Source: Cyanobium sp. FGCU6 (GTDB lineage: Bacteria > Cyanobacteriota > Cyanobacteriia > PCC-6307 > Cyanobiaceae). From it: a stretch of DNA of 64,000 nucleotides. The notes below the pieces were generated by a model that saw only the letters and a program-made list of their open reading frames with translations, was not told where the DNA came from and ran no database searches. Made by a program: the position numbers and the translations under genes. Location of the stretch: contig JANWUR010000002.1 of the NCBI GenBank assembly GCA_024958655.1, forward strand, positions 124,001 to 188,000. Direction: 5' to 3'. This document shows, in pieces, positions 1-64,000 of this stretch. Each line of letters begins with the position of its first letter. Position 1 is the first letter of the stretch.

Positions 1-548
1 AACTCCATCACCTCCTGGCCGGTGCGCGTGTCCAGGGCGCCCGTGGGCTCGTCCGCCAGCACCAGCTCCGGTTGGTTCACAAGCGCACGGGCGATGGCCA
101 CCCGTTGCTGCTGACCACCGGAAAGCTGGCTGGGGAGATGGTCGAGACGTTCGCCCAGACCCACCCGTTCCAGCATGCGGCGTGCGCACACCTGGCGCTC
201 ACGACGCGGGTAGCCGGCATACACCATGGGCAGCATCACGTTCTCCATGGCACTGAGGCGGCTGAGCAAGTTGAACTGCTGAAAGACAAAGCCAATGCGG
301 AAGTTGCGCAGATCGGTTCGTTCGTTATCGCTTAGGCTGGTCACATCGCGGCCATCAAAGTAGTAGCGCCCCCGGCTCGGCGGCTCAAGGCAGCCGAGAA
401 TGTTCATCAGGGTGGATTTGCCAGATCCAGAAGCACCCATAATCGCCACGTATTCTCCCCGCAGGATGGTGAGATTCACATCACTCAGGATCGGCGCCTC
501 CAGCTCACCCACCTGATACACCTTGCCGATATGGTCCAGCTGAAGCAT
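1..548 (-). CDS. MacB/LolD-type ABC exporter ATPase (partial)
   Basis: This is the ATP-binding subunit of an exporter. It starts at ATG 548 and runs off the left edge, so only about 182 residues are visible. Walker A (GASGSGKST), the Q-loop region (FVFQQFNLL), the signature (LSGGQQQRVAIARAL) and Walker B (LVLADEPTGALD) are all present and match the MacB/LolD/FtsE class, which powers mechanotransmission-type permeases rather than classical uptake. The start lies 2 bases past the stop of the FtsX-like permease at 551-1894, so the two are surely cotranscribed with the HlyD-like adaptor at 1891-3261. The substrate cannot be read from sequence. Missing: the C-terminal H-loop. Confidence 0.93.
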   Translation of the reverse strand, partial: MLQLDHIGKVYQVGELEAPILSDVNLTILRGEYVAIMGASGSGKSTLMNILGCLEPPSRGRYYFDGRDVTSLSDNERTDLRNFRIGFVFQQFNLLSRLSAMENVMLPMVYAGYPRRERQVCARRMLERVGLGERLDHLPSQLSGGQQQRVAIARALVNQPELVLADEPTGALDTRTGQEVME

Positions 549-550
549 GG

Positions 551-1894
551 CTAGGTGCTGCGCAGCGCCTCGATCGGGTCGAGTCGGGCGGCCTTGCGGG
601 CGGGGTAGGAGCCGAAGAACACGCCGATCGCCATGCAGAACAACAGTGAAATCAGAACCGCATCCAGCGACATCCCCACCCTCCAACCGAAGGCATGGTT
701 GATCAAGGCCGAGGCCACCACACCGAGGCTCACGCCGGCGAGGCCGCCGCAGCAAGAGAGCACCACCGATTCGCTCAGAAACTGCTGCAGGATGTCGGAA
801 CTGCGGGCACCGATGGCGCGGCGGATGCCGATTTCGCGGGTCCGCTCACTCACTGAGACCAACATGATGTTCATAATGCCGATCCCACCCACGAGCAGGG
901 AGATTGCGGCCGAGCCCCCCAGCAAGGCTGTGAACACTTTGGCCACCGAGGTGGAGGCGCTGACGAGATCGGCCTGGCTGCGCACCAGGAAGTCGTCCTG
1001 CTTCGGGGGTTGGATGCCATGGCGTCGCCGCAGCAGGTTGGTGATCTGAAACTCCGCGGCCTCCATCTGCTCCGGCTGCCTGGCCGATACGGAGATGGCA
1101 TCGAGGGCGATGCCGCTGATGGCATTCACCCCCACGATGCGACTGGCCATCGTGGTCAGAGGGATCAGCACCTGATCATCCATGTCTCGGAAGGCCGTGA
1201 CTCCCTTGTATTCCAGGGTGCCGATCACCGTGAAGGGTTCTCCCTGGATCCGCACGGTCGTCTGCAGCGCGCTCTCGGCATTGAGCCCGAGACTGTCCAC
1301 CACCGTCTGCCCCAGAACCGCCACCCGGGTGGCGCGGAGCAGGTCGTCGGTGTTGAAGAAACGGCCGCTGAGCGGCAGGAAGTCGCGCACCGTCACGTAG
1401 TCGGGAGTGGTTCCCACCACGAAGGTGCTGGTGTTGCGGTCGCCGTACACCACCTGGGCTCGCCGGTTCAACACCGGTGCCACAGCCGCCACAGCCGAGC
1501 TGGCGCTGGCGATCGCCTTGGCGTCCTCCCAGGTGAGCGTGGTGGCCGAACCGGCCCCCTGGGAGGCGGGGCTGCCGGTGGTGGCCACGCCGCTCTGGAT
1601 GAAGAGGAGATTGGAGCCGAGAGATCTGAGTTGGTTCACCGTCTGCGTCTGGGCTCCACGGCCGATGGTCACCATGGCGATCACGGCGGCGATGCCGATG
1701 ATCACCCCCAGCATGGTGAGCAGGGAGCGCATGCGGTTGGCCGCCAGCGATTCCCATGCCAATGGCACCGACTCGGCCAGCTGGGCCAGCCGCCTGTTGG
1801 TGCGCGAGCGCAGGGGCGCGGCCTGAGCCCGAAGGGCCTGCGCAGCGGAGAAGCCTGTGGAGGGCGTGGTAAAAGCCATGGGACAACGACTCAA
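551..1894 (-). CDS. MacB-type ABC exporter permease
   Basis: This is the inner-membrane permease of a MacAB-like tripartite exporter. An N-terminal cytoplasmic stretch leads to a first membrane helix near residues 55-80 (MRSLLTMLGVIIGIAAVIAM). A large periplasmic MacB_PCD-type domain follows, and then three C-terminal helices of the FtsX fold, including the conserved SERTREIGIRRAIGA loop. Unlike E. coli MacB, the ATPase is a separate gene. The start is ambiguous. TTG 1894 overlaps the upstream stop as TTGA and has a good GGAAGGA ribosome site, whereas ATG 1879 (MAFTTPS...) has a weaker one. I list the TTG. The operon order is adaptor, permease, ATPase. Confidence 0.9.
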   Translation of the reverse strand: MSRCPMAFTTPSTGFSAAQALRAQAAPLRSRTNRRLAQLAESVPLAWESLAANRMRSLLTMLGVIIGIAAVIAMVTIGRGAQTQTVNQLRSLGSNLLFIQSGVATTGSPASQGAGSATTLTWEDAKAIASASSAVAAVAPVLNRRAQVVYGDRNTSTFVVGTTPDYVTVRDFLPLSGRFFNTDDLLRATRVAVLGQTVVDSLGLNAESALQTTVRIQGEPFTVIGTLEYKGVTAFRDMDDQVLIPLTTMASRIVGVNAISGIALDAISVSARQPEQMEAAEFQITNLLRRRHGIQPPKQDDFLVRSQADLVSASTSVAKVFTALLGGSAAISLLVGGIGIMNIMLVSVSERTREIGIRRAIGARSSDILQQFLSESVVLSCCGGLAGVSLGVVASALINHAFGWRVGMSLDAVLISLLFCMAIGVFFGSYPARKAARLDPIEALRST

Positions 1895-3261
1895 CGCATC
1901 CTTCCAGCACCCTGAGGCTGCTGGAAGGGGGAATTGGAGCGCACGGGCTTGTCGTTTGGTGGCCGTCTTCCCGGAAAGGTGAGGAACACATGCTCCCCCA
2001 CCTTCAGGCCGGTCAGCACCTCGGATTGGGTGCCCACTGTGGCGCCGACACGGATCGGGCGGAACACCGGCTGCTGGCGAGGACCAAGGACAAAAACCCC
2101 CGTACCCTCCCGCTCACTCACAATCGCGGTGGTGGGAATCAGCAGCGCACCAGGATGACGACCCACCTGAAAACTGGCGGTGAAGTTCATACCGGAGAGC
2201 AGCCTGGTGCGATCGGGATCCTCCAGCCGGATCCGCACCTGAAAACTGGTGACGTTCTGGACGACCACCGATTCCGGTGCGATCAACCGCACCCGGCCGT
2301 GAAAGGTGCGCCCTGGAAAGGCATCCACCTGCAGGCTCACGGGCTGGCCGCGGTAGATGGCGTTGATATCGGTTTCAGCCACATTGGCCACACCCTCCAG
2401 GGCGCCCGCCAGGGCGAAGATGGAGGAGGAGGTGGCTGAGCTGGTGGCGCTCGCCGAGGTGGTGGGAGTGACGAAGGCGCCGATGTCGGCGTATTTCTGG
2501 GTGATCACCCCATCGAACGGGGCGCGGATGTAGGTGTCGGCGATCTGGGTGCGGATGGTTTGCAGAGCCCCTTCGGCCTGGCTCACCTGGGCGCGGGCGG
2601 CGGCGATGTCTTCCTTGCGAAAGCCGGCCTGTACCAGGTCCAACTGAGCCCTGAGCGCGCTGATCCGCTGCTGTAACGCCAGGTACTGGGAGCGGCTGGT
2701 GTCGAAGGACACCCTGCCGATGGCCCCGGCTTCAAAGAGCTTCTGATTGCTGCGGTAAGCCGATTGGATGGCGATCATCTGGGCCTCGGCATCGTGCAGA
2801 TTCTCCCGTGCCTGGCGGATTTCCTCCGGCCGGCTGCCCGATTCCAGCTTGCGCAGATTGGCCTCAGCCGCCGCCAGAAAGCCTTCCGCCCTGAGCAGCT
2901 CCCCCCGCAGATTGCTGTCATCCATGCGGGCCAGCAGTTGGCCCGCCTTCACTTGCTCGCCCTGGTCCACGGCGATGGCGAGGATGCGGCCTGGCTGTTT
3001 GGGGCTGATGTTCACAGGCGTCAGGGGGCGGATGGAACCCGTGGCCGACACCCTCACCGCCAGATCCTGTCGGATCACAGGAGCGGTCTGGCTTTCCAGG
3101 ACCTTCTCCCGCGCCTGCCTGCCGTTCCGCTGCCAGAGCCCCAACCCGGCGGCGGTCACGGCAGCGCCTGCGAGCACGATCGGCAGCCAGATCCTGAGGC
3201 TCGGCCGGACCCGGGGGCTGTGCAGGGGTGGCAGGGACACGGGGTGACGGCGCAGGGGCAC
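1891..3261 (-). CDS. HlyD/MacA-family periplasmic adaptor
   Basis: This is the membrane-fusion (adaptor) subunit of the exporter, expected to bridge the permease and an outer-membrane channel. The 456 residues start with a membrane anchor around 24-46 (RIWLPIVLAGAAVTAAGLGLW). Next comes the biotinyl-lipoyl half-motif (ISPKQPGRILAIAVDQGEQVKAGQ), a long alpha-hairpin rich in Ala, Arg and Gln (about 110-225), the second lipoyl half (YIRAPFDGVITQ) and beta-barrel and MacA-like C-terminal domains. It starts at GTG 3261 and is the first gene of a minus-strand operon. The 198-base gap to the divergent SIR2-TIR gene must hold its promoter. No outer-membrane TolC partner is in the window. Confidence 0.92.
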   Translation of the reverse strand: MPLRRHPVSLPPLHSPRVRPSLRIWLPIVLAGAAVTAAGLGLWQRNGRQAREKVLESQTAPVIRQDLAVRVSATGSIRPLTPVNISPKQPGRILAIAVDQGEQVKAGQLLARMDDSNLRGELLRAEGFLAAAEANLRKLESGSRPEEIRQARENLHDAEAQMIAIQSAYRSNQKLFEAGAIGRVSFDTSRSQYLALQQRISALRAQLDLVQAGFRKEDIAAARAQVSQAEGALQTIRTQIADTYIRAPFDGVITQKYADIGAFVTPTTSASATSSATSSSIFALAGALEGVANVAETDINAIYRGQPVSLQVDAFPGRTFHGRVRLIAPESVVVQNVTSFQVRIRLEDPDRTRLLSGMNFTASFQVGRHPGALLIPTTAIVSEREGTGVFVLGPRQQPVFRPIRVGATVGTQSEVLTGLKVGEHVFLTFPGRRPPNDKPVRSNSPFQQPQGAGRMR

Positions 3262-3459
3262 CTATCTCCAGTTTCAATGTAGGAACCACCCCAGGCAACC
3301 ATCAACCAGGAAGAGGAGAAGCGTGCTTTGTTGCATCTAGTGAAGAGTTGCCAGCTACCAGCTCACCCTGGCCACGGCAATACCTAGGAAAAGGGAGGAA
3401 TCCTTGGCTCCATTGCTGAGCACAGTCTAGCTCTTAAAAAGGTCTGAGAAAGCAAGGCA
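3262..3459. promoter_or_regulatory. Divergent intergenic region
   Basis: This 198-base spacer separates the exporter operon (minus) from the SIR2-TIR/STAND pair (plus), so it must carry both promoters. It is richer in A+T than the window average. Close to the plus-strand gene there is an AT-rich stretch (TCTAGCTCTTAAAAAGG) that could hold a -10 element, but no clean -35/-10 pair stands out. An AAGG lies only 2 bases before ATG 3460. No clear operator palindrome was found by eye. Confidence 0.4.
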
Positions 3460-5031
3460 ATGACCCTGTCCACCGCTGGCGATGTGTTGCTGAAAGGCCA
3501 TGTCCGCAAGATCGTCGAAGCGATCCTGGCGGGCAAGGTTGTCCCTTTCCTCGGCGCTGACATCAACCTGTGCGATCGCCCAAAGACAGCGGATGGCCAC
3601 AATCAGCCGTGGACCCCAGATTCACCTTTCCCTCCCAGCAATCAAGAGCTTGCTGCTCATCTCGATTCCTACGGCACCGAACTTGGAACCTCGTATCAGC
3701 AGCAGTTGACCTGCCCGTTTGCCGAGATGCGCGAGCTGGAGCAGCTGCCCGCCGAGTGTCCGTTGCGACGCGGTGGCGCTGTTCTGCGCCTGCCGGTTCA
3801 GAATGTATCCCAGAACTTATACGCAAATAGCAAAGACGGGGCGACGATCCTCTACGAGGCCCTGAGCAGTTTGTTTGGAAAAGTCTATACCCCCAATTCA
3901 CTGCATCGATTTTTCGCCAAAGTACCTAGCCTGCTTCGCTCAAGAAGTCGTACGCCAATATATCCGTTGATCGTTACCTCCTGCTTCGACAGCACCCTGG
4001 AGCAAGCGTTTGCTGAAGCGGGAGAGGAGATCGACCTGGTGAGCTTCGTGAGCGAGTCTAAATCCGAATGTTTCCGACATCAATCGCCCGATGGCAAGCG
4101 AACCGAGATCACCGAACCGAATAAGTATGCCAATCTAGACCTGGGCAAGCGCCCAGTTGTACTGAAACTTTATGGCGGCTATGAAAGCGAATCATTTCAG
4201 ATCAAGGAAGATGATTATATCGATTATTTATCAAACAGGGACATGGCTGAGCTCATTCCCAGCTCACTGCTCCGCATTCTGAGAGCAGATAACACAACCA
4301 TGTGGTTTCTCGGCTATGGCCTCAGTCTCTGGAACCAGCGCGTGATTCTTCGCCGCCTCTGGCAGGAGAAACTCGAAACCAGTGACAAACCATGGTGGGC
4401 GATCCAGGCTCACCCCGATCCGATGGATGTGCGGATCTGGGATCGCTATTCCGTGCAGACCCTCCAGCGCCCACCGGTAAGCCTCGAGAATTACATTAGC
4501 AACGTGGAAGATCGGCTGCAGGCCACGCCCACACTGGCTCCAGCCAAGTCTGCCGACTCCACAAGTCAGGCATCACTGATCAGGGATAAGGTTTTCTTTT
4601 CCTACAGCCATAAGGATCACGACTGGCTACAGCAACTGAAAGAATTTCTGGCTCCCGCAATCCGCGCGGGCCTGCTCAGTGAATGGGATGATACGCAGAT
4701 TCAGCCGGGTGCTCAGTGGAGAGACGAAATCCAGACTGCACTCTCCACTGCCAAGGTCGCCGTGTTACTGGTTAGTGCCGGTTTTCTTGACTCGGAGTTC
4801 ATTACCAGCGAAGAGTTACCCACCCTGCTTCAGGCGGCTAAGGATGATGGGGTTGTGATCTTTCCCGTGATCGTGGATCACTGCCTCTACGATTTTTCGG
4901 CCTTGAAAGACTACCAGGCAGCCAACGATGTTTCGAAGCCACTGATGGCCTTGGAAGGGGCAGAGCGGAGTGAAGAGCTCACCAAAGTTGCGCGGAAAAT
5001 CTTGACTGCACTGCAAAAGAAAGCAGCTTAG
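3460..5031 (+). CDS. SIR2-like / TIR fusion protein (candidate defence effector)
   Basis: This 523-residue protein fuses an N-terminal SIR2_2-like domain (about 14-330) to a C-terminal TIR domain (about 376-520). SIR2 landmarks are VPFLGAD (28-34), TSCFD (173-177), LKLYGG (235-240) and FLGYGLSLWN (about 283-292). In active SIR2 NADases I would expect N in TTNYD and H in KLHG; here they are C175 and Y238, so this half may be inactive. The TIR half has FFSYSHKDHDW, WDDTQIQPGAQW and SEFITSEELP, keeping the acidic pair E451/E452 where the NADase glutamate sits. The gene precedes the STAND-WD40 gene by 2 bases. Both are much lower in G+C than their surroundings, a sign of transfer. NAD-depleting immunity is inference from the families. 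Confidence 0.82.
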   Translation: MTLSTAGDVLLKGHVRKIVEAILAGKVVPFLGADINLCDRPKTADGHNQPWTPDSPFPPSNQELAAHLDSYGTELGTSYQQQLTCPFAEMRELEQLPAECPLRRGGAVLRLPVQNVSQNLYANSKDGATILYEALSSLFGKVYTPNSLHRFFAKVPSLLRSRSRTPIYPLIVTSCFDSTLEQAFAEAGEEIDLVSFVSESKSECFRHQSPDGKRTEITEPNKYANLDLGKRPVVLKLYGGYESESFQIKEDDYIDYLSNRDMAELIPSSLLRILRADNTTMWFLGYGLSLWNQRVILRRLWQEKLETSDKPWWAIQAHPDPMDVRIWDRYSVQTLQRPPVSLENYISNVEDRLQATPTLAPAKSADSTSQASLIRDKVFFSYSHKDHDWLQQLKEFLAPAIRAGLLSEWDDTQIQPGAQWRDEIQTALSTAKVAVLLVSAGFLDSEFITSEELPTLLQAAKDDGVVIFPVIVDHCLYDFSALKDYQAANDVSKPLMALEGAERSEELTKVARKILTALQKKAA

Positions 5032-5033
5032 CC

Positions 5034-8000
5034 ATGAATCCGGAAACAGCAAATCAAAGCACCAGCCTTGAATGTCCGTATAAAGGATTAATCCCTTACG
5101 GTGAAAAAGATGCACCGATCTTCTTCGGCCGGGAGGACTGGTGCCAGATTATCATCAACAATCTCCTCGCGTCCCATCTCACCCTCCTCTATGGGGCCAG
5201 CGGGGTGGGAAAGAGCTCCGTGCTGTTGGCCGGAGTGGCGAATCGACTCAAGAAACAGTCGCAGCAGAGTGCGGAGGCTCAAGGCTGGCCGGAATGGGCC
5301 GTGATTGTCTGCCGAGACTGGCGGGATGATCCCCTCACCACCCTGCGGGAGCGGATCTCGACAGAACTCGAGGCCCTGATCGGGCGGCCGCTGGCCGAGG
5401 AGAAGGAGTGCGGGGCTGGCCTCAGCTCGCTGCTGCAAGCTGCCAGCCAGGCCGTCGGCCGGGTCGGTGACGACGGCAGCAGGAGCCCAGGCAAGCTGTT
5501 GCTGATCCTTGATCAGTTTGAGGAGTATTTTCTTTATCACCCCCAGGACAGTGGTGCGGGTAGCTTCGCCGTGGAGTTTCCAGCGGCTGTCAACGATTCA
5601 CGGCTCTCACTGAATGTGCTGATCTCGCTGCGCGAAGATTCGCTGGCCAAGCTTGATCGCTTCAAACAGCAGCTCCCGGATCTGTTTGCCAATCGCTTGC
5701 AGATCGATCATCTCGATCGTGCCGCCGCGATCGATGCGATCCGCAAACCGATTGAAGAGTTCAATCGGAAGCTGCCTCCCGATTCTCACAAGGCGAGTGT
5801 GGAACCCGCCTTGATCCAGGATGTGCTCGACCAGGTGAAGGTGGGCCAGATCCAGACGAGCGAGGCTGATGTCGGCGCTGATCAGCCGGCTCATCCGCAT
5901 CCAGCGGAGTCTGAAACTTTGCGCGTGGAGACACCTTTCCTGCAGCTGGTGATGACGCGGCTCTGGGAGGAGGAGAGTCGCCTGCAGTCACCACCGCGCC
6001 TGAGGCGGGACACCCTCCAACGCCTCGGCGGAGCCGGCACGATTGTGCGCGAGCACCTGGAGCGGCTGATGGCAGGCTTGCCGGAGTCGTCGAAACGGGT
6101 CGCGGCGATCATCTTCGACAAGCTGGTGACATCCGGTCTCACCAAGATCGCCTACCCGGTGTTCGAGCTCACGGATCCAACCAAGGTGGATCGCCCCCAG
6201 GATCTGGTCAACCGCACGGAGCTCGAACACCTGCTGGAGCATCTCAGCAGCGGCAGCCAGCGGATCCTGCGGCCCTTGCCCCCAGCGCTGGATCAGCCGA
6301 AGGAGCAGAAGCGCTACGAAATTTTCCACGATGTGCTGGCCAAGCCGATCCTGGAGTGGCGGCGCGGCTACCGGGAGCGTGCTGAGCGAGAAGAAGAACG
6401 CCAACAGCACGCACAGGAATTACGCCGGGAGCGTCGCAAACTCTGGATCAGTGCAGGCATTGGCCTTCCTCTGCTGGCATACACAATTTATCTCGGGTTA
6501 ATCAATTCACAGTTAACAGCCAAACAGCAAGAGCTCACGATTATTGAGTCTGCCCAGCAATTCAAAGGGCAACAGCTTGATCAGATCGATGCCCTTGTGC
6601 AGGCGATGGAGGCCGGCCGCCAACTGAGTAAGTCCTGGGGGGAAAACGTACCTGGATCAGCCACCTACATCGCTGCCAACCTGCGCCACATTCTTGACAG
6701 TATCAAGGAGGTTGACAAGGTTGACCTGCTGACCCAGGAGGATGCTTCAGCAAGACTGATTCGATTCAACCATGATGGCAGCAGGGTTGGCATTGTATTT
6801 CAGGATAACCATTTCGAGCTGCGCGATCTCCAAGGCCAACCAATCAATACTTCCTTCTCTCAGCTCTCCTCCACTTCAGCTCAGCCCGAAGCCAGCAAGA
6901 TCCTCTCGTTTGCCTTTGCCAGGTCTGGGGAAAAACTCGCAACCGTGTCCAGCGATGGTGTGATTCGGATTTGGGATCGCTTTGGCAGGCAGACCCACTC
7001 CTTCGCATCCACAGGCCTTGCGGAGGTTGTACCGATTCGTCTGCGCAACCGTCTGCACTTTTCACCGGATGGCCAACGACTGGCTGTGATTGATCAGGAG
7101 CGAGAAAAGGGTGTGCTGCGTGTGTTTCCTCTCGGTGCCTCCCCCCCCGGGCTCGCTGCCGAGCGGTTTGGCGAGGCCAGTGATCCTGCCACTCCATCAC
7201 TGGCGTTGGTTCGCTTCAGTCCGGCGGGGAACCTGCTCGGCACCGCCACCGAGAACGGGGAGATCCGGTTGTTCGACGCCTTCACGGGTCGCGCCCTGCC
7301 ATCCCCCTCCACCGCCACGCCCGCGCTGTGGATCGCCTCGATGGAATTCTCCGAGGATGGTCAGGCCTTGGCCGCTTCAGCTCCGGATGGTGTGCGCCTC
7401 TGGCAGAGGGATTCCCAGGGGAGATGGAACGCTTCGCTGCTGCCTGCGCTCAACACTTCTCAGCTTCGATTCAGCAAGGATGGAAACTTGCTGGCCACCG
7501 GATCCCTGGATGGATGGGCTCGAGTCTGGGATGCCCGTCGTCCCAAGGTGCAGACACCGTTGGCTGCCTATCTGAACCAGGCGCCTGTCCAGGATGTGCG
7601 ATTCATGCCGGATGGACGCAATCTGCTCACCGTCTCCACCGCCGGCCTGCTCCATGAGTGGGAAGGGCCGAACCTGTCGGATCTGGAGACATCCGCACGA
7701 CAGGTTCGGCTGTCTGCCGCCGCCTTCAGTGCAGACGGCCGCTGGCTGGCGGAGGCGGCCCTTGGCGAACGCTCGGTCTGTCTGCAGCCGTTGCCCTTGC
7801 AAACTCCTGGAACTTTCAACACGGCTTCGTCCAGGGTTGGAGGATGCACCGGTACCACGTTGCCTGTGCCAACCACCCAGAGCGCTCCCAATGTCGTCAT
7901 CGCCAGGTTAGGCATCAATCCCCAGACCAAAGTGGTGGGCCTCCCCTGGCGCGGGCCATTCATGGTATGGAATCAGCAGGGACAGATCCAACGTCTCAAG

Positions 8001-8855
8001 CTCCCTGCGTCCATCCGTACCCCAGACAGCAAGCGACCAGCGAAGCCTGCTCCGAGCGCCCCTTTCAGTGAGATCAGCTTCAGTCCCGATGGCCGACAGT
8101 TCGCTGTCGTGGCTCGCGGGGGCGAAGACCCCCAGGCGTTGCTCTGTCCAGTGGAGCTCAGCAGGCCAGAACCGCCCTGCGTCCCAATGGGGATCAGCGC
8201 TGATTCAGACCAGCCAATGGGCCCAGTCACCAGCGTGCAGTTTCTGCCCAAGTCCGGAACACGGCTGCTGTTCAGTACAACTGAGGGGCAGATCTGCTCC
8301 GGAACCCTGGTTGCGAACATGCCGCAGGTGCGCGGCCTTCACTGTCAGGACCTGGTGAAACGGCATGGCAGCTGGTGGCAGCTTTCCGTCTCCCCCGATG
8401 GCTCCACAATCGGGCTGGCTGGTTTTGACGGCACCCTCTACCTGTTCCGACAGCGATCGAAGGATCGTCTTGAAGCACTCCCTCAACAGCCGATCAAAGC
8501 GTCTGCAGGTCCGCTCTCTATAGTGAGCTTCAGTCCCGATGGCCGTGTCATCGCTGTCGTTGCCCTGAACGGCACGGCCAGCCTCTGGGATCAGGCCGGC
8601 CGGCAACTGGCTTCATTCTCCAGCGGTGAAAGTGGAGGGGTTGGCTATTTGAAAGCTGCATTCACCTCAGATGGAAGCAAGGTGAGATTGGTGACGAAGC
8701 AGGGCGACCTCCATGTGAAGAATGTCGAGGATCTTCCCAGGCTTCTCGAAAGAGGGTGCACAACACTCAGGCGGTTCCTGGATCACCCACACAAGAATGA
8801 GAGCCCAAACAGCCGCAGAACCATCCAAAATCTCGTATCGTTCTGCAAACGATGA
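5034..8855 (+). CDS. nSTAND1 NTPase with transmembrane helix and WD40 repeats
   Basis: This is a 1273-residue signal-transducing NTPase of the STAND class. The N-terminus ECPYKGLIPYGEKDAPIFFGRE is the usual nSTAND1 entry and is followed by Walker A (GASGVGKSS, 54-62) and Walker B (LLLILDQFEEYF, about 155-166). One hydrophobic helix near 469-490 (ISAGIGLPLLAYTIYLGLI) would tether it to the membrane. From about 575 to 1250 come roughly a dozen degenerate WD40 repeats (FSPDG...LAT...DG..R.WD), probably a sensor propeller. The C-terminal tail (ERGCTTLRRFL) is typical of cyanobacterial WD40-STAND proteins. In such systems ligand binding triggers oligomerisation and activates a partner; the partner here is likely the adjacent SIR2-TIR protein. 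The target sensed is unknown. Confidence 0.88.
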   Translation: MNPETANQSTSLECPYKGLIPYGEKDAPIFFGREDWCQIIINNLLASHLTLLYGASGVGKSSVLLAGVANRLKKQSQQSAEAQGWPEWAVIVCRDWRDDPLTTLRERISTELEALIGRPLAEEKECGAGLSSLLQAASQAVGRVGDDGSRSPGKLLLILDQFEEYFLYHPQDSGAGSFAVEFPAAVNDSRLSLNVLISLREDSLAKLDRFKQQLPDLFANRLQIDHLDRAAAIDAIRKPIEEFNRKLPPDSHKASVEPALIQDVLDQVKVGQIQTSEADVGADQPAHPHPAESETLRVETPFLQLVMTRLWEEESRLQSPPRLRRDTLQRLGGAGTIVREHLERLMAGLPESSKRVAAIIFDKLVTSGLTKIAYPVFELTDPTKVDRPQDLVNRTELEHLLEHLSSGSQRILRPLPPALDQPKEQKRYEIFHDVLAKPILEWRRGYRERAEREEERQQHAQELRRERRKLWISAGIGLPLLAYTIYLGLINSQLTAKQQELTIIESAQQFKGQQLDQIDALVQAMEAGRQLSKSWGENVPGSATYIAANLRHILDSIKEVDKVDLLTQEDASARLIRFNHDGSRVGIVFQDNHFELRDLQGQPINTSFSQLSSTSAQPEASKILSFAFARSGEKLATVSSDGVIRIWDRFGRQTHSFASTGLAEVVPIRLRNRLHFSPDGQRLAVIDQEREKGVLRVFPLGASPPGLAAERFGEASDPATPSLALVRFSPAGNLLGTATENGEIRLFDAFTGRALPSPSTATPALWIASMEFSEDGQALAASAPDGVRLWQRDSQGRWNASLLPALNTSQLRFSKDGNLLATGSLDGWARVWDARRPKVQTPLAAYLNQAPVQDVRFMPDGRNLLTVSTAGLLHEWEGPNLSDLETSARQVRLSAAAFSADGRWLAEAALGERSVCLQPLPLQTPGTFNTASSRVGGCTGTTLPVPTTQSAPNVVIARLGINPQTKVVGLPWRGPFMVWNQQGQIQRLKLPASIRTPDSKRPAKPAPSAPFSEISFSPDGRQFAVVARGGEDPQALLCPVELSRPEPPCVPMGISADSDQPMGPVTSVQFLPKSGTRLLFSTTEGQICSGTLVANMPQVRGLHCQDLVKRHGSWWQLSVSPDGSTIGLAGFDGTLYLFRQRSKDRLEALPQQPIKASAGPLSIVSFSPDGRVIAVVALNGTASLWDQAGRQLASFSSGESGGVGYLKAAFTSDGSKVRLVTKQGDLHVKNVEDLPRLLERGCTTLRRFLDHPHKNESPNSRRTIQNLVSFCKR

Positions 8856-9264
8856 TCACGCATGGTTGGATGTGCTGATCAGGCCCCCCGCCTATCCAGG
8901 CTTCTGCCTCCACAGTGGAATCCGCCTGAGTGGTTCGTCCCTTAACCGTCGCCGCCAAGATCGGTCAGAGGGAAGGACGCCATGGGCGGGGTCTTATCCG
9001 CGGCAAACTGGCAATCACCCCGGCTTTCGCCATTGCAAGGAATGGACTGGGATGAACCTCCATAAGCTGCTCGGACTTGCTGGCGTCCTTTGTGGTGTCC
9101 CCTCAGGGGGGTCTGCACCGCTCAATGCCCACAGCCACTGCCAGCGGGCCACGGTGCCCGCCGGGTCGTCGGGCTTGGGCAGGGCTGCGGCGGACGCAGC
9201 GGCGCCACGGCTGGGCCCAGCGTCTCAAAACAGCAGGCCTCTTGCTCAGGTCGTCCTGCTCGGT
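8856..9264. other. Intergenic region after the STAND gene, no gene supported
   Basis: These 409 bases lie between the convergent STAND-WD40 and TPR-glycosyltransferase genes. A reading frame starting MNLHKLLGLAGVLCG at 9053 looks like a signal peptide. It runs on without a stop deep into the antisense of the next gene, so I do not call it. A short CCCC-TCA-GGGG hairpin near 9102 lacks a T tract. I see no tRNA, repeat or clear attachment site. Confidence 0.5.
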
Positions 9265-10755
9265 TCAGCCGACACGCCTTGCCAGCAGCGCCGCCAGCTC
9301 CCCACGCACCTGGTCCAGGGGCCTCGTCCAGTCGTCGCTCCTGTCCTGGCGGAACAGCCGGACGGACGCGTACCAGTGGGAGATCTCGCCGTCGCCTCGC
9401 TGTCCCCAGCGCCAGCTGGGCGCATCCTCAAGCAGGGCCCAGGTGGGGGTTCCCAGCGCACCGGCGAGATGAACCGTGGTGTTGGAAATCGAGACCACGA
9501 GATCGCAGGCAGTGATGAGGGCCGCCAGGTCATCGAGGTTGTTCAACGTGTCCACCCCCTCGGCCTCCACCACCTCGATTCCGGTGGCCTTGCGCAGCGC
9601 CTGGAGGTCGTCGGTCACCGGTCCGTACTGCAGCGACACCAGCAGCACGTCCGGGCCATGGAGGGCGGCGGCCAGCTCGGCCAGAGGAATGGACTTGCGC
9701 CAGGCAAGATCCGCGCCCCGGCTGGCCCAGGAGATGCCGCACACCAGCCGGCCACCGGGGGCGAGCTGCTCCCTCAGGGTCTTGTTCCGCTGCGGATCGG
9801 CCTGCAGGAAGGGGGCGCGATGGGCGAGAAAGTCGCCCAGTTGTCGGCGCAGGTGGCGACCCAGGGATCCCATGGCGATCTGGGCCTCCCAGGCGCTCTC
9901 CTCCAGCGGGGCGAGAGGATCGGAAAAGCGCAGGGCCGGCAGGGAGCGCTGCAACAGGGGCTGAAGGCGGGGGTCGGCCCGCAGGGTGACCGCTGGAACC
10001 AGGTCCAGAACCTCCCGCAGCATCGTGGCGAAAAGGATCTGATCGCCCACGCCCTGCTCGCCCCACACCAGCAGCCGCTGCACCGCCCGCTCCGGCGTCC
10101 ACTCCGGAAGCGTGCCGGGTAGGTGATCGGCCCGGAAGCTCCGGGTGAGCCAGCGCCACTCGTACTTCTGCCAGGCTTCCTCAAACTGGCCGCAGCGCAG
10201 CAGCCCGAGCGCCAGTCCCCACTGAGCATCTGCGTGGTACGGATCCGCAGCGATGGCCTGCTGGAAGCATGCGTTGCCCTCTTCCGCGTCCCCGAGCTCC
10301 TGGAGAATGTTGCCCAGCTGGGTGAGCAGGCCGGGGTCTTCGGGTCTGTGGCCCAGAGCCTGGCGAAACAGCGCGAGCGCCTCCTCGAGCCTGCCCTGGG
10401 AGCGGAGCGCCACCGCAAGGTTGGCGAGCAGATCGGGGTCATCGGGGCGCAGGTCGAGCGCCCGCTGGAGGTGGCCGACGGCTGCGGCCGAGTCTCCACG
10501 CAGCAGGCAGAGGGTGCCGAGGTTGGCATGGGCCCAGGGATGGGACGAACCCTCGCTGACCAGAGCAAGAAACTCCTGCTCGGCCTGCTCGTGCAAGCCC
10601 CGTTGGAGGAGCTTGGTGGCCTGATCGACACGCCGTGCATCGAGGGAAGCGGAAAGGCCCAGCACCCCACCGGCCCGTTGCTTGCGAGGCACCCCGGCAC
10701 CCTTCGCCGAAGACGGCTTGCCGAACCCGCCGGTGGTCCTTCCTGCCGGTGTCAT
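9265..10755 (-). CDS. TPR protein with GT9-like glycosyltransferase domain
   Basis: This is a 496-residue protein with about four tetratricopeptide repeats in its first half (HPWAHANLGTLCLLRGD, ADAQWGLALGLLRCGQFEEAW). The C-terminal half resembles the family 9 (heptosyltransferase-like) glycosyltransferases often fused to TPRs: VWGEQGVGDQILFATML, CGISWASRG, VSLQYG and LVVSISNTTVHLAGALGTPTW. It probably acts on surface polysaccharide or glycoprotein. ATG 10755 is chosen. An upstream in-frame ATG at 10773 exists, but a TATAGT -10-like box at 10789-10794 would leave almost no leader for it. The gene is divergent from the acyltransferase at 10843. Donor and acceptor are unknown. Confidence 0.8.
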   Translation of the reverse strand: MTPAGRTTGGFGKPSSAKGAGVPRKQRAGGVLGLSASLDARRVDQATKLLQRGLHEQAEQEFLALVSEGSSHPWAHANLGTLCLLRGDSAAAVGHLQRALDLRPDDPDLLANLAVALRSQGRLEEALALFRQALGHRPEDPGLLTQLGNILQELGDAEEGNACFQQAIAADPYHADAQWGLALGLLRCGQFEEAWQKYEWRWLTRSFRADHLPGTLPEWTPERAVQRLLVWGEQGVGDQILFATMLREVLDLVPAVTLRADPRLQPLLQRSLPALRFSDPLAPLEESAWEAQIAMGSLGRHLRRQLGDFLAHRAPFLQADPQRNKTLREQLAPGGRLVCGISWASRGADLAWRKSIPLAELAAALHGPDVLLVSLQYGPVTDDLQALRKATGIEVVEAEGVDTLNNLDDLAALITACDLVVSISNTTVHLAGALGTPTWALLEDAPSWRWGQRGDGEISHWYASVRLFRQDRSDDWTRPLDQVRGELAALLARRVG

Positions 10756-10842
10756 GGCGCGACCCGATCCCATCCGGCAGGGGTTGCAACTATAGAAAGG
10801 AGTCTTCCGGCCCGCCCAGGCGCGGCCGCTCCGAGCCCCCCC

Positions 10843-12180
10843 ATGCCCGCCGGCGCGCCCCTCACCTTTCTGCCGCCCCGCCTGGATCGCCGCGTGCTCT
10901 GGGCCTGCCGCCGCGGCCTGCCCCTCTGGCTGCGGCGCAGCGCCCGCATCGACCGGGTGGATGTGGAGGGCCAGGAGCGTCTCGCGGCGGCCCTGGAGCG
11001 TTTCCGCCAGGGCCAGAGCCGGCTGCTGCTGGCCTTCCGCCACCCGAGCATCGACGATCCCGGGCCGATGGCCCGGCTGCTGTGGAGCCAGCGCCCCCCG
11101 GCCCACGCCCAGTTCCTCTACGACCGCGGCATCCCGCTGTGGGCGGGCGATGCCATCGGCTGGCTGCTGCCGCGGCTCGGCGGCTGCTCGATCCAGCGGG
11201 GCAAGCTTGACCTGCCGGCCCTGCGCACCGCTCGGGAGCTGCTGCTCGAGGGTCCGTACCCCTTCGCCGCCGCTCCGGAAGGCGCCACCAACGGCCACAA
11301 TGAGGTGGTGAGCGCCCTGGAGCCGGGCGTGGCCCAGCTGGCCTTCTGGACCGCCGACGACCTGGCCAAGGCCGGCCGGCCCGAAGCCACCGAACTGCTG
11401 CCGATCGGCCTGCAGTACACCTACAGCAGCCCCATCTGGCCCGCGATCGAGGAGCTGCTCGCCCAGCTGGAGCGGGACGCGGGCCTGCACCCCGACCCAG
11501 CTCGCTCCCTCGATCCCGAACGCCTCTACAACCGGCTGATCGCCCTGGCGGAACGGATGCTGGGCCTGCTCGAGCGCTTCTACCGCGAGGCCTACCGCCG
11601 CGATCTGCCCGCGCTGCCCCCCCGGAACGACGGCGACGACCCGGCCCGGATCGGTGAGCGGCTGCCCCGGCTGCTGGACGCAGCGCTGGCGGTGGTGGAG
11701 CAACCGCTGGGGATGGAGGCCCGTGGGGATCTGGTGGAACGCTGCCGCCGCATCGAGCAGGCCAGCTGGGAGCGCCTCTACCCCCCCGCCAACGGGCAGG
11801 GGGAGGTGTGCGCACTGGAGCGGGGGCTGGCCGATCGGCTGGCGGAGGAGACGGCCCGCCGCCTGTGGCACATGCGCATGGTGGAGGCGTTCGTGGCGGT
11901 GAGCGGCCACTACGTGCGGGAGTCCCCCAGCCAGGAGCGCTTCGCCGACACCCTGCTGCTGCTCTGGGACACCCAGTGCCGCATCCTCGGCAGTGATCCG
12001 GGCCAGCGGCCGCGGCTGGGGCGGCGCCGGGCCTGGGTGCGGATCGCCCCTCCCATCGCCGTGCAGGAGCGTCTGCCGGCCTACCGGGCCGACCGCCGGG
12101 CTGCGGTGGCCGCCCTCACCGCCGACCTGCAGACCACGCTTCAGGCGCTGATCGTTCCCTCCTGCAGCCGCGCCCTGTAA
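10843..12180 (+). CDS. PlsC-like acyltransferase family protein
   Basis: This 445-residue protein carries the glycerolipid acyltransferase signature. HPSIDD gives the HX4D catalytic motif at about residues 66-71, and PEGATNGHNEVVSALEPGVAQLAFW resembles the later P-E-G block. This suggests transfer of an acyl chain to a lysophospholipid or a related acceptor. The rest of the protein is a cyanobacterial C-terminal extension rich in Leu, Arg and Glu without a recognisable domain, so it is not a plain PlsC. No strong membrane helix is visible. Its 3' end overlaps the tail of the convergent oxygenase gene by 40 bases. Confidence 0.75.
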   Translation: MPAGAPLTFLPPRLDRRVLWACRRGLPLWLRRSARIDRVDVEGQERLAAALERFRQGQSRLLLAFRHPSIDDPGPMARLLWSQRPPAHAQFLYDRGIPLWAGDAIGWLLPRLGGCSIQRGKLDLPALRTARELLLEGPYPFAAAPEGATNGHNEVVSALEPGVAQLAFWTADDLAKAGRPEATELLPIGLQYTYSSPIWPAIEELLAQLERDAGLHPDPARSLDPERLYNRLIALAERMLGLLERFYREAYRRDLPALPPRNDGDDPARIGERLPRLLDAALAVVEQPLGMEARGDLVERCRRIEQASWERLYPPANGQGEVCALERGLADRLAEETARRLWHMRMVEAFVAVSGHYVRESPSQERFADTLLLLWDTQCRILGSDPGQRPRLGRRRAWVRIAPPIAVQERLPAYRADRRAAVAALTADLQTTLQALIVPSCSRAL

Positions 12181-12776
12181 TCCTCCAGGCTGCCGGCGTT
12201 GATCCAGCCGGTGGCGATCGTCTTGGTGTGGGTGGCGCTCACCCGGCCGCGGTGGATGTGCGAGAGGCCGGCGGGGAAGATCACCAGCTTGCCCTTCTCG
12301 GCCTCCACATGGTGGTCCTGCCAGTGGAACTCGGTGCCGCCCTCGGGCAGGGAGTTGCAGTAGAGGATCCAGGCCAGCACCCGGCGGATCGGCTCGGTGG
12401 CCTCCTCGGTGGTGGTCCAGTCGCAGTGCCAGGCGTGGAAGCCCTCGCCGGGGGCATAGCGCTGCAGGTTGAACAGGGGGCAGACGAACAGCGAGCGCTC
12501 CGGCGCGCACTCCAGGAACAGGGGCCGCTCCGCCAGCCAGCGCTGCAGCCCCGCCGAGACCCCCCGCAGAATCACCTCGGCCAGGCCGTGGGCCTCGGGG
12601 TCGGAGCGGTCGAAGGCCACGAGGCTGATATCGGTGGACACCTTCGCCGGTATGGCGGGATCGTTGCCGAAGGCGGTGCCGGGGCGCTGCAGTTCGGTCC
12701 GGCGGTCGAAGAAGGCCTCCACCGCCTCCGCCAGGGCCAGGTAGCCGCTGCTGCGGAACTCTCCGATCAGGCGCAT
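12141..12776 (-). CDS. 2OG-Fe(II) oxygenase family protein
   Basis: This is a 211-residue prolyl-4-hydroxylase-like dioxygenase. The iron ligands are visible as HCD (in FHAWHCDW) and the distal His in LSHIHRGRVS, with a basic 2-oxoglutarate-binding segment just after it. Proteins of this fold hydroxylate proteins or small metabolites using iron and 2-oxoglutarate; the substrate here is unknown. It starts at ATG 12776, inside the end of the upstream gene (12767-13222), so the two are translationally coupled and may work together. Its tail overlaps the convergent acyltransferase gene. Confidence 0.82.
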   Translation of the reverse strand: MRLIGEFRSSGYLALAEAVEAFFDRRTELQRPGTAFGNDPAIPAKVSTDISLVAFDRSDPEAHGLAEVILRGVSAGLQRWLAERPLFLECAPERSLFVCPLFNLQRYAPGEGFHAWHCDWTTTEEATEPIRRVLAWILYCNSLPEGGTEFHWQDHHVEAEKGKLVIFPAGLSHIHRGRVSATHTKTIATGWINAGSLEDYRARLQEGTISA

Positions 12777-13222
12777 GGCTCGCTCCAGGGCACCGCGGTG
12801 ACAGCCTCCAGGGCCTGCCAGCGGGTGCGGTCGGCCACCAGCCGCTCCAGCAGACCCACCCGCTTTAGAGCCGAGGCCACCCGCTCCGGATCGAGGGCGC
12901 CGGCGGCCGGGCCCAGGGGCAGCACCAGCACCTGCCGTTCCGCCGGATCGGCCATCACCTGCAGGTCGAGATCCACGAGCTCCCGCTCGAAGAACGTGCG
13001 CCGCATGCGGCCGGTGAGCACCGGCCCGAGGGCCGCGGCGAAGGCCTCGAGGGCGGCGGGGTCGCCGGAGCAGCCGCAGTTCAGCGCCAGCCAGATCAGC
13101 AGCTTGGCCCAGCTCTCCACCGTCCACACGGGCGGAAAGCTATCCCGGTGCTGGCGCACCAGTTCAGCGATGGCGAAGTCGATCAGGGTGGCCTGCAGGG
13201 CCGCCACGGGCGGTTTGTCCAT
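12767..13222 (-). CDS. Conserved hypothetical protein, partner of the oxygenase gene
   Basis: I do not recognise a family in this 151-residue protein. It starts at ATG 13222 (MDKPPVAALQATL); a longer in-frame extension to 13282 is Pro-rich and unlikely to be translated. It has a helical N-terminal half containing WTVESWAKLLIWLALNCGCSG, then a basic segment (GRMRRTFFERELVDLDLQVMADP) and a short valine-rich strand (RQVLVLPLG). There is no signal peptide or membrane helix. It overlaps the 2OG-Fe(II) oxygenase gene by 10 bases, so it may supply or bind that enzyme's substrate (inference). Confidence 0.65.
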   Translation of the reverse strand: MDKPPVAALQATLIDFAIAELVRQHRDSFPPVWTVESWAKLLIWLALNCGCSGDPAALEAFAAALGPVLTGRMRRTFFERELVDLDLQVMADPAERQVLVLPLGPAAGALDPERVASALKRVGLLERLVADRTRWQALEAVTAVPWSEPCA

Positions 13223-13298
13223 GCCCCCATCCTCACCGGCGGCGGGCAGGGGGAACGGCAACGGGCAAACTGCAGGGGACACGTGGGGGGAAGACCCG

Positions 13299-13553
13299 AT
13301 GGCCCTGGATCTGAACGACCCGGAGCTCGAGTTCGCCGATCTGGTCTACGCCTACCAGAGCTGGGTGATGGCGGTGATCAACGACGAAAAACTGGGCGGC
13401 GACAAACTGCTCACCGAGGAGATCGCCGACGACGCCCTCAACGCCATGCGCTTCCTGCCCGATGTGGTGACCAGCGCGATCGAGACCACCCTCGCCCGCG
13501 TGTACGACGTGGACAGCGAGGAGCTGGCCGAACTGCTCTACCCGGAGGGCTGA
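13299..13553 (+). CDS. Small acidic conserved hypothetical protein
   Basis: This 84-residue, strongly acidic protein (MALDLNDPELEFADLVYAYQ...) is predicted to be mostly helical, with no membrane helix or cysteine. The composition and the tidy ending DSEELAELLYPEG suggest a real, conserved cyanobacterial protein of unknown function. A purine-rich GGGGGGAAGA lies just before ATG 13299. It sits 5 bases upstream of the solute-binding lipoprotein gene and appears to head a three-gene operon with that gene and the MscS channel. Confidence 0.7.
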   Translation: MALDLNDPELEFADLVYAYQSWVMAVINDEKLGGDKLLTEEIADDALNAMRFLPDVVTSAIETTLARVYDVDSEELAELLYPEG

Positions 13554-13558
13554 GCGGG

Positions 13559-14845
13559 ATGCTCCGGGGTCTGGGGTGGCGGATAGGGCCCCTCGCCCTC
13601 CTGTTCGCCCTGCCCCTGGCCGGCTGCCGCCAGGGGCCCGCTCCCCTGACGGGCGAGCAGGGCGGCGCGCAGGGCAACGACGTGCACGGCGCGATCGTGC
13701 TGGCGGTGGGCATCAACAACGACGACACGATCGACGCGGCCCTGCTGGAGGATCTGAACCAGCGGGTCGGGGATCTGATCCGCAGCTATCGCACCCTCCA
13801 TCCGCGGGTTCATGTGGAGCTCCAACCGTTTCCGGAGGATCGCCTGGCCGGCGAACTGAAGCGGCGCAGCCGGGACGGGCTCGCCCCCGATCTGGTGATG
13901 GTGAACGGCACCACCGCCCGCAGCCTCTCCCAGCAGGGTCTGACCCGGCCGATCCGCATCCCTGACGCGGTGGCCGATGAACTCGACCCCGGTGCCCTGG
14001 CCCGGGTGCGTCAGCCGGATGGCCGGCTGATCGGCCTGCCCCTGCTGCTGCAGCCCCAGCTGGCCTGCTACGACCGTCGTCGTGTCAAAGAGCCCCCCAC
14101 CACCCTGGAGGAGCTGCTGGCCCGCAACGGCGGCCGCATGCAGGCGGGTCTGCCGATCGATCCCATCAACCTCGCCTGGACCCTCGGCCCCCTCGGCACC
14201 CTGGACACGGTGAAGCGCCTGGCCGATGGCCAACCGGCCACCGCCAGCGATCGGGCCCGGATGCGCGCCTGGCTCGACTGGCTGGCCAACGCCCACCTGC
14301 AGCAGGGGATCCATTTCCTCACCGACCAGGACGCCCTGGTGAAGGGGCTGGCCAACGGCCGGTTGGACTGGATCTCGTGCCGCAGCACCCAGCTGGGGAG
14401 GCTGCAATTGCGGCTCGGCCCGCATCTGGGTGTGACGGTGCTGCCTTCGGGGCCCGGCGGGCCGGCCTCCCCGATCACCCGCGAACGCCTGCTGGCCTTC
14501 GGCATCAACTCCACCCCGACCCAGCGCCGGGCTGCCGAATCGCTGGCCAGCTTCAGCATCAATCCCCTGGTGCAGCGCACCATCACCCTGCGCGATCTCA
14601 CGAGCCTGCCGGTGAACCGCAAGTTGCACCTCCCCACCGGAAGCTCCAGGACTCTCGAGACCCTGGAGGCGGCCCGGGCCCAGGGGGCCGTCAACGAGGC
14701 GGCCACCATGCCCCTGCTGCACGTCGACGCCGAGGGTACCGAGCGCTTCCGCCGGCTGATCAGCGGCTTCCTCTACGGCGAGATCGACGCCGAGACCACC
14801 AGCGGGCGCCTGGTCCGGGCCCTGTCCGCGCAGAGTGCCCCATGA
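13559..14845 (+). CDS. Extracellular solute-binding lipoprotein (ABC sugar-binding type)
   Basis: This 428-residue lipoprotein has a signal peptide ending in the lipobox LAGC (acylated Cys23). The mature part has the layout of family 1 solute-binding proteins: PDLVMVNGTTARSLSQQGL, LIGLPLLLQPQLACYDRRRV, a helical hinge, and a late segment INSTPTQRRAAESLASF like the 'more than one residue removed' part of sugar binders. No ABC permease or ATPase gene is nearby, so it is an orphan binder or shares a transporter encoded elsewhere. It is joined to the MscS gene by an ATGA overlap at 14842-14845, which hints at a shared role in osmotic or solute balance (inference). Confidence 0.8.
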   Translation: MLRGLGWRIGPLALLFALPLAGCRQGPAPLTGEQGGAQGNDVHGAIVLAVGINNDDTIDAALLEDLNQRVGDLIRSYRTLHPRVHVELQPFPEDRLAGELKRRSRDGLAPDLVMVNGTTARSLSQQGLTRPIRIPDAVADELDPGALARVRQPDGRLIGLPLLLQPQLACYDRRRVKEPPTTLEELLARNGGRMQAGLPIDPINLAWTLGPLGTLDTVKRLADGQPATASDRARMRAWLDWLANAHLQQGIHFLTDQDALVKGLANGRLDWISCRSTQLGRLQLRLGPHLGVTVLPSGPGGPASPITRERLLAFGINSTPTQRRAAESLASFSINPLVQRTITLRDLTSLPVNRKLHLPTGSSRTLETLEAARAQGAVNEAATMPLLHVDAEGTERFRRLISGFLYGEIDAETTSGRLVRALSAQSAP

Positions 14846-16101
14846 ACGGCCCGGAGACCCTCCTGCCCGAGGTGGCCGGCTGGGGCGGCTACCTGCTGCG
14901 GCCAACCGTGCTGATCCAGGTGCTGATCGTGGCCCTGGTGCTGGCGGCCGAGGCCCAGCTGCGGCGTCACGCCCGGCCCGACCGGCGCCAGGCGCTGCTG
15001 CGCCCCCTCAGCCTGCTGCTGCTGGCGCTGCTCACCGCTCTGCTGGCCCTGGCGGGACGCCCCTGGGGACTGGCGGCCTTTCTGAGCTGGGCTCTGGCGG
15101 GCTGGAGCGCCCTGAGGCTGCTGCACAGGGCCCTTGCGCACGTGATCGAGCCTGACTCGCTCAAGCTGATCGACAGCCGGCTGCTCCGCCCGATGTATCT
15201 GGTGGTCGTGGCGCTGGCGCTGATCGATCGCTTCGACAACCTGCAGGACCTGGCCCTGGTGCCGCTGGGGTCGTGGTTCGGCAGCAGGGTGAACCTCGGC
15301 CAGCTGTTCGGGGCGACGGTGACGGTCTACCTGCTGGCGATGGGAACGGGCCCGCCGGCCCAGGGGGTGGCCTGGCTGGCGCAGCGCTTCCTGCACATCA
15401 GCGACGGCAGCCGCCGCGCCCTGGCGCTGATGCTCCGCTATCTGGCGGTGGGGCTCGGTGTGGTCTGGGCCCTTGACCACATCGGCGTCAACGGCACCGC
15501 CCTGCTGGCCGTGGCCGGGGGCCTGTCGGTGGGCCTGGGGTTCGGCATCAAAGAGGTGTTCTCCAATTTCATCAGCGGCCTCTGGCTGCTGTTCGAGGGA
15601 TCGGTGCGGCCCGGCGAGGTGCTGTTCGTGGAAGGGGATCCCTGCGAAGTGCGCAGCCTGGGCCTGCGGGCGGCCGTGCTCTGGCGCGATCGCGACAACG
15701 CCGAACTGGTGGTGCCCAACCAGACCTTCTTCACCGCTGCCACCACCACCTACACCGGCACCGATCGCCTGCGGCGCAGCCAGGTGCTGGTGGGCGCCGC
15801 CTACCGGCACGATCCCGCCATCGTGATCAGCCTGCTCGAGGCCACCGCCGCCGCCTGTCCGCGGGTGCTGGCCGCACCGTCACCGCGGGGCCTGCTGCTC
15901 AGCTATGGCGATTCCGCCATTCAGTACGCCCTCCGCTTCTGGATTGCCGATCCGATGGACAATGTGTCGATCTGCAGCGAGGTGCAGGTGGCGGTGTGGC
16001 AGGCCTTCCGCCAGCACGACATCGAGATCCCCTTCCCCCAGCAGGTGCAGTACCAGGTCGAGCTTCCTCCCCCCCCGGATGCCCCCACACCGCCGCTCTG
16101 A
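14842..16101 (+). CDS. MscS-family mechanosensitive channel
   Basis: This is a 419-residue small-conductance mechanosensitive channel of the inner membrane. Several N-terminal helices (about 15-190) lead to the pore-lining helix with its Gly/Ala pattern (VAGGLSVGLGFGIKEVFSNFISGLWLLFEG). The beta domain follows (VRPGEVLFVEG, VVPNQTFFTA), then a cytoplasmic alpha/beta cage domain. The extra N-terminal helices make it longer than E. coli MscS (286 residues), as in other cyanobacterial members. Translation is coupled to the upstream solute-binding lipoprotein by ATGA. The expected role is release of solutes on hypo-osmotic shock. Confidence 0.92.
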   Translation: MNGPETLLPEVAGWGGYLLRPTVLIQVLIVALVLAAEAQLRRHARPDRRQALLRPLSLLLLALLTALLALAGRPWGLAAFLSWALAGWSALRLLHRALAHVIEPDSLKLIDSRLLRPMYLVVVALALIDRFDNLQDLALVPLGSWFGSRVNLGQLFGATVTVYLLAMGTGPPAQGVAWLAQRFLHISDGSRRALALMLRYLAVGLGVVWALDHIGVNGTALLAVAGGLSVGLGFGIKEVFSNFISGLWLLFEGSVRPGEVLFVEGDPCEVRSLGLRAAVLWRDRDNAELVVPNQTFFTAATTTYTGTDRLRRSQVLVGAAYRHDPAIVISLLEATAAACPRVLAAPSPRGLLLSYGDSAIQYALRFWIADPMDNVSICSEVQVAVWQAFRQHDIEIPFPQQVQYQVELPPPPDAPTPPL

Positions 16102-16113
16102 CGCCTCCAGGCC

Positions 16114-16512
16114 TCAGAGATCGAGGCGAAACCACTTCTCGGCATCACGGGCGGCCCGGTCCTGACCAAGCTTGTGACCGAAGGCGAAGGATCCGGTGGC
16201 GGCAAGCATCGCCAGCAGGCCGATGCCGCTGCGGGGCGACCAGCTGCGGGAGGAGGGATCCTGGGGAGCTCCCACCACCGTGAGCAGGGCAAAGCCCACG
16301 GAGGCCAGGGTGCCGAGCCCATAGAGCAGCGGCACGCCCGTGCGCCGGGTCACAGCGTGCAGCAGCAGCACGGGCAGGCCCACCACCGGCAGACCGGAGC
16401 CGACGGCCCAGGCCCAGCGCTGCCGGGGGCCATCGGCCAGACGCCGCCGCATGGCCAGTCGCCGCCGGTCGCCGTCAACGACCACGGGAGGCGGGAGTGG
16501 AGGGGCTGTCAC
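16114..16512 (-). CDS. Hypothetical membrane protein
   Basis: This is a 132-residue protein with a Pro-rich N-terminus, an arginine-rich patch (RRRLAMRRRLADGPRQR) and about three hydrophobic segments near 33-52, 63-82 and 96-112. It ends DAEKWFRLDL. I recognise no family. The start at ATG 16512 lies within the end of the upstream small gene (stop 16475), a 38-base overlap, so the two are likely cotranscribed. Topology by the positive-inside rule would put the Arg patch in the cytoplasm. Confidence 0.6.
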   Translation of the reverse strand: MTAPPLPPPVVVDGDRRRLAMRRRLADGPRQRWAWAVGSGLPVVGLPVLLLHAVTRRTGVPLLYGLGTLASVGFALLTVVGAPQDPSSRSWSPRSGIGLLAMLAATGSFAFGHKLGQDRAARDAEKWFRLDL

Positions 16513-16693
16513 GCAGGGCCTGGAGGGCGTTCATCCCCAGGGCCATCGTCATGATGATCCCGGTGAGGATCAGCAGAAGCCGGAAGGTGCGGAACACAAG
16601 CCCCCCAAGCGTGGGCCCGCCGTTGGCGACGGGGCGTCGGGAGGGGGTTGCCTGAGCAGGCGCTGGGGCGGCCGGCCGCGGGGGGAGCTGCAT
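16475..16693 (-). CDS. Small single-helix membrane protein
   Basis: This is a 72-residue protein from ATG 16693. A Pro/Ala-rich N-terminal tail precedes one hydrophobic helix (FRLLLILTGIIMTMALGMNALQAL, about residues 35-58) and a short basic end. No family is recognised. It overlaps the next gene on the same strand (16114-16512) by 38 bases. Small proteins of this sort are easily missed, but the sharp hydrophobic segment and tight packing support it. Confidence 0.55.
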   Translation of the reverse strand: MQLPPRPAAPAPAQATPSRRPVANGGPTLGGLVFRTFRLLLILTGIIMTMALGMNALQALRDSPSTPASRGR

Positions 16694-16734
16694 CCTGGGG
16701 TGCCATCCGCTACACCTCCCATTGTGAACCGCGC

Positions 16735-18690
16735 TCACCTCCCGCGGCCCCGCCAGGGCAGGGGAGGCACCAACGCATCGGTCACCGCCTGGAGCACCGA
16801 GGCCACCGGCCCCAGCTGCCCCAGCAGCACAGTGGGCGCCAGCGGTTCGATCTCCGGATCGCCCCCCGGAATCTGGTTGGTGCGCAGGAACCACAGCCCC
16901 GCCCCGTGGCGCAGAAGCACCGCAGCGACATCGTCGTGGGCGCGGCGCGGCAGCATCGAGCGCCAGCTGAGCAGCACGTCGCCGAGGCTCTGACCGGCCT
17001 GGAACGGCTGGGGCGGCGATGAACCCCGCTCGGCCGCATTCAGCAGGGCGGCATTGGCCCGCCAGTCCGGCCGCACCAGGCCGAAGGGCGTGAGCAGAGC
17101 GTCGAGGGAGCGACCCACGGCAGCCAGCGGCGCCGCGCGCTCCGCCGTGGCCGGGTCGGCCGCCAGGCGATGGCGCAGCTGCTGGATCGCCAGGAACAGG
17201 GCCTGGCTGGAATCCTGCACGCAGGAGGTGGCAGGGGTGACGCTGGCCAGGCCGGTCCCGTCGCCGCTGCGGTAGCGGGCCATCAGCACCTCGGCCTGCA
17301 GCGCCAGGGCCTCCGGCAGCGACAGGTTGCCATCGGTGCCGGGCGGCCCCTCCAGCGCCGGCAGCTGCACCAGCACTTCCGACAGGGGACGGCTGGCCAG
17401 CCAGCCCCTCTGCAGGTCGCCGGCGTAGGCGCTCCAGTCCTGACTGCCGGCCACGATCGCGTTGGGGTTGTGGGCGTAGATCTGGTGAAAGCGCAGCTCG
17501 AAACGGGGCTCGCCGCTGAAGGGATCGGCCACCACCCGCGCCTCGCCGAAGGCGAAGTGGCCGGTCACGGTGAAGCCCGGCGTGGGCTCGGCCCGCTCGC
17601 CGCCGATGCCGCCGAAGGCATGCAGCAGCAGCGCCCGATCGCCGATCCGCCACGGCCGCGGCGCCACCGCCACCGTGCTCATCCGGCCCTTCTGCCGCTC
17701 GGTGTCCCCCCAGTTCCCGTGCCGGATCCAGTGCCTGCCCTGATCGGCCTGCAGCACCCGATCGGCCTGGGGGCGCATCAGCGCCCTGGGCTCGAGCGAC
17801 TGCACCGTGAAGACGTCCTGCGCATCCGGAGCCCCCTGCAGGTACCACCCCTCGGCGCCGGCCGGGCTCGCGGCGAGCCCATCCGGCGTGGAGATATGGC
17901 GGCCATCGGCGTCGCGGGGCTGGCGGGGGATGCGCACGCTCGCGAGCGGTCCATCGAAGCGGCCGCTGGAGCGGTTCCAATGGCGCACCCGGAAGCGATC
18001 AGCTCCGGCTGCAGGATCCGGCCCCAGCACGCGCACCAGTCCCTCGTAGCGCCCGGTGGTCTGGATCGGCGGATGGTCCACCCACAGCTCCGTCATCGTC
18101 TCACCGCCGCCCCTCACCTCCACCGTCCCCTCGAGGCGCACGATCACGTCGTCGTGGGGGCGTGCACCGGCGAGCGACTGCAGCGGGCCCACCGCACGGC
18201 GCCCGTCGAGTCGCTCCGGCAGCACGTTGCCGGCGGCGATCGCCCGCCGCGCCGCCGGCGTGAGGCGGATATCGGTGGTCACCAGCGCCACCAGCCGCTG
18301 CAGTTCGGGGCGCTCCTGCCAGGTGAGCCGCAGCCGGCGCCCCACCAGCTCGCCCTGGGCGGGCGGTGCCAGCTCCAGTTCGATCCATACCCAGTCGCCG
18401 CCGTGCTGTCGCGCCTCCGCCGCCGTGGGCAGGATCAGCCGGCCCTGCCAGGCGGCACGGGGACGGTAGAGGGCGGGATCGGGTCGGCGATCGAGGGGAA
18501 AGAACCCGGGCCGGTTGAAGGGCATGCGCTGCGCCAGCGCATAACTGGAGGGTCGGTCCTCACTCGCGGCGGACCCGGCCACCGGCGACGGCGCCGTGGA
18601 AGCCGCCAACAGGTGAGCCGCCCCGGCAACGGCCAGCAACAGACCGCCAGCAGCGGCCGGGCGTGCCCACCGCCTGCCCCCTGTGCCCAT
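16735..18690 (-). CDS. Large secreted or membrane-anchored hypothetical protein
   Basis: This is a 651-residue protein from ATG 18690; a GTG at 18720 would add 10 residues. The N-terminus has twin arginines and a hydrophobic stretch (RRWARPAAAGGLLLAVAGAAHLL), so it is probably exported or anchored. The remainder is mixed alpha/beta with notable blocks LRLTWQERPELQRL, VRVLGPDPAAGADRFRVRHW, LLLHAFGGIGGE, and FAFGEARVVADPFSGEPRF next to FHQIYAHNPNAIVAGSQDW. I recognise no catalytic motif or named family. It stands alone between two minus-strand groups. Its size and composition point to a real, conserved protein. Confidence 0.7.
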   Translation of the reverse strand: MGTGGRRWARPAAAGGLLLAVAGAAHLLAASTAPSPVAGSAASEDRPSSYALAQRMPFNRPGFFPLDRRPDPALYRPRAAWQGRLILPTAAEARQHGGDWVWIELELAPPAQGELVGRRLRLTWQERPELQRLVALVTTDIRLTPAARRAIAAGNVLPERLDGRRAVGPLQSLAGARPHDDVIVRLEGTVEVRGGGETMTELWVDHPPIQTTGRYEGLVRVLGPDPAAGADRFRVRHWNRSSGRFDGPLASVRIPRQPRDADGRHISTPDGLAASPAGAEGWYLQGAPDAQDVFTVQSLEPRALMRPQADRVLQADQGRHWIRHGNWGDTERQKGRMSTVAVAPRPWRIGDRALLLHAFGGIGGERAEPTPGFTVTGHFAFGEARVVADPFSGEPRFELRFHQIYAHNPNAIVAGSQDWSAYAGDLQRGWLASRPLSEVLVQLPALEGPPGTDGNLSLPEALALQAEVLMARYRSGDGTGLASVTPATSCVQDSSQALFLAIQQLRHRLAADPATAERAAPLAAVGRSLDALLTPFGLVRPDWRANAALLNAAERGSSPPQPFQAGQSLGDVLLSWRSMLPRRAHDDVAAVLLRHGAGLWFLRTNQIPGGDPEIEPLAPTVLLGQLGPVASVLQAVTDALVPPLPWRGRGR

Positions 18691-18763
18691 CACGCCCGGC
18701 TCCGCCCGCCTGAGGCGCACTCTGGCGGAGCGCGCCCCAGGCGGGGAGCACCCGGGTCAGAGA

Positions 18764-23508
<4,745 letters not shown>

Positions 23509-23512
<4 letters not shown>

Positions 23513-24783
23513 AGCAGCGGTGAGGCGATGGGCAGGGCCTCGAGGGCGAGGGCCAGCAGGGGCAGGAGGTCGTTGAGCAGGCTGCGCTGATGGGGCTCAA
23601 GCGGATGGAAGCTGGCCAGCTCGAGCACCGCCAGCACCTCCTCGCCGATGCTCACGGGCACCACCAGCAGCCCACCGGCCGGGGAGCGGCCGGTGCCACT
23701 GGCGATCGCCAGGGCCTCGGCCGCAGGAGCCATGAGTTCCAGGGGCCTGCCCTGGCTTGCGCACTCACCCACCAGCCCATCGCCGAAGGCGACGCAGGGC
23801 GACGCGCCCTCGGGATCGGCAAGGGCATAGCTGCCCACCAGGCGCAGCCGTTCACGCCCGCTCTCGCGCAGATAGAAGGTGGCTGAGGCGATGCCGATCA
23901 GGGGTGAGAGCTCCCTCAGGAAGCAGTCGGCCAGAGCCCTCGGTTCATGCAGTCGCTGCAGGGCGGCGGTGATGCGCACCTGCTGGGCCTTGGCCCACTG
24001 GTCGCGCGCCAGCTGCGCGGCCATCTGCTGGTAGGCCTCCATGGAGGCCGCCAGCTCCCGGATCTCGGCGACGGCCGGGCCCAGGGCCAGGGGCGGGGGC
24101 GACTCCCCCGCCAGCAGGGCCCGCACCCGCTGGTTGAGGCGCCGCAGGGGCTCGCCGACAACGCGCGGATGCAGAACCAGAGGGACCCCCACCACCAGCA
24201 GCAGCGCCAACAGCGCCAGCAGACGGCACAACCACCACCAGGCTGCGGCCCGGCGGCGCTGCTGACTGATCGCCTGGTCGAGACGCCGCTCGAGCCGCTG
24301 CTGCAGCTGCTGCCCAGGGCCATGGATCTGGCGGAGGGCGCGCAGGTATCCCGGACCGAACACGAGCTCGATGGCCCGCTCCCGTTCGCCGGCCTCCACG
24401 GCCGCCATCGCCTCGGTCTCCACGGGGATCAGGGCATCGGAGCGGGCCCGGGCCTGGCTGAACAGGGCCCGTTCCTCCGCGGTGAGGGCCATCCTGTCGA
24501 GGGCCCTGGCCGCCCGTTCGCGGCTGCGGGCCACATCCACCTCCCGCCAGTAGGCCTGGGCGTAGAGGGGGTCGCCGGTGGCCGCGAACCCCTGCACGCT
24601 GGCGGTGAGCTGGCGTGAACCGGCCAGAAAGCGGGTGAGCTCGCGGCTGGACGCGATATGGCCGCGGTAGGCGACCGTTTCGCGGCTGCGCTCCCGCTCG
24701 AACCCCTGAAACGCCAGGGCACCGGCAGTGGCCAGGGCGAGAACAAGCGCGGTGAGCAGCGTATGGGCAGCCCGGATCCGCAT
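23509..24783 (-). CDS. HAMP-GAF membrane sensor without kinase domain
   Basis: This 424-residue protein has helix 1 (about 7-25), a periplasmic CHASE3-like helical sensor, helix 2 (about 188-208), HAMP ([16 protein letters not shown]...) and a GAF domain (about 270-415), and then stops. It has no histidine kinase, GGDEF or other output domain. Its HAMP-GAF part is clearly similar to the same part of the hybrid kinase encoded next (shared VRI/VAIAAx[48 protein letters not shown]). It looks like a duplicated, trimmed copy, perhaps a co-receptor. It overlaps the kinase gene by 4 bases and follows the HD-GYP gene by 12. Confidence 0.85.
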
Positions 24784-24795
24784 GGGCAGGCGGTG

Positions 24796-25956
24796 CTAGG
24801 GCCGCGCGTCTCCCGTCATGATGCGCAGGGAGTCGGCTTTGCGCTGCAGATCGGCGTCACTGTCACGGAAACACTCAGCGATGGCGCGGAACTGCCCCTC
24901 CACGGCCCGGAAGGCCTCCACGACATCGGGATCGAAATGGCGGCCGCGGCCCGCCTCGATGATCGCCATCGCCGCCTCATGGCTCATCGCCTCCTTGTAG
25001 AGGCGGGGACTGATCAGGGCGTCGTAGACATCGGCCAGGGCCATCAGCCGGGCCGAGAGCGGAATGGCCTCGCCGGCCAGGCCCTGCGGATAGCCGCTGC
25101 CGTCCCACTTCTCCTGGTGGCTGTAGGCGATCTCCTTGGCGACGTGCAGGAAGTCCACCTCCATCCCCAGCTGTCGCTCGGCCGTGGCGATGGCATCGCG
25201 ACCGAGGGTGGTGTGGGTCTTCATGATCGCGAACTCCTCCGGTGTGAAGCGGCCGGGCTTGAGCAGGATGCGATCCGGGATGCCCACCTTGCCGATGTCA
25301 TGCAGGGGGGCGGAGCGGAAGAGCAGATCGATCGTGCGGTCGTCGAGCTGGCTGCCGTAGCGGGGGTGGGAGCGCAGCTGTTCAGCCAGGGCCTTGACGT
25401 AGTGCTGCGTGCGGCGGATGTGATGACCGGTCTCGCTGTCGCGGGTTTCCGCCAGTCCGGCCATCATCTGGATGGTCACGTCCTGGATGGCGATCAGATC
25501 ACGGGTACGCCGCTGCACCTCGGCCTCGAGAAAGATGTTCTGATCTCGCAGGAAATCGGCCGCGTCCTTGAGCTGGAGCTGGGTGGCCACCCGTGCCAGC
25601 ACGATCGGCGGATTGACAGGTTTGCTGATGAAATCCACGGCACCCAGTTCCAGTGCTCTGGTTTCATCCTCGGTGGCCGACATGGCCGTGAGGAAAATGA
25701 TCGGAATCATCCGGGTTGCAGGGTCGCGCTTCAGCTGTTCGCACACCTGATAGCCGGAGAGACCCGGCATCATGATGTCGAGCAGGATCAGATCGGGGGG
25801 GGTGCCTGAGCGGGCGATCTGCAGGGCCTTCTCGCCACTGATCGCCACCTTCACCCGGTAGCGATCCTGGAGAAGCCCCGCCATCAGATCGAGATTGGCC
25901 GGGGTGTCGTCCACGACCAGGATCGTGGCGGGTTCGGATGAGCGGCGATCGGCCAT
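24796..25956 (-). CDS. REC-HD-GYP response regulator (c-di-GMP phosphodiesterase)
   Basis: This is a 386-residue response regulator. The receiver (about 10-130) has the acid pair (VVDD), the phospho-acceptor Asp in LILLDIMMPG, Thr in FLTAMSA and Lys in ISKPV. The HD-GYP domain (about 170-365) has SETGHHIRRTQHYV, HDIGKVGIPD, the KTHTTLG helix, and HQEKWDGSGYPQGL, the GYP motif. Enzymes of this class break c-di-GMP to pGpG or GMP. It is the first gene of the operon with the GAF sensor and hybrid kinase, which are the likely source of its phosphoryl group. Start is ATG 25956. Confidence 0.93.
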   Translation of the reverse strand: MADRRSSEPATILVVDDTPANLDLMAGLLQDRYRVKVAISGEKALQIARSGTPPDLILLDIMMPGLSGYQVCEQLKRDPATRMIPIIFLTAMSATEDETRALELGAVDFISKPVNPPIVLARVATQLQLKDAADFLRDQNIFLEAEVQRRTRDLIAIQDVTIQMMAGLAETRDSETGHHIRRTQHYVKALAEQLRSHPRYGSQLDDRTIDLLFRSAPLHDIGKVGIPDRILLKPGRFTPEEFAIMKTHTTLGRDAIATAERQLGMEVDFLHVAKEIAYSHQEKWDGSGYPQGLAGEAIPLSARLMALADVYDALISPRLYKEAMSHEAAMAIIEAGRGRHFDPDVVEAFRAVEGQFRAIAECFRDSDADLQRKADSLRIMTGDARP

Positions 25957-26118
25957 CGGAGGGACGGGACGTCCAACGCTCAGCCATCATCGTCTTGACC
26001 AGTTCCTACACTCACATGTCCGCGCCCCGAAGCGTTCCTGCCGCTCCCGGGGGATGGGCTGATGCTGGTGCTGGCCTCCGGCACGGTGATGGAGGACGGA
26101 TCCACGGCCATCAACGCC

Positions 26119-26529
26119 TCACCAGGCTGAGAGCACTGTCAGCTGCAGCGAAGGAGCCAGGGTCCGAAACTCCCCGAGGCGGGGGCTCCACACCCGACCG
26201 CTCAGGAGCTCGTGTGCAGTGGCAAGCGCCATGTCCTGGCCCTCCTGCAGCCTCAGCTGATCGAGGGGAACCGTAAGGGCACCGCGGAACACATGGAGGA
26301 CACGATGGGGATCTCGATCGGCGAACCAGAAGCTGAGCTCACCCGCCAGCCAGCCGATCTCCTCCTGCAGCTCCCGGCGCAGGGCGAACTCAGGGGTTTC
26401 GCCGGGGTCGAGGTGGCCGCCGAACAGCCCCCAGCTGCCGGGGTGCACGATCCCCTCGATGTCGTCGCGGAGCTGGAGCAGCCAGCGGCCCTCCCGCTCC
26501 AGTACGGCCAGGGCGACCTCAGCAGGCAT
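26119..26529 (-). CDS. NUDIX hydrolase
   Basis: This is a 136-residue NUDIX protein. The box G-x5-E-x7-R-E-x2-E-E-x-G is met by GHLDPGETPEFALRRELQEEIG, with the metal-binding RExxEE intact. Enzymes of the fold hydrolyse nucleoside diphosphates linked to another group; the substrate is not predictable here. The rest is a short alpha/beta body with a Trp-rich strand (SFWFADRDP). It is followed 41 bases upstream on the same strand by the TerB-like gene. Start is ATG 26529. Confidence 0.88.
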   Translation of the reverse strand: MPAEVALAVLEREGRWLLQLRDDIEGIVHPGSWGLFGGHLDPGETPEFALRRELQEEIGWLAGELSFWFADRDPHRVLHVFRGALTVPLDQLRLQEGQDMALATAHELLSGRVWSPRLGEFRTLAPSLQLTVLSAW

Positions 26530-26570
26530 CGGCGGCTGGAAATCAGGGCTTCCAGCCTGCCGGAGTGCGA

Positions 26571-27032
26571 TCAGGCCGGATCCAAAAGGGCGGCATGAAG
26601 CACGTCCATGACCTCGCCCACCCGCACCGTTTCCTCTTCCGGCAGTTCCAGGGCACAGGCCAGGCTGGCGAGGATGTTGCGCTCGTCGTCCTCCAGCGGG
26701 CCATCGGAGCGCATGATCTCGGCGGCCACCGCATAGGCGGTGTGGCGCTGCCGGGCGCTGAGGGCGGCGGCGGCATCGAGCATCAGGTGCTGGGCACCAT
26801 GGCAGCGCAGGTCGGCGAGCAGGGCGTCGAGCAACTTCACCATCTCGGTGTCGCCGAAACCGCGGAAGGGATCGCGGTAGTCGAGGGTGTGGCGCAGGGC
26901 CCGCGAACCGGCCGGCGTGAGGACGCCGTCCCAGGACACCGCGGCCAGGGCCACGGCGGCAAAGGCACGCGCCGGGTCCATCGGACGGCGTTCAAGGGCG
27001 GCATCCCGGGTGGGCAGGAGGGTGGAAGTCAT
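26571..27032 (-). CDS. TerB-like helical protein
   Basis: This is a 153-residue, all-helical protein from ATG 27032 (MTSTLLPTRDAALERRP). The pattern AFAAVALAAVSWDGVLTPAG..., the acidic loop RSDGPLEDDERNILASLACALELPEEE and the overall spacing resemble the tellurite-resistance TerB fold, where paired acidic loops bind metal. TerB-like proteins in cyanobacteria are usually of unknown role, and tellurite resistance should not be assumed. A longer in-frame start at 27083 exists but adds a Pro-rich tail. It sits upstream of the NUDIX gene. Confidence 0.55.
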   Translation of the reverse strand: MTSTLLPTRDAALERRPMDPARAFAAVALAAVSWDGVLTPAGSRALRHTLDYRDPFRGFGDTEMVKLLDALLADLRCHGAQHLMLDAAAALSARQRHTAYAVAAEIMRSDGPLEDDERNILASLACALELPEEETVRVGEVMDVLHAALLDPA

Positions 27033-27948
27033 GGGGCGGAGAGCTGGGGGGTCAGGGGCGCATCCGAGGTCGATGCTCTCCATCGTTAGGGAGCCGCGGC
27101 GTCCTCAGGCCGTAGCGAGCGAGACCATTTTCAGGAGCTGAGGACAATCACTCAGCTCCGCAGTGGATGGCCTGACCGCATGGCTGGCTGAGGCACAGCT
27201 GCCGCCACTGCGCAAACCTGATCCGGAACAGGTCCGGCCCCTGGGGAAGATCGCCTTGAAAAGGACGGCAACCCTGGCTGGCGCGGTGGGGCCAATCGAC
27301 CGGGGCAGCAACGGGATTCAAAGGCTCCGCTGATAGAAAAGCCCCCACCTGAACACGTCCTGCAGCTTGCCGCCATTCTGCCCTCGGCCCAACAAGGTGA
27401 ACGGGTATCTGACGCACCTGAGGCGTAGCGCTCCGCTTGTGGTTGACGTCTTATTCAGGTTGAGCAAGGGACGCCTTCATCAGCAACCCGTAGACGCGAT
27501 TGCTGACCAGATGAGCCTCTTTACCCCAATCAGTTGCCACTGCAAGGCTAAAACTCTGCTGATTCCGGCACTGTGCCAAGACTCCAGCACCTTGTCACCA
27601 CTTTTTTACCGCTTTTTCACCAGGCTCTCACCACCTGGGTACGCCGATCTGACCTGCAGCAACGACACGAGTGTCGCCGTTCAGCGAAGGAAGCACCTGG
27701 GCGCTATTTCGTAATGGTGGGACAAAGGCGCAAAGGCGGAGCCATCACACACGTAAAGCCCGGGGCGACACTCAGGCCCCGATCAACCTGCCCATCCATG
27801 GGCCTGCGCACTACGTGGTAGACCCTATGCGACTGAGACGTCAACCATGCCTCAGCCCGGCAGCCACTGGTTTACACTCAATCGTCCTCACCGACAAGCC
27901 CGCCTTACAAAAGTCCTGGCCCACTGTCTGCGCGAGAGCACGTGCCCA
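27033..27948. other. Long gene-poor intergenic region
   Basis: These 916 bases lie between the divergent TerB-like and periplasmic-binding-protein genes. G+C is lower than in the flanks, and all six frames are broken by stops into pieces below about 95 codons with no family resemblance. One 50-60 codon frame near 27163-27333 (VDGLTAWLAEAQLPPLRKPD...) reads smoothly and could be a gene remnant. I see no tRNA, CRISPR or clear inverted repeats. The promoter of the binding-protein/GGDEF operon must lie towards the right end. Confidence 0.45.
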
Positions 27949-29100
27949 ATGACGATAAGAGTCCCACAACTCTTGCCAAGCACACGCAGCGCGAGGATTG
28001 CCAGCCTATCCGCTGCGCTTCTCGGGGTTGGAGCCATAGTCGTTGCCGGGCTGCTGCAGCAGCGCGCTCCCATCCCGGTGGCCATTGGCATCGACCTGCC
28101 CCTGACCCCAGGAGCAGCAATCGATCCAAGCGACAAGAACGCGGCCGATTTCTATAAAGAAGAGCATCCCAATAGCCCCATCGAGATTTACAGCGCCTAC
28201 AACAGTCCAGACCCGAAGCAGGCGCCGGCGGATCTAAAGCAGGCAATGGCACGGGGAATTCAGTTTTTTATCAACACGCAGGCCTCAAGCCATGCCGTAA
28301 AATGCCTTGATCTCTTTGCATCTGATCGCGCGCTTTCCATCAATGTCTCTGCAACCAGTGCACGCCTGAGCAACCGCGACGACTACTTCCTACGCCTTAT
28401 TCCCGACCTCGTTAGCGAACAGAAGTTCATCGCCGCCAAGGTTGCCAGCCTCAAGGGTAAACATCTGTTGATTTTGCAGGACACAAGCAATCTTGCCTAT
28501 ACAGAACCGGCGCTGCAGGTCTTCCAGGGGCAGCTAAGTCCACACAGCAAATGGCAGCTTAAGGTGCAACGGCTAAACTTCACTACCTATCACCCGAGCC
28601 AGGTCGAGGCAGTGATGCAGCAGAGCTGGGATGGGCTCTACATCCTCGGCGGCTCCTTCCTGGCCTCAATCGGCAACATTGCTCAGCAATTTCACCTCGC
28701 TCATCCCAAAGCTCCGATTGTGCTGACCCCATGGGCACGCTCCGCCATCGTGATGAGCAATGCCGGTGAAGCTGCCAATCGCATCATTCAGGTCAGTCCC
28801 TATCTCGAGACATCTGGCTCCCCAGCTCTGAAGCGCTATCTGCAGAGCTTCGAGGCACGCTTTGGGTATGAGCCCTATGCCATGAGTCTCGGCACACGCC
28901 AGGCTCTGGAACTCCTGGATCAGGCTTTTTCCCATGGGCATCGCACTCCAGCGGCAGTGAAGCGCTATCTATTGAGCAAGCCAGTCCACCATACCAGCCT
29001 GGGCTCGGTTAGCTTCAATCGCTATGGAGATAGCGAGGGAAGACTTTATGCCTATAGCCCCACACCTTCCCACCCTGCCACGTCTCAAGGCAAGCCGTGA
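27949..29100 (+). CDS. Type 1 periplasmic binding protein (LivJ-like) with signal anchor
   Basis: This is a 383-residue protein from ATG 27949 (MTIRVPQLLP...); longer in-frame options back to 27847 are unconvincing. An N-terminal hydrophobic helix (about 15-36) without a lipobox would export or anchor it. The body matches type 1 periplasmic binding folds: a first lobe with HLLILQDTSNLAYTEPALQVFQ, WDGLYILGGSFLASIGN and APIVLTPWARSA, and a late AMSLGTRQALELLDQAF helix typical of the leucine/branched-chain amino-acid and urea binder group. No ABC transporter genes are adjacent. Instead it overlaps the GGDEF sensor gene as GTGA, suggesting it presents a ligand to that membrane protein. Confidence 0.75.
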   Translation: MTIRVPQLLPSTRSARIASLSAALLGVGAIVVAGLLQQRAPIPVAIGIDLPLTPGAAIDPSDKNAADFYKEEHPNSPIEIYSAYNSPDPKQAPADLKQAMARGIQFFINTQASSHAVKCLDLFASDRALSINVSATSARLSNRDDYFLRLIPDLVSEQKFIAAKVASLKGKHLLILQDTSNLAYTEPALQVFQGQLSPHSKWQLKVQRLNFTTYHPSQVEAVMQQSWDGLYILGGSFLASIGNIAQQFHLAHPKAPIVLTPWARSAIVMSNAGEAANRIIQVSPYLETSGSPALKRYLQSFEARFGYEPYAMSLGTRQALELLDQAFSHGHRTPAAVKRYLLSKPVHHTSLGSVSFNRYGDSEGRLYAYSPTPSHPATSQGKP

Positions 29101-30626
29101 AACAGCGCCGGTTGCCCACCTTCTGGCAGAGCAATCTCATCCAGGAAACTCAGGTTCTTGTACTGCTGATTCTTCTGTTCGCCGCTTCTGGAGGATGGGC
29201 ACTCACTGAGCTGCGTAAGCGCTACATCGCTCTCTACCGTGCCGAGGCCAAGAAAATTGAACTGGCTCTCAGCGAGCAGCTGCAGCAGGCAAGAGTCCAA
29301 CTCGCCCATTTCGCTGAGTTATCGGAATCGCAACGAAATCTACAGACAGCAAGACTGCTTGCCGACTTTTCCGATCTTTATGAAATCGATCCTCAGCTAC
29401 GGATCACACGAATCATCAAAAGCCTGCCGCGGAGCCAGGTCTTTCCTGGATTCACCTTGAGTCGTAGCGCCCTGGCCAGCGATCTGCTGCAGACACCCAG
29501 CGCCACTGACATCTCTCCGGTCCTGCGGGGCTTCGAAGACAGCCGTGCGAGTATTTACATCGTCCACAAAAGGCCTGGCGGCTTGCTGCTGGGCCGGATG
29601 AATCTGGAATCTCTGCAACGGTTTCTACGCCAATCCAGCGCCACCACCCAGACTCCCGTGTTACTGATACCACGTGATGGATCCGTACTGCTGGCGAGTA
29701 ACACGTCCCTACGCATTCCCGCTTTCCCCATTCACGAGACCCCGCCAAACCAAGCGGTTCGCGAGCCCCTGAGTCTTGCTGGTCAGAACTGGATTCCAAT
29801 CCTCACATCGGCCCATTCGGTTGGTGCCACCATCGTGACCCTGGTGCCCACGAAGGAACTGGCTGATGAGCAGTCGGCCATTGTGATGCTTCTGGTGATC
29901 GCCAGTGTTGGCAGCGGCACATTGGTGGCATTGAAGACCCTGCGCATGCGCCGCCAATTCAGCCAGCCCATCGCCGAGTTGGCCGACAGCATGCGCAATC
30001 TCAGATCCAGCGCCACCGACGGCGAACCAGAGATTGCGATGGCCAGCTTTTCGGAGCTCGAGACCATCCAGTTGGCCTTTCAGGCGATGGCGCGTGAAAT
30101 CCGCGAACGCGAGCAACAGCTGCGCCTCCGCGCCACCGTTGATGAACTGACCGGCCTGTTAACCAGGCGCGAACTCCTGGAGCAGCTCCAGGAGCTGCTG
30201 AACCACCCGGAACGACATCGCCCTGGTGAAGGTCTGGCCGTGCTGTTCTCCGATCTCGACCGCTTCAAGGAGATCAACGACGGTCTGGGCCATGCCGCTG
30301 GTGATCTGGTGCTGCGCAGCGTTGCTGAGAGGATTCGCCAGGTCATCCACAGCGACGATCTTGCCGGCCGCATGGGCGGTGATGAGATGGTGGTCGTGCT
30401 GCGCTCCGTGGCTGATCTCGATGCCGCCGTGGCCGTGGCAGAAACCATCGCGGCAGCCATCAGCCGCCCCATCCGAGGCGATGCCATGGAGGCGATGATC
30501 ACCGCCAGCATCGGGGTTGCCTTCGCCATGCCCGCCGAAGGGGTCGACGCACTCATCGCCCGCGCCGACATCGCCATGTACGAGGCCAAACAGGCCGGTC
30601 GGGCCCGGGTCATCCGGATCGACTGA
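29097..30626 (+). CDS. Membrane GGDEF protein (putative diguanylate cyclase)
   Basis: This 509-residue protein starts at GTG 29097, overlapping the binding-protein stop. Helix 1 (about 19-38) and helix 2 (about 258-282) bracket a periplasmic sensor of some 220 residues. A HAMP-like linker and a coiled segment (AREIREREQQLRLRATVDELTGLLTRRELLEQL) follow, then a GGDEF domain. The active-site motif is GGDEM (426-430), with FSDLDRFKEINDGLGH and the tail YEAKQAGRAR intact, so synthesis of c-di-GMP is plausible. The inhibitory I-site reads H-S-D-D instead of R-x-x-D, so feedback inhibition is probably lost. It likely senses the upstream binding protein. Confidence 0.87.
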   Translation: MKQRRLPTFWQSNLIQETQVLVLLILLFAASGGWALTELRKRYIALYRAEAKKIELALSEQLQQARVQLAHFAELSESQRNLQTARLLADFSDLYEIDPQLRITRIIKSLPRSQVFPGFTLSRSALASDLLQTPSATDISPVLRGFEDSRASIYIVHKRPGGLLLGRMNLESLQRFLRQSSATTQTPVLLIPRDGSVLLASNTSLRIPAFPIHETPPNQAVREPLSLAGQNWIPILTSAHSVGATIVTLVPTKELADEQSAIVMLLVIASVGSGTLVALKTLRMRRQFSQPIAELADSMRNLRSSATDGEPEIAMASFSELETIQLAFQAMAREIREREQQLRLRATVDELTGLLTRRELLEQLQELLNHPERHRPGEGLAVLFSDLDRFKEINDGLGHAAGDLVLRSVAERIRQVIHSDDLAGRMGGDEMVVVLRSVADLDAAVAVAETIAAAISRPIRGDAMEAMITASIGVAFAMPAEGVDALIARADIAMYEAKQAGRARVIRID

Positions 30627-30650
30627 GCCTGATCCGCTCAGGCCCTTTCC

Positions 30651-33600
30651 TCAGTTCCCGACCACACAGTTGCGGCCGGCCTGCTTGGCGGCATAAACGC
30701 GGTTGTCAACACGCTGATACCAATCAATGGCAGACTCCTGCTCCTGCCGCTGGGCCACCCCAAAGCTGGCCGTCACGGTGCCCGCATCCGTGAAGGGAGC
30801 GCCCGCGATCAGCTGCCGCAACTTTTCGGCCAGAGCCATGGCAGCTATCTGATCACCCTGGTTGAGCAGGATCAGAAACTCCTCTCCGCCCCAGCGCCCG
30901 AACACATCACTGCTGCGGAGTTGCTGCTGGATGCGCCGGCAGAACTCAATCAAAACCTGATCGCCGACCGGATGCCCCAGCTGATCGTTGATCGCCTTGA
31001 AGAAATCAATGTCACACAGAATCAGCGCAAGCGGCTCTCCGTAGCGATCGGAGCGTTCGATGGCCTGCTGGATGCTGCCCTCAATCTGGCGGCGGTTGCA
31101 GATGCCCGTAAGGCTATCGGTGGTGGCAAGCTGCTCCAGCTGCTGGTTGGCTTCCATCAGCCTGCGCTCATAATGTTTGCGCTCACTGATATCCCGGCTT
31201 ACGCCCAGCAGCTTGTCGAATTCCCCCTGATCGTTGAAGGTAGGCAGGGCAATCACCTCTGTCCAGATGGTGGTGCCATCACGGCGGTAGTACTCCAACT
31301 CTCCCCGAAAAGGCTTAGGGGTCCGGCCCGCGTCAAGATCTTGATGGAGCTGCTGGAAGTAGGCCAGGGAGCGGCATCGCGACTCCGGTGGATGAATCTG
31401 CTCAAGCGGTTGAGCGATGGCCTCCTCCGGCGAGAAGCCACGCAGATGCTGAATCGATGGGCTCACATAGCTGATCTGTCCATCCGGTTCGATCGTCCAG
31501 ATCACATCAAGGGCATTTTCAGCCAGTAAACGGTAGCGCTCCTCACTGATGCGCAGCTCCTCTTTCAGCTGATGCCGGAGCGTGATATCTCGAGATACAC
31601 CCGCAATTTCCAGAAAGCCACCATGCTCGTCATAGATGCCGGTGGCTTTGACATCGGTCCAGACCGTGCTGCCATCTTTGCAGTATTCCTCCACCTCTTC
31701 ATGAAAGAACACGGGGCGACCGGCCGCCACATCCTCCCTGGCCTTCCGCAACCCCTCCAACACCACGGCATAGGATGCTTGCGGAAATTGCTGCTCCAAT
31801 GGCATGGCGATCAGCTCTTCGGGCGTAAAGCCACGCACCCGCAGCAGCGAGGGGCTGACATAGGTGAACTTTCCCTCTAAATTGATGGCCCACACCACAT
31901 CCAGCATCTGATCGGCCAGGCGCCGGTGGCGACGTTCGCTCAGCCTGAGCGTCTCTTCGGCGGCCACCATCTCATCAATGAGATGGAAGCTGGCAACGAT
32001 CCCATCCACCAGGCCCTTGCCATTCACATAAGGCACGGCGTGGGTTTCGATCCAATGGATGCTGCCATCTTTGGCGTAGATCTGCTCACGGGCGATCACG
32101 CGTTGACCGCTGCTGAGCAGGCTCTGGAGATTGGCTTTGTAGTGCTCGGCCTCACCGCCATGCAGCAGAAACCGGGTGCCAACCTGGCCGATCCAGTCTT
32201 GTGGGAGCCAGCCCAGGGCGGTGGTGAGCGAAGGCGACACCCAGGCGATTCGCCCTTGCGGGTCGACCCGGAACACCACATCGCTGGAATTCTCCGCCAG
32301 CAGGCGGAACTGCTCCTCCGAGGCGGCCAGCCGAGCCGACGCCGTGTGCAGCTCGGTGATCTCCGTGGAGAAGCCGATCAGGCAGTCCTCCTGGCCCGGC
32401 TGGTGGTACAGCAGCTTCTTGGAGAGGAAAATCCGCTCCTGCCCGCCGGGTAGCGGCAGGCGCTCCTCGCGCCAGAGGGGCCCGCCCTCTCGGAACACCT
32501 GCTCATCGTGCTTCTCAAGCGCCTTCGCCGCCTCCAGCGGCATCAGTTCGGCATCGGTTCGGCCTACAAGCGACTCCACGCCATGGCGGAGCAGCTGTTC
32601 GGTGCTGACGTTGGCGTAGAGGTAACGGCCCTGTCGGTCCTTCATGTACACCTGAGCATCAATGTGGCTGAGGACCGTAGTCAGCAGGGCCCGCTCCCTC
32701 TCCAGTTGCTCCAGGGCCCGTTGCTGGTCGGTGATGTCCATCAGCACTCCTTCCCACACCGTGCTGCCATCGGTGAGTTCACGGGGCACAGATTCCGCTC
32801 GCACCCAGCGCACCTTGCCATCCACCACCACCCGGCACTCGCCGGCAAAGCGCTGCTTGTGGGCGAAAGCCTCGGCATTGCGCTGCACCCAGGCGTCGTA
32901 GTCGTCGGGATGGACGCAGGCAAAGGCCTTGAAGGGATCGGCAGCGGCCTCCTGCCGCTGCAGGCCGCAGATCTGCAGGAAGCGTTCGCTCATGAAGCTG
33001 AACGAAGCCATGCCGCCCTCGGCTGGCAGCACCATCGTGTAAGTGCCGACGGGAATCCCCTCGGTGATCGCCAGGGCGTTCTCCGCCAGGGCCGTGCGGG
33101 CTCGCTGCAGCTCCTGTTCAGCCTGGCGCCAGGCCGTGATGTCGAGAACGGAGATCACCATCTCCGTGTCCCCGAGCAGCACCGCTGAAATCAGAGCCTG
33201 GCGGACACGACCATCCGCCGTGGTGATCTCGGCCTCCAGGGGCGCCACCACCCCATCGGTACTCCTGGCCTGGGCAACGCTGGCATCCCAGGCCTCGTAG
33301 ACAGCATTGCGCTGCTGCGGATCGGGATAGGCCAATCGGGCCCAGTCGGAGAGACAGGGAATGGTGCTCAGCTCGTAGCCCAGGCACCTGCTGAACTGCT
33401 GGTTGACGTAGGTGATCGACGGGTCCGCTCCACCCAGCTGCTGGATGGCCATCGCAATCGGTGCCTCATCGAGGATCCGGCGGAGGTGCAGCTCCTGCAG
33501 TTTGCGGCTGGTGATATCGCTGACCACTCCTTGCCAGATGCAGCTGCCATCGGCCTGGGGCAACGGTGCCGCCTCCAGCAGCATCCAGGTGGCATCGACG

Positions 33601-35627
33601 CCGATCTGCAACCGCCCCTCCCAGGCCAGGGGGGTGCCCGTCTGCCGATGGTGTTGCCAGCGGCTGATCAGAGAAGAACGGTCGTCGGGATGGGTGCGCT
33701 CCAGGATCGGGCTCAGATCCACCATCAGCTGCTCACGCTCCATCTGGAGCATTTCCAGCAAGCGGCGACTGGCGAAAAGCAACTGCGGCTGGCCTCCATC
33801 ACGCAGGCGCAGGGCGAACAGCCCGACCGGCACCGTTTCCGTGACGGCCAGGGCCCAGTTGCGGCGGCTCGCCACCAGGGGCGCAGCGGTTGGGGCGGGA
33901 GGAAGGCCCAGAGCAGGCCACGGGGTGCTCTGCCAGTGGCTCAGCGGCGCAGCCTGACCAAAGAACCAGCCCTGGCCGCAGCACCAGCCCAGATCCCGCA
34001 GGGAGATGGCCTCTTCAGCGCTCTCGATGCCCTCGGCGACAGTGTCAAGTTCAAGGCCCTCGGCCAGGCCAGCCAGCGCCTGGGCCAGCCGCACGCACTT
34101 CTGGTCGCCATGGCGCACGCCCTCGATGAAGGAGCGATCGAGCTTCAGGCCATGGATCGGCAGATCGCGCAGATGGCTGATCGTCGAGAAGCCCGTGCCG
34201 AAGTCATCCACCACCCAGCGAACACCCAGCCGGGCCAGCCCTTGAATCGTGGCTGTGACATCCGCCCCCAGCTTGAGCAGGGTGGTTTCGGTGATCTCCA
34301 GATGCAGACGCCCGGGGCTCACGCCGGCCTGCTGCAGCCACTGGTGCACCTGCTCCACCAGGCCGGGGCGAGCGAGTGTCTCGGTGCTGAGGTTGGCGGC
34401 CACGCTCAACGGAGCGGGGAGTTCCGACAGCGCAGCAATGCTCCGGCGCAGCACGTGCCGATCAATCGCCTCTGACAGCTGTCCATGGCGGGCAATCGGC
34501 AGGAAGGTGTCGGGCATCTCCAGACGGCCATCGCGCCGCAGCCAGCGCAACAGAGCCTCGTAGCCCCGCAGGGAGCCATCGGCGAGGTTCACGATGGGCA
34601 TGAACCACGCCTGCAGCTCTGCTCTCTCCAGTCCCTGGCGGAGCTCCTGCAGCAGCTGCAGGCTTTGCTGAGCCTGGGCTGTCAGATGGGGAGCGGCCCA
34701 TGCGCAGCGGTCCCGTCCCCGGGCTGCAGCCTCGCGCATGGCCAGCGAGGCATCACGCAGCAGCTCATCGGCTGTGGGCCCGCTCACGGACTCTGCATGG
34801 GGTTCGCGATGGGCGATCGCCACGCCGATGCTCACTGAGCATTCGATGGTCTGACCCTCGTAACGCATCGGCCCCTTGCTGGCCAGGCGCAGCCGTTCGG
34901 CAAGGCCTGCGGCCTCTTCCGCTGAGGCGAGCTGATCCAACAGCACGATGAAGGTGTCCCCGGTGCCTCGGGCCACCTGCCCGGATCGGTTCAGGGCCTG
35001 CACCAGTCGCCGAGCCACCGTGGCAATCAGCTGGTCGCCGGCCCGATGGGTGAGGGCGTGATTCACCTGGGAGAGGTGGTCGACCCCCACGCTCAGCACC
35101 GCCGTGGTGGTTGGTGATTGTCCGCTGGCCAGGGCAGCAGTGATGCTCTGGAGGATGGCGTTGCGGCTGGGCAGGCCGGTGAGTGGGTCGGCATGCAGGG
35201 CTGGATCCAGCCCTGGGCGGATCTCCACCTCGTCGGCGTTCTCCGCCGACTGACGTTGAGCCTCACGGGTGGCGACGATCTGCAGGATGAGCAGGCACTC
35301 CCCGCTGCTGCGCAGGCAGGAGAACGCCACCTGCCCCCAGATCAGCTGGCCATCGGCATGGAGATAGCGCTTCGCGAACGAAAGGGCCTCCCGCCGGCCC
35401 GCCAACAGCTCCGCCACCAGCTGGGAGCTCTCGGCACGGTCGTCAGGGTGGGTGACATCCGTCAGCGTCAGCTGCCGCAGGGTGGCCTCGTCGCGGCCGA
35501 GCAGGCGGCAGAGGGCCTCATTGACCTCCAGGAAACGCCCTTCAGTCGTGAGGAGCGCCATGCCGTTGGGCGCCTGGCGCAGGGCCTGCTCAAACACCTG
35601 CGAGTCGACCAGAGCCTTCGACGTCAA
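30651..35627 (-). CDS. Multi-PAS GGDEF-EAL-GGDEF c-di-GMP turnover protein
   Basis: This is a 1658-residue cytoplasmic protein with no membrane helix. Order: PAS (about 10-120), a degenerate GGDEF (about 150-310; GTGDT at the active site), EAL (about 320-560; YEALLRW, LEITETTLL, VDDFGTGFSTISHL, TVAEGIE), about seven further PAS domains (about 590-1490, the last three very alike), and a C-terminal GGDEF (1500-1658) with GGEEF and an intact RSSD I-site. So it could both make and degrade c-di-GMP under PAS control. The start is a TTG at 35627; a TATAGT box at 35645-35650 and an upstream in-frame stop limit other choices. It converges with the GGDEF gene at 29097. Confidence 0.9.
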   Translation of the reverse strand: MTSKALVDSQVFEQALRQAPNGMALLTTEGRFLEVNEALCRLLGRDEATLRQLTLTDVTHPDDRAESSQLVAELLAGRREALSFAKRYLHADGQLIWGQVAFSCLRSSGECLLILQIVATREAQRQSAENADEVEIRPGLDPALHADPLTGLPSRNAILQSITAALASGQSPTTTAVLSVGVDHLSQVNHALTHRAGDQLIATVARRLVQALNRSGQVARGTGDTFIVLLDQLASAEEAAGLAERLRLASKGPMRYEGQTIECSVSIGVAIAHREPHAESVSGPTADELLRDASLAMREAAARGRDRCAWAAPHLTAQAQQSLQLLQELRQGLERAELQAWFMPIVNLADGSLRGYEALLRWLRRDGRLEMPDTFLPIARHGQLSEAIDRHVLRRSIAALSELPAPLSVAANLSTETLARPGLVEQVHQWLQQAGVSPGRLHLEITETTLLKLGADVTATIQGLARLGVRWVVDDFGTGFSTISHLRDLPIHGLKLDRSFIEGVRHGDQKCVRLAQALAGLAEGLELDTVAEGIESAEEAISLRDLGWCCGQGWFFGQAAPLSHWQSTPWPALGLPPAPTAAPLVASRRNWALAVTETVPVGLFALRLRDGGQPQLLFASRRLLEMLQMEREQLMVDLSPILERTHPDDRSSLISRWQHHRQTGTPLAWEGRLQIGVDATWMLLEAAPLPQADGSCIWQGVVSDITSRKLQELHLRRILDEAPIAMAIQQLGGADPSITYVNQQFSRCLGYELSTIPCLSDWARLAYPDPQQRNAVYEAWDASVAQARSTDGVVAPLEAEITTADGRVRQALISAVLLGDTEMVISVLDITAWRQAEQELQRARTALAENALAITEGIPVGTYTMVLPAEGGMASFSFMSERFLQICGLQRQEAAADPFKAFACVHPDDYDAWVQRNAEAFAHKQRFAGECRVVVDGKVRWVRAESVPRELTDGSTVWEGVLMDITDQQRALEQLERERALLTTVLSHIDAQVYMKDRQGRYLYANVSTEQLLRHGVESLVGRTDAELMPLEAAKALEKHDEQVFREGGPLWREERLPLPGGQERIFLSKKLLYHQPGQEDCLIGFSTEITELHTASARLAASEEQFRLLAENSSDVVFRVDPQGRIAWVSPSLTTALGWLPQDWIGQVGTRFLLHGGEAEHYKANLQSLLSSGQRVIAREQIYAKDGSIHWIETHAVPYVNGKGLVDGIVASFHLIDEMVAAEETLRLSERRHRRLADQMLDVVWAINLEGKFTYVSPSLLRVRGFTPEELIAMPLEQQFPQASYAVVLEGLRKAREDVAAGRPVFFHEEVEEYCKDGSTVWTDVKATGIYDEHGGFLEIAGVSRDITLRHQLKEELRISEERYRLLAENALDVIWTIEPDGQISYVSPSIQHLRGFSPEEAIAQPLEQIHPPESRCRSLAYFQQLHQDLDAGRTPKPFRGELEYYRRDGTTIWTEVIALPTFNDQGEFDKLLGVSRDISERKHYERRLMEANQQLEQLATTDSLTGICNRRQIEGSIQQAIERSDRYGEPLALILCDIDFFKAINDQLGHPVGDQVLIEFCRRIQQQLRSSDVFGRWGGEEFLILLNQGDQIAAMALAEKLRQLIAGAPFTDAGTVTASFGVAQRQEQESAIDWYQRVDNRVYAAKQAGRNCVVGN

Positions 35628-35755
35628 CGTCCACGCAGTATTAAACTATACAGGAACAAGTGAGGGAGACGATCGCCTCCCTGCAGCTTTGCCCCGTTTC
35701 CGATCGCGTTGAACCCCATGGTGTGGGAGCCGTCCGTGGCCACCAGCGACAGCCA

Positions 35756-35827
<72 letters not shown>

Positions 35828-35919
35828 GTGGACCCATTGTGCCCTGGGATCGATCCCGCAGGCTGGACGGGATCGGTTGCCCGCGGGACCATCGGGCGCG
35901 TGCCGACCCGGAGCGGCTG

Positions 35920-36450
35920 ATGGCCAGCGGCCGCGCCCACGACCGCGCCACCACCCTGCTGGCGCTGCCCTTCGGGCTGCTGTGGGCGCCGGCCCTCGGC
36001 CCACACGGCCTGGTCACAGCTGCTGTCGCCTTCCTGCTGGGCGGCCTGTGGCTCTCCCCCGATCTCGATACCCGTTCGCGGGTCACCGCCCGCTGGGGGC
36101 CCCTGGCGGTCTTCTGGTGGCCCTACCGCCGGTTCCTGCGCCACCGGTCGCTGCTCTCCCACAGCCCCCTGCTTGGCACTGCCGGACGGCTGGCCTGGCT
36201 GGCGGGTCTGATCGTCGCCGCCTGCCTGCTGCTGATGCCGCTCGGAGCACCGCCGCCCCAGCGGCTGGCGGGCGGCCTGATCACCCTCTGGGAGCAGCAG
36301 CGGCCCCTGCTGATCGCGGCGCTGGTAGGGCTGGAGGCCAGCGCCTGGCTGCATCTGCTGCAGGACGGTGACCCGCTGCCGCGGCCACCGCGGCTGCTGC
36401 GGGCTTGCGCCAGGTGGCGGCGGTCTCAGAAGCCGAGACGGCGCAGGTGA
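35920..36450 (+). CDS. DUF2227-type putative metal-binding membrane protein
   Basis: This is a 176-residue protein from ATG 35920. The pattern SGRAHDRAT..., GLWLSPDLDTRS, and RWGPLAVFWWPYRRFLRHRSLLSHSPLLGT supplies the conserved His and Asp residues of the cyanobacterial DUF2227 'metal-binding protein' family. Hydrophobic segments near 13-40, 85-108 and 120-140 suggest a membrane location. The C-terminus is very basic (RRSQKPRRRR). Function is unknown in the family. It lies 98 bases from the divergent tRNA-Val. Confidence 0.75.
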   Translation: MASGRAHDRATTLLALPFGLLWAPALGPHGLVTAAVAFLLGGLWLSPDLDTRSRVTARWGPLAVFWWPYRRFLRHRSLLSHSPLLGTAGRLAWLAGLIVAACLLLMPLGAPPPQRLAGGLITLWEQQRPLLIAALVGLEASAWLHLLQDGDPLPRPPRLLRACARWRRSQKPRRRR

Positions 36451-36573
36451 ACCTCCGGCAGGCGTGGCGCAGACCTTGCGCCGCCGCAGCGATCCAGGCC
36501 TGCGCCATTCCTTGCTGACCCGCGCTGAAGCCGCAAACTACCGAAACCCGACCGCAGCGTCTTCCAGGTCAAC

Positions 36574-37488
36574 GTGCTTGAACCTCCATCCACCGGCGCC
36601 TCCGGCTCCGCCCCCTCCCCGCTCGCCGCCCTCGCGGAGCTGATCGCCGTGGTGGATCGCCTGCGGGATCCTGAGCAAGGCTGCGCCTGGGATCTGGAGC
36701 AGACCCACGCCTCCCTGATCCCCTACGTGCTGGAGGAGGCCCACGAGGTGGCCGATGCCATCCGCCAGGGCGACGACCGCCATCTGGCCGAGGAGCTGGG
36801 CGACCTGCTGCTCCAGGTGCTGCTGCATGCGCGCATTGCCCGTGAGGAGGGGCGCTTCGATCTGGAGGGGGTCGCCCACGGGCTCACGCAGAAACTGGTG
36901 CGCCGCCATCCCCACGTGTTCGACGAGGAGGCCGACGCCGATGGGCGGGGACGGGGGGGCGACAGCACGGCCGTGCGCCGCAGCTGGGAGGTGATCAAGG
37001 CGCAGGAGAAGGCCGCGAGCGAGACGGCTGCGCAAGCCGGCGACACCACCTCCGCCAGCCCCCTCAGCGACCGGCTGGCGGGGAAGGTGCGCGGCCAGCC
37101 GGCCCTGGCCGGGGCGATGCTGATTTCGCGCAAGGCGGCGGCCGCCGGCTTCGAATGGGACGCCATCGAAGGCGTCTGGGCCAAGGTGCACGAGGAGCTC
37201 GACGAGCTCAAGGAGGCGGTGGCTGCCGGCAACAGCGCCCACGCCCAGGAGGAGCTGGGGGATGTGCTGTTCACCCTGGTGAACGTGGCCCGCTGGTGCG
37301 AGCTCGATCCCGAGGAGGGCCTGGCGGGCACCAACCGGAGGTTCCTGCAGCGTTTTTCCAGGGTGGAGGCGGCCCTGGAAGGCGACCTGGCCGGACGCTC
37401 GATCCAGGAACTCGAGGCGTACTGGCGGGAGGCCAAGGCCCGCATCCGCGAGGAGGCGGCCGGCGCAGCCGAGGGCCACGGGCCCTGA
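36574..37488 (+). CDS. mazG: Nucleoside triphosphate pyrophosphohydrolase MazG
   Basis: This is a 304-residue MazG, which hydrolyses (d)NTPs to NMP and pyrophosphate and is linked to nucleotide-pool cleaning and (p)ppGpp control. Both MazG repeats are present: LRDPEQGCAWDLEQTHASLIPYVLEEAHEV...EELGDLLLQVL and the C-terminal KVHEELDELKEAV...EELGDVLFTLVNVARW, each with its ExxE...ExxD metal-binding set. A short low-complexity insert (DEEADADGRGRGG) lies between them. Start is GTG 36574, the best match to the known N-terminus. It stands alone, convergent with arfB. Confidence 0.95.
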   Translation: MLEPPSTGASGSAPSPLAALAELIAVVDRLRDPEQGCAWDLEQTHASLIPYVLEEAHEVADAIRQGDDRHLAEELGDLLLQVLLHARIAREEGRFDLEGVAHGLTQKLVRRHPHVFDEEADADGRGRGGDSTAVRRSWEVIKAQEKAASETAAQAGDTTSASPLSDRLAGKVRGQPALAGAMLISRKAAAAGFEWDAIEGVWAKVHEELDELKEAVAAGNSAHAQEELGDVLFTLVNVARWCELDPEEGLAGTNRRFLQRFSRVEAALEGDLAGRSIQELEAYWREAKARIREEAAGAAEGHGP

Positions 37489-37524
37489 CGGCCGCGAGCC
37501 CGGAGGCCTGGCCGGCGAGCGGCG

Positions 37525-37974
37525 TCAGTCGTTGGGGAGGGAGGGGCGGCCGCGCCGCTGCCCCTTCACCGCACTGCGCAGCTTCTTGGCCGCCAGGCGC
37601 CGCTCCACCGAACCTCGCGTCGGCCGGGTGCGGCGCCGCGGCGGCGCCGGCGGGGTGATGGCCTCCTGCAGCAGCGCCACCAGGCGCTCCTGGGCCGCCT
37701 GGCGGTTGCGCCACTGGGAGCGGTGCTCCTGGGCCGTGATCGCCAGCGTGCCCGCCACCAGGCGGGAGCCGAGGCGCCGCAGGGCCCGCTCCCGCAGCGC
37801 CGGCGGCAGGGAGGTGGTGGTGGCCAGCGGGAACAGCAGCGTCACCCGCGAATCGGTGGTGTTCACGTTCTGGCCCCCCGGGCCGGAGGCGCGCGAGAAG
37901 CGCCAGACCAGTTCGGCCGACGGGATCGTCAGGCCCCGGCCGAGGGGCAGATCGGGCAGGGGGGCAGCCATCAC
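37525..37974 (-). CDS. arfB: Ribosome-rescue peptidyl-tRNA hydrolase ArfB
   Basis: This is a 149-residue ArfB (YaeJ/ICT1) family protein, which enters the empty A site of stalled ribosomes and releases the peptide. The catalytic GGQ is present in ASGPGGQNVN (about residues 29-38). The C-terminus is the expected basic, disordered tail that threads the mRNA channel (RRRTRPTRGSVERRLAAKKLRSAVKGQRRGRPS). Length matches the family. Start is ATG 37974, with a second Met directly after it. It converges with mazG and is 33 bases downstream of the carbonic anhydrase gene's end. Confidence 0.95.
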   Translation of the reverse strand: MMAAPLPDLPLGRGLTIPSAELVWRFSRASGPGGQNVNTTDSRVTLLFPLATTTSLPPALRERALRRLGSRLVAGTLAITAQEHRSQWRNRQAAQERLVALLQEAITPPAPPRRRTRPTRGSVERRLAAKKLRSAVKGQRRGRPSLPND

Positions 37975-38007
37975 CCCAGCTTGCCGGCCCCCGGGCCACC
38001 GCGCGGC

Positions 38008-38775
38008 TCAGAGCACGCTCACCCGGCCGCTGCCGATGTCGAACACCGAGGCCACGATTCGCAGGCGCCCCTCCGCCACCGCCTGCTGCAGCAGGGCGCT
38101 GCGTCCCGGCAGGGCGGCGGCGCTGGCGGCCGCGTTCGCCCGGATCGCCACGCCCAGATCGTCGCCCGGCCGGATCGCCGCCCGGATCGGGGTCACCAGC
38201 TCTTCCAGCAGCGGCGTCAGCGGATGGTCGGAGAGGGCGGCGCCCACCGCGCCGCAGCCGCTGTGGCCCATCACCAGGATCAGGGGAACCGCCAGCTCGG
38301 CCACCGCGTACTCCAGCGAGGCGATGCCGGCGTCGAAGGCGGTGTTACCGGCGGCCCGCACCTCGAACAGCTCGCCCGACCCCGAGGCGAAGATCCATTC
38401 GGGCGCCACGCGGGAGTCGGCGCAGCACAGCAGGGCCGCCCAGGGCTTCTGCCCCTCCGCCAGGGCATCGGGACGCACCTGGCAATGCAGGGGCCAGGCG
38501 TCGTGCAGCAGCCGGGCACGCCCCACCGGATCGCCGGAGCGCTCGGCCTCCTGCCACACCGCGGCGAAGGCCCGGTTGCGGCGCAGCAGTTCCTCGAGGG
38601 GATCGCCGGGCGGCCGGCACACCTGCAGGCGCTCCGCCAGCGGACGCCGGGTCGGCGGTGCCTCCGGCCCCTCTCCCGCCTCGGCGGCCAGGGCCGGCGC
38701 CGTGAACCGTTCGGCGGCGGCGCCGCCCGCCAGCACGGCCGCGGCCCGCAGCAGACCTCGACGGGACCAGTTCAT
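38008..38775 (-). CDS. Exported beta-carbonic anhydrase
   Basis: This 255-residue beta-class carbonic anhydrase interconverts CO2 and bicarbonate. The zinc ligands are visible in CCADSR (Cys, Asp-Arg dyad) and GHSGCGAV (His, Cys). The N-terminus carries a Tat-type signal (NWSRRGLLRAAAVLAGGAAAERF), so it is likely periplasmic or lumenal rather than carboxysomal. That recalls the cyanobacterial EcaB type. The 70-residue linker before the core is Arg/Pro rich. Start is ATG 38775. It is divergent from speE. Confidence 0.9.
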   Translation of the reverse strand: MNWSRRGLLRAAAVLAGGAAAERFTAPALAAEAGEGPEAPPTRRPLAERLQVCRPPGDPLEELLRRNRAFAAVWQEAERSGDPVGRARLLHDAWPLHCQVRPDALAEGQKPWAALLCCADSRVAPEWIFASGSGELFEVRAAGNTAFDAGIASLEYAVAELAVPLILVMGHSGCGAVGAALSDHPLTPLLEELVTPIRAAIRPGDDLGVAIRANAAASAAALPGRSALLQQAVAEGRLRIVASVFDIGSGRVSVL

Positions 38776-38861
38776 GGCGGAGGCGACGGGGCAGGGGGCT
38801 GCCGCAGATCTAGCGGCGCCGGAGGCGGGCGTCAGGACGACGACACGGCAACGAGGCGGCG

Positions 38862-39758
38862 ATGCGCTTGGCTGGAGGGAGCGACTCCCCTCCCGTGACC
38901 GACACCGCCCCCACCCCCGGCTGGGTGGACGAAGCCTTCGACGGCGTTCGCTACGGCCTGGCCGGCCGGGTGATCGCCGAGCGGCGGTCGGCGTTCCAGC
39001 GCGTCACGATCATCGAGAGCGAGCGCTACGGCAAGGGCCTCCTGCTCGACGGCTGCTGGATGACGGCCGAGCGTCAGGAGCGGCACTACCACGAGGCGAT
39101 CGTGCACCCGGCCCTGTGCGGCGCCGAGCGGATCGAGCGGGTGCTGGTGATCGGCGGCGGCGACGGCGGCACCGCCCGCGAATGCCTGCGCCATCCGGGC
39201 GTGCAGCACCTCGACATGGTGGAGATCGACGGGCTGGTGGTGGAGTGGAGCCGGCAGCACCTGCCTTCGATCGGCGGCGCCGCCTGGAGCGACCCGCGCT
39301 TTCACCTCACGGTGGGCGACGGCATCGCCTGGGCCGCGAACGCCGCCGACGCCAGCGTCGACGTGGTGATCGTCGACGGCTCCGATCCCGCCGGCCCGGC
39401 CGAGGGCCTGTTCAACCGGGCCTTCTTTGAGCACTGCCGCCGCATCCTGCGCCCCGGCGGCGTGTTCGCCACCCAGAGCGAATCACCGGAGGCCTTCCGC
39501 CAGGTGCACCTCGACACGGTGCGTCTGCTGCGCGAGGTGTTCGTTCACGCCGACCCGATGTACGGCTGGGTGCCGATGTATCCGAGCGGCTGGTGGAGCT
39601 GGACCTTCGCCGCCCTCGATGGCCCGCGCTACCGCCGGCCCCGGCCGGAGCGGGCGGCGGCGGTGGCCGGCGGCTGCGAGATCTGGTCGCCCCGCTGGCA
39701 GCAGGGAGCGTTCGAGGCGGTGCCGGCGTTCGTCGAACGCGCCCTGGCCGGAGCCTGA
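38862..39758 (+). CDS. speE: Spermidine synthase
   Basis: This is a 298-residue spermidine synthase, which transfers aminopropyl from decarboxylated S-adenosylmethionine to putrescine. Family motifs are [21 protein letters not shown] (nucleotide-binding glycines), MVEID and [21 protein letters not shown] with the catalytic Asp. [14 protein letters not shown] near the end is also conserved. ATG 38862 has a GAGG a few bases before it; GTG 38895 is an alternative. The speB gene follows 18 bases on, so putrescine supply and use are joined in one transcript. Confidence 0.95.
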
Positions 39759-39776
39759 TCCGATGATCGTGAACCG

Positions 39777-40640
39777 ATGAGCGAGCTGTTCGACACCGAG
39801 GGCGCGATCTTCATGGCCGCCCGCCGCGATCCCACCGGCTGCCGCGTGGGCCTGTTCGGCGTTCCCTACGACGGAACCACCTCCTTCCGGCCCGGCACCC
39901 GCTTCGGGCCGGGGGCGATCCGGGAGGTGAGCTCCGGCCTCGAGACCTACTGCCCCCAGCTCGACCGCGACCTGGAGGATCTGGCCTTCGCCGACCTCGG
40001 GGCGGTGGCGATCCCCTTCGGAGCCCCGGAGCCGGTGGTGGCGGCGGTGCGCCGTGCCACTGAGGCTGTGCTGGACCTGGATCTGCTGCCGCTGATGCTC
40101 GGGGGTGAGCATTCGATCAGCAGCGGCGCCGTGGCCGCCGTGGCCGCCCGCCATCCCGACCTCCTGCTCGTGCAGCTCGACGCCCATGCCGATCTGCGGG
40201 AGGAATGGCTCGGCACCCGCCACAGCCACGCCTGCGCCATGCGCCGCTGCCTGGAGGTGCTGCCGGAGGGCGGGAAGCTGCTGCAGATTGCGATCCGCAG
40301 CGGTACCCGGGAGGAGTTCCTGGAGCTGCGGCGCGGAGACCGGCTGGTGACGATCGGCCGGATGGCGGCCGCCCTGCTGCCCCACCGGGGCCGCCCCCTC
40401 TATCTCACCGTGGATCTCGACTGGTTCGATCCCGCCGTGATGCCCGGCACCGGCACCCCGGAACCGGGCGGCTTCCACTGGAGCGACTTCGCCGTGCTGA
40501 TGGAGGAACTGCGCCACCACCGTCTGGTGGGGGCCGACGTGGTGGAACTGGCTCCCCATCTCGATCCCAGCGGCGTCAGCGCCGTGCTGGCGGCGAAGGT
40601 GGTGCGCAGCCTGCTGCTACTGCTCGACAGCAAGACCTGA
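39777..40640 (+). CDS. speB: Agmatinase / ureohydrolase
   Basis: This 287-residue arginase-superfamily enzyme most likely hydrolyses agmatine to putrescine and urea. The manganese ligands lie in GGEHSIS, LDAHADLR and DLDWFDPAVMPGTGTPEPGG. A second H-containing stretch (RHSHACAMRR) suits agmatinase. The pairing with speE, 18 bases upstream, fits a polyamine role over arginase. The urea released could feed nitrogen metabolism. Start is ATG 39777, and length is normal for the family. Confidence 0.93.
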   Translation: MSELFDTEGAIFMAARRDPTGCRVGLFGVPYDGTTSFRPGTRFGPGAIREVSSGLETYCPQLDRDLEDLAFADLGAVAIPFGAPEPVVAAVRRATEAVLDLDLLPLMLGGEHSISSGAVAAVAARHPDLLLVQLDAHADLREEWLGTRHSHACAMRRCLEVLPEGGKLLQIAIRSGTREEFLELRRGDRLVTIGRMAAALLPHRGRPLYLTVDLDWFDPAVMPGTGTPEPGGFHWSDFAVLMEELRHHRLVGADVVELAPHLDPSGVSAVLAAKVVRSLLLLLDSKT

Positions 40641-40648
40641 AGGGGATC

Positions 40649-41110
40649 TCAGTAACAGCGACTGCCGCTGGAGCGCTGCTCCCGCAGCCGATCGTGCTGC
40701 TGGCCGATCAGCAACACCGCCAGGGTGGGGTGGTTGTGCAGGAGGTTGAGGAAGCGCAGCCGATCCAGCCGGATCACCTCCACCGGGGTGCGGGCCAGGG
40801 CATCGCTGCGGTGCACGCCTTCCCGCCAGGCGATGTCGCCGTAGCTGAACAGCTCGCCCGGTTGGTAGGAAGTGCGGATGCCGTTGTCTCCCACCAGTTC
40901 CACCAGTCCGCGCCTGAGCGCATAGATGGCGGAGGCACGGGCGCCACGACGGAACACGTGGGCGCCGGTGGGGAGGGTGAAGAAGTCGGAGTCACCCTGG
41001 GCGGCGATCAGCTCGATCGGAGCCAGGGTGGAGGAATGGGGGGTTGCGACCAAGGTCCGGTCACCTCCAGGTTGAAAGGGGCCTGCTGTGAATCCATTAG
41101 AGCGCCCCAC
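40649..41110 (-). CDS. Cyclic-nucleotide-binding-like domain protein
   Basis: This is a 153-residue protein consisting of one cNMP-binding beta-roll (about 42-140: LPTGAHVFRRGARASAIYALRRGLVEL, YQPGELFSYGDIAWREGVHRSDALARTPVEVIRLD). It lacks the Crp/NtcA helix-turn-helix. The phosphate-binding cassette is not canonical for cAMP, so ligand and output are uncertain. Similar stand-alone domains occur across picocyanobacteria. Start is GTG 41110, with no better choice in frame. It converges with speB, 8 bases apart. Confidence 0.75.
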   Translation of the reverse strand: MGRSNGFTAGPFQPGGDRTLVATPHSSTLAPIELIAAQGDSDFFTLPTGAHVFRRGARASAIYALRRGLVELVGDNGIRTSYQPGELFSYGDIAWREGVHRSDALARTPVEVIRLDRLRFLNLLHNHPTLAVLLIGQQHDRLREQRSSGSRCY

Positions 41111-41150
41111 AGGGGCGGTCGCGTAGCGAAGGGCACAGAAGCAGGCTGAA

Positions 41151-41411
41151 TCAGCCGTTCTGCAGCATCGGAGTGAAGCTCAGCTGCTGGTTGGCCTCAC
41201 GACCCTCGATCGCCGAAGCCCCCCCCGGCAAGGGATGCATCACCGGCAGCCGGGGTGGCCGTGCCGTCCAGTGGTGGCACCACAACTCAGCCACCAGCTC
41301 GGGATGGATCGGCAGACGCCGCAGCTGGCACCAGCCCATCTGCACATCGCTGGGCGGGGTGCAGTGGCGACAACGACGACAGCTGGGGCGGCTTCCCATT
41401 CCGGGATTCAC
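41151..41411 (-). CDS. Small Cys-rich hypothetical protein
   Basis: This is an 86-residue protein (GTG 41411 or ATG 41399). The pattern CRRCRHC ... GWCQLRRLPIHPELVAELWCHHW contains five Cys and several His, the look of a small metal- or cluster-binding protein. I recognise no named family. It fills most of the gap between the cNMP-domain gene and gcvT. The opposite strand also has open frames here, so the call rests on the cysteine spacing. Confidence 0.5.
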   Translation of the reverse strand: MNPGMGSRPSCRRCRHCTPPSDVQMGWCQLRRLPIHPELVAELWCHHWTARPPRLPVMHPLPGGASAIEGREANQQLSFTPMLQNG

Positions 41412-41546
41412 CTGGGCCGCCCAACTTAGGCAGTGGTCCGGGGCCCATGAGGGGGAAAAACCGAATCACAGGCTTTCTTCGGCATGCTGAAGCAGCCATG
41501 AAGAGCGGGAGGCTCCATAGGATCCGGCCAGTACGCCGCAGCCCCG

Positions 41547-42683
41547 ATGGCCGCCGATCCGGCCGCTTCCGCCCCCGCCGCCCCCCTCCGGCGCACGCCC
41601 CTGCACGGCGCCGCCGTGGCCGCCGGCGGCCGCATGGTGCCCTTCGCCGGCTGGGAGATGGCTGTGCAGTTCGGCGGGCTCGTCCAGGAACACCGGGCCG
41701 TGCGCAGCGCCTGCGGCCTGTTCGACATCTCCCACATGGGGGTGCTGACCCTGCGGGGCGAGGGTGTGAAGGATGCGCTGCAGGGCCTGGTGCCCAGCGA
41801 CCTGTTCCGCATCGGCCCCGGTGAGGCCTGCTACACGGTGCTGCTGAACGGCAGCGGCGGCATCCTTGACGACCTGATCGTCTACGACCGGGGCCGCGGC
41901 ACAGGCGGCGCCGGCGACGACGTGCTGCTGGTGATCAACGCCGCCTGCGCCGAGAGCGACACCGCCTGGCTCCGCCAGCACCTGGAGCCGCAGGGGATCA
42001 CGATCCACGACCGCAAGGCCGGCGGCGTCCTGCTGGCCCTGCAGGGACCCGAGGCACCGGCCCGGCTGGAGGCTCTCGCCGGCGAGGATCTGAGCGGCCT
42101 GCCCCGCTTCGGTCACCGGGATCTCACGCTGGCCGGCATCGGAGCAGCCTTCGTGGCCCGCACCGGCTACACCGGCGAGGACGGCTTCGAGATCCTGCTC
42201 GATGCCACCGCGGGTGAGGCCCTCTGGCGGCGCCTGCTCGAGGAGGGGGTGACCCCGTGCGGCCTGGGGGCCCGGGACAGCCTGCGGCTGGAGGCGGCGA
42301 TGCACCTTTACGGCAGCGACATGGACGCCTTCACCACGCCGCTGGAGGCCTCGCTGGGCTGGCTGGTGCACCTGGAGATGCCCGCGGATTTCATCGGCCG
42401 CGCCGCGCTCGAGCGCCAGAGCGCCGAAGGGCTGGGCCGGCGGCTGGTGGGCCTGGCCCTTGAAGGGAGGGCGATCCCTCGCCACGGCTATCCGGTGCTG
42501 CGCGACGGCATCCCGGTGGGCACGGTGACCAGCGGTGGCTGGTCGCCGACCCTGGAGCGGGGCATCGCCCTGGCCTATGTGCCGGCAGACGCCGGCAAAC
42601 CGGGCACGGAGCTGGCGGTGGAGATCCGCGGCCGGGCTGAACCGGCCCTGGTGGTGAAGCGCCCCTTCTACCGGCGGGGCTGA
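41547..42683 (+). CDS. gcvT: Glycine cleavage system T protein (aminomethyltransferase)
   Basis: This 378-residue T protein takes the aminomethyl group from lipoyl-H protein, releasing ammonia and forming methylene-tetrahydrofolate. N-terminal MVPFAGWEMAVQFGG, DISHMGVLTLRG, TGYTGEDGFEI (folate-binding region) and GLGARDSLRLEAAMHLYGSDM are classic. Length is normal. Start is ATG 41547. Its last 16 bases overlap the tail of the convergent cellulose-synthase-like gene. It lies upstream of aspS, an order I associate with picocyanobacteria. Confidence 0.96.
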   Translation: MAADPAASAPAAPLRRTPLHGAAVAAGGRMVPFAGWEMAVQFGGLVQEHRAVRSACGLFDISHMGVLTLRGEGVKDALQGLVPSDLFRIGPGEACYTVLLNGSGGILDDLIVYDRGRGTGGAGDDVLLVINAACAESDTAWLRQHLEPQGITIHDRKAGGVLLALQGPEAPARLEALAGEDLSGLPRFGHRDLTLAGIGAAFVARTGYTGEDGFEILLDATAGEALWRRLLEEGVTPCGLGARDSLRLEAAMHLYGSDMDAFTTPLEASLGWLVHLEMPADFIGRAALERQSAEGLGRRLVGLALEGRAIPRHGYPVLRDGIPVGTVTSGGWSPTLERGIALAYVPADAGKPGTELAVEIRGRAEPALVVKRPFYRRG

Positions 42684-44686
42684 AGAGCCGGGCGCGGCCC
42701 GGGGAGCGGGTGCTGGGGAACCAGGCTTCGCTGGAACGGCGCTTCCGGCGGCACCCTTCGGGCCAGCCGCAGCGCCACGGCCAGCAGCGCCATGGGCTCG
42801 AACGGCGCACTCAGGCGGGGCCAGAGGCCGTCGCGGCGATAGAGCACCCACTCCAGAGCCTCCTGCTGCGGGCCAGACAGCTCCCACCAGCGAACCGCCA
42901 GCAGGAGCGCCCCCTGGCCTCCCTGCCGGCTGGTCTCCACCCGCAGCGGCAGACGCATGTCTTCCACCAACCCGTCCAGCGCCGAGGGGGCTGTGGCCTC
43001 GACTCCAGCGAACGCGGCGGCCGCTGAGCCCTCGATCCGCAGTTCCGCCCCCCGTGCGGACACCGCGGTGAGCACGGCTGGCAGAGACCCAGCCCCGCCG
43101 TGGAGCCCCACCGGCTGGGCGCACGCGAACCAGGGCGCGGCGTCCTGCCCCGGCCGGTCGAAGCAGCAGCGGATCGCCAGCAGGAGCACCAGCGTCTGCA
43201 ACAGACCCCAGACCAGGACCAGGACCAGCGTGGCGGGTGGCAGGGGAGACAGGGCAGCCTCCAGGTGGGGGGAGAGGCCGGGCCAGAGGTGCAGGAGGGC
43301 CTGCACCTGCAGCACGAGCAGCACGAGCAGGGGCAGCAGCAGGCGGCGGGAAGGATCCAGCCTGCGGCTGGGGAGCGCCTTCGGCGTCACGGTGAAGTGG
43401 GCCCGCCGTCCGGCGAGGGTGGCGAGAACCGCGAGCCCCAGGGGAACCAGGAAGATCCAGCGGTAAAGCTCGTGCAGCACGGGGTTGCGGGAGCCGCCGC
43501 TGAAGGGCCGGATCAGCAGCAGCTGGACCAGCGCATAGGGCAGGGCCACCGTGAGCAGCCCGTCGCCGCGCACCAGCACCGGCGCCACGCCCACCAGCCC
43601 GGGCGCGAGGGCCAGCAGGGCGAGCAGCAGCTGGGGGATCACCAGCAGCCAGTGCAGAATGCCCTCGAGATAGGCCAGGCGCTGCAACGGCTTCAGGCCG
43701 GCGATCGCGAGCGGCGAGGCGCCGGTGCGCAGGGTCTGCAGGGTGCCGGCGGCCCAGCGGCAGCGCTGGCGCGCCATCGCCGACGCGCTCAGGGGGGCGA
43801 GGCCGGCGCTCAGCTTCTCCTCCAGGTACACATTGCGGTAACCGGCGGCGGTGATGCGGATGCCGGTGGCCAGATCCTCCGAAGGGGTGCCGGTCTCGAA
43901 GCCCCCCACCCGCTCCAGGGCGGAGCGCCGCACCACGAACGAGGTGCCGGCGCACACGATCGCTCCCAGGGCATGACGCACGGGCTCGACCCAGCGGTAG
44001 AAGCTCTCCTCGTCGGGCATCAGCCAGCGCTCGAGCCGCAGGTTGCGCATCACCGGATCGGCGTTCATGGCGTGCTGCGGCGTCTGCACGAAACCCACGG
44101 CGGGATCCCGGAACAAGGGGAGCGTGCGCTGCAGGAAGGTCTCCAACGGCACCACATCGGCATCGATCACCGCGATCAGCTCGCCGCGGCCATGGGGCAG
44201 AGCGTGGTTGAGATTGCCGGCCTTGGCGTGCAGGCGCTGATCGCGGGCCAGGTAGGCGCAGCCGAGCTCCGCAGCCAGATCCTGCAGGTCCGGCCGGCCG
44301 CCATCGTCGAGCAGCCACACGGTCTTGGCCGGATGGTCGAGCGCCACGCAGGCCCGCAGGCAGCGGCCCACCACCTCCCGCGGCTCGCCGTAGGAGGGCA
44401 CCAGGATGTCGAGCGTCGGCAAAAACGCAGCGCCCGCCGCCTCCGGAGGCGGCTGTGGCCCCGCACCGGTGCGGGGCAGGGCCAGGCTCAGCCAGGGCAA
44501 CAGCAGCCCGTGAGCGATCAGGGCCAGTTCAGAGGCAAGGGCCAGCAGGCTCAGGGAGGTGGCCAGGGGGCCTGACAGGTTGAGGGTGGAGCTGAGCCGC
44601 CAGCCCAGGTAGCGCAGCGTCAGCAGGGTGAGCAGCAGCACCGCCCAGGGGTGGGGACGCACGCGGGGGGCGTCGGTGATATCCAT
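42668..44686 (-). CDS. Cellulose-synthase-like glycosyltransferase (GT2)
   Basis: This 672-residue membrane GT2 enzyme is of the BcsA kind. N-terminal helices (about 15-70) precede the catalytic domain: LDDGG and VIDADVV (the D and DxD residues binding UDP-sugar), GTSFVVRRSALERVGGF, SEDLATGIRI (catalytic Asp) and QRCRW (the QxxRW motif). Several further helices follow, then a soluble C-terminal region in the position of a PilZ domain, although the PilZ RxxxR motif is not evident. It likely makes a beta-linked surface polysaccharide. Start is ATG 44686, 126 bases divergent from aspS. The local c-di-GMP genes would suit control of such an enzyme. Confidence 0.87.
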   Translation of the reverse strand: MDITDAPRVRPHPWAVLLLTLLTLRYLGWRLSSTLNLSGPLATSLSLLALASELALIAHGLLLPWLSLALPRTGAGPQPPPEAAGAAFLPTLDILVPSYGEPREVVGRCLRACVALDHPAKTVWLLDDGGRPDLQDLAAELGCAYLARDQRLHAKAGNLNHALPHGRGELIAVIDADVVPLETFLQRTLPLFRDPAVGFVQTPQHAMNADPVMRNLRLERWLMPDEESFYRWVEPVRHALGAIVCAGTSFVVRRSALERVGGFETGTPSEDLATGIRITAAGYRNVYLEEKLSAGLAPLSASAMARQRCRWAAGTLQTLRTGASPLAIAGLKPLQRLAYLEGILHWLLVIPQLLLALLALAPGLVGVAPVLVRGDGLLTVALPYALVQLLLIRPFSGGSRNPVLHELYRWIFLVPLGLAVLATLAGRRAHFTVTPKALPSRRLDPSRRLLLPLLVLLVLQVQALLHLWPGLSPHLEAALSPLPPATLVLVLVWGLLQTLVLLLAIRCCFDRPGQDAAPWFACAQPVGLHGGAGSLPAVLTAVSARGAELRIEGSAAAAFAGVEATAPSALDGLVEDMRLPLRVETSRQGGQGALLLAVRWWELSGPQQEALEWVLYRRDGLWPRLSAPFEPMALLAVALRLARRVPPEAPFQRSLVPQHPLPGPRPALQPRR

Positions 44687-44811
44687 GGTCCCGGCTGCCA
44701 CTTCGACCGTAGGGGGTTCACCGGCCGGACCGCAGTGCCGCCGGTCACGGCGGGCGGGAGGCACCAAGGGGGCCGACGTGGGACACTCACCGCTTCGTTT
44801 CCAGTTCCACC

Positions 44812-46641
44812 ATGCGCAGCCACGGGTGCGGCGACCTCCGCCGTGAGGCCATCGGCCAGACCGTGCGGCTCTGCGGCTGGGTGGACCGGCGCCGCGACCA
44901 CGGCGGCGTGATCTTCATCGACCTGCGCGACCGCAGCGGCACGGTGCAGATCACCGTCGACCCCGACCGGGGCGCTGACATCTTCGCCGTGGCCGAGCGG
45001 CTGCGCAACGAGACCGTGCTGCAGGTGAGCGGAACCGTGCGGGCCCGCCCCGCCGCATCGCTGAACGAACGCCTGGCCACCGGTGAGATCGAGGTGCTCG
45101 CCGAAGGCCTCACGGTGCTCAACGAGGTGAAGGGCAACCTGCCCTTCCCGGTGTCGGTGCACGACGAGGAGAACACCCGCGAGGAACTGCGGCTGCGCCA
45201 CCGCTATCTGGATCTGCGCCGCGAGCGCATGAACGGCAATCTGCGCCTGCGGGCCCACACGATTCAGGCCGCCCGCCGCTTCCTCGAGGAGCAGGGTTTC
45301 ATCGAGGTGGAAACGCCGGTGCTCACCCGCTCCACCCCCGAAGGCGCCCGCGACTATCTGGTACCGAGCCGCGTCTGCGGCGGCGAGTGGTTCGCCCTGC
45401 CCCAGTCGCCCCAGCTGTTCAAGCAGTTGCTGATGGTGGGCGGCATCGAGCGCTACTACCAGGTGGCCCGCTGCTTCCGCGACGAAGACCTCCGAGCCGA
45501 CCGACAGCCGGAGTTCACCCAGCTGGACATGGAGATGAGCTTCCTCGACCAGGAGCAGATCCTGGAGCTCAACGAGGGCCTGATCGCCGCCATCTGGAAG
45601 GCGGTGAAGGGAATCGAGCTGCCACGGCCGTTCCCGCGCCTCACCTGGCACGAGGCGATGGAGCGCTACGGCACCGACCGACCCGACACCCGCTACGGCA
45701 TGGAGCTGGTGAACGTGTCCGACCTGGTGGCCGACATGGGTTTCAAGGTGTTCAGCGGCGCGGTGGCCGCGGGCGGCTCGGTGAAGGTGCTGCCGGTGCC
45801 CGGCGGTAACGAGGCCCTGAGCAACGTGCGCATCAAGCCCGGCGGCGATGTGTTCGGCGAGGCCCAGAAGGCCGGCGCCGGCGGCCTGGCCTTCATCCGC
45901 GTGCGCGAGGGCGGCGAGATCGACACGATCGGCGCCATCAAGGACAACCTCAGCGAGGAGAAGAAAGCCGAGCTGCTGGCGCGCACCGGCGCCGAGCCCG
46001 GCACCCTGCTGCTGTTCGGCGCCGGCGACACCGCCACGGTGAACAAGGCGCTGGATCGGGTGCGCCAGTTCCTCGCCCGCGAGCTGGGCCTGGTGCAGCC
46101 CGAGCGCGAGAACGACGTCTGGAACTTCCTGTGGGTGGTGGATTTCCCGATGTTCGAGTTCAACAAGGACGAAAACCGCCTCGAGGCCCTGCACCACCCC
46201 TTCTGCGCCCCCAACGCAGGCGATCTGGGCAGCGATCCCGAGCGCTGGGCCGACACCCTGCCCACCGCCCGCGCCCAGGCCTATGACCTGGTGCTCAACG
46301 GCCTGGAGCTGGGCGGCGGCTCGCTGCGCATCCACGATTCGGCCCTGCAGCGCCAGGTGCTGGCCACCATCGGCCTGCCGCCGGCGGAGGCCGAGCGCCA
46401 GTTCGGCTTCCTGATCGAAGCCCTCGACATGGGCGCCCCGCCCCACGGCGGCCTGGCCTTCGGCCTCGATCGCATGGTGATGCTGCTGGCGGGCGAGGAA
46501 TCGATCCGCGACACGATCGCCTTCCCGAAAACCCAGCAGGCCCGCTGCCTGATGACCCAGGCTCCGGCCGACGTGGCGCCGAAGCAGCTGGAGGAGCTGC
46601 ACGTGGCCAGCACCTGGGTGGAGGAGCAGGCAAGGGGCTGA
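44812..46641 (+). CDS. aspS: Aspartyl-tRNA synthetase
   Basis: This is a 609-residue bacterial-type class II synthetase, which charges tRNA-Asp. The OB-fold anticodon domain is at the N-terminus ([20 protein letters not shown]). Motif 2 is [25 protein letters not shown], the GAD insertion is present, and motif 3 is [15 protein letters not shown]. Length suits the bacterial form. Whether it also misacylates tRNA-Asn cannot be judged here. Start is ATG 44812. The lasso exporter gene begins 8 bases after its stop, so the cluster may borrow this promoter. Confidence 0.97.
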
Positions 46642-46649
46642 ACCCCTGC

Positions 46650-48350
46650 ATGCGAAACCTCCTCCAGCTCCCAGCCGCCAGGCCCCGGGCCCTCTGGACC
46701 GCCCTGATCCGCGAAGCGGGCCTGCGGCAGGTGGGCACACAGGTGGGCCTCACCCTGCTCGTCAGCCTGCTCGATGTGGGAGGACTGGGGCTGGCGATCC
46801 GGCTGCTGCTGGGCAACCAACGTGGCGGCCCCGCCCTGCCGCTGCAGGTCTCGTTGCCGATTCTGTTCATGGTTGTGGTGGGCCGCTCGGCACTGCAGGG
46901 CCTGGCCAGCGTGCGGCAGGAACAGTTGCAGAACGGCTTCAGCGACCGGCTGCGGCACGATCTGCTGGCCCTGGTGCTGGCGGCACCGGCGAACCAGGTG
47001 CAGACCGTGGGTCGGGGCGATCTGCTCGGACTGCTGGTGAGCGACATCAGCCGCAGCACCCTGGCCCTCGACCAGGGGGTGCGGGCGATGCAGAACATCC
47101 TCGCCCTGCTGATCTACGGGCTGGGCGTGCTGGTGGTGGCGCGCAACGCCGCCCTGCCCCTGGTGCTGGGCCTGGGCGCCGCGGCCACGGCGGCCCTGCT
47201 GCGCCGCTCGGGAGCCTGGCAGCTGGGGCGCCTCCAGACCCAGCTCAACGGCGCCATCCAGCGCACGGTGGGCGATGGCCTGCACGGCCTCAAGGCGGTG
47301 CGGGCGGCAGGGGCCGAGTCGTGGCTGCTCGAGCGGTTCGCCCGCGAAACCGAACAGGTGCGCCAGGTGCTGAAGAGCACCGTCCGTCGTCAGGCCAGCT
47401 ACACGGTGCTGCGCGATGGCCTGGCCCTGGCAGTGGTGGGCCTGTGGCTGTGGCTGGTGCAGAACAGCCTCACCCCTGAGGCGGTGGCCACTACCTTGCT
47501 GCTGGTGGTCCGGGCCGCCAGCTCGCTCGGCACGGTGATCAGCAACCTGCGCTATGGCCTGGGCGCCCTCCCCGGCTACGGGGAGCTCTGCCGGCTGCGT
47601 CAGCGGCTGCGGGCTCCCGCGGGCGATCCACACCCCACCTCCACCCCCGGCCTGCCGGGTGCGGGACCCGAGGAGACTGCTCCGCAGCCGCTGCTGCGGG
47701 TGAGCTGGCACGACCCCCAGGTGACGGTGGAGCTGGTGCGGGGGCAGCTGACCGTGGTGGCCGGCCCTTCGGGCAGCGGCAAGACCACCCTGCTGGATGG
47801 CTTCGCGGGGCTGCTGGGGGAGGAGCGATCCTGCTGGGACCTGCACGGGCCGGCGGGGCACAGCCTGCTGGAGGGCCGCGCCGGTGCCCGCCGCTGGCGG
47901 CAGCTGGTGGCCTATGCGCCCCAGGACCCGGTGCTGTTCGAGGGCAGCCTGCGCGACAACCTGCTGCTCCAGCGCAGCGGTTCCGGGCAGTGGACCGACG
48001 GAGCCCTGACGGTATGGCTGGAGCGTCTGGACCTGGTTCACCTGCTGGCACGCCCGGAGGGCCTCGATGGCCAGCTGCATCTCTCGCTCGACTGCTTCTC
48101 CGGCGGCGAGATCCGCCGGCTGGTGCTGCTGCGCACCTGGCTGATCGATCGGCCGGTTGAAGTGCTCGATGAACCCACCGCCTCCCTGGATCCAGGCAGC
48201 GCCGCCCTCGTGCGCCAGATCATCCGCGAGCGCAGCCGGGAGCGTCTGGTGCTGGTGGCCAGCCACGACACGGAACTGCTGGCCATCGCCGACCGCACCA
48301 TCCGGCGGAGCCTTTCGGACCGCGACCGGGCCCGGGCCCTCCACGACTAG
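46650..48350 (+). CDS. Lasso peptide exporter (ABC transporter, 'D' protein)
   Basis: This is a 566-residue half-transporter with a membrane domain (about 20-310) fused to an ATPase. Walker A is GPSGSGKTT (372-380), the signature is CFSGGEIRRL, and Walker B is VEVLDEPTASLD. Lasso D proteins export the finished peptide and give immunity. The functional assignment rests on its place just before the lasso genes. The start lies 8 bases after aspS. Its stop TAG shares the palindrome CTAG (48347-48350) with the stop of the inverted nucleotidyltransferase gene. It has no peptidase C39 domain. Confidence 0.85.
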   Translation: MRNLLQLPAARPRALWTALIREAGLRQVGTQVGLTLLVSLLDVGGLGLAIRLLLGNQRGGPALPLQVSLPILFMVVVGRSALQGLASVRQEQLQNGFSDRLRHDLLALVLAAPANQVQTVGRGDLLGLLVSDISRSTLALDQGVRAMQNILALLIYGLGVLVVARNAALPLVLGLGAAATAALLRRSGAWQLGRLQTQLNGAIQRTVGDGLHGLKAVRAAGAESWLLERFARETEQVRQVLKSTVRRQASYTVLRDGLALAVVGLWLWLVQNSLTPEAVATTLLLVVRAASSLGTVISNLRYGLGALPGYGELCRLRQRLRAPAGDPHPTSTPGLPGAGPEETAPQPLLRVSWHDPQVTVELVRGQLTVVAGPSGSGKTTLLDGFAGLLGEERSCWDLHGPAGHSLLEGRAGARRWRQLVAYAPQDPVLFEGSLRDNLLLQRSGSGQWTDGALTVWLERLDLVHLLARPEGLDGQLHLSLDCFSGGEIRRLVLLRTWLIDRPVEVLDEPTASLDPGSAALVRQIIRERSRERLVLVASHDTELLAIADRTIRRSLSDRDRARALHD

Positions 48351-49504
48351 GAGCTGAGCCGCCGGCGAATCCGGGCCAGACGGGAGGCCAGGGCGGCGTC
48401 AAAGCGGCGGTCGGCCCCGGAGGCGGGATCGTTGAACACCGCCGGCGGCAGGGCATAGGCCGCGGCGCTGCGCAGCCAGTCGTGGGGGGAGCGACTGAGG
48501 GCCACCCGCTGGTACCAGAGCTCCCAGGCCCGCTTCAGGCGCCAGGACTGCCGCTGATGCAGAAACGGGGCTTCCCTCTGGGCCCGTCGCGCCACATCCA
48601 CGGCCCAGCGCTGCCGCCCCGACAGCCGGCAGGGATCCTCCAGACCCGGCAGACGAACCTCCAGCAGGGCGGTGGCCACGGCCCAGGCCAGGGCCACCGC
48701 CGGCCGGGCGCGCAGATCGTCCGCCAGCGCCTCCCCCCGCAGGCGCATCAGCCGCACCAGATCCACCAGGGCCCGCAGCTCACCCCAGCGATCATCGAGC
48801 GCGTGGGCGGCCAGATGCTCGAGGGCATGGGCGTGGCCGAGGGTGGGCACGGGCCGCCCCCCGATCGGGATCTCCTGCCGCTGCCGCCAGACGGCCTCGA
48901 ATCCAGGCCGCTGACGCTGCACGTTGGTCAGCGCCCAGTGGAGATCGACCAGCAGCGGCCCCCGGGCCAGGGGCAGCTCCTTCATCGCCCAGCGGGCGTA
49001 ACGCCAGGCCCGGCGCCGAAGCTGGCGTGGCGCATACCCCGGCAGCCGCTGGAACCCCGCCTCCTCCAGCACCGCAATGGCGGCTTCCACCGCCTGCGGA
49101 TCCACCAGCAGATCGAGATCGCCGCTGCCCCGGCCACCGGGATCGCCACAGGTCTGGGCGGCCAGCATCGGCCCCTTGAACACCAGCGCCCGCACCCCTG
49201 CCGCCTCGAAGCGGGGGATCAGCTCCACGGCCAGACCGGCGAGCGCCAGCCCGCCCAGTCGCTGCAGAGACGCGCGGCGCTGGAGCTCCGCCACCACGAC
49301 GGCGGGAAAGCCGAGCGCGGCGGCATGGGGGCTGAGGCAGAGCTCAAGCCGGTGGCGGGCCACAGCGGCCAGCAGAGGCCCGGCCTCCAGAGCGGAGCCA
49401 TCGGGAGGGGTGGCCACGTCCCCCTGCTCCACCGCCAGCATCCAGCGAAGAGCCCGGCGCAGCGCCACCAGCTCGGCCGGATCGCGGCCATAGGGTGTGC
49501 CCAT
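48347..49504 (-). CDS. Nucleotidyltransferase-family tailoring protein of the lasso cluster
   Basis: This 385-residue protein resembles the NTP_transf_5 'nucleotidyltransferase family' members found in kinase-containing lasso clusters. The core is ALVFKGPMLAAQTCGDPGGRGSGDLDLLVD (GS...DLD metal-binding motif, about 125-155), with DLHWALTN and HALEHLAAHALDDRWGELRALVDL later. In Bacillus-type lasso clusters such enzymes add a group, reported as a sugar, to the kinase-modified tail; the role here is inference. It alone is inverted in the cluster. Its start shares CATG with the B2 start, and its stop shares CTAG with the exporter stop. Confidence 0.8.
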   Translation of the reverse strand: MGTPYGRDPAELVALRRALRWMLAVEQGDVATPPDGSALEAGPLLAAVARHRLELCLSPHAAALGFPAVVVAELQRRASLQRLGGLALAGLAVELIPRFEAAGVRALVFKGPMLAAQTCGDPGGRGSGDLDLLVDPQAVEAAIAVLEEAGFQRLPGYAPRQLRRRAWRYARWAMKELPLARGPLLVDLHWALTNVQRQRPGFEAVWRQRQEIPIGGRPVPTLGHAHALEHLAAHALDDRWGELRALVDLVRLMRLRGEALADDLRARPAVALAWAVATALLEVRLPGLEDPCRLSGRQRWAVDVARRAQREAPFLHQRQSWRLKRAWELWYQRVALSRSPHDWLRSAAAYALPPAVFNDPASGADRRFDAALASRLARIRRRLSS

Positions 49505-49979
49505 GGGAATGCCCTCAGCCCCTGCCCATCTTCGCGGGCCCTGGCAGCGCTGGAGCAGGCTGAGCGCCCGCCAGCGGCGGCTCACGCTGCAGGCCTGGCT
49601 GCTGCTGCCCGCCGCAGGCGCGGCCCTGCGGATCCTGCCCCTGCGCCACCTGCTGAGGCTGCTGGCGCTCCGCCCTGCAGCCACACCCGGTTCCCTTCCC
49701 ACCCAAGGGGCCGCCGCCCCCGATCCCCTGAGCCGCGACATCGCCGAGGCGATCAGCCGGGCGGCCGCCAGCGCGCCCACCGGCGGCACCTGCCTGCCCC
49801 GCGCCCTGGTGGGTACCGTGCTGCTGCGTCGGCACGGCCGACCGGCCCAGCTCACCCTCGGGGTCGCCACGCCCGGCGAGGGGCTGACGGCCCATGCCTG
49901 GCTGGAGAGCGAGGGGGCACCGATCAGCGGCTTTCCGGTCCCCTCCACCTGGCAGCCCCTGGTACGGTTTCGGGGCTGA
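49503..49979 (+). CDS. Lasso peptide leader peptidase (B2, transglutaminase-like)
   Basis: This is a 158-residue B2 protein, which cuts the leader from the precursor with help from B1. The catalytic Cys is in GGTCLPRALVGTVLLRR and the His in LTAHAWLESEG, the usual spacing of lasso cysteine peptidases. An N-terminal hydrophobic region (LTLQAWLLLPAAGAALRILPL) is common in the family. Starts at GTG 49497, ATG 49503 and ATG 49509 are in frame. I choose 49503, whose ATG shares CATG with the divergent nucleotidyltransferase start. The cyclase gene follows 11 bases on. Confidence 0.88.
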   Translation: MGMPSAPAHLRGPWQRWSRLSARQRRLTLQAWLLLPAAGAALRILPLRHLLRLLALRPAATPGSLPTQGAAAPDPLSRDIAEAISRAAASAPTGGTCLPRALVGTVLLRRHGRPAQLTLGVATPGEGLTAHAWLESEGAPISGFPVPSTWQPLVRFRG

Positions 49980-49990
49980 GAAGGTCCATC

Positions 49991-51832
49991 GTGATCGTTC
50001 CGATGGCCGGCCTGGTGCGCCGCCGCTCCACCGCCCCATTACCTGCCCTGCCACCGGAGGCAGAGGATCAACAGCGGCAGGAGCTGATCCTCGACCACCT
50101 CCACTGGCGCGGCAGGCTGTCACAGCACGGCTCCTCCGGCAGCCTCTGCCTCGGATCGGCCCGGATCGACAACCGCCGCGAGCTGCTCGAACAGCTGGAG
50201 CTGAACGTCGAGGCCTGGGGCGCCGAAACGCCCCGGGAGCCGGCCTGTGACGACACCCATCTGATCCACCGGGCCTGGCTGCGCTGGGGCGAGGCCTGTT
50301 GCGAACGGATGTACGGCGACTGGGCCTTCGCGATCTGGAACGAGCGGGAGCGCTCCCTCTTCCTGGCCCGCGACCATTTCGGCATCACCTCGCTCTACTA
50401 CGTGCTCACCGACACGCTGCTGGCCTTCGCCACAGACCAGTCGGTGCTGATCGATCTCCAGCTCCTGCCCTACGAGATCGACGAGCTCTATGTGGCCCAG
50501 GTGCTGGTGGCCTGGCAGGCCTACCACGGTGGACAGACCGTGCGCCACGGCCTGCACCGACTGCCGCCGTCCCATCGGCTCACGGTCACCCGGGAGCGGG
50601 ACCGGCTGGAACAGTACTGGCATCTTGAGCGCCTACCGCCGCTGAAGCTGCGCGACCGCCGCGACTACGTGGCCGGCTTCCTGGAGGTGTTCGACGAGGC
50701 GGTGCGCTGCCGCCTGCGGCGCGACCGGGGCGGACTGGTGGGCAGCACCCTGAGCGGCGGCCTTGATTCCGGCTCGATCAGCGCCACCGCCGCCCGGATG
50801 TTGGCGGAGTCGGGGGAGGAGCTGCGGGCTTTCACCTCAGTGCCGATCGCCGACACCACACCCTTCAGCGGCGACAGCTTCGGCGATGAGTGGCCCTTTG
50901 CGGCCGCCACCGCCGCCGCCGCCGGCATCCGCCACCACCAGCCCGTGCCGGCTGCCGATCAGTCGCCGGTGGCGGCGATCCAGGCCCTGCTGGCGATCCA
51001 CCGGGAACCCAGCCATGCCGCCGGCAATGCCTTCTGGATGCTCACCCTCAACCGCCTGGCCAGGGAGGCGGGCTGCTCGGTGCTGCTGATCGGCCAGAGC
51101 GGCAATGCCGGGCTGTCGTGGGCCGGCAGCCTCTGGTCCCAGCCGCTGGCCTACCAGTGGCAACGGCTGGGGGCCCGGGAATGGCTGCGCCAGCGGGCCC
51201 TGCGCAGCGCACCGGCGGCTGTGGTGCGCCACTGGCGCCGCTGGCGCCTGCGGGAATTCAGCTTCGATGGCTCCGCCCTGGCGCCTGCCGCAGCCGAACG
51301 GCTGCAGCTCAAGCAAAGGATGCTGGCGGACTCCGATCTCCTTCCCGCCCGGGAGGCACTCCAGGAGCGAAGCTGGCTGATGCCGGACCGCTCCTGCGTG
51401 GGGGCGCTTCATGCCCAGATGGCCCGGGCCGCCGGCCTGGAGATCCGCGACCCGAGCGCCGATGCCAGGCTGCTGGCCTACACCTGGTCGGTGCCGGATG
51501 CGGTGTTCATCGATCCGGAGAACGGCGAGGACCGCTGGCTGATCCGCGCCGCCATGGAGGGCCGGGTGCCCGATCAGGTCCGCAGACAGCGGCGACTCGG
51601 CCTCCAGGGTGCAGATTTGGCGGTGCGGCTGCGGCGCGACGCGGCCGAAGTTGAGACCTGCCTCAGCTCCATGGAATCCTCGAATAGCGCCAGGTCGCTG
51701 GTTGACACCGCCAAGATGAGGGAATCCTGGTATCGAATTTTACACTACGACGATCCCGGGTCTCGGATGCGGGCTGGCTCTATAGTATGCAGAGGTTTAA
51801 TGGCAGGCATGTTCCTGCTTGTGCCTGGCTAG
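49991..51832 (+). CDS. Lasso cyclase (C, asparagine-synthetase-like)
   Basis: This 613-residue cyclase adenylates the ring Asp/Glu side chain of the core and closes the macrolactam. It has an N-terminal glutaminase-like domain without the nucleophile Cys (AFAIWNERERSLFLARDHFGITSLYY) and an ATP-pyrophosphatase domain with SGGLDSGS (255-262). Both are hallmarks that separate lasso cyclases from true asparagine synthetases. GTG 49991 has AAGG 6 bases upstream; ATG 50003 is possible. The last 60 residues are encoded by DNA of lower G+C than the rest. The precursor gene starts 49 bases downstream. Confidence 0.9.
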   Translation: MIVPMAGLVRRRSTAPLPALPPEAEDQQRQELILDHLHWRGRLSQHGSSGSLCLGSARIDNRRELLEQLELNVEAWGAETPREPACDDTHLIHRAWLRWGEACCERMYGDWAFAIWNERERSLFLARDHFGITSLYYVLTDTLLAFATDQSVLIDLQLLPYEIDELYVAQVLVAWQAYHGGQTVRHGLHRLPPSHRLTVTRERDRLEQYWHLERLPPLKLRDRRDYVAGFLEVFDEAVRCRLRRDRGGLVGSTLSGGLDSGSISATAARMLAESGEELRAFTSVPIADTTPFSGDSFGDEWPFAAATAAAAGIRHHQPVPAADQSPVAAIQALLAIHREPSHAAGNAFWMLTLNRLAREAGCSVLLIGQSGNAGLSWAGSLWSQPLAYQWQRLGAREWLRQRALRSAPAAVVRHWRRWRLREFSFDGSALAPAAAERLQLKQRMLADSDLLPAREALQERSWLMPDRSCVGALHAQMARAAGLEIRDPSADARLLAYTWSVPDAVFIDPENGEDRWLIRAAMEGRVPDQVRRQRRLGLQGADLAVRLRRDAAEVETCLSSMESSNSARSLVDTAKMRESWYRILHYDDPGSRMRAGSIVCRGLMAGMFLLVPG

Positions 51833-51868
51833 GGATCTCTAGCCCATCACTCACCCGTTACACAGCTT

Positions 51869-51873
51869 GAGGG
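51869..51873 (+). promoter_or_regulatory. Ribosome binding site of the lasso precursor gene
   Basis: GAGGG sits 8 bases before ATG 51882. It is among the better Shine-Dalgarno matches in this cluster and supports translation of the small precursor gene, which no longer gene would need. Confidence 0.7.
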
Positions 51874-51881
51874 CTCGACAG

Positions 51882-52040
51882 ATGAAGGCTTTCACGAAAC
51901 CACAGCATCCAGTTGCCCCTTGCCGGGATAAGCTGGAGTGGATCACTCCTTCAGTAAAGCGAATATCGTTGGATATCACTCTTGCAGGCGGAGGGAGTTC
52001 CGACGATGGAGGTGGTCTCAGAATTCCTCCAACTCCATGA
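51882..52040 (+). CDS. Lasso peptide precursor (A)
   Basis: This is a 52-residue precursor. The leader (1-34) contains the recognition motif W20-I-T-P23 followed by hydrophobic V25, I28 and L30, and has Thr33 at -2 to the cut. The predicted core is AGGGSSDDGGGLRIPPTP (35-52). A1 would supply the ring amine and D8 (or D7) the side-chain acid, giving an 8- or 7-residue ring and a 10-residue tail. Spacing from W/Y-x-x-P to T-x-A-G equals that of paeninodin-type precursors as I recall them. It has a GAGGG site at 51869, lies between cyclase and kinase genes, and overlaps the kinase start by 35 bases. If cleavage is after A35 the core is G1 with D7 as acceptor. Confidence 0.87.
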   Translation: MKAFTKPQHPVAPCRDKLEWITPSVKRISLDITLAGGGSSDDGGGLRIPPTP

Positions 52041-52983
52041 TCATAAACATATTGAGATCCTATCCACGCCTTCTTCAACATTATTGAAGCTTGAATGCTT
52101 CTTTTATCCGCACATCGAGTTCTCCTCGGAGCTGTTATCCAAGCATTCATTACCTCATTATTTCTTTCTTGATGCCGGCCCACGCGTCGGACGATTTTTA
52201 GTTGAAGGAACTCACATTATCCACTTCGAGCCTTGCGCCGAAGTGGATGAACACCATTTTTTGTGGGTCCTCTCCCACCACGTGCGGGCTGCTCTGCACC
52301 GCCATCGGGGCGATCTCGTTCTTCACGCCAACACCTTGCTCTGGCAATGCGGGCTGCTTGCGATCTCCGGCAGCTCCGGCGCCGGCAAATCAACCACCGC
52401 CGCTGGCCTGATCCAGCGAGGCGCGATCCAGATCGCCGACGATCTCACTGCACTGCGCGCCGGGGATCATGGCCAGTTGGTGATCCGTCAAGGTGCTCCC
52501 CAGCTCCATCTCACCCACGCCGCGGCCGAGCGGCTCGGCCTTGACCGCGGCGCCCGGCCCAGTCCCGTGCGCTCCGACAAAGTGGTCGTCCCCCTTGACG
52601 GACCCAGCAACACGATCCCCCACGCCGTCACCGAGCCCGAGGGCTGGCCCGCCCCCTCCGCACCCGGCCTGCGCGATCTCGTCCTGCTGGAACCGGGGGA
52701 CGGCCCGAACGTGGAGCTCAGCCGCCTGCGCGGCGCCGAGCTGTTCCTGGCCCTGCAGCACTGCCTCTACGGGCCCCTGAAACCCTGCGACACCCCCGCC
52801 AGCTTCCGTCTCCAGGCTCTGCTGGCCCGCAACGTCAGGGTCTGGCGGCTCAGGCGGCCGCAGACGCGCTGGTGCCTCGATGAGGTGCTCGACGCCCTCG
52901 AGCAGGCCCTGGCGGCACCCTCTTGCTCCGGGCAGGATCCTCTCGCCAGCGCAGAGCCCCGCCTGCACCCAGCCGATGGATGA
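52006..52983 (+). CDS. Lasso peptide kinase (HPr-kinase-like)
   Basis: This is a 325-residue protein with the HPr kinase/phosphorylase-like P-loop fold. Walker A is SGSSGAGKST (121-130), followed by the acidic IADDLTAL motif and a C-terminal helical region. In paeninodin-type clusters this enzyme phosphorylates the precursor's terminal Ser. Here the predicted core ends T-P, so the target may be Thr17 or a ring Ser. ATG 52006 overlaps the precursor's last 35 bases; an upstream TTG at 51982 would overlap more. The first 200 bases are AT-rich. It overlaps the B1 gene by 8 bases. Confidence 0.85.
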   Translation: MEVVSEFLQLHDHKHIEILSTPSSTLLKLECFFYPHIEFSSELLSKHSLPHYFFLDAGPRVGRFLVEGTHIIHFEPCAEVDEHHFLWVLSHHVRAALHRHRGDLVLHANTLLWQCGLLAISGSSGAGKSTTAAGLIQRGAIQIADDLTALRAGDHGQLVIRQGAPQLHLTHAAAERLGLDRGARPSPVRSDKVVVPLDGPSNTIPHAVTEPEGWPAPSAPGLRDLVLLEPGDGPNVELSRLRGAELFLALQHCLYGPLKPCDTPASFRLQALLARNVRVWRLRRPQTRWCLDEVLDALEQALAAPSCSGQDPLASAEPRLHPADG

Positions 52984-53266
52984 CCGCACCCTGATCACGC
53001 GCCGCCCTGATGCGATGGCCACCGACATCGATGACGCCACCGTGATCCTCAGCCTGCCCTCGAACTGCTACGTGAGCCTCGATGCCGTAGGCCAGCGGAT
53101 CTGGGCCCTGCTGGAACAGCCCCTATGCCTTCAGGCCCTTGTGGAGCGGCTGCAGGATCAGTTCGAGGGCGATGCGAACGCCATCCGCCGGGATGTGGAA
53201 CACTTCCTGCGCGAACTCGAATCCGACGGCCTCCTCACCCTGCAGGCCCCGGAGCCAGCGGCCTGA
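52976..53266 (+). CDS. Lasso RRE protein (B1, PqqD-like)
   Basis: This is a 96-residue PqqD-fold protein, the RiPP recognition element that binds the precursor leader and hands it to B2. Features are the N-terminal strands around ATDIDDATVILSLPSNCYVSLDAVGQRIW, then the three-helix bundle (LCLQALVERLQDQFEG, IRRDVEHFLRELESDGLL). The leader's W-x-x-P...L/V is the expected ligand. ATG 52976 lies inside the end of the kinase gene; a longer frame upstream is not needed. It closes the cluster, and the sigma-factor gene follows 10 bases later. Confidence 0.9.
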   Translation: MDDRTLITRRPDAMATDIDDATVILSLPSNCYVSLDAVGQRIWALLEQPLCLQALVERLQDQFEGDANAIRRDVEHFLRELESDGLLTLQAPEPAA

Positions 53267-53276
53267 TCCCGAAGGA

Positions 53277-54320
53277 ATGCGGTCCGATCGGGCCACTCCT
53301 CGGAACCCGGCCGCAGGGTGTGTGAGTCACGTCCTGACCTCAGCCCCCGTGAGCGGCCCCCCACCCTCCTCCACCGATCTGGTGCGGCAGTACCTGCGGG
53401 ACATCGGTCGGGTGAACCTGCTCGATGAGGCGGAGGAGCTCACCTTGGCCCGTGAGGTGCAGCGGCGCGAGCGGCTGCTGGAGCACCGGGGAAGCTGCGA
53501 TCCCAGGGATCGCACCGGCGAGGGGATGGAGGCCTGGGCCAACCGCTGCGCCCTCTCCCCCACGGAACTGCGCCTGGCCCTGCACCGCGGCCGGCGCGCG
53601 AAGGAACGGATGATCCAGGCCAACCTGCGGCTGGTGGTGGCCGTGGCCAAGAAGTACCAGCAGCGTGGCCTCGAGCTGCTGGATCTGGTGCAGGAGGGCA
53701 CCCTCGGCCTGGAGCGGGCGGTGGAGCGCTTTGATCCCACCCGGGGCTTCCGCTTCAGCACCTACGCCTACTGGTGGATTCGCCAGGGGATCACCCGGGC
53801 GATCGCCAGCCAGAGCCGCACCATCCGCCTGCCGGTACACATCACCGAGAAGCTGAACCGCATCCGCAAGGCCCAGCGCCAGCTCACGCTCCGCCTCGGC
53901 CGTGCCCCCGGCCTGGCGGAACTGGCAGCCGAGCTGGGCCTGGCCGAGGCGACGGTGCGGCTCACCCTGGAGCGCCAGCCCAGGCCCATCTCCCTCGACA
54001 CCCGTGTGGGCCGCAACCAGGACACGGATCTGGGGGATCTGCTGGAGGACAGCCACGCCACGCCCGAAGAGGCTCTCACCCGCCAGCAGCTCCACGACGA
54101 CCTGGAGTGCCTGCTGGCGGAACTCGACCAGCGCGAAGCCGAGGTGCTGCGTCAGCGCTTCGGCCTGGAGGACGACACCCCCCGCACCCTCACCGAGATC
54201 GGCGAGACCCTGCAGCTCTCGCGCGAACGGGTGCGCCAGATCGAGACCCGTGCCCTGCTCAAGCTGCGCCAGCCCCGCCACCGCAGCCGCGTGCGCGACT
54301 ACCTGGGCAGCCTCGACTGA
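53277..54320 (+). CDS. Group 2 sigma-70 family RNA polymerase sigma factor
   Basis: This 347-residue sigma factor has region 1.2 (STDLVRQYLRDIGRVNLL), region 2 (RMIQANLRLVVAVAKKYQQRGLELLDLVQEGTLGLERAVERFDPTRGFRFSTYAYWWIRQGI), region 3 and region 4 (LTEIGETLQLSRERVRQIETRALLKL). No long region 1.1 is present, so it is a group 2 (SigB-E-like) rather than the principal factor. The start is unsure: ATG 53277, GTG 53322 or GTG 53349 are in frame, and the last gives the usual N-terminus. It follows the lasso B1 gene closely but probably is not part of that pathway. Confidence 0.92.
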   Translation: MRSDRATPRNPAAGCVSHVLTSAPVSGPPPSSTDLVRQYLRDIGRVNLLDEAEELTLAREVQRRERLLEHRGSCDPRDRTGEGMEAWANRCALSPTELRLALHRGRRAKERMIQANLRLVVAVAKKYQQRGLELLDLVQEGTLGLERAVERFDPTRGFRFSTYAYWWIRQGITRAIASQSRTIRLPVHITEKLNRIRKAQRQLTLRLGRAPGLAELAAELGLAEATVRLTLERQPRPISLDTRVGRNQDTDLGDLLEDSHATPEEALTRQQLHDDLECLLAELDQREAEVLRQRFGLEDDTPRTLTEIGETLQLSRERVRQIETRALLKLRQPRHRSRVRDYLGSLD

Positions 54321-54376
54321 GCCACCCCACCCAGCCGTCGAACCCAGGGCTAGAACACAGTCAGCCTTGCCTCGCC

Positions 54377-54862
54377 ATGACCATCTCCGCCCCCCCGATC
54401 GACATCGGCATCCCCGCCGACCAGCGCACCTCCATCGCCGAGGGGCTGGGCCGCGTGCTGGCCGACAGCACCGTGCTCTACGCCAAGTCCCATGGCTTCC
54501 ACTGGAACGTCACCGGGCCGATGTTCAACACGCTGCACCTGATGTTCATGGAGCAGTACACCGAACTCTGGACCGCCCTCGATGCCATCGCCGAGCGGAT
54601 CCGCGCCCTCGGCCTGCCCGCTCCGTTCGGCGGCGCCACCTATGGCCGGCTCGCCTCGATCCCGGAAGCCGAGGGGGTGCCGACGGCCCTGGCGATGGTG
54701 AAGGAGCTGGTGGAAGGGCACGAGGCCGTGGCCCGCACGATCCGCAGCGTGTTCGCCCTGGCGGACGAGGCCAACGACCAGCCCACCGCCGATCTGCTCA
54801 CCCAACGCCTGCAGATTCACGAGAAGACCGCCTGGATGCTGCGCAGCCTTCTGGAGGGCTGA
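54377..54862 (+). CDS. dps: Dps-family DNA-binding ferritin
   Basis: This is a 161-residue Dps-like ferritin that oxidises and stores iron and guards DNA against peroxide. The inter-subunit ferroxidase residues are in KSHGFHWNVTGPMFNTLHLMF (His, His) and WTALDAIAERIRALG (Asp, Glu). The N-terminus is short and uncharged, so direct DNA binding is uncertain. Start is ATG 54377, 56 bases after the sigma gene. A stress sigma factor next to dps is suggestive of a shared stress role (inference). Confidence 0.94.
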   Translation: MTISAPPIDIGIPADQRTSIAEGLGRVLADSTVLYAKSHGFHWNVTGPMFNTLHLMFMEQYTELWTALDAIAERIRALGLPAPFGGATYGRLASIPEAEGVPTALAMVKELVEGHEAVARTIRSVFALADEANDQPTADLLTQRLQIHEKTAWMLRSLLEG

Positions 54863-54909
54863 GCCACACCCACCGCCCGGGAGATGGGACTTCGAGGCAC
54901 GGCCGGTAG

Positions 54910-56607
<1,698 letters not shown>

Positions 56608-56638
56608 TGCGGTGGTTCAGCGCCCGCCTCTTCCCTCC

Positions 56639-57292
56639 GTGTCCGCCCCATCGCAGCCCGCCCTGCCCGTGGTGGAAACCTTCCATTCGCTGCAGGGCGA
56701 AGGCCTGCACGCCGGCCGCAGCGCCTTCTTCCTGCGTCTGGCGGGGTGTGCCGTGGGTTGCTCCTGGTGCGACACGCGCCACTCCTGGGAGCGCCGCAAC
56801 CATGCGCAGCGCCCGTTGACGGAACTGGCCGAGGAGCTGGCCGCTGCCGCAGCGGCCGGGGCGGCCTTCGCCGTGATCACCGGCGGCGAGCCGCTGGAGC
56901 ACGACCTCGGGCCGTTGTGCGAGACCCTGGAGGGCGCCACGGGGGGCCTACCGCTGCACCTCGAAACCAGCGGCGCCGCGCCCCTGGAACTGAGCGGGCG
57001 CTTCACCTGGATCACCCTGTCGCCCAAGCGGCACCGGCCGCCGTCGCCTGAGCTGTTGGCGGCCTGCGATGAGCTCAAGGTGGTGGTGCACGAACCCGCT
57101 GATCTGGCCTTCGCCGAAGCGATGGCCACCCGGGCCCTTGCGGCGCGCTCCGGGGTGGCCCCCACCCCGGCGCTGCTGCTGCAGCCAGGCTGGAACTGCC
57201 GCCGCGGCCAGGACCTGGCCGTGGACTACGTGCGCGCTCACCCCGCCTGGCGGCTCAGCCTCCAGAACCACAAATGGCTCGGGGTCCGCTGA
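56639..57292 (+). CDS. queE: 7-carboxy-7-deazaguanine synthase QueE
   Basis: This small radical-SAM enzyme of the queuosine/preQ0 pathway makes 7-carboxy-7-deazaguanine. The cluster ligands are in AGCAVGCSWCDTRHSW, a CX3CX2C spacing that marks QueE. VVETFHSLQGEGLHAGRSAFFLRL and ITGGEPLEHD are also family motifs. The start is uncertain: GTG 56639 or GTG 56612, both after the pyrG stop. I list the former, giving 217 residues. QueC is encoded nearby at 57906, interrupted by ecotin on the other strand. Confidence 0.92.
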   Translation: MSAPSQPALPVVETFHSLQGEGLHAGRSAFFLRLAGCAVGCSWCDTRHSWERRNHAQRPLTELAEELAAAAAAGAAFAVITGGEPLEHDLGPLCETLEGATGGLPLHLETSGAAPLELSGRFTWITLSPKRHRPPSPELLAACDELKVVVHEPADLAFAEAMATRALAARSGVAPTPALLLQPGWNCRRGQDLAVDYVRAHPAWRLSLQNHKWLGVR

Positions 57293-57296
57293 ACCC

Positions 57297-57818
57297 TCAG
57301 AGCGGCTGCGCCGGGCGCTGCTGCTTCTCCGCCTTCCACAGCCGCCAGCGAACCTCCAGATCCCTGGGCGCATAGACCACGATCGGCAGGCTGGCGTTGT
57401 AGGGCACCACAAACGGCTTGCCGCCCATCGGCACGAACGCCCGCCGCTTCGGCTCCCCGGGCGGGCAGGCCATCCGGGTGGAGACCATGGGGCCCACGTC
57501 AGACACCCGGTAGACGGTGAACCCCCAGCCCGGCAGCGACTCGGGCCGGAGCCGGCCGCCGAAGTGGTGGCGGTTGCAGTCCACCTCCACCTCCCGCCCC
57601 ACGATCAGCTCCACCCGCCAGTCGCTCGGGCTGGGGGAGAGGGAGGGGTCGCGGGTGGGCGGCAGCACCCCGGGGAGCTGGATCACCCAGCGGCGCTCCC
57701 CGGCGGCGGGGCTGGGATAGCGGGCGAGATCCAGCCGCGGCACCGCGGCGGCTCGCGGCAGGGGCAGCAGCGGCAGCAGGGCCAGAAGGCCGGGCAGCAG
57801 GGGGCGGACGAAGGACAT
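57297..57818 (-). CDS. eco: Ecotin-family serine protease inhibitor
   Basis: This is a 173-residue ecotin with a signal peptide (MSFVRPLLPGLLALLPLLPLPRAAA). Family signatures are ARYPSPAAGERRWVIQLPG, VEVDCNRHHFGGRL, LPGWGF, MVSTRMACPP, LPIVVYAPRDLEVRWRLWKA. Cysteines 81 and 118 should form the disulfide under the reactive loop. By alignment with E. coli ecotin (STM-M-ACP), the P1 residue is Arg115 instead of Met, favouring trypsin-like targets. It is periplasmic by prediction. It lies convergent to queE and divergent from queC. Confidence 0.93.
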   Translation of the reverse strand: MSFVRPLLPGLLALLPLLPLPRAAAVPRLDLARYPSPAAGERRWVIQLPGVLPPTRDPSLSPSPSDWRVELIVGREVEVDCNRHHFGGRLRPESLPGWGFTVYRVSDVGPMVSTRMACPPGEPKRRAFVPMGGKPFVVPYNASLPIVVYAPRDLEVRWRLWKAEKQQRPAQPL

Positions 57819-57905
57819 GCGCAGCAGCGGGCACCGCAGGCATGTTGATCGTGACCCGACCACAATGGGAATGACGGCTTCACAGCGACGCCGCCGAGCC
57901 CTGCC

Positions 57906-58613
57906 GTGCCCGCGTCCCCAGCCTCCCCGATCACCTCCATCCCCGTCACCGTCGCCCTGCTCTCGGGCGGCCTGGATTCGGCCACCACCGCCGCCCTGGC
58001 CGTGGAGGAGGGACACCGGGTGATCGGCCTCTCCTTCGACTACGGCCAGCGCCATCGCCGCGAACTGGAGGCCGCCGCCGCCGTGGCCGCCGGCCTGGGG
58101 CTGGACGAACACCACGTGATCCAGGTGAACCTGGCGGCCTGGGGCGGTTCGGCCCTCACCGACGCCACGATCCCGGTTCCCGGCGACGGCGTGCAGACCG
58201 GCATGATCCCCAGCACCTACGTGCCCGGCCGCAACACCGTGTTCATCGCCCTCGGGCTGAGCCTGGCCGAAGCGCGCGGCGCCAGCCGCGTGGCTCTCGG
58301 CATCAACGCCGTCGACTACTCCGGCTATCCCGACTGCCGCCCCGACTACCTGGCGGCGTTCCAGACCCTGGCCGACCTGGCCACCCGCGCCGGACGGGAG
58401 GGCCGCGGCCCCCGGCTGTGGGCGCCGCTGGTGACCTGGAGCAAGGCGGAGATCGTGCGCCAGGCCCTGAGGCTGGGGGTGCCGATCGCCTCCACCTGGA
58501 GCTGCTACCAGGGTGGGGCCGAACCCTGCGGCGTCTGCGACAGCTGCCGCATCCGCGATGCGGCCATGATCGAGGCCGGCCGGCCCGATCTCGCCGGGGC
58601 CGCCGCCCGCTGA
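57906..58613 (+). CDS. queC: 7-cyano-7-deazaguanine synthase QueC
   Basis: This 235-residue QueC uses ATP and ammonia to turn 7-carboxy-7-deazaguanine into preQ0. The PP-loop is [12 protein letters not shown] near the N-terminus, and the zinc site is [18 protein letters not shown] (four Cys). The [25 protein letters not shown] block is characteristic. Start is GTG 57906; no ATG competes. It shares bases with pabB (TGATG at 58611-58615). Confidence 0.95.
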
Positions 58614-59974
58614 TGCGCTCGAGGCCCACTGTTCCCACAGCGCCAGCGCCACCCCTGCGCCTGGATCTGCCTTGGCGCGACCCCTGGGCGGTCGCGCAGG
58701 CCCTGGCCGGCCGGCAGGGTGCCGACGGGCTGGTGCTACTCGATGGCGATGGCAGCGCGCTCGGCAGTTTCGCCGTGCTCGGTGTTCAGCCGGTGGAGGT
58801 GGTGCGCTGTCAAGGCCTGCCTGGCCACCCGGGGGCGAGCGATCCGTTCGCGGCCCTGGCGGGGCTGGAGCAACGGGGAGGAACCTGGCTCGGGTGGCTG
58901 GCCTATGAGGCCGGCGCCTGGGTCGAGCCAGCCGAGCACTGGCGAGCCTCCGACATGGCCACCCTCTGGGCCGCCCGCCACGATCCCCTGCTTCACTTCA
59001 ACCTCGCCGAGCGGCGCTGCTGGCTGGAGGGGGCAGCGCCCGAGCGGCTGGCGGCGATGGCGGCGCTGCTGGAGAGCGTGCTGCCGCCGGCGGGACCTGC
59101 GGACCTTGTCGGGCCCCGTTGCGATCCCCACCCGGCCATCCCCCTGGCGGCCTGGCACTGGCACACCCCCCCGGATCGCTATGCCCGCCAGGTGGACCGC
59201 CTGCGCGACTGGATCGCCGCCGGCGACATCTTCCAGGCCAACCTCACGGCCTGCTGCGAAACCCGCCTCGATCGGCCGCCGGATCCCCTGGCCCTGTATG
59301 AACGACTGCGGCGGCAGTGCCCCGCGCCATTCGCCGGCCTGGCGGTAGCGGGAGAGGAGGCGGTGCTCTCCGCATCGCCGGAGCGCTTTCTGCGCCTGGA
59401 TCCGGATGGCCAGGTGGAGACGCGGCCGATCAAGGGCACCCGGCCCCGCCACCTCGATCCCGACGCCGACGCCGCAAGCGCCGCCGAACTGGTCTGCGCC
59501 CCCAAGGACCGGGCCGAGAACGTGATGATCGTGGATCTGCTGCGCAACGACCTGGGCCGGGTGTGCCGGCCCGGATCGATCCACGTGCCCCAGCTGGTGG
59601 GACTCGAGAGCTACGCCCAGGTGCACCACCTCACCTCGGTGGTACGTGGCCGGCTGCACTCCGGTGTGGGGGTGGCCGATCTGCTGCGGGCCTGCTGGCC
59701 GGGGGGGTCGATCAGCGGCGCCCCCAAGCTGCGGGCCTGCCGCCGCCTCGCCGAGCTGGAGCCCCTGCCCCGGGGGCCCTACTGCGGCTCCCTGTTCCAC
59801 CTCCGGGCCGACGGGGGTTTCGACAGCAGCATCCTGATCCGCAGCGTGATGATGAAGGGATCGCGGCTGCGGGTGCATGCCGGCGGCGGCATCGTCGCCG
59901 ACTCCGATCCGCAGGAGGAGGCACGGGAGATGGGCTGGAAGATCCAGCCGCTGCTGGCGGCCCTGGCCAACTGA
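58613..59974 (+). CDS. pabB: Aminodeoxychorismate synthase component I
   Basis: This is a 453-residue chorismate-binding enzyme for p-aminobenzoate and so folate synthesis. The motif RPIKGTRPR, with Lys274, distinguishes it from anthranilate synthase (which has PIAGT). Other blocks are DIFQANLTACCETR, SPERFLRLD, ENVMIVDLLRNDLGRVC and GGSISGAPKLRACRRLAELE. ATG 58613 overlaps the queC stop. pabC follows 2 bases after its stop. The glutaminase subunit (pabA/trpG) is not here. Confidence 0.94.
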   Translation: MRSRPTVPTAPAPPLRLDLPWRDPWAVAQALAGRQGADGLVLLDGDGSALGSFAVLGVQPVEVVRCQGLPGHPGASDPFAALAGLEQRGGTWLGWLAYEAGAWVEPAEHWRASDMATLWAARHDPLLHFNLAERRCWLEGAAPERLAAMAALLESVLPPAGPADLVGPRCDPHPAIPLAAWHWHTPPDRYARQVDRLRDWIAAGDIFQANLTACCETRLDRPPDPLALYERLRRQCPAPFAGLAVAGEEAVLSASPERFLRLDPDGQVETRPIKGTRPRHLDPDADAASAAELVCAPKDRAENVMIVDLLRNDLGRVCRPGSIHVPQLVGLESYAQVHHLTSVVRGRLHSGVGVADLLRACWPGGSISGAPKLRACRRLAELEPLPRGPYCGSLFHLRADGGFDSSILIRSVMMKGSRLRVHAGGGIVADSDPQEEAREMGWKIQPLLAALAN

Positions 59975-59976
59975 GC

Positions 59977-60828
59977 GTGGCCGCCCCGATCGCCTGGATC
60001 GATGTCCCCGACCCGGAGGGGAGCTGGGGGCCGCCCGGGAGCCTGGCGCTGCCGCTGAGCGACCGGGGGCTGCTGCTCGCCGACGGCCTGTTCGAGACGC
60101 TGCTGGTGGAGGCCGGCCGGGCCCTTCTGCTGGAGCAGCATCTGGAGCGGTGGCGAGCCTCAGCAAATCTGCTGGCCCTGCCGGAGCCTCCCGGCGCCGC
60201 AACGGTGATCCCACGGATCGAGGAGGCGGTACGGCGCAGCGGCATCACGAGAGGAGCGTTGCGCCTCAATCTCAGCCGCGGCACCCCGGATGCCGGGGCC
60301 CGCGGCATCGATCTGCCCGCCGCAGGCGAGTCCCCTCCGCCGGCTCGCTTCTGGCTCCAGCTCACCCCCTGCCACCCAGGCTTCGAGCCCCTGGCGGTGA
60401 TGATCAGCCGCCTCGAGCGGCGCAATGCCGACAGCCTGCTGAGCCGCTGCAAGACCTTCGCCTACGGAGGCTCGATCCAGGCCCGGCGGGAAGCGCGGGC
60501 CCGCGGTGCCGATGATGCCCTGCTGCTCAGCACCACCGGGGAGGTCTGCTGCGGCACCACCGCCAGCCTGCTCCTGCAGCGGGATGGTCGCTGGCTGACC
60601 CCGCCGCTCTCCAGCGGCTGCCTGCCGGGTGTGATGCGGGGGCGGGCCCTTGCGCGCGGACTGGCGAGCGAGGCCCGGCTTGAACCCGCTGATCTGGAGG
60701 AAGCCGAGGGGCTGCTGCTGATCAACAGCCTCGGCTGCCGTCCGGTCCGGCGCTGCGAGACGCGGGATCTACCGCCCCTTCCGCCGGCAGAGGCTGAGCG
60801 GCTGTGGCGATCCCTGCTGGCAGACTGA
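59977..60828 (+). CDS. pabC: Aminodeoxychorismate lyase-like class IV aminotransferase
   Basis: This is a 283-residue fold type IV PLP enzyme, most likely 4-amino-4-deoxychorismate lyase by its place after pabB. The PLP Lys is in LSRCKTFAYGGSIQARREA. DRGLLLADGLFETLLVE is the N-terminal signature. The segment GEVCCGTTASLLL stands where E. coli-type enzymes have V-x-E-x-x-x-x-N, so the pyridine-N Glu is replaced by Cys and the Asn by Ser. Start is GTG 59977. Branched-chain or D-amino-acid aminotransferase is a less likely reading. Confidence 0.85.
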   Translation: MAAPIAWIDVPDPEGSWGPPGSLALPLSDRGLLLADGLFETLLVEAGRALLLEQHLERWRASANLLALPEPPGAATVIPRIEEAVRRSGITRGALRLNLSRGTPDAGARGIDLPAAGESPPPARFWLQLTPCHPGFEPLAVMISRLERRNADSLLSRCKTFAYGGSIQARREARARGADDALLLSTTGEVCCGTTASLLLQRDGRWLTPPLSSGCLPGVMRGRALARGLASEARLEPADLEEAEGLLLINSLGCRPVRRCETRDLPPLPPAEAERLWRSLLAD

Positions 60829-60898
60829 GCCGGCAGGAGAACGGCGCGAACGCGCCGCCCAGGGGCTCCACACCGTTGTCATAGGGTCGCCCAGGACG

Positions 60899-61504
60899 AT
60901 GGGCGTGGGCATGGACGGCAAGAAGGCGGGGTTGGCGGGGGGCGCGGGCGGTCACCGGAGCGGGCGCCTGGGAGAGCACCAGGCACAGCGCCATCCGCGT
61001 CAGGCTCGCCGAGTCCGCCTGTCACCGCAGCGGCTGGGAGTGATCGCCCTGCTGGGGCTGCTGCTGCCCGCCTGCAGCGAACGGCGGGAAACCCTGGCCC
61101 AGGGGGCCAGCGCCGGTGATCTGCTGGTGAAGGCGGGCCAGACCCGGGTCGAGTTGGTGGCGCCCTTCCAGCCCGGGGTGGCCAACGGTCTGTACAAGGG
61201 GGTGATCAGGGTCTCGCAGCCGGGCGGCGAGAGTCAGCTGTTCAGGGTCAACGGCATCTGCAGCATCAAGGGGCAACCGGGTTGGCCCACATACGACAAT
61301 CTCTTTGGAGATCCGCTCAGGGATGCCAGCAAGTTACCTTTAGGAGCATCGCCACAGCGTTGGCAGGTTTTCTACCACTTTGACGGAAGGATTGAATCCA
61401 ATAATAAGCTCACCATTCAGCCCTGGATGGCACGCTTGAAGGACAATCTCTGTCGGCGTGGCGACTTCGACGACCGCGGCCCTGGCAGGATGAAGTCACC
61501 CTGA
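60899..61504 (+). CDS. Hypothetical lipoprotein
   Basis: This is a 201-residue protein. A long basic N-terminal stretch (about 45 residues) leads to a short hydrophobic segment and lipobox LPAC (Cys59). Such a long n-region is unusual, and the true start may lie at ATG 60911 or later. The mature part (KAGQTRVELVAPFQPGVANGLYKGVIRVSQPG..., WQVFYHFDGRIESNNKLTIQPWM) shows no known motif. It has two further Cys (CSIKG and NLCRRG). It lies between pabC and the formamidase gene. Confidence 0.6.
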   Translation: MGVGMDGKKAGLAGGAGGHRSGRLGEHQAQRHPRQARRVRLSPQRLGVIALLGLLLPACSERRETLAQGASAGDLLVKAGQTRVELVAPFQPGVANGLYKGVIRVSQPGGESQLFRVNGICSIKGQPGWPTYDNLFGDPLRDASKLPLGASPQRWQVFYHFDGRIESNNKLTIQPWMARLKDNLCRRGDFDDRGPGRMKSP

Positions 61505-61629
61505 AGCCGGACAAAACCCTGCCAACGTGAAAAGGCGGGAGCAGGGAAGGTGGTCTGGTAGCAATTGACACCCCAGCCCGGGCTGAGGTCACCAAGGATA
61601 AGAGTGAAACCACCCTGGGGTTTTACTCA

Positions 61630-62835
61630 ATGCCAAAGACTCTTTTCAAAGTTGATCTCACCAAGCCGATGGATCAGCAGGAGATGCCGGGGCATAACCG
61701 CTGGCATCCCGATATCCCCGCAGTGGTGTCGGTCAATCCGGGAGAGGTGTTCCGGATCGAGTGCAAAGACTGGACCGACGGCCAGATCAAGAACAACGAC
61801 GATCCTCAGGACATTGCCGATGTGAACCTCGAGGTGGTTCACGTACTCAGCGGACCCATCTGGGTCAATGGCGCCCAGCCCGGTGATATTCTCGTCGTCG
61901 ATATCCTCGATGTCGGTGCCCTGCAGGGCGATGAGTGGGGATTCACCGGTATCTTCGCCAAGGAGAACGGTGGTGGCTTCCTCACCGATCATTTCCCCAA
62001 GGCGGCCAAGGCAATCTGGGATCTGGAGGGCATTTACACCACCTCCCGTCACATTCCAGGTGTGCGCTTTGCCGGCATCACCCACCCCGGCCTGATCGGC
62101 TGCGCTCCTTCCCATGAGCTGCTGAAGGAATGGAACCGACGGGAAACAGAGCTCGTGAAAACGGCTCCCGATCGCCGCACCTATGGCGCTGGCCTGTCGG
62201 GGAGCGAACCGGTTCTGGCGGCGCTGCCCAACCCCAACAGCGCCATCCTTGGCACCCTGCCCACCTCGGAGTTCGAGCGCGTGGCCAACGAGGCCGCCCG
62301 CACGGTGCCTCCGCGTGAGCACGGCGGCAACTGTGACATCAAGAATCTCACCAAAGGCACTCGCATCTACTTCCCTGTGTATGTCGAAGGCGCCAAACTT
62401 TCGATGGGTGACATCCACTTCTCGCAGGGTGATGGCGAGATCTCCTTCTGCGGAGCGATCGAGATGTCAGGCTACCTCGATCTGCACGTGGAGATCATCA
62501 AGGGCGGCATGGAGAAGTATGGGATGGTCAATCCCATGTTCAAGACCAGCCCCGTGGAGCCGCACTTCACCGATTACCTGGTTTTCGAGGGCATCTCGGT
62601 GGATGAGTTCGAGGGCAAGCAGCACTACATGGACGTCCACATCGCCTATCGCCGAGCCTGCCTCAATGCCATCGAATACCTCAAAAAGTTCGGCTACACT
62701 GGAGAGCAGGCTTATCTGCTGCTCAGCTGTGCGCCGGTCGAGGGCAGGATCAGCGGAATTGTTGATATCCCCAATGCCTGTTGCACCCTTGCCATTCCCA
62801 CCTCGATCTTTGATCAGGACATCCTGCCCAGCTGA
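61630..62835 (+). CDS. fmdA: Formamidase (acetamidase/formamidase family)
   Basis: This 401-residue enzyme should hydrolyse formamide to formate and ammonia, providing nitrogen. Family blocks are TLFKVDLTKPMDQQEMPGHNRWHPDIP, ECKDWTDGQIKNNDD, LEVVHVLSGPIWVNGAQPGDILVV, HPGLIGCAPS, PPREHGGNCDIKNLTKG, and DIHFSQGDGEISFCGAIEMSG; length is standard. Start is ATG 61630. The FmdB-like zinc-ribbon gene follows and urtE lies beyond it, so the area is devoted to nitrogen scavenging. G+C is lower than in the folate/queuosine block. Confidence 0.95.
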   Translation: MPKTLFKVDLTKPMDQQEMPGHNRWHPDIPAVVSVNPGEVFRIECKDWTDGQIKNNDDPQDIADVNLEVVHVLSGPIWVNGAQPGDILVVDILDVGALQGDEWGFTGIFAKENGGGFLTDHFPKAAKAIWDLEGIYTTSRHIPGVRFAGITHPGLIGCAPSHELLKEWNRRETELVKTAPDRRTYGAGLSGSEPVLAALPNPNSAILGTLPTSEFERVANEAARTVPPREHGGNCDIKNLTKGTRIYFPVYVEGAKLSMGDIHFSQGDGEISFCGAIEMSGYLDLHVEIIKGGMEKYGMVNPMFKTSPVEPHFTDYLVFEGISVDEFEGKQHYMDVHIAYRRACLNAIEYLKKFGYTGEQAYLLLSCAPVEGRISGIVDIPNACCTLAIPTSIFDQDILPS

Positions 62836-62891
62836 TGGCGGGCATCACCTTATGCGGGGTTCATCCTTGACCCGGTAAGGTTACGAGCAGA

Positions 62892-62918
62892 GGGGAGACC
62901 TGCTGGCCATGTCTCCCC
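62892..62918 (+). other. Inverted repeat between formamidase and zinc-ribbon genes
   Basis: GGGGAGAC (62892-62899) and GTCTCCCC (62911-62918) can pair around an 11-base loop. No T tract follows, so it is not a classic terminator. It may tune mRNA stability between the formamidase and zinc-ribbon genes. Confidence 0.5.
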
Positions 62919-62964
62919 CTCAATGGTTTGTTCCGAATCGCTGAAGTCTTTCCCATTCTCTGCT

Positions 62965-63240
62965 ATGCCCGTCTACGAGTTCAGCTGCGCCAATGGTTGC
63001 GAAAACTATGAGGTCTGGCGCCGTATCGATGAACGCAAGAGCCAAACCGACTGCCCTGCCTGCGGTGGCAATGGCATCCGCCTGTTTCAGCCGCCCATGA
63101 CGCTCACCGGCAGTCTCCGCCTGAAAAAGGAAGTGGCGGAACCAAGGCTTGTGCGTAAGGAAGTGGGCAGCACTGAAACACCCAAGGCCCGTCTGCGCGA
63201 AAGTGGCACGAGGCCCTGGATGCTCAACCGAGGCTGCTGA
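62965..63240 (+). CDS. FmdB-like zinc-ribbon protein
   Basis: This is a 91-residue protein with the FmdB regulatory-type zinc ribbon MPVYEFSC-x3-C (Cys8, Cys12) and CPAC (Cys30, Cys33). The remainder is basic (LRLKKEVAEPRLVRKEVG). ATG 62965 gives the usual MPVYEF start. FmdB-like proteins often sit beside amidase genes and are thought to be regulatory, though this is unproven. A rho-independent terminator follows at 63284. Confidence 0.85.
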   Translation: MPVYEFSCANGCENYEVWRRIDERKSQTDCPACGGNGIRLFQPPMTLTGSLRLKKEVAEPRLVRKEVGSTETPKARLRESGTRPWMLNRGC

Positions 63241-63283
63241 TCTACTGTGGGGTGATCATCAATCGGTGCCAAAGGCAACAGGT

Positions 63284-63318
63284 AAAGCCCCTCGGAACGA
63301 ATCTCCAAAGGGCTTTTT
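63284..63318 (+). terminator. Rho-independent terminator after the zinc-ribbon gene
   Basis: AAAGCCC (63284-63290) pairs with GGGCTTT (63310-63316), and the T run reaches 63318. It lies 44 bases past the zinc-ribbon stop. The loop is long (19 bases) and may fold further. It separates the formamidase transcript from the convergent urtE transcript. Confidence 0.75.
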
Positions 63319-63423
63319 GCAGCGAGATACTAATCATAGCAGTGGCAAAGTGGAGTTGGGCCGGCTGAAGTAGAAAAGATGCTCAGACAATGCCGAAGAG
63401 CAGCTGCGGGATCCTACAACCAC

Positions 63424-64000
63424 TCAGACAGTGAGAAATTCCTGAATGATGGCATCAGAGAGCTGCTCCGTCGGACCGCTTGAGACAATGCCACCGCGCT
63501 GCATGGCGTAGTAAAAGTTTGATTGCCTCACAAAGTGAAGGTGTTGCTCAACGAGCAGTACGCTGATCCCCGTCTCTTTCATGATGCGCTGAACAGCATG
63601 CTCGATGTCGAGAATAATAGAGGGCTGAATACCCTCGGTGGGCTCATCCAGCAGCAAAAGCTTCGGCTTGCCGAGCAGAGCACGGGCAATGGCAAGTTGT
63701 TGTTGTTGCCCTCCGCTGAGATCACCGCCGCGGCGATTGAGGAACTTTTCCAGGATCGGAAAGAGATCAAAAATCAACGGGTCGATATGGCGATTCTTGC
63801 TCAGACCTCCTGGTAGAGCCTCCATGCCCAGCAGCAGATTCTCCTTAACAGTCACCTGAGGAATGATGTCCCGGCCTTGAGAGACGTAGCCGATCCCCCC
63901 CCGCGCGCGGCGGTAGGGGGGTTCGGACGTGAGGGTTTTGTCTCCGTACTGAATCGTCCCCGACCGCTGCTGCAGCAGCCCAATGACGGTCTTCAAGAAG
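63424..64000 (-). CDS. urtE: Urea ABC transporter ATPase UrtE (partial)
   Basis: This is the C-terminal part of the ATPase UrtE, entering from the right edge. The first visible codons read LLKTVIGLL, so Walker A lies outside. Present are the Q-loop (IGYVSQGRDIIPQ), signature (DLSGGQQQQLAIARAL) and Walker B (LLLLDEPTEGIQPSI, a phrase typical of UrtE), and the H-loop (VEQHLHF). UrtE helps power high-affinity urea uptake. It is presumably the last gene of a urt operon read leftwards. LivF is the alternative family, but the DEPTEGIQPS block favours UrtE. Confidence 0.92.
   Translation of the reverse strand, partial: FLKTVIGLLQQRSGTIQYGDKTLTSEPPYRRARGGIGYVSQGRDIIPQVTVKENLLLGMEALPGGLSKNRHIDPLIFDLFPILEKFLNRRGGDLSGGQQQQLAIARALLGKPKLLLLDEPTEGIQPSIILDIEHAVQRIMKETGISVLLVEQHLHFVRQSNFYYAMQRGGIVSSGPTEQLSDAIIQEFLTV

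Follow-up and report, generated by a model that had tools for sequence, protein, structure and literature searches.

A lasso-type precursor gene ending in proline in a kinase-bearing cluster of Cyanobium sp. FGCU6

Paeninodin-type lasso peptide clusters (PadeA/K/B1/B2/C/D, and pseudomycoidin with PsmN) combine a WxxP leader, split B1 and B2 proteins, an HprK-like kinase with H-K-D-D residues, a nucleotidyltransferase and an ABC exporter, as described in excerpts of the published accounts (PMC9266682, PMC5067487, PMC13381572, PMC8498205). According to excerpts of two of these, PadeK-like kinases act on a C-terminal Ser that is extremely conserved in clusters with such a kinase (PMC9266682, PMC8498205). 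PadeK, ThcoK, SyanK and PsmK use this Ser. The Bsf cluster of Bradymonas sediminis, as set out in part of PMC10368454, provides a precedent with no terminal Ser: it holds a kinase and a nucleotidyltransferase, the precursor BsfA ends in Asp, BsfK modifies core Ser3, BsfB1 accelerates the phosphorylation of BsfA, and its authors state a ring from residue 1 to Asp8. LPP clusters share an RRE, an HprK-like kinase, an NTP transferase and a YxxP leader, and their linear peptide comes with a signal-peptidase-like protease (excerpt of PMC13381572).

We analysed a stretch of 64,000 nucleotides from Cyanobium sp. FGCU6 (the window) and observed a complete cluster around a short gene, A. Its features are as follows.

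46650-48350, + strand: D, ABC exporter (PF00005, 3.1e-16)
48347-49504, - strand: N, uncharacterised nucleotidyltransferase (PF14907, 3.1e-39)
49497-49979, + strand: B2, transglutaminase-like leader peptidase (NF033537, 80.3 bits, above the cut-off of 33; PF13471, 1.6e-21)
49991-51832, + strand: C, asparagine-synthetase-like lasso cyclase with a GTG start and an SGGLDS motif (NF033535, 4e-74, 250 bits, under the cut-off of 525; PF00733, 3.1e-32)
51657-52168, + strand: diverged AT-rich block reaching from the end of C across the whole of A into the start of K (from identity, a blastn gap and GC)
51882-52040, + strand: A, lasso-type precursor of 52 aa (from the ORF, orthologues, an 8-row alignment and pS/pN)
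51984-52007, + strand: predicted 8-residue ring A1-D8 (AGGGSSDD) with an A1-D8 isopeptide bond (from family conservation)
52006-52983, + strand: K, HprK-like kinase with an intact motif and HprK profile and structure matches, start inferred
52976-53266, + strand: B1, PqqD-like RiPP recognition element (PF05402, 5.6e-15; lasso PqqD model NF033536, 2.8e-15, under its cut-off)

The cyclase, B1, B2 and a precursor thus occur together, with C and B1 scoring below the lasso-specific NCBIfam cut-offs and K matching HprK models below theirs. The nearest solved chain to B1 in the PDB is TbiB1 (5v1u, 2.5e-11), a lasso RRE. All the paeninodin-type components listed above are present; the locus differs in its divergent kinase, in a precursor that ends in Pro, and in its gene order, D-N(opposite strand)-B2-C-A-K-B1 against C-A-K-B1-B2-D in the excerpted descriptions. 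Among the literature matches listed, no title or abstract opening describes this cluster; a single paper, PMC8600333, holds both 'lasso peptide' and 'Cyanobium'.

An earlier note had proposed a 52-codon lasso precursor gene in the gap after the cyclase. The frame is as claimed there: it opens with ATG at 51882 and its TGA ends at 52040, residues 1-34 forming the leader and residues 35-52 the predicted core, AGGGSSDDGGGLRIPPTP. The GAGGG ribosome site named with it does lie 8 nt 5' of the ATG, but it is absent from both orthologues and is not conserved. A TTG start upstream at 51867 was rejected because the orthologue frame has an ATG at the equivalent of 51882. Of 197 genomes searched, two, both from the genus of the window, hold an orthologue of A (E 8.4e-8 and 2.2e-7), each directly 3' of a cyclase 84% or 82% identical to C, on the same strand and in frame; orthologues are present in 2 of the 2 genomes with so close a cyclase. 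By cyclase, the closest named records are Cyanobium sp. CZS25K (a MAG; L024) and Cyanobium sp. Cruz-8D1 (L025). Frameshifts or stops in close relatives that keep the lasso genes would have spoken against the gene, and the frame is open in both orthologues. Between the window and the orthologues pS is 0.76-0.77, which is near saturation, and pN is 0.30, the core alone offering only ~14 synonymous sites; the orthologues differ from each other by 2 synonymous and 3 non-synonymous changes and one extra codon.

The leader of A carries the lasso pattern [Y/W]xxPx[hydrophobic] with Thr at -2. Counting from W20, P23 stands at +3, T33 at +13, A35 at +15 and G36 at +16, as had been counted before; this would agree with the spacing of paeninodin-type precursors. 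The W-x-x-P and T(-2) leader is common to ten window-like precursors (the window, L024, L025, L038, L039, L040, L041, L120, L026 and L027), with P at +3 and T at +13 throughout, except for T at +14 in L027; the contig piece of L120 lacks the cyclase, and that of L026 has no kinase match. The check on leader conservation in related genomes came out in favour of the motif: W20, P23, T33 and D42 are kept in the 8-row precursor alignment, where the invariant D42 column hinges on a gap placed in L040.

Cyclase matches at 1e-40 were found in 9 of the 42 genus genomes, own included: the window's, two at 84% and 82%, four at 53-55% and two partial ones at 44%. When a profile of eight precursors was run against the same 42 genomes, 13 matched at E 0.01, 8 of them at 8.6e-11 or better, and the other five (E 0.001-0.009) are loci without such a motif; since this genus itself supplied six of the eight rows of the profile, the finds beyond the rows are G001 and G036 only. 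A strict leader-plus-acid motif, with the acid at core 8, has a single match in the 64-kb window and none in 150 dinucleotide shuffles, a count that is supportive and not independent, the motif having been defined after the family was seen. Across 855,498 bases of the loci compared (overlaps counted) it matches the A family and L109 only, the latter a kinase-bearing RiPP-like locus. Motif scans of the window for a second precursor gave A alone, and a precursor with a different motif would escape them.

Together with the position between C and K/B1, the in-frame orthologues, the W..P and T(-2) leader and the core-8 acid bear out the identity proposed earlier. We regard A as confirmed by sequence comparison to be a real gene and a real lasso-type precursor; that it codes for the precursor of a lasso-type RiPP is very probably the best explanation of the locus as a whole. 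A is an addition to the known lasso-type precursors, with a specific ring prediction attached: a guessed peptide is made testable, as core, ring bond and mass are defined. The calculated [M+H]+ is 1592.77 for the core less one water, 1672.73 with a phosphate (+79.966) and 1521.73 for a cut before G36.

Next to this conservation, a block of ~0.5 kb stands out in a cluster that is otherwise 82-87% identical. By blastn, the window cluster matches L024 at 87% over 5.7 kb and 83% over 1.1 kb, and L025 at 82% and 82%; between the two long matches, 51731-52161 gave no match to either. Taken in steps of 60 columns, the window and L024 are 75-92% identical at 51300-51656, 38-63% at 51657-52168 and 62-88% beyond it. 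Synonymous differences follow the same course: C has 0.27-0.28 over its first 570 codons and 0.74-0.78 over its last 43, and K has 0.66 over its first 65 alignment columns and 0.31-0.34 over the remainder. GC is 42-59% in the block against 66-76% in the flanking genes, and it dips in the orthologues too, less strongly. The inferred start of K at 52006 falls inside codon 42 of A (overlap 52006-52040), with a ribosome-site-like GGAGGGAG ahead of it in A codons 37-39, the Gly-rich ring codons; in the orthologues there is no such overlap, the kinase frame opening after the precursor stop. Faster mutation is disfavoured as the origin of the block, and exchange fits better, because L024 and L025 are 88-98% identical to each other across it. 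This suggests that the precursor module was exchanged by recombination with a diverged allele; no donor of it was found among the genomes compared. Clusters that are otherwise conserved would then perhaps exchange their precursors as modules.

Like paeninodin-type clusters, the locus holds an HprK-like kinase with an intact catalytic motif, H-x14-GxxGxGKS-x15-DD, which is also intact in both orthologues. A profile of 24 such kinases finds HprK as its best PDB match (2.3e-9). The structure model of K has a mean pLDDT of 78.5, with the first 50 residues poor, and in Foldseek it ranks PEPCK first and HprK from rank 35 (E 4.4e-5), with TM-scores below 0.5 on the query. PEPCK and HprK are the superfamily expected for K. 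Because A ends in Pro, as do both orthologues, K cannot modify a C-terminal Ser. The two orthologue precursors have no Ser or Thr beyond the ring, and the only hydroxyls common to the window and both orthologues are those at core 5 (Ser) and core 6 (Ser or Thr); for this reason Ser5 and Ser6 are the predicted sites. K would then phosphorylate Ser5 or Ser6 in the ring segment while the precursor is still immature, much as BsfK acts on core Ser3, although this step is weaker than the others proposed here. The BsfK site itself is not shared, core 3 being Gly in the window and Ala in both orthologues; BsfA differs further in its Ile(-2) and Tyr leader, and the likeness follows the description in the excerpt of PMC10368454.

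We then set the kinase against its relatives in the class. It was found in 35 of 388 class genomes, drawn evenly from a larger group, and the 41 kinase places outside the own genome gave 40 regions, 28 of them with a cyclase match. Precursors, chosen by motif and by eye, were recognised in 26 of these 28, the exceptions being L086 and L091. Ser is the last residue in 10 of the 26 and is not in 15, and one region (L080) is mixed. The idea that the kinase always means a terminal Ser, under which the window would stand alone, was rejected on the 15 of 26 clusters without one; judged from these sequences, the window clade shares its departure from the rule with several others. Within the genus, four sister clusters (L038-L041, with cyclases at 53-55%) have the kinase and precursors that end in Ser. 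One genus thereby offers lasso clusters in which the kinase is accompanied by a terminal Ser and others in which it is not, a natural comparison by which the site choice of lasso kinases becomes directly testable. The Ser label changes three times on the kinase tree against a shuffled mean of 11.5, and none of 500 shuffles was as low; the tree has 35 rows, with L109 (no cyclase nearby) in and L086 and L091 out, and near-copies favour a low count. Because the kinase phylogeny tracks the Ser label, each kinase lineage may have its own type of target. The strict kinase motif is found in 29 of 37 rows; the 8 misses are L038 (a faulty extraction), L097 and L107 (ED for DD) and five others.

A serious rival to ring phosphorylation is that K is a relic, or acts outside the A core on the leader or another molecule, so that the product carries no phosphate. 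We rate this as not far short of an even chance. It would account for the missing terminal Ser, and on the kinase tree a long branch (3.08) separates the K clade from the genus's Ser-type kinases, in a weakly supported position (63/24). Against it, the motif is intact in the window and both orthologues, the 3' part of K is constrained when set against the orthologues (pS 0.31-0.34, pN 0.12-0.13), and N has also been retained, at 83% and 74% identity in the two orthologous clusters. A broader proposal joins these observations: the window kinase clade was retargeted to ring Ser5 (or Ser/Thr6), N may then use that phosphate for a further step, and recombination between lineages exchanged the precursor and its flanks as one block. 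As a whole this is tentative, and we think it considerably more likely to fail in some part than to hold. If true, the product would be a ring-decorated peptide, threaded or not, and the modification could even replace the missing steric plug.

The core of A has no aromatic residue, and the orthologue tails, GVGGGPNP and GVGGGPNPP, contain no bulky residue. Bulky plug residues are expected in threaded lassos. Because both are lacking, threading is doubtful, an unthreaded ring-plus-tail is possible, and threading would be the least certain structural step predicted from the sequence. A rival view is that the product is no lasso at all: it might be a linear, phosphorylated LPP-like RiPP, or it might have a ring through which the tail is not threaded. 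This alternative, to which the plug-free orthologue tails lend weight, can also point to the RRE, HprK-like kinase, NTP transferase and leader motif that the locus has in common with LPP clusters; against it, the window and both orthologous clusters encode the cyclase and B2, where LPP clusters have neither, and the core acid is conserved where cyclase and B2 need it. On balance we consider it improbable.

For the lasso-type product, the predicted steps are as follows. B1 would bind the leader of A through W20-x-x-P23, B2 would cleave after Leu34 with Thr33 at -2, C would form the isopeptide bond between the Ala1 amino group and the Asp8 side chain, giving, from family conservation, an 8-residue ring with the tail GGGLRIPPTP, and D would export the product. 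The earlier note had left open two acceptors, D7 and D8, and two cut sites, before A35 or G36. Comparison resolves both, in favour of D8, an acid within the core 7-9 range of lasso rings, and of a cut before A35. With core residue 1 counted two places after T, that residue varies among the ten precursors (A, G, L, N, S); Asp stands at core 8 in nine of them, the tenth, L040, having Asp at core 6 and 9. The D7/D8 pair is conserved in its second member only. Cleavage after Leu34, A35 as first core residue and an A1-D8 bond are our best prediction, D8 being taken as acceptor because of its recurrence in 9 of 10 precursors and because position 7 is Gly in both orthologues. Asp7 closing a 7-residue ring is quite unlikely: it is present in the window precursor and lasso rings of 7-9 residues are on record (excerpt of PMC8498205), but none of the other nine precursors is acidic there. 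That A is a chance ORF has a negligible probability, since the orthologues, selection and motif statistics outweigh its shortness and its lack of any Pfam or NCBIfam match.

Several related loci were seen alongside the family. The sister precursors L041 and L120 (G001, G036) have Leu or Asn as predicted core residue 1 and 13-residue cores. L128 (G021:C142:1-15000) and L109/L130 (G114:C1:346000-376000) are RiPP-like loci whose WxxP leaders are close to that of A. ORF reading gives three precursor-like ORFs with a terminal Ser, together with HprK-like kinases and a protein resembling sulfotransferases; L109 also has nucleotidyltransferase-like and ABC-like ORFs. No lasso B1, B2 or C match was found in these stretches, the L128 kinase lies close to a contig end, and they resemble the linear polyphosphorylated peptides in the excerpt of PMC13381572. 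The kinase-bearing lasso clusters L075, L080, L090, L103 and L111, also cyanobacterial, have two or three precursor-like genes each, with several long cores among them. L028 has a partial cyclase match (29%). A second lasso type occurs in the genus at L042 9366-9545 (G041) and L043 9417-9674 (G004), with B1, B2, a cyclase and Y-leader precursors whose cores (SGTGDQRE.. and AGSRGATE..) would have Glu as the acid at position 8; in L042, a weakly matching HprK-like ORF lies ~4 kb away.
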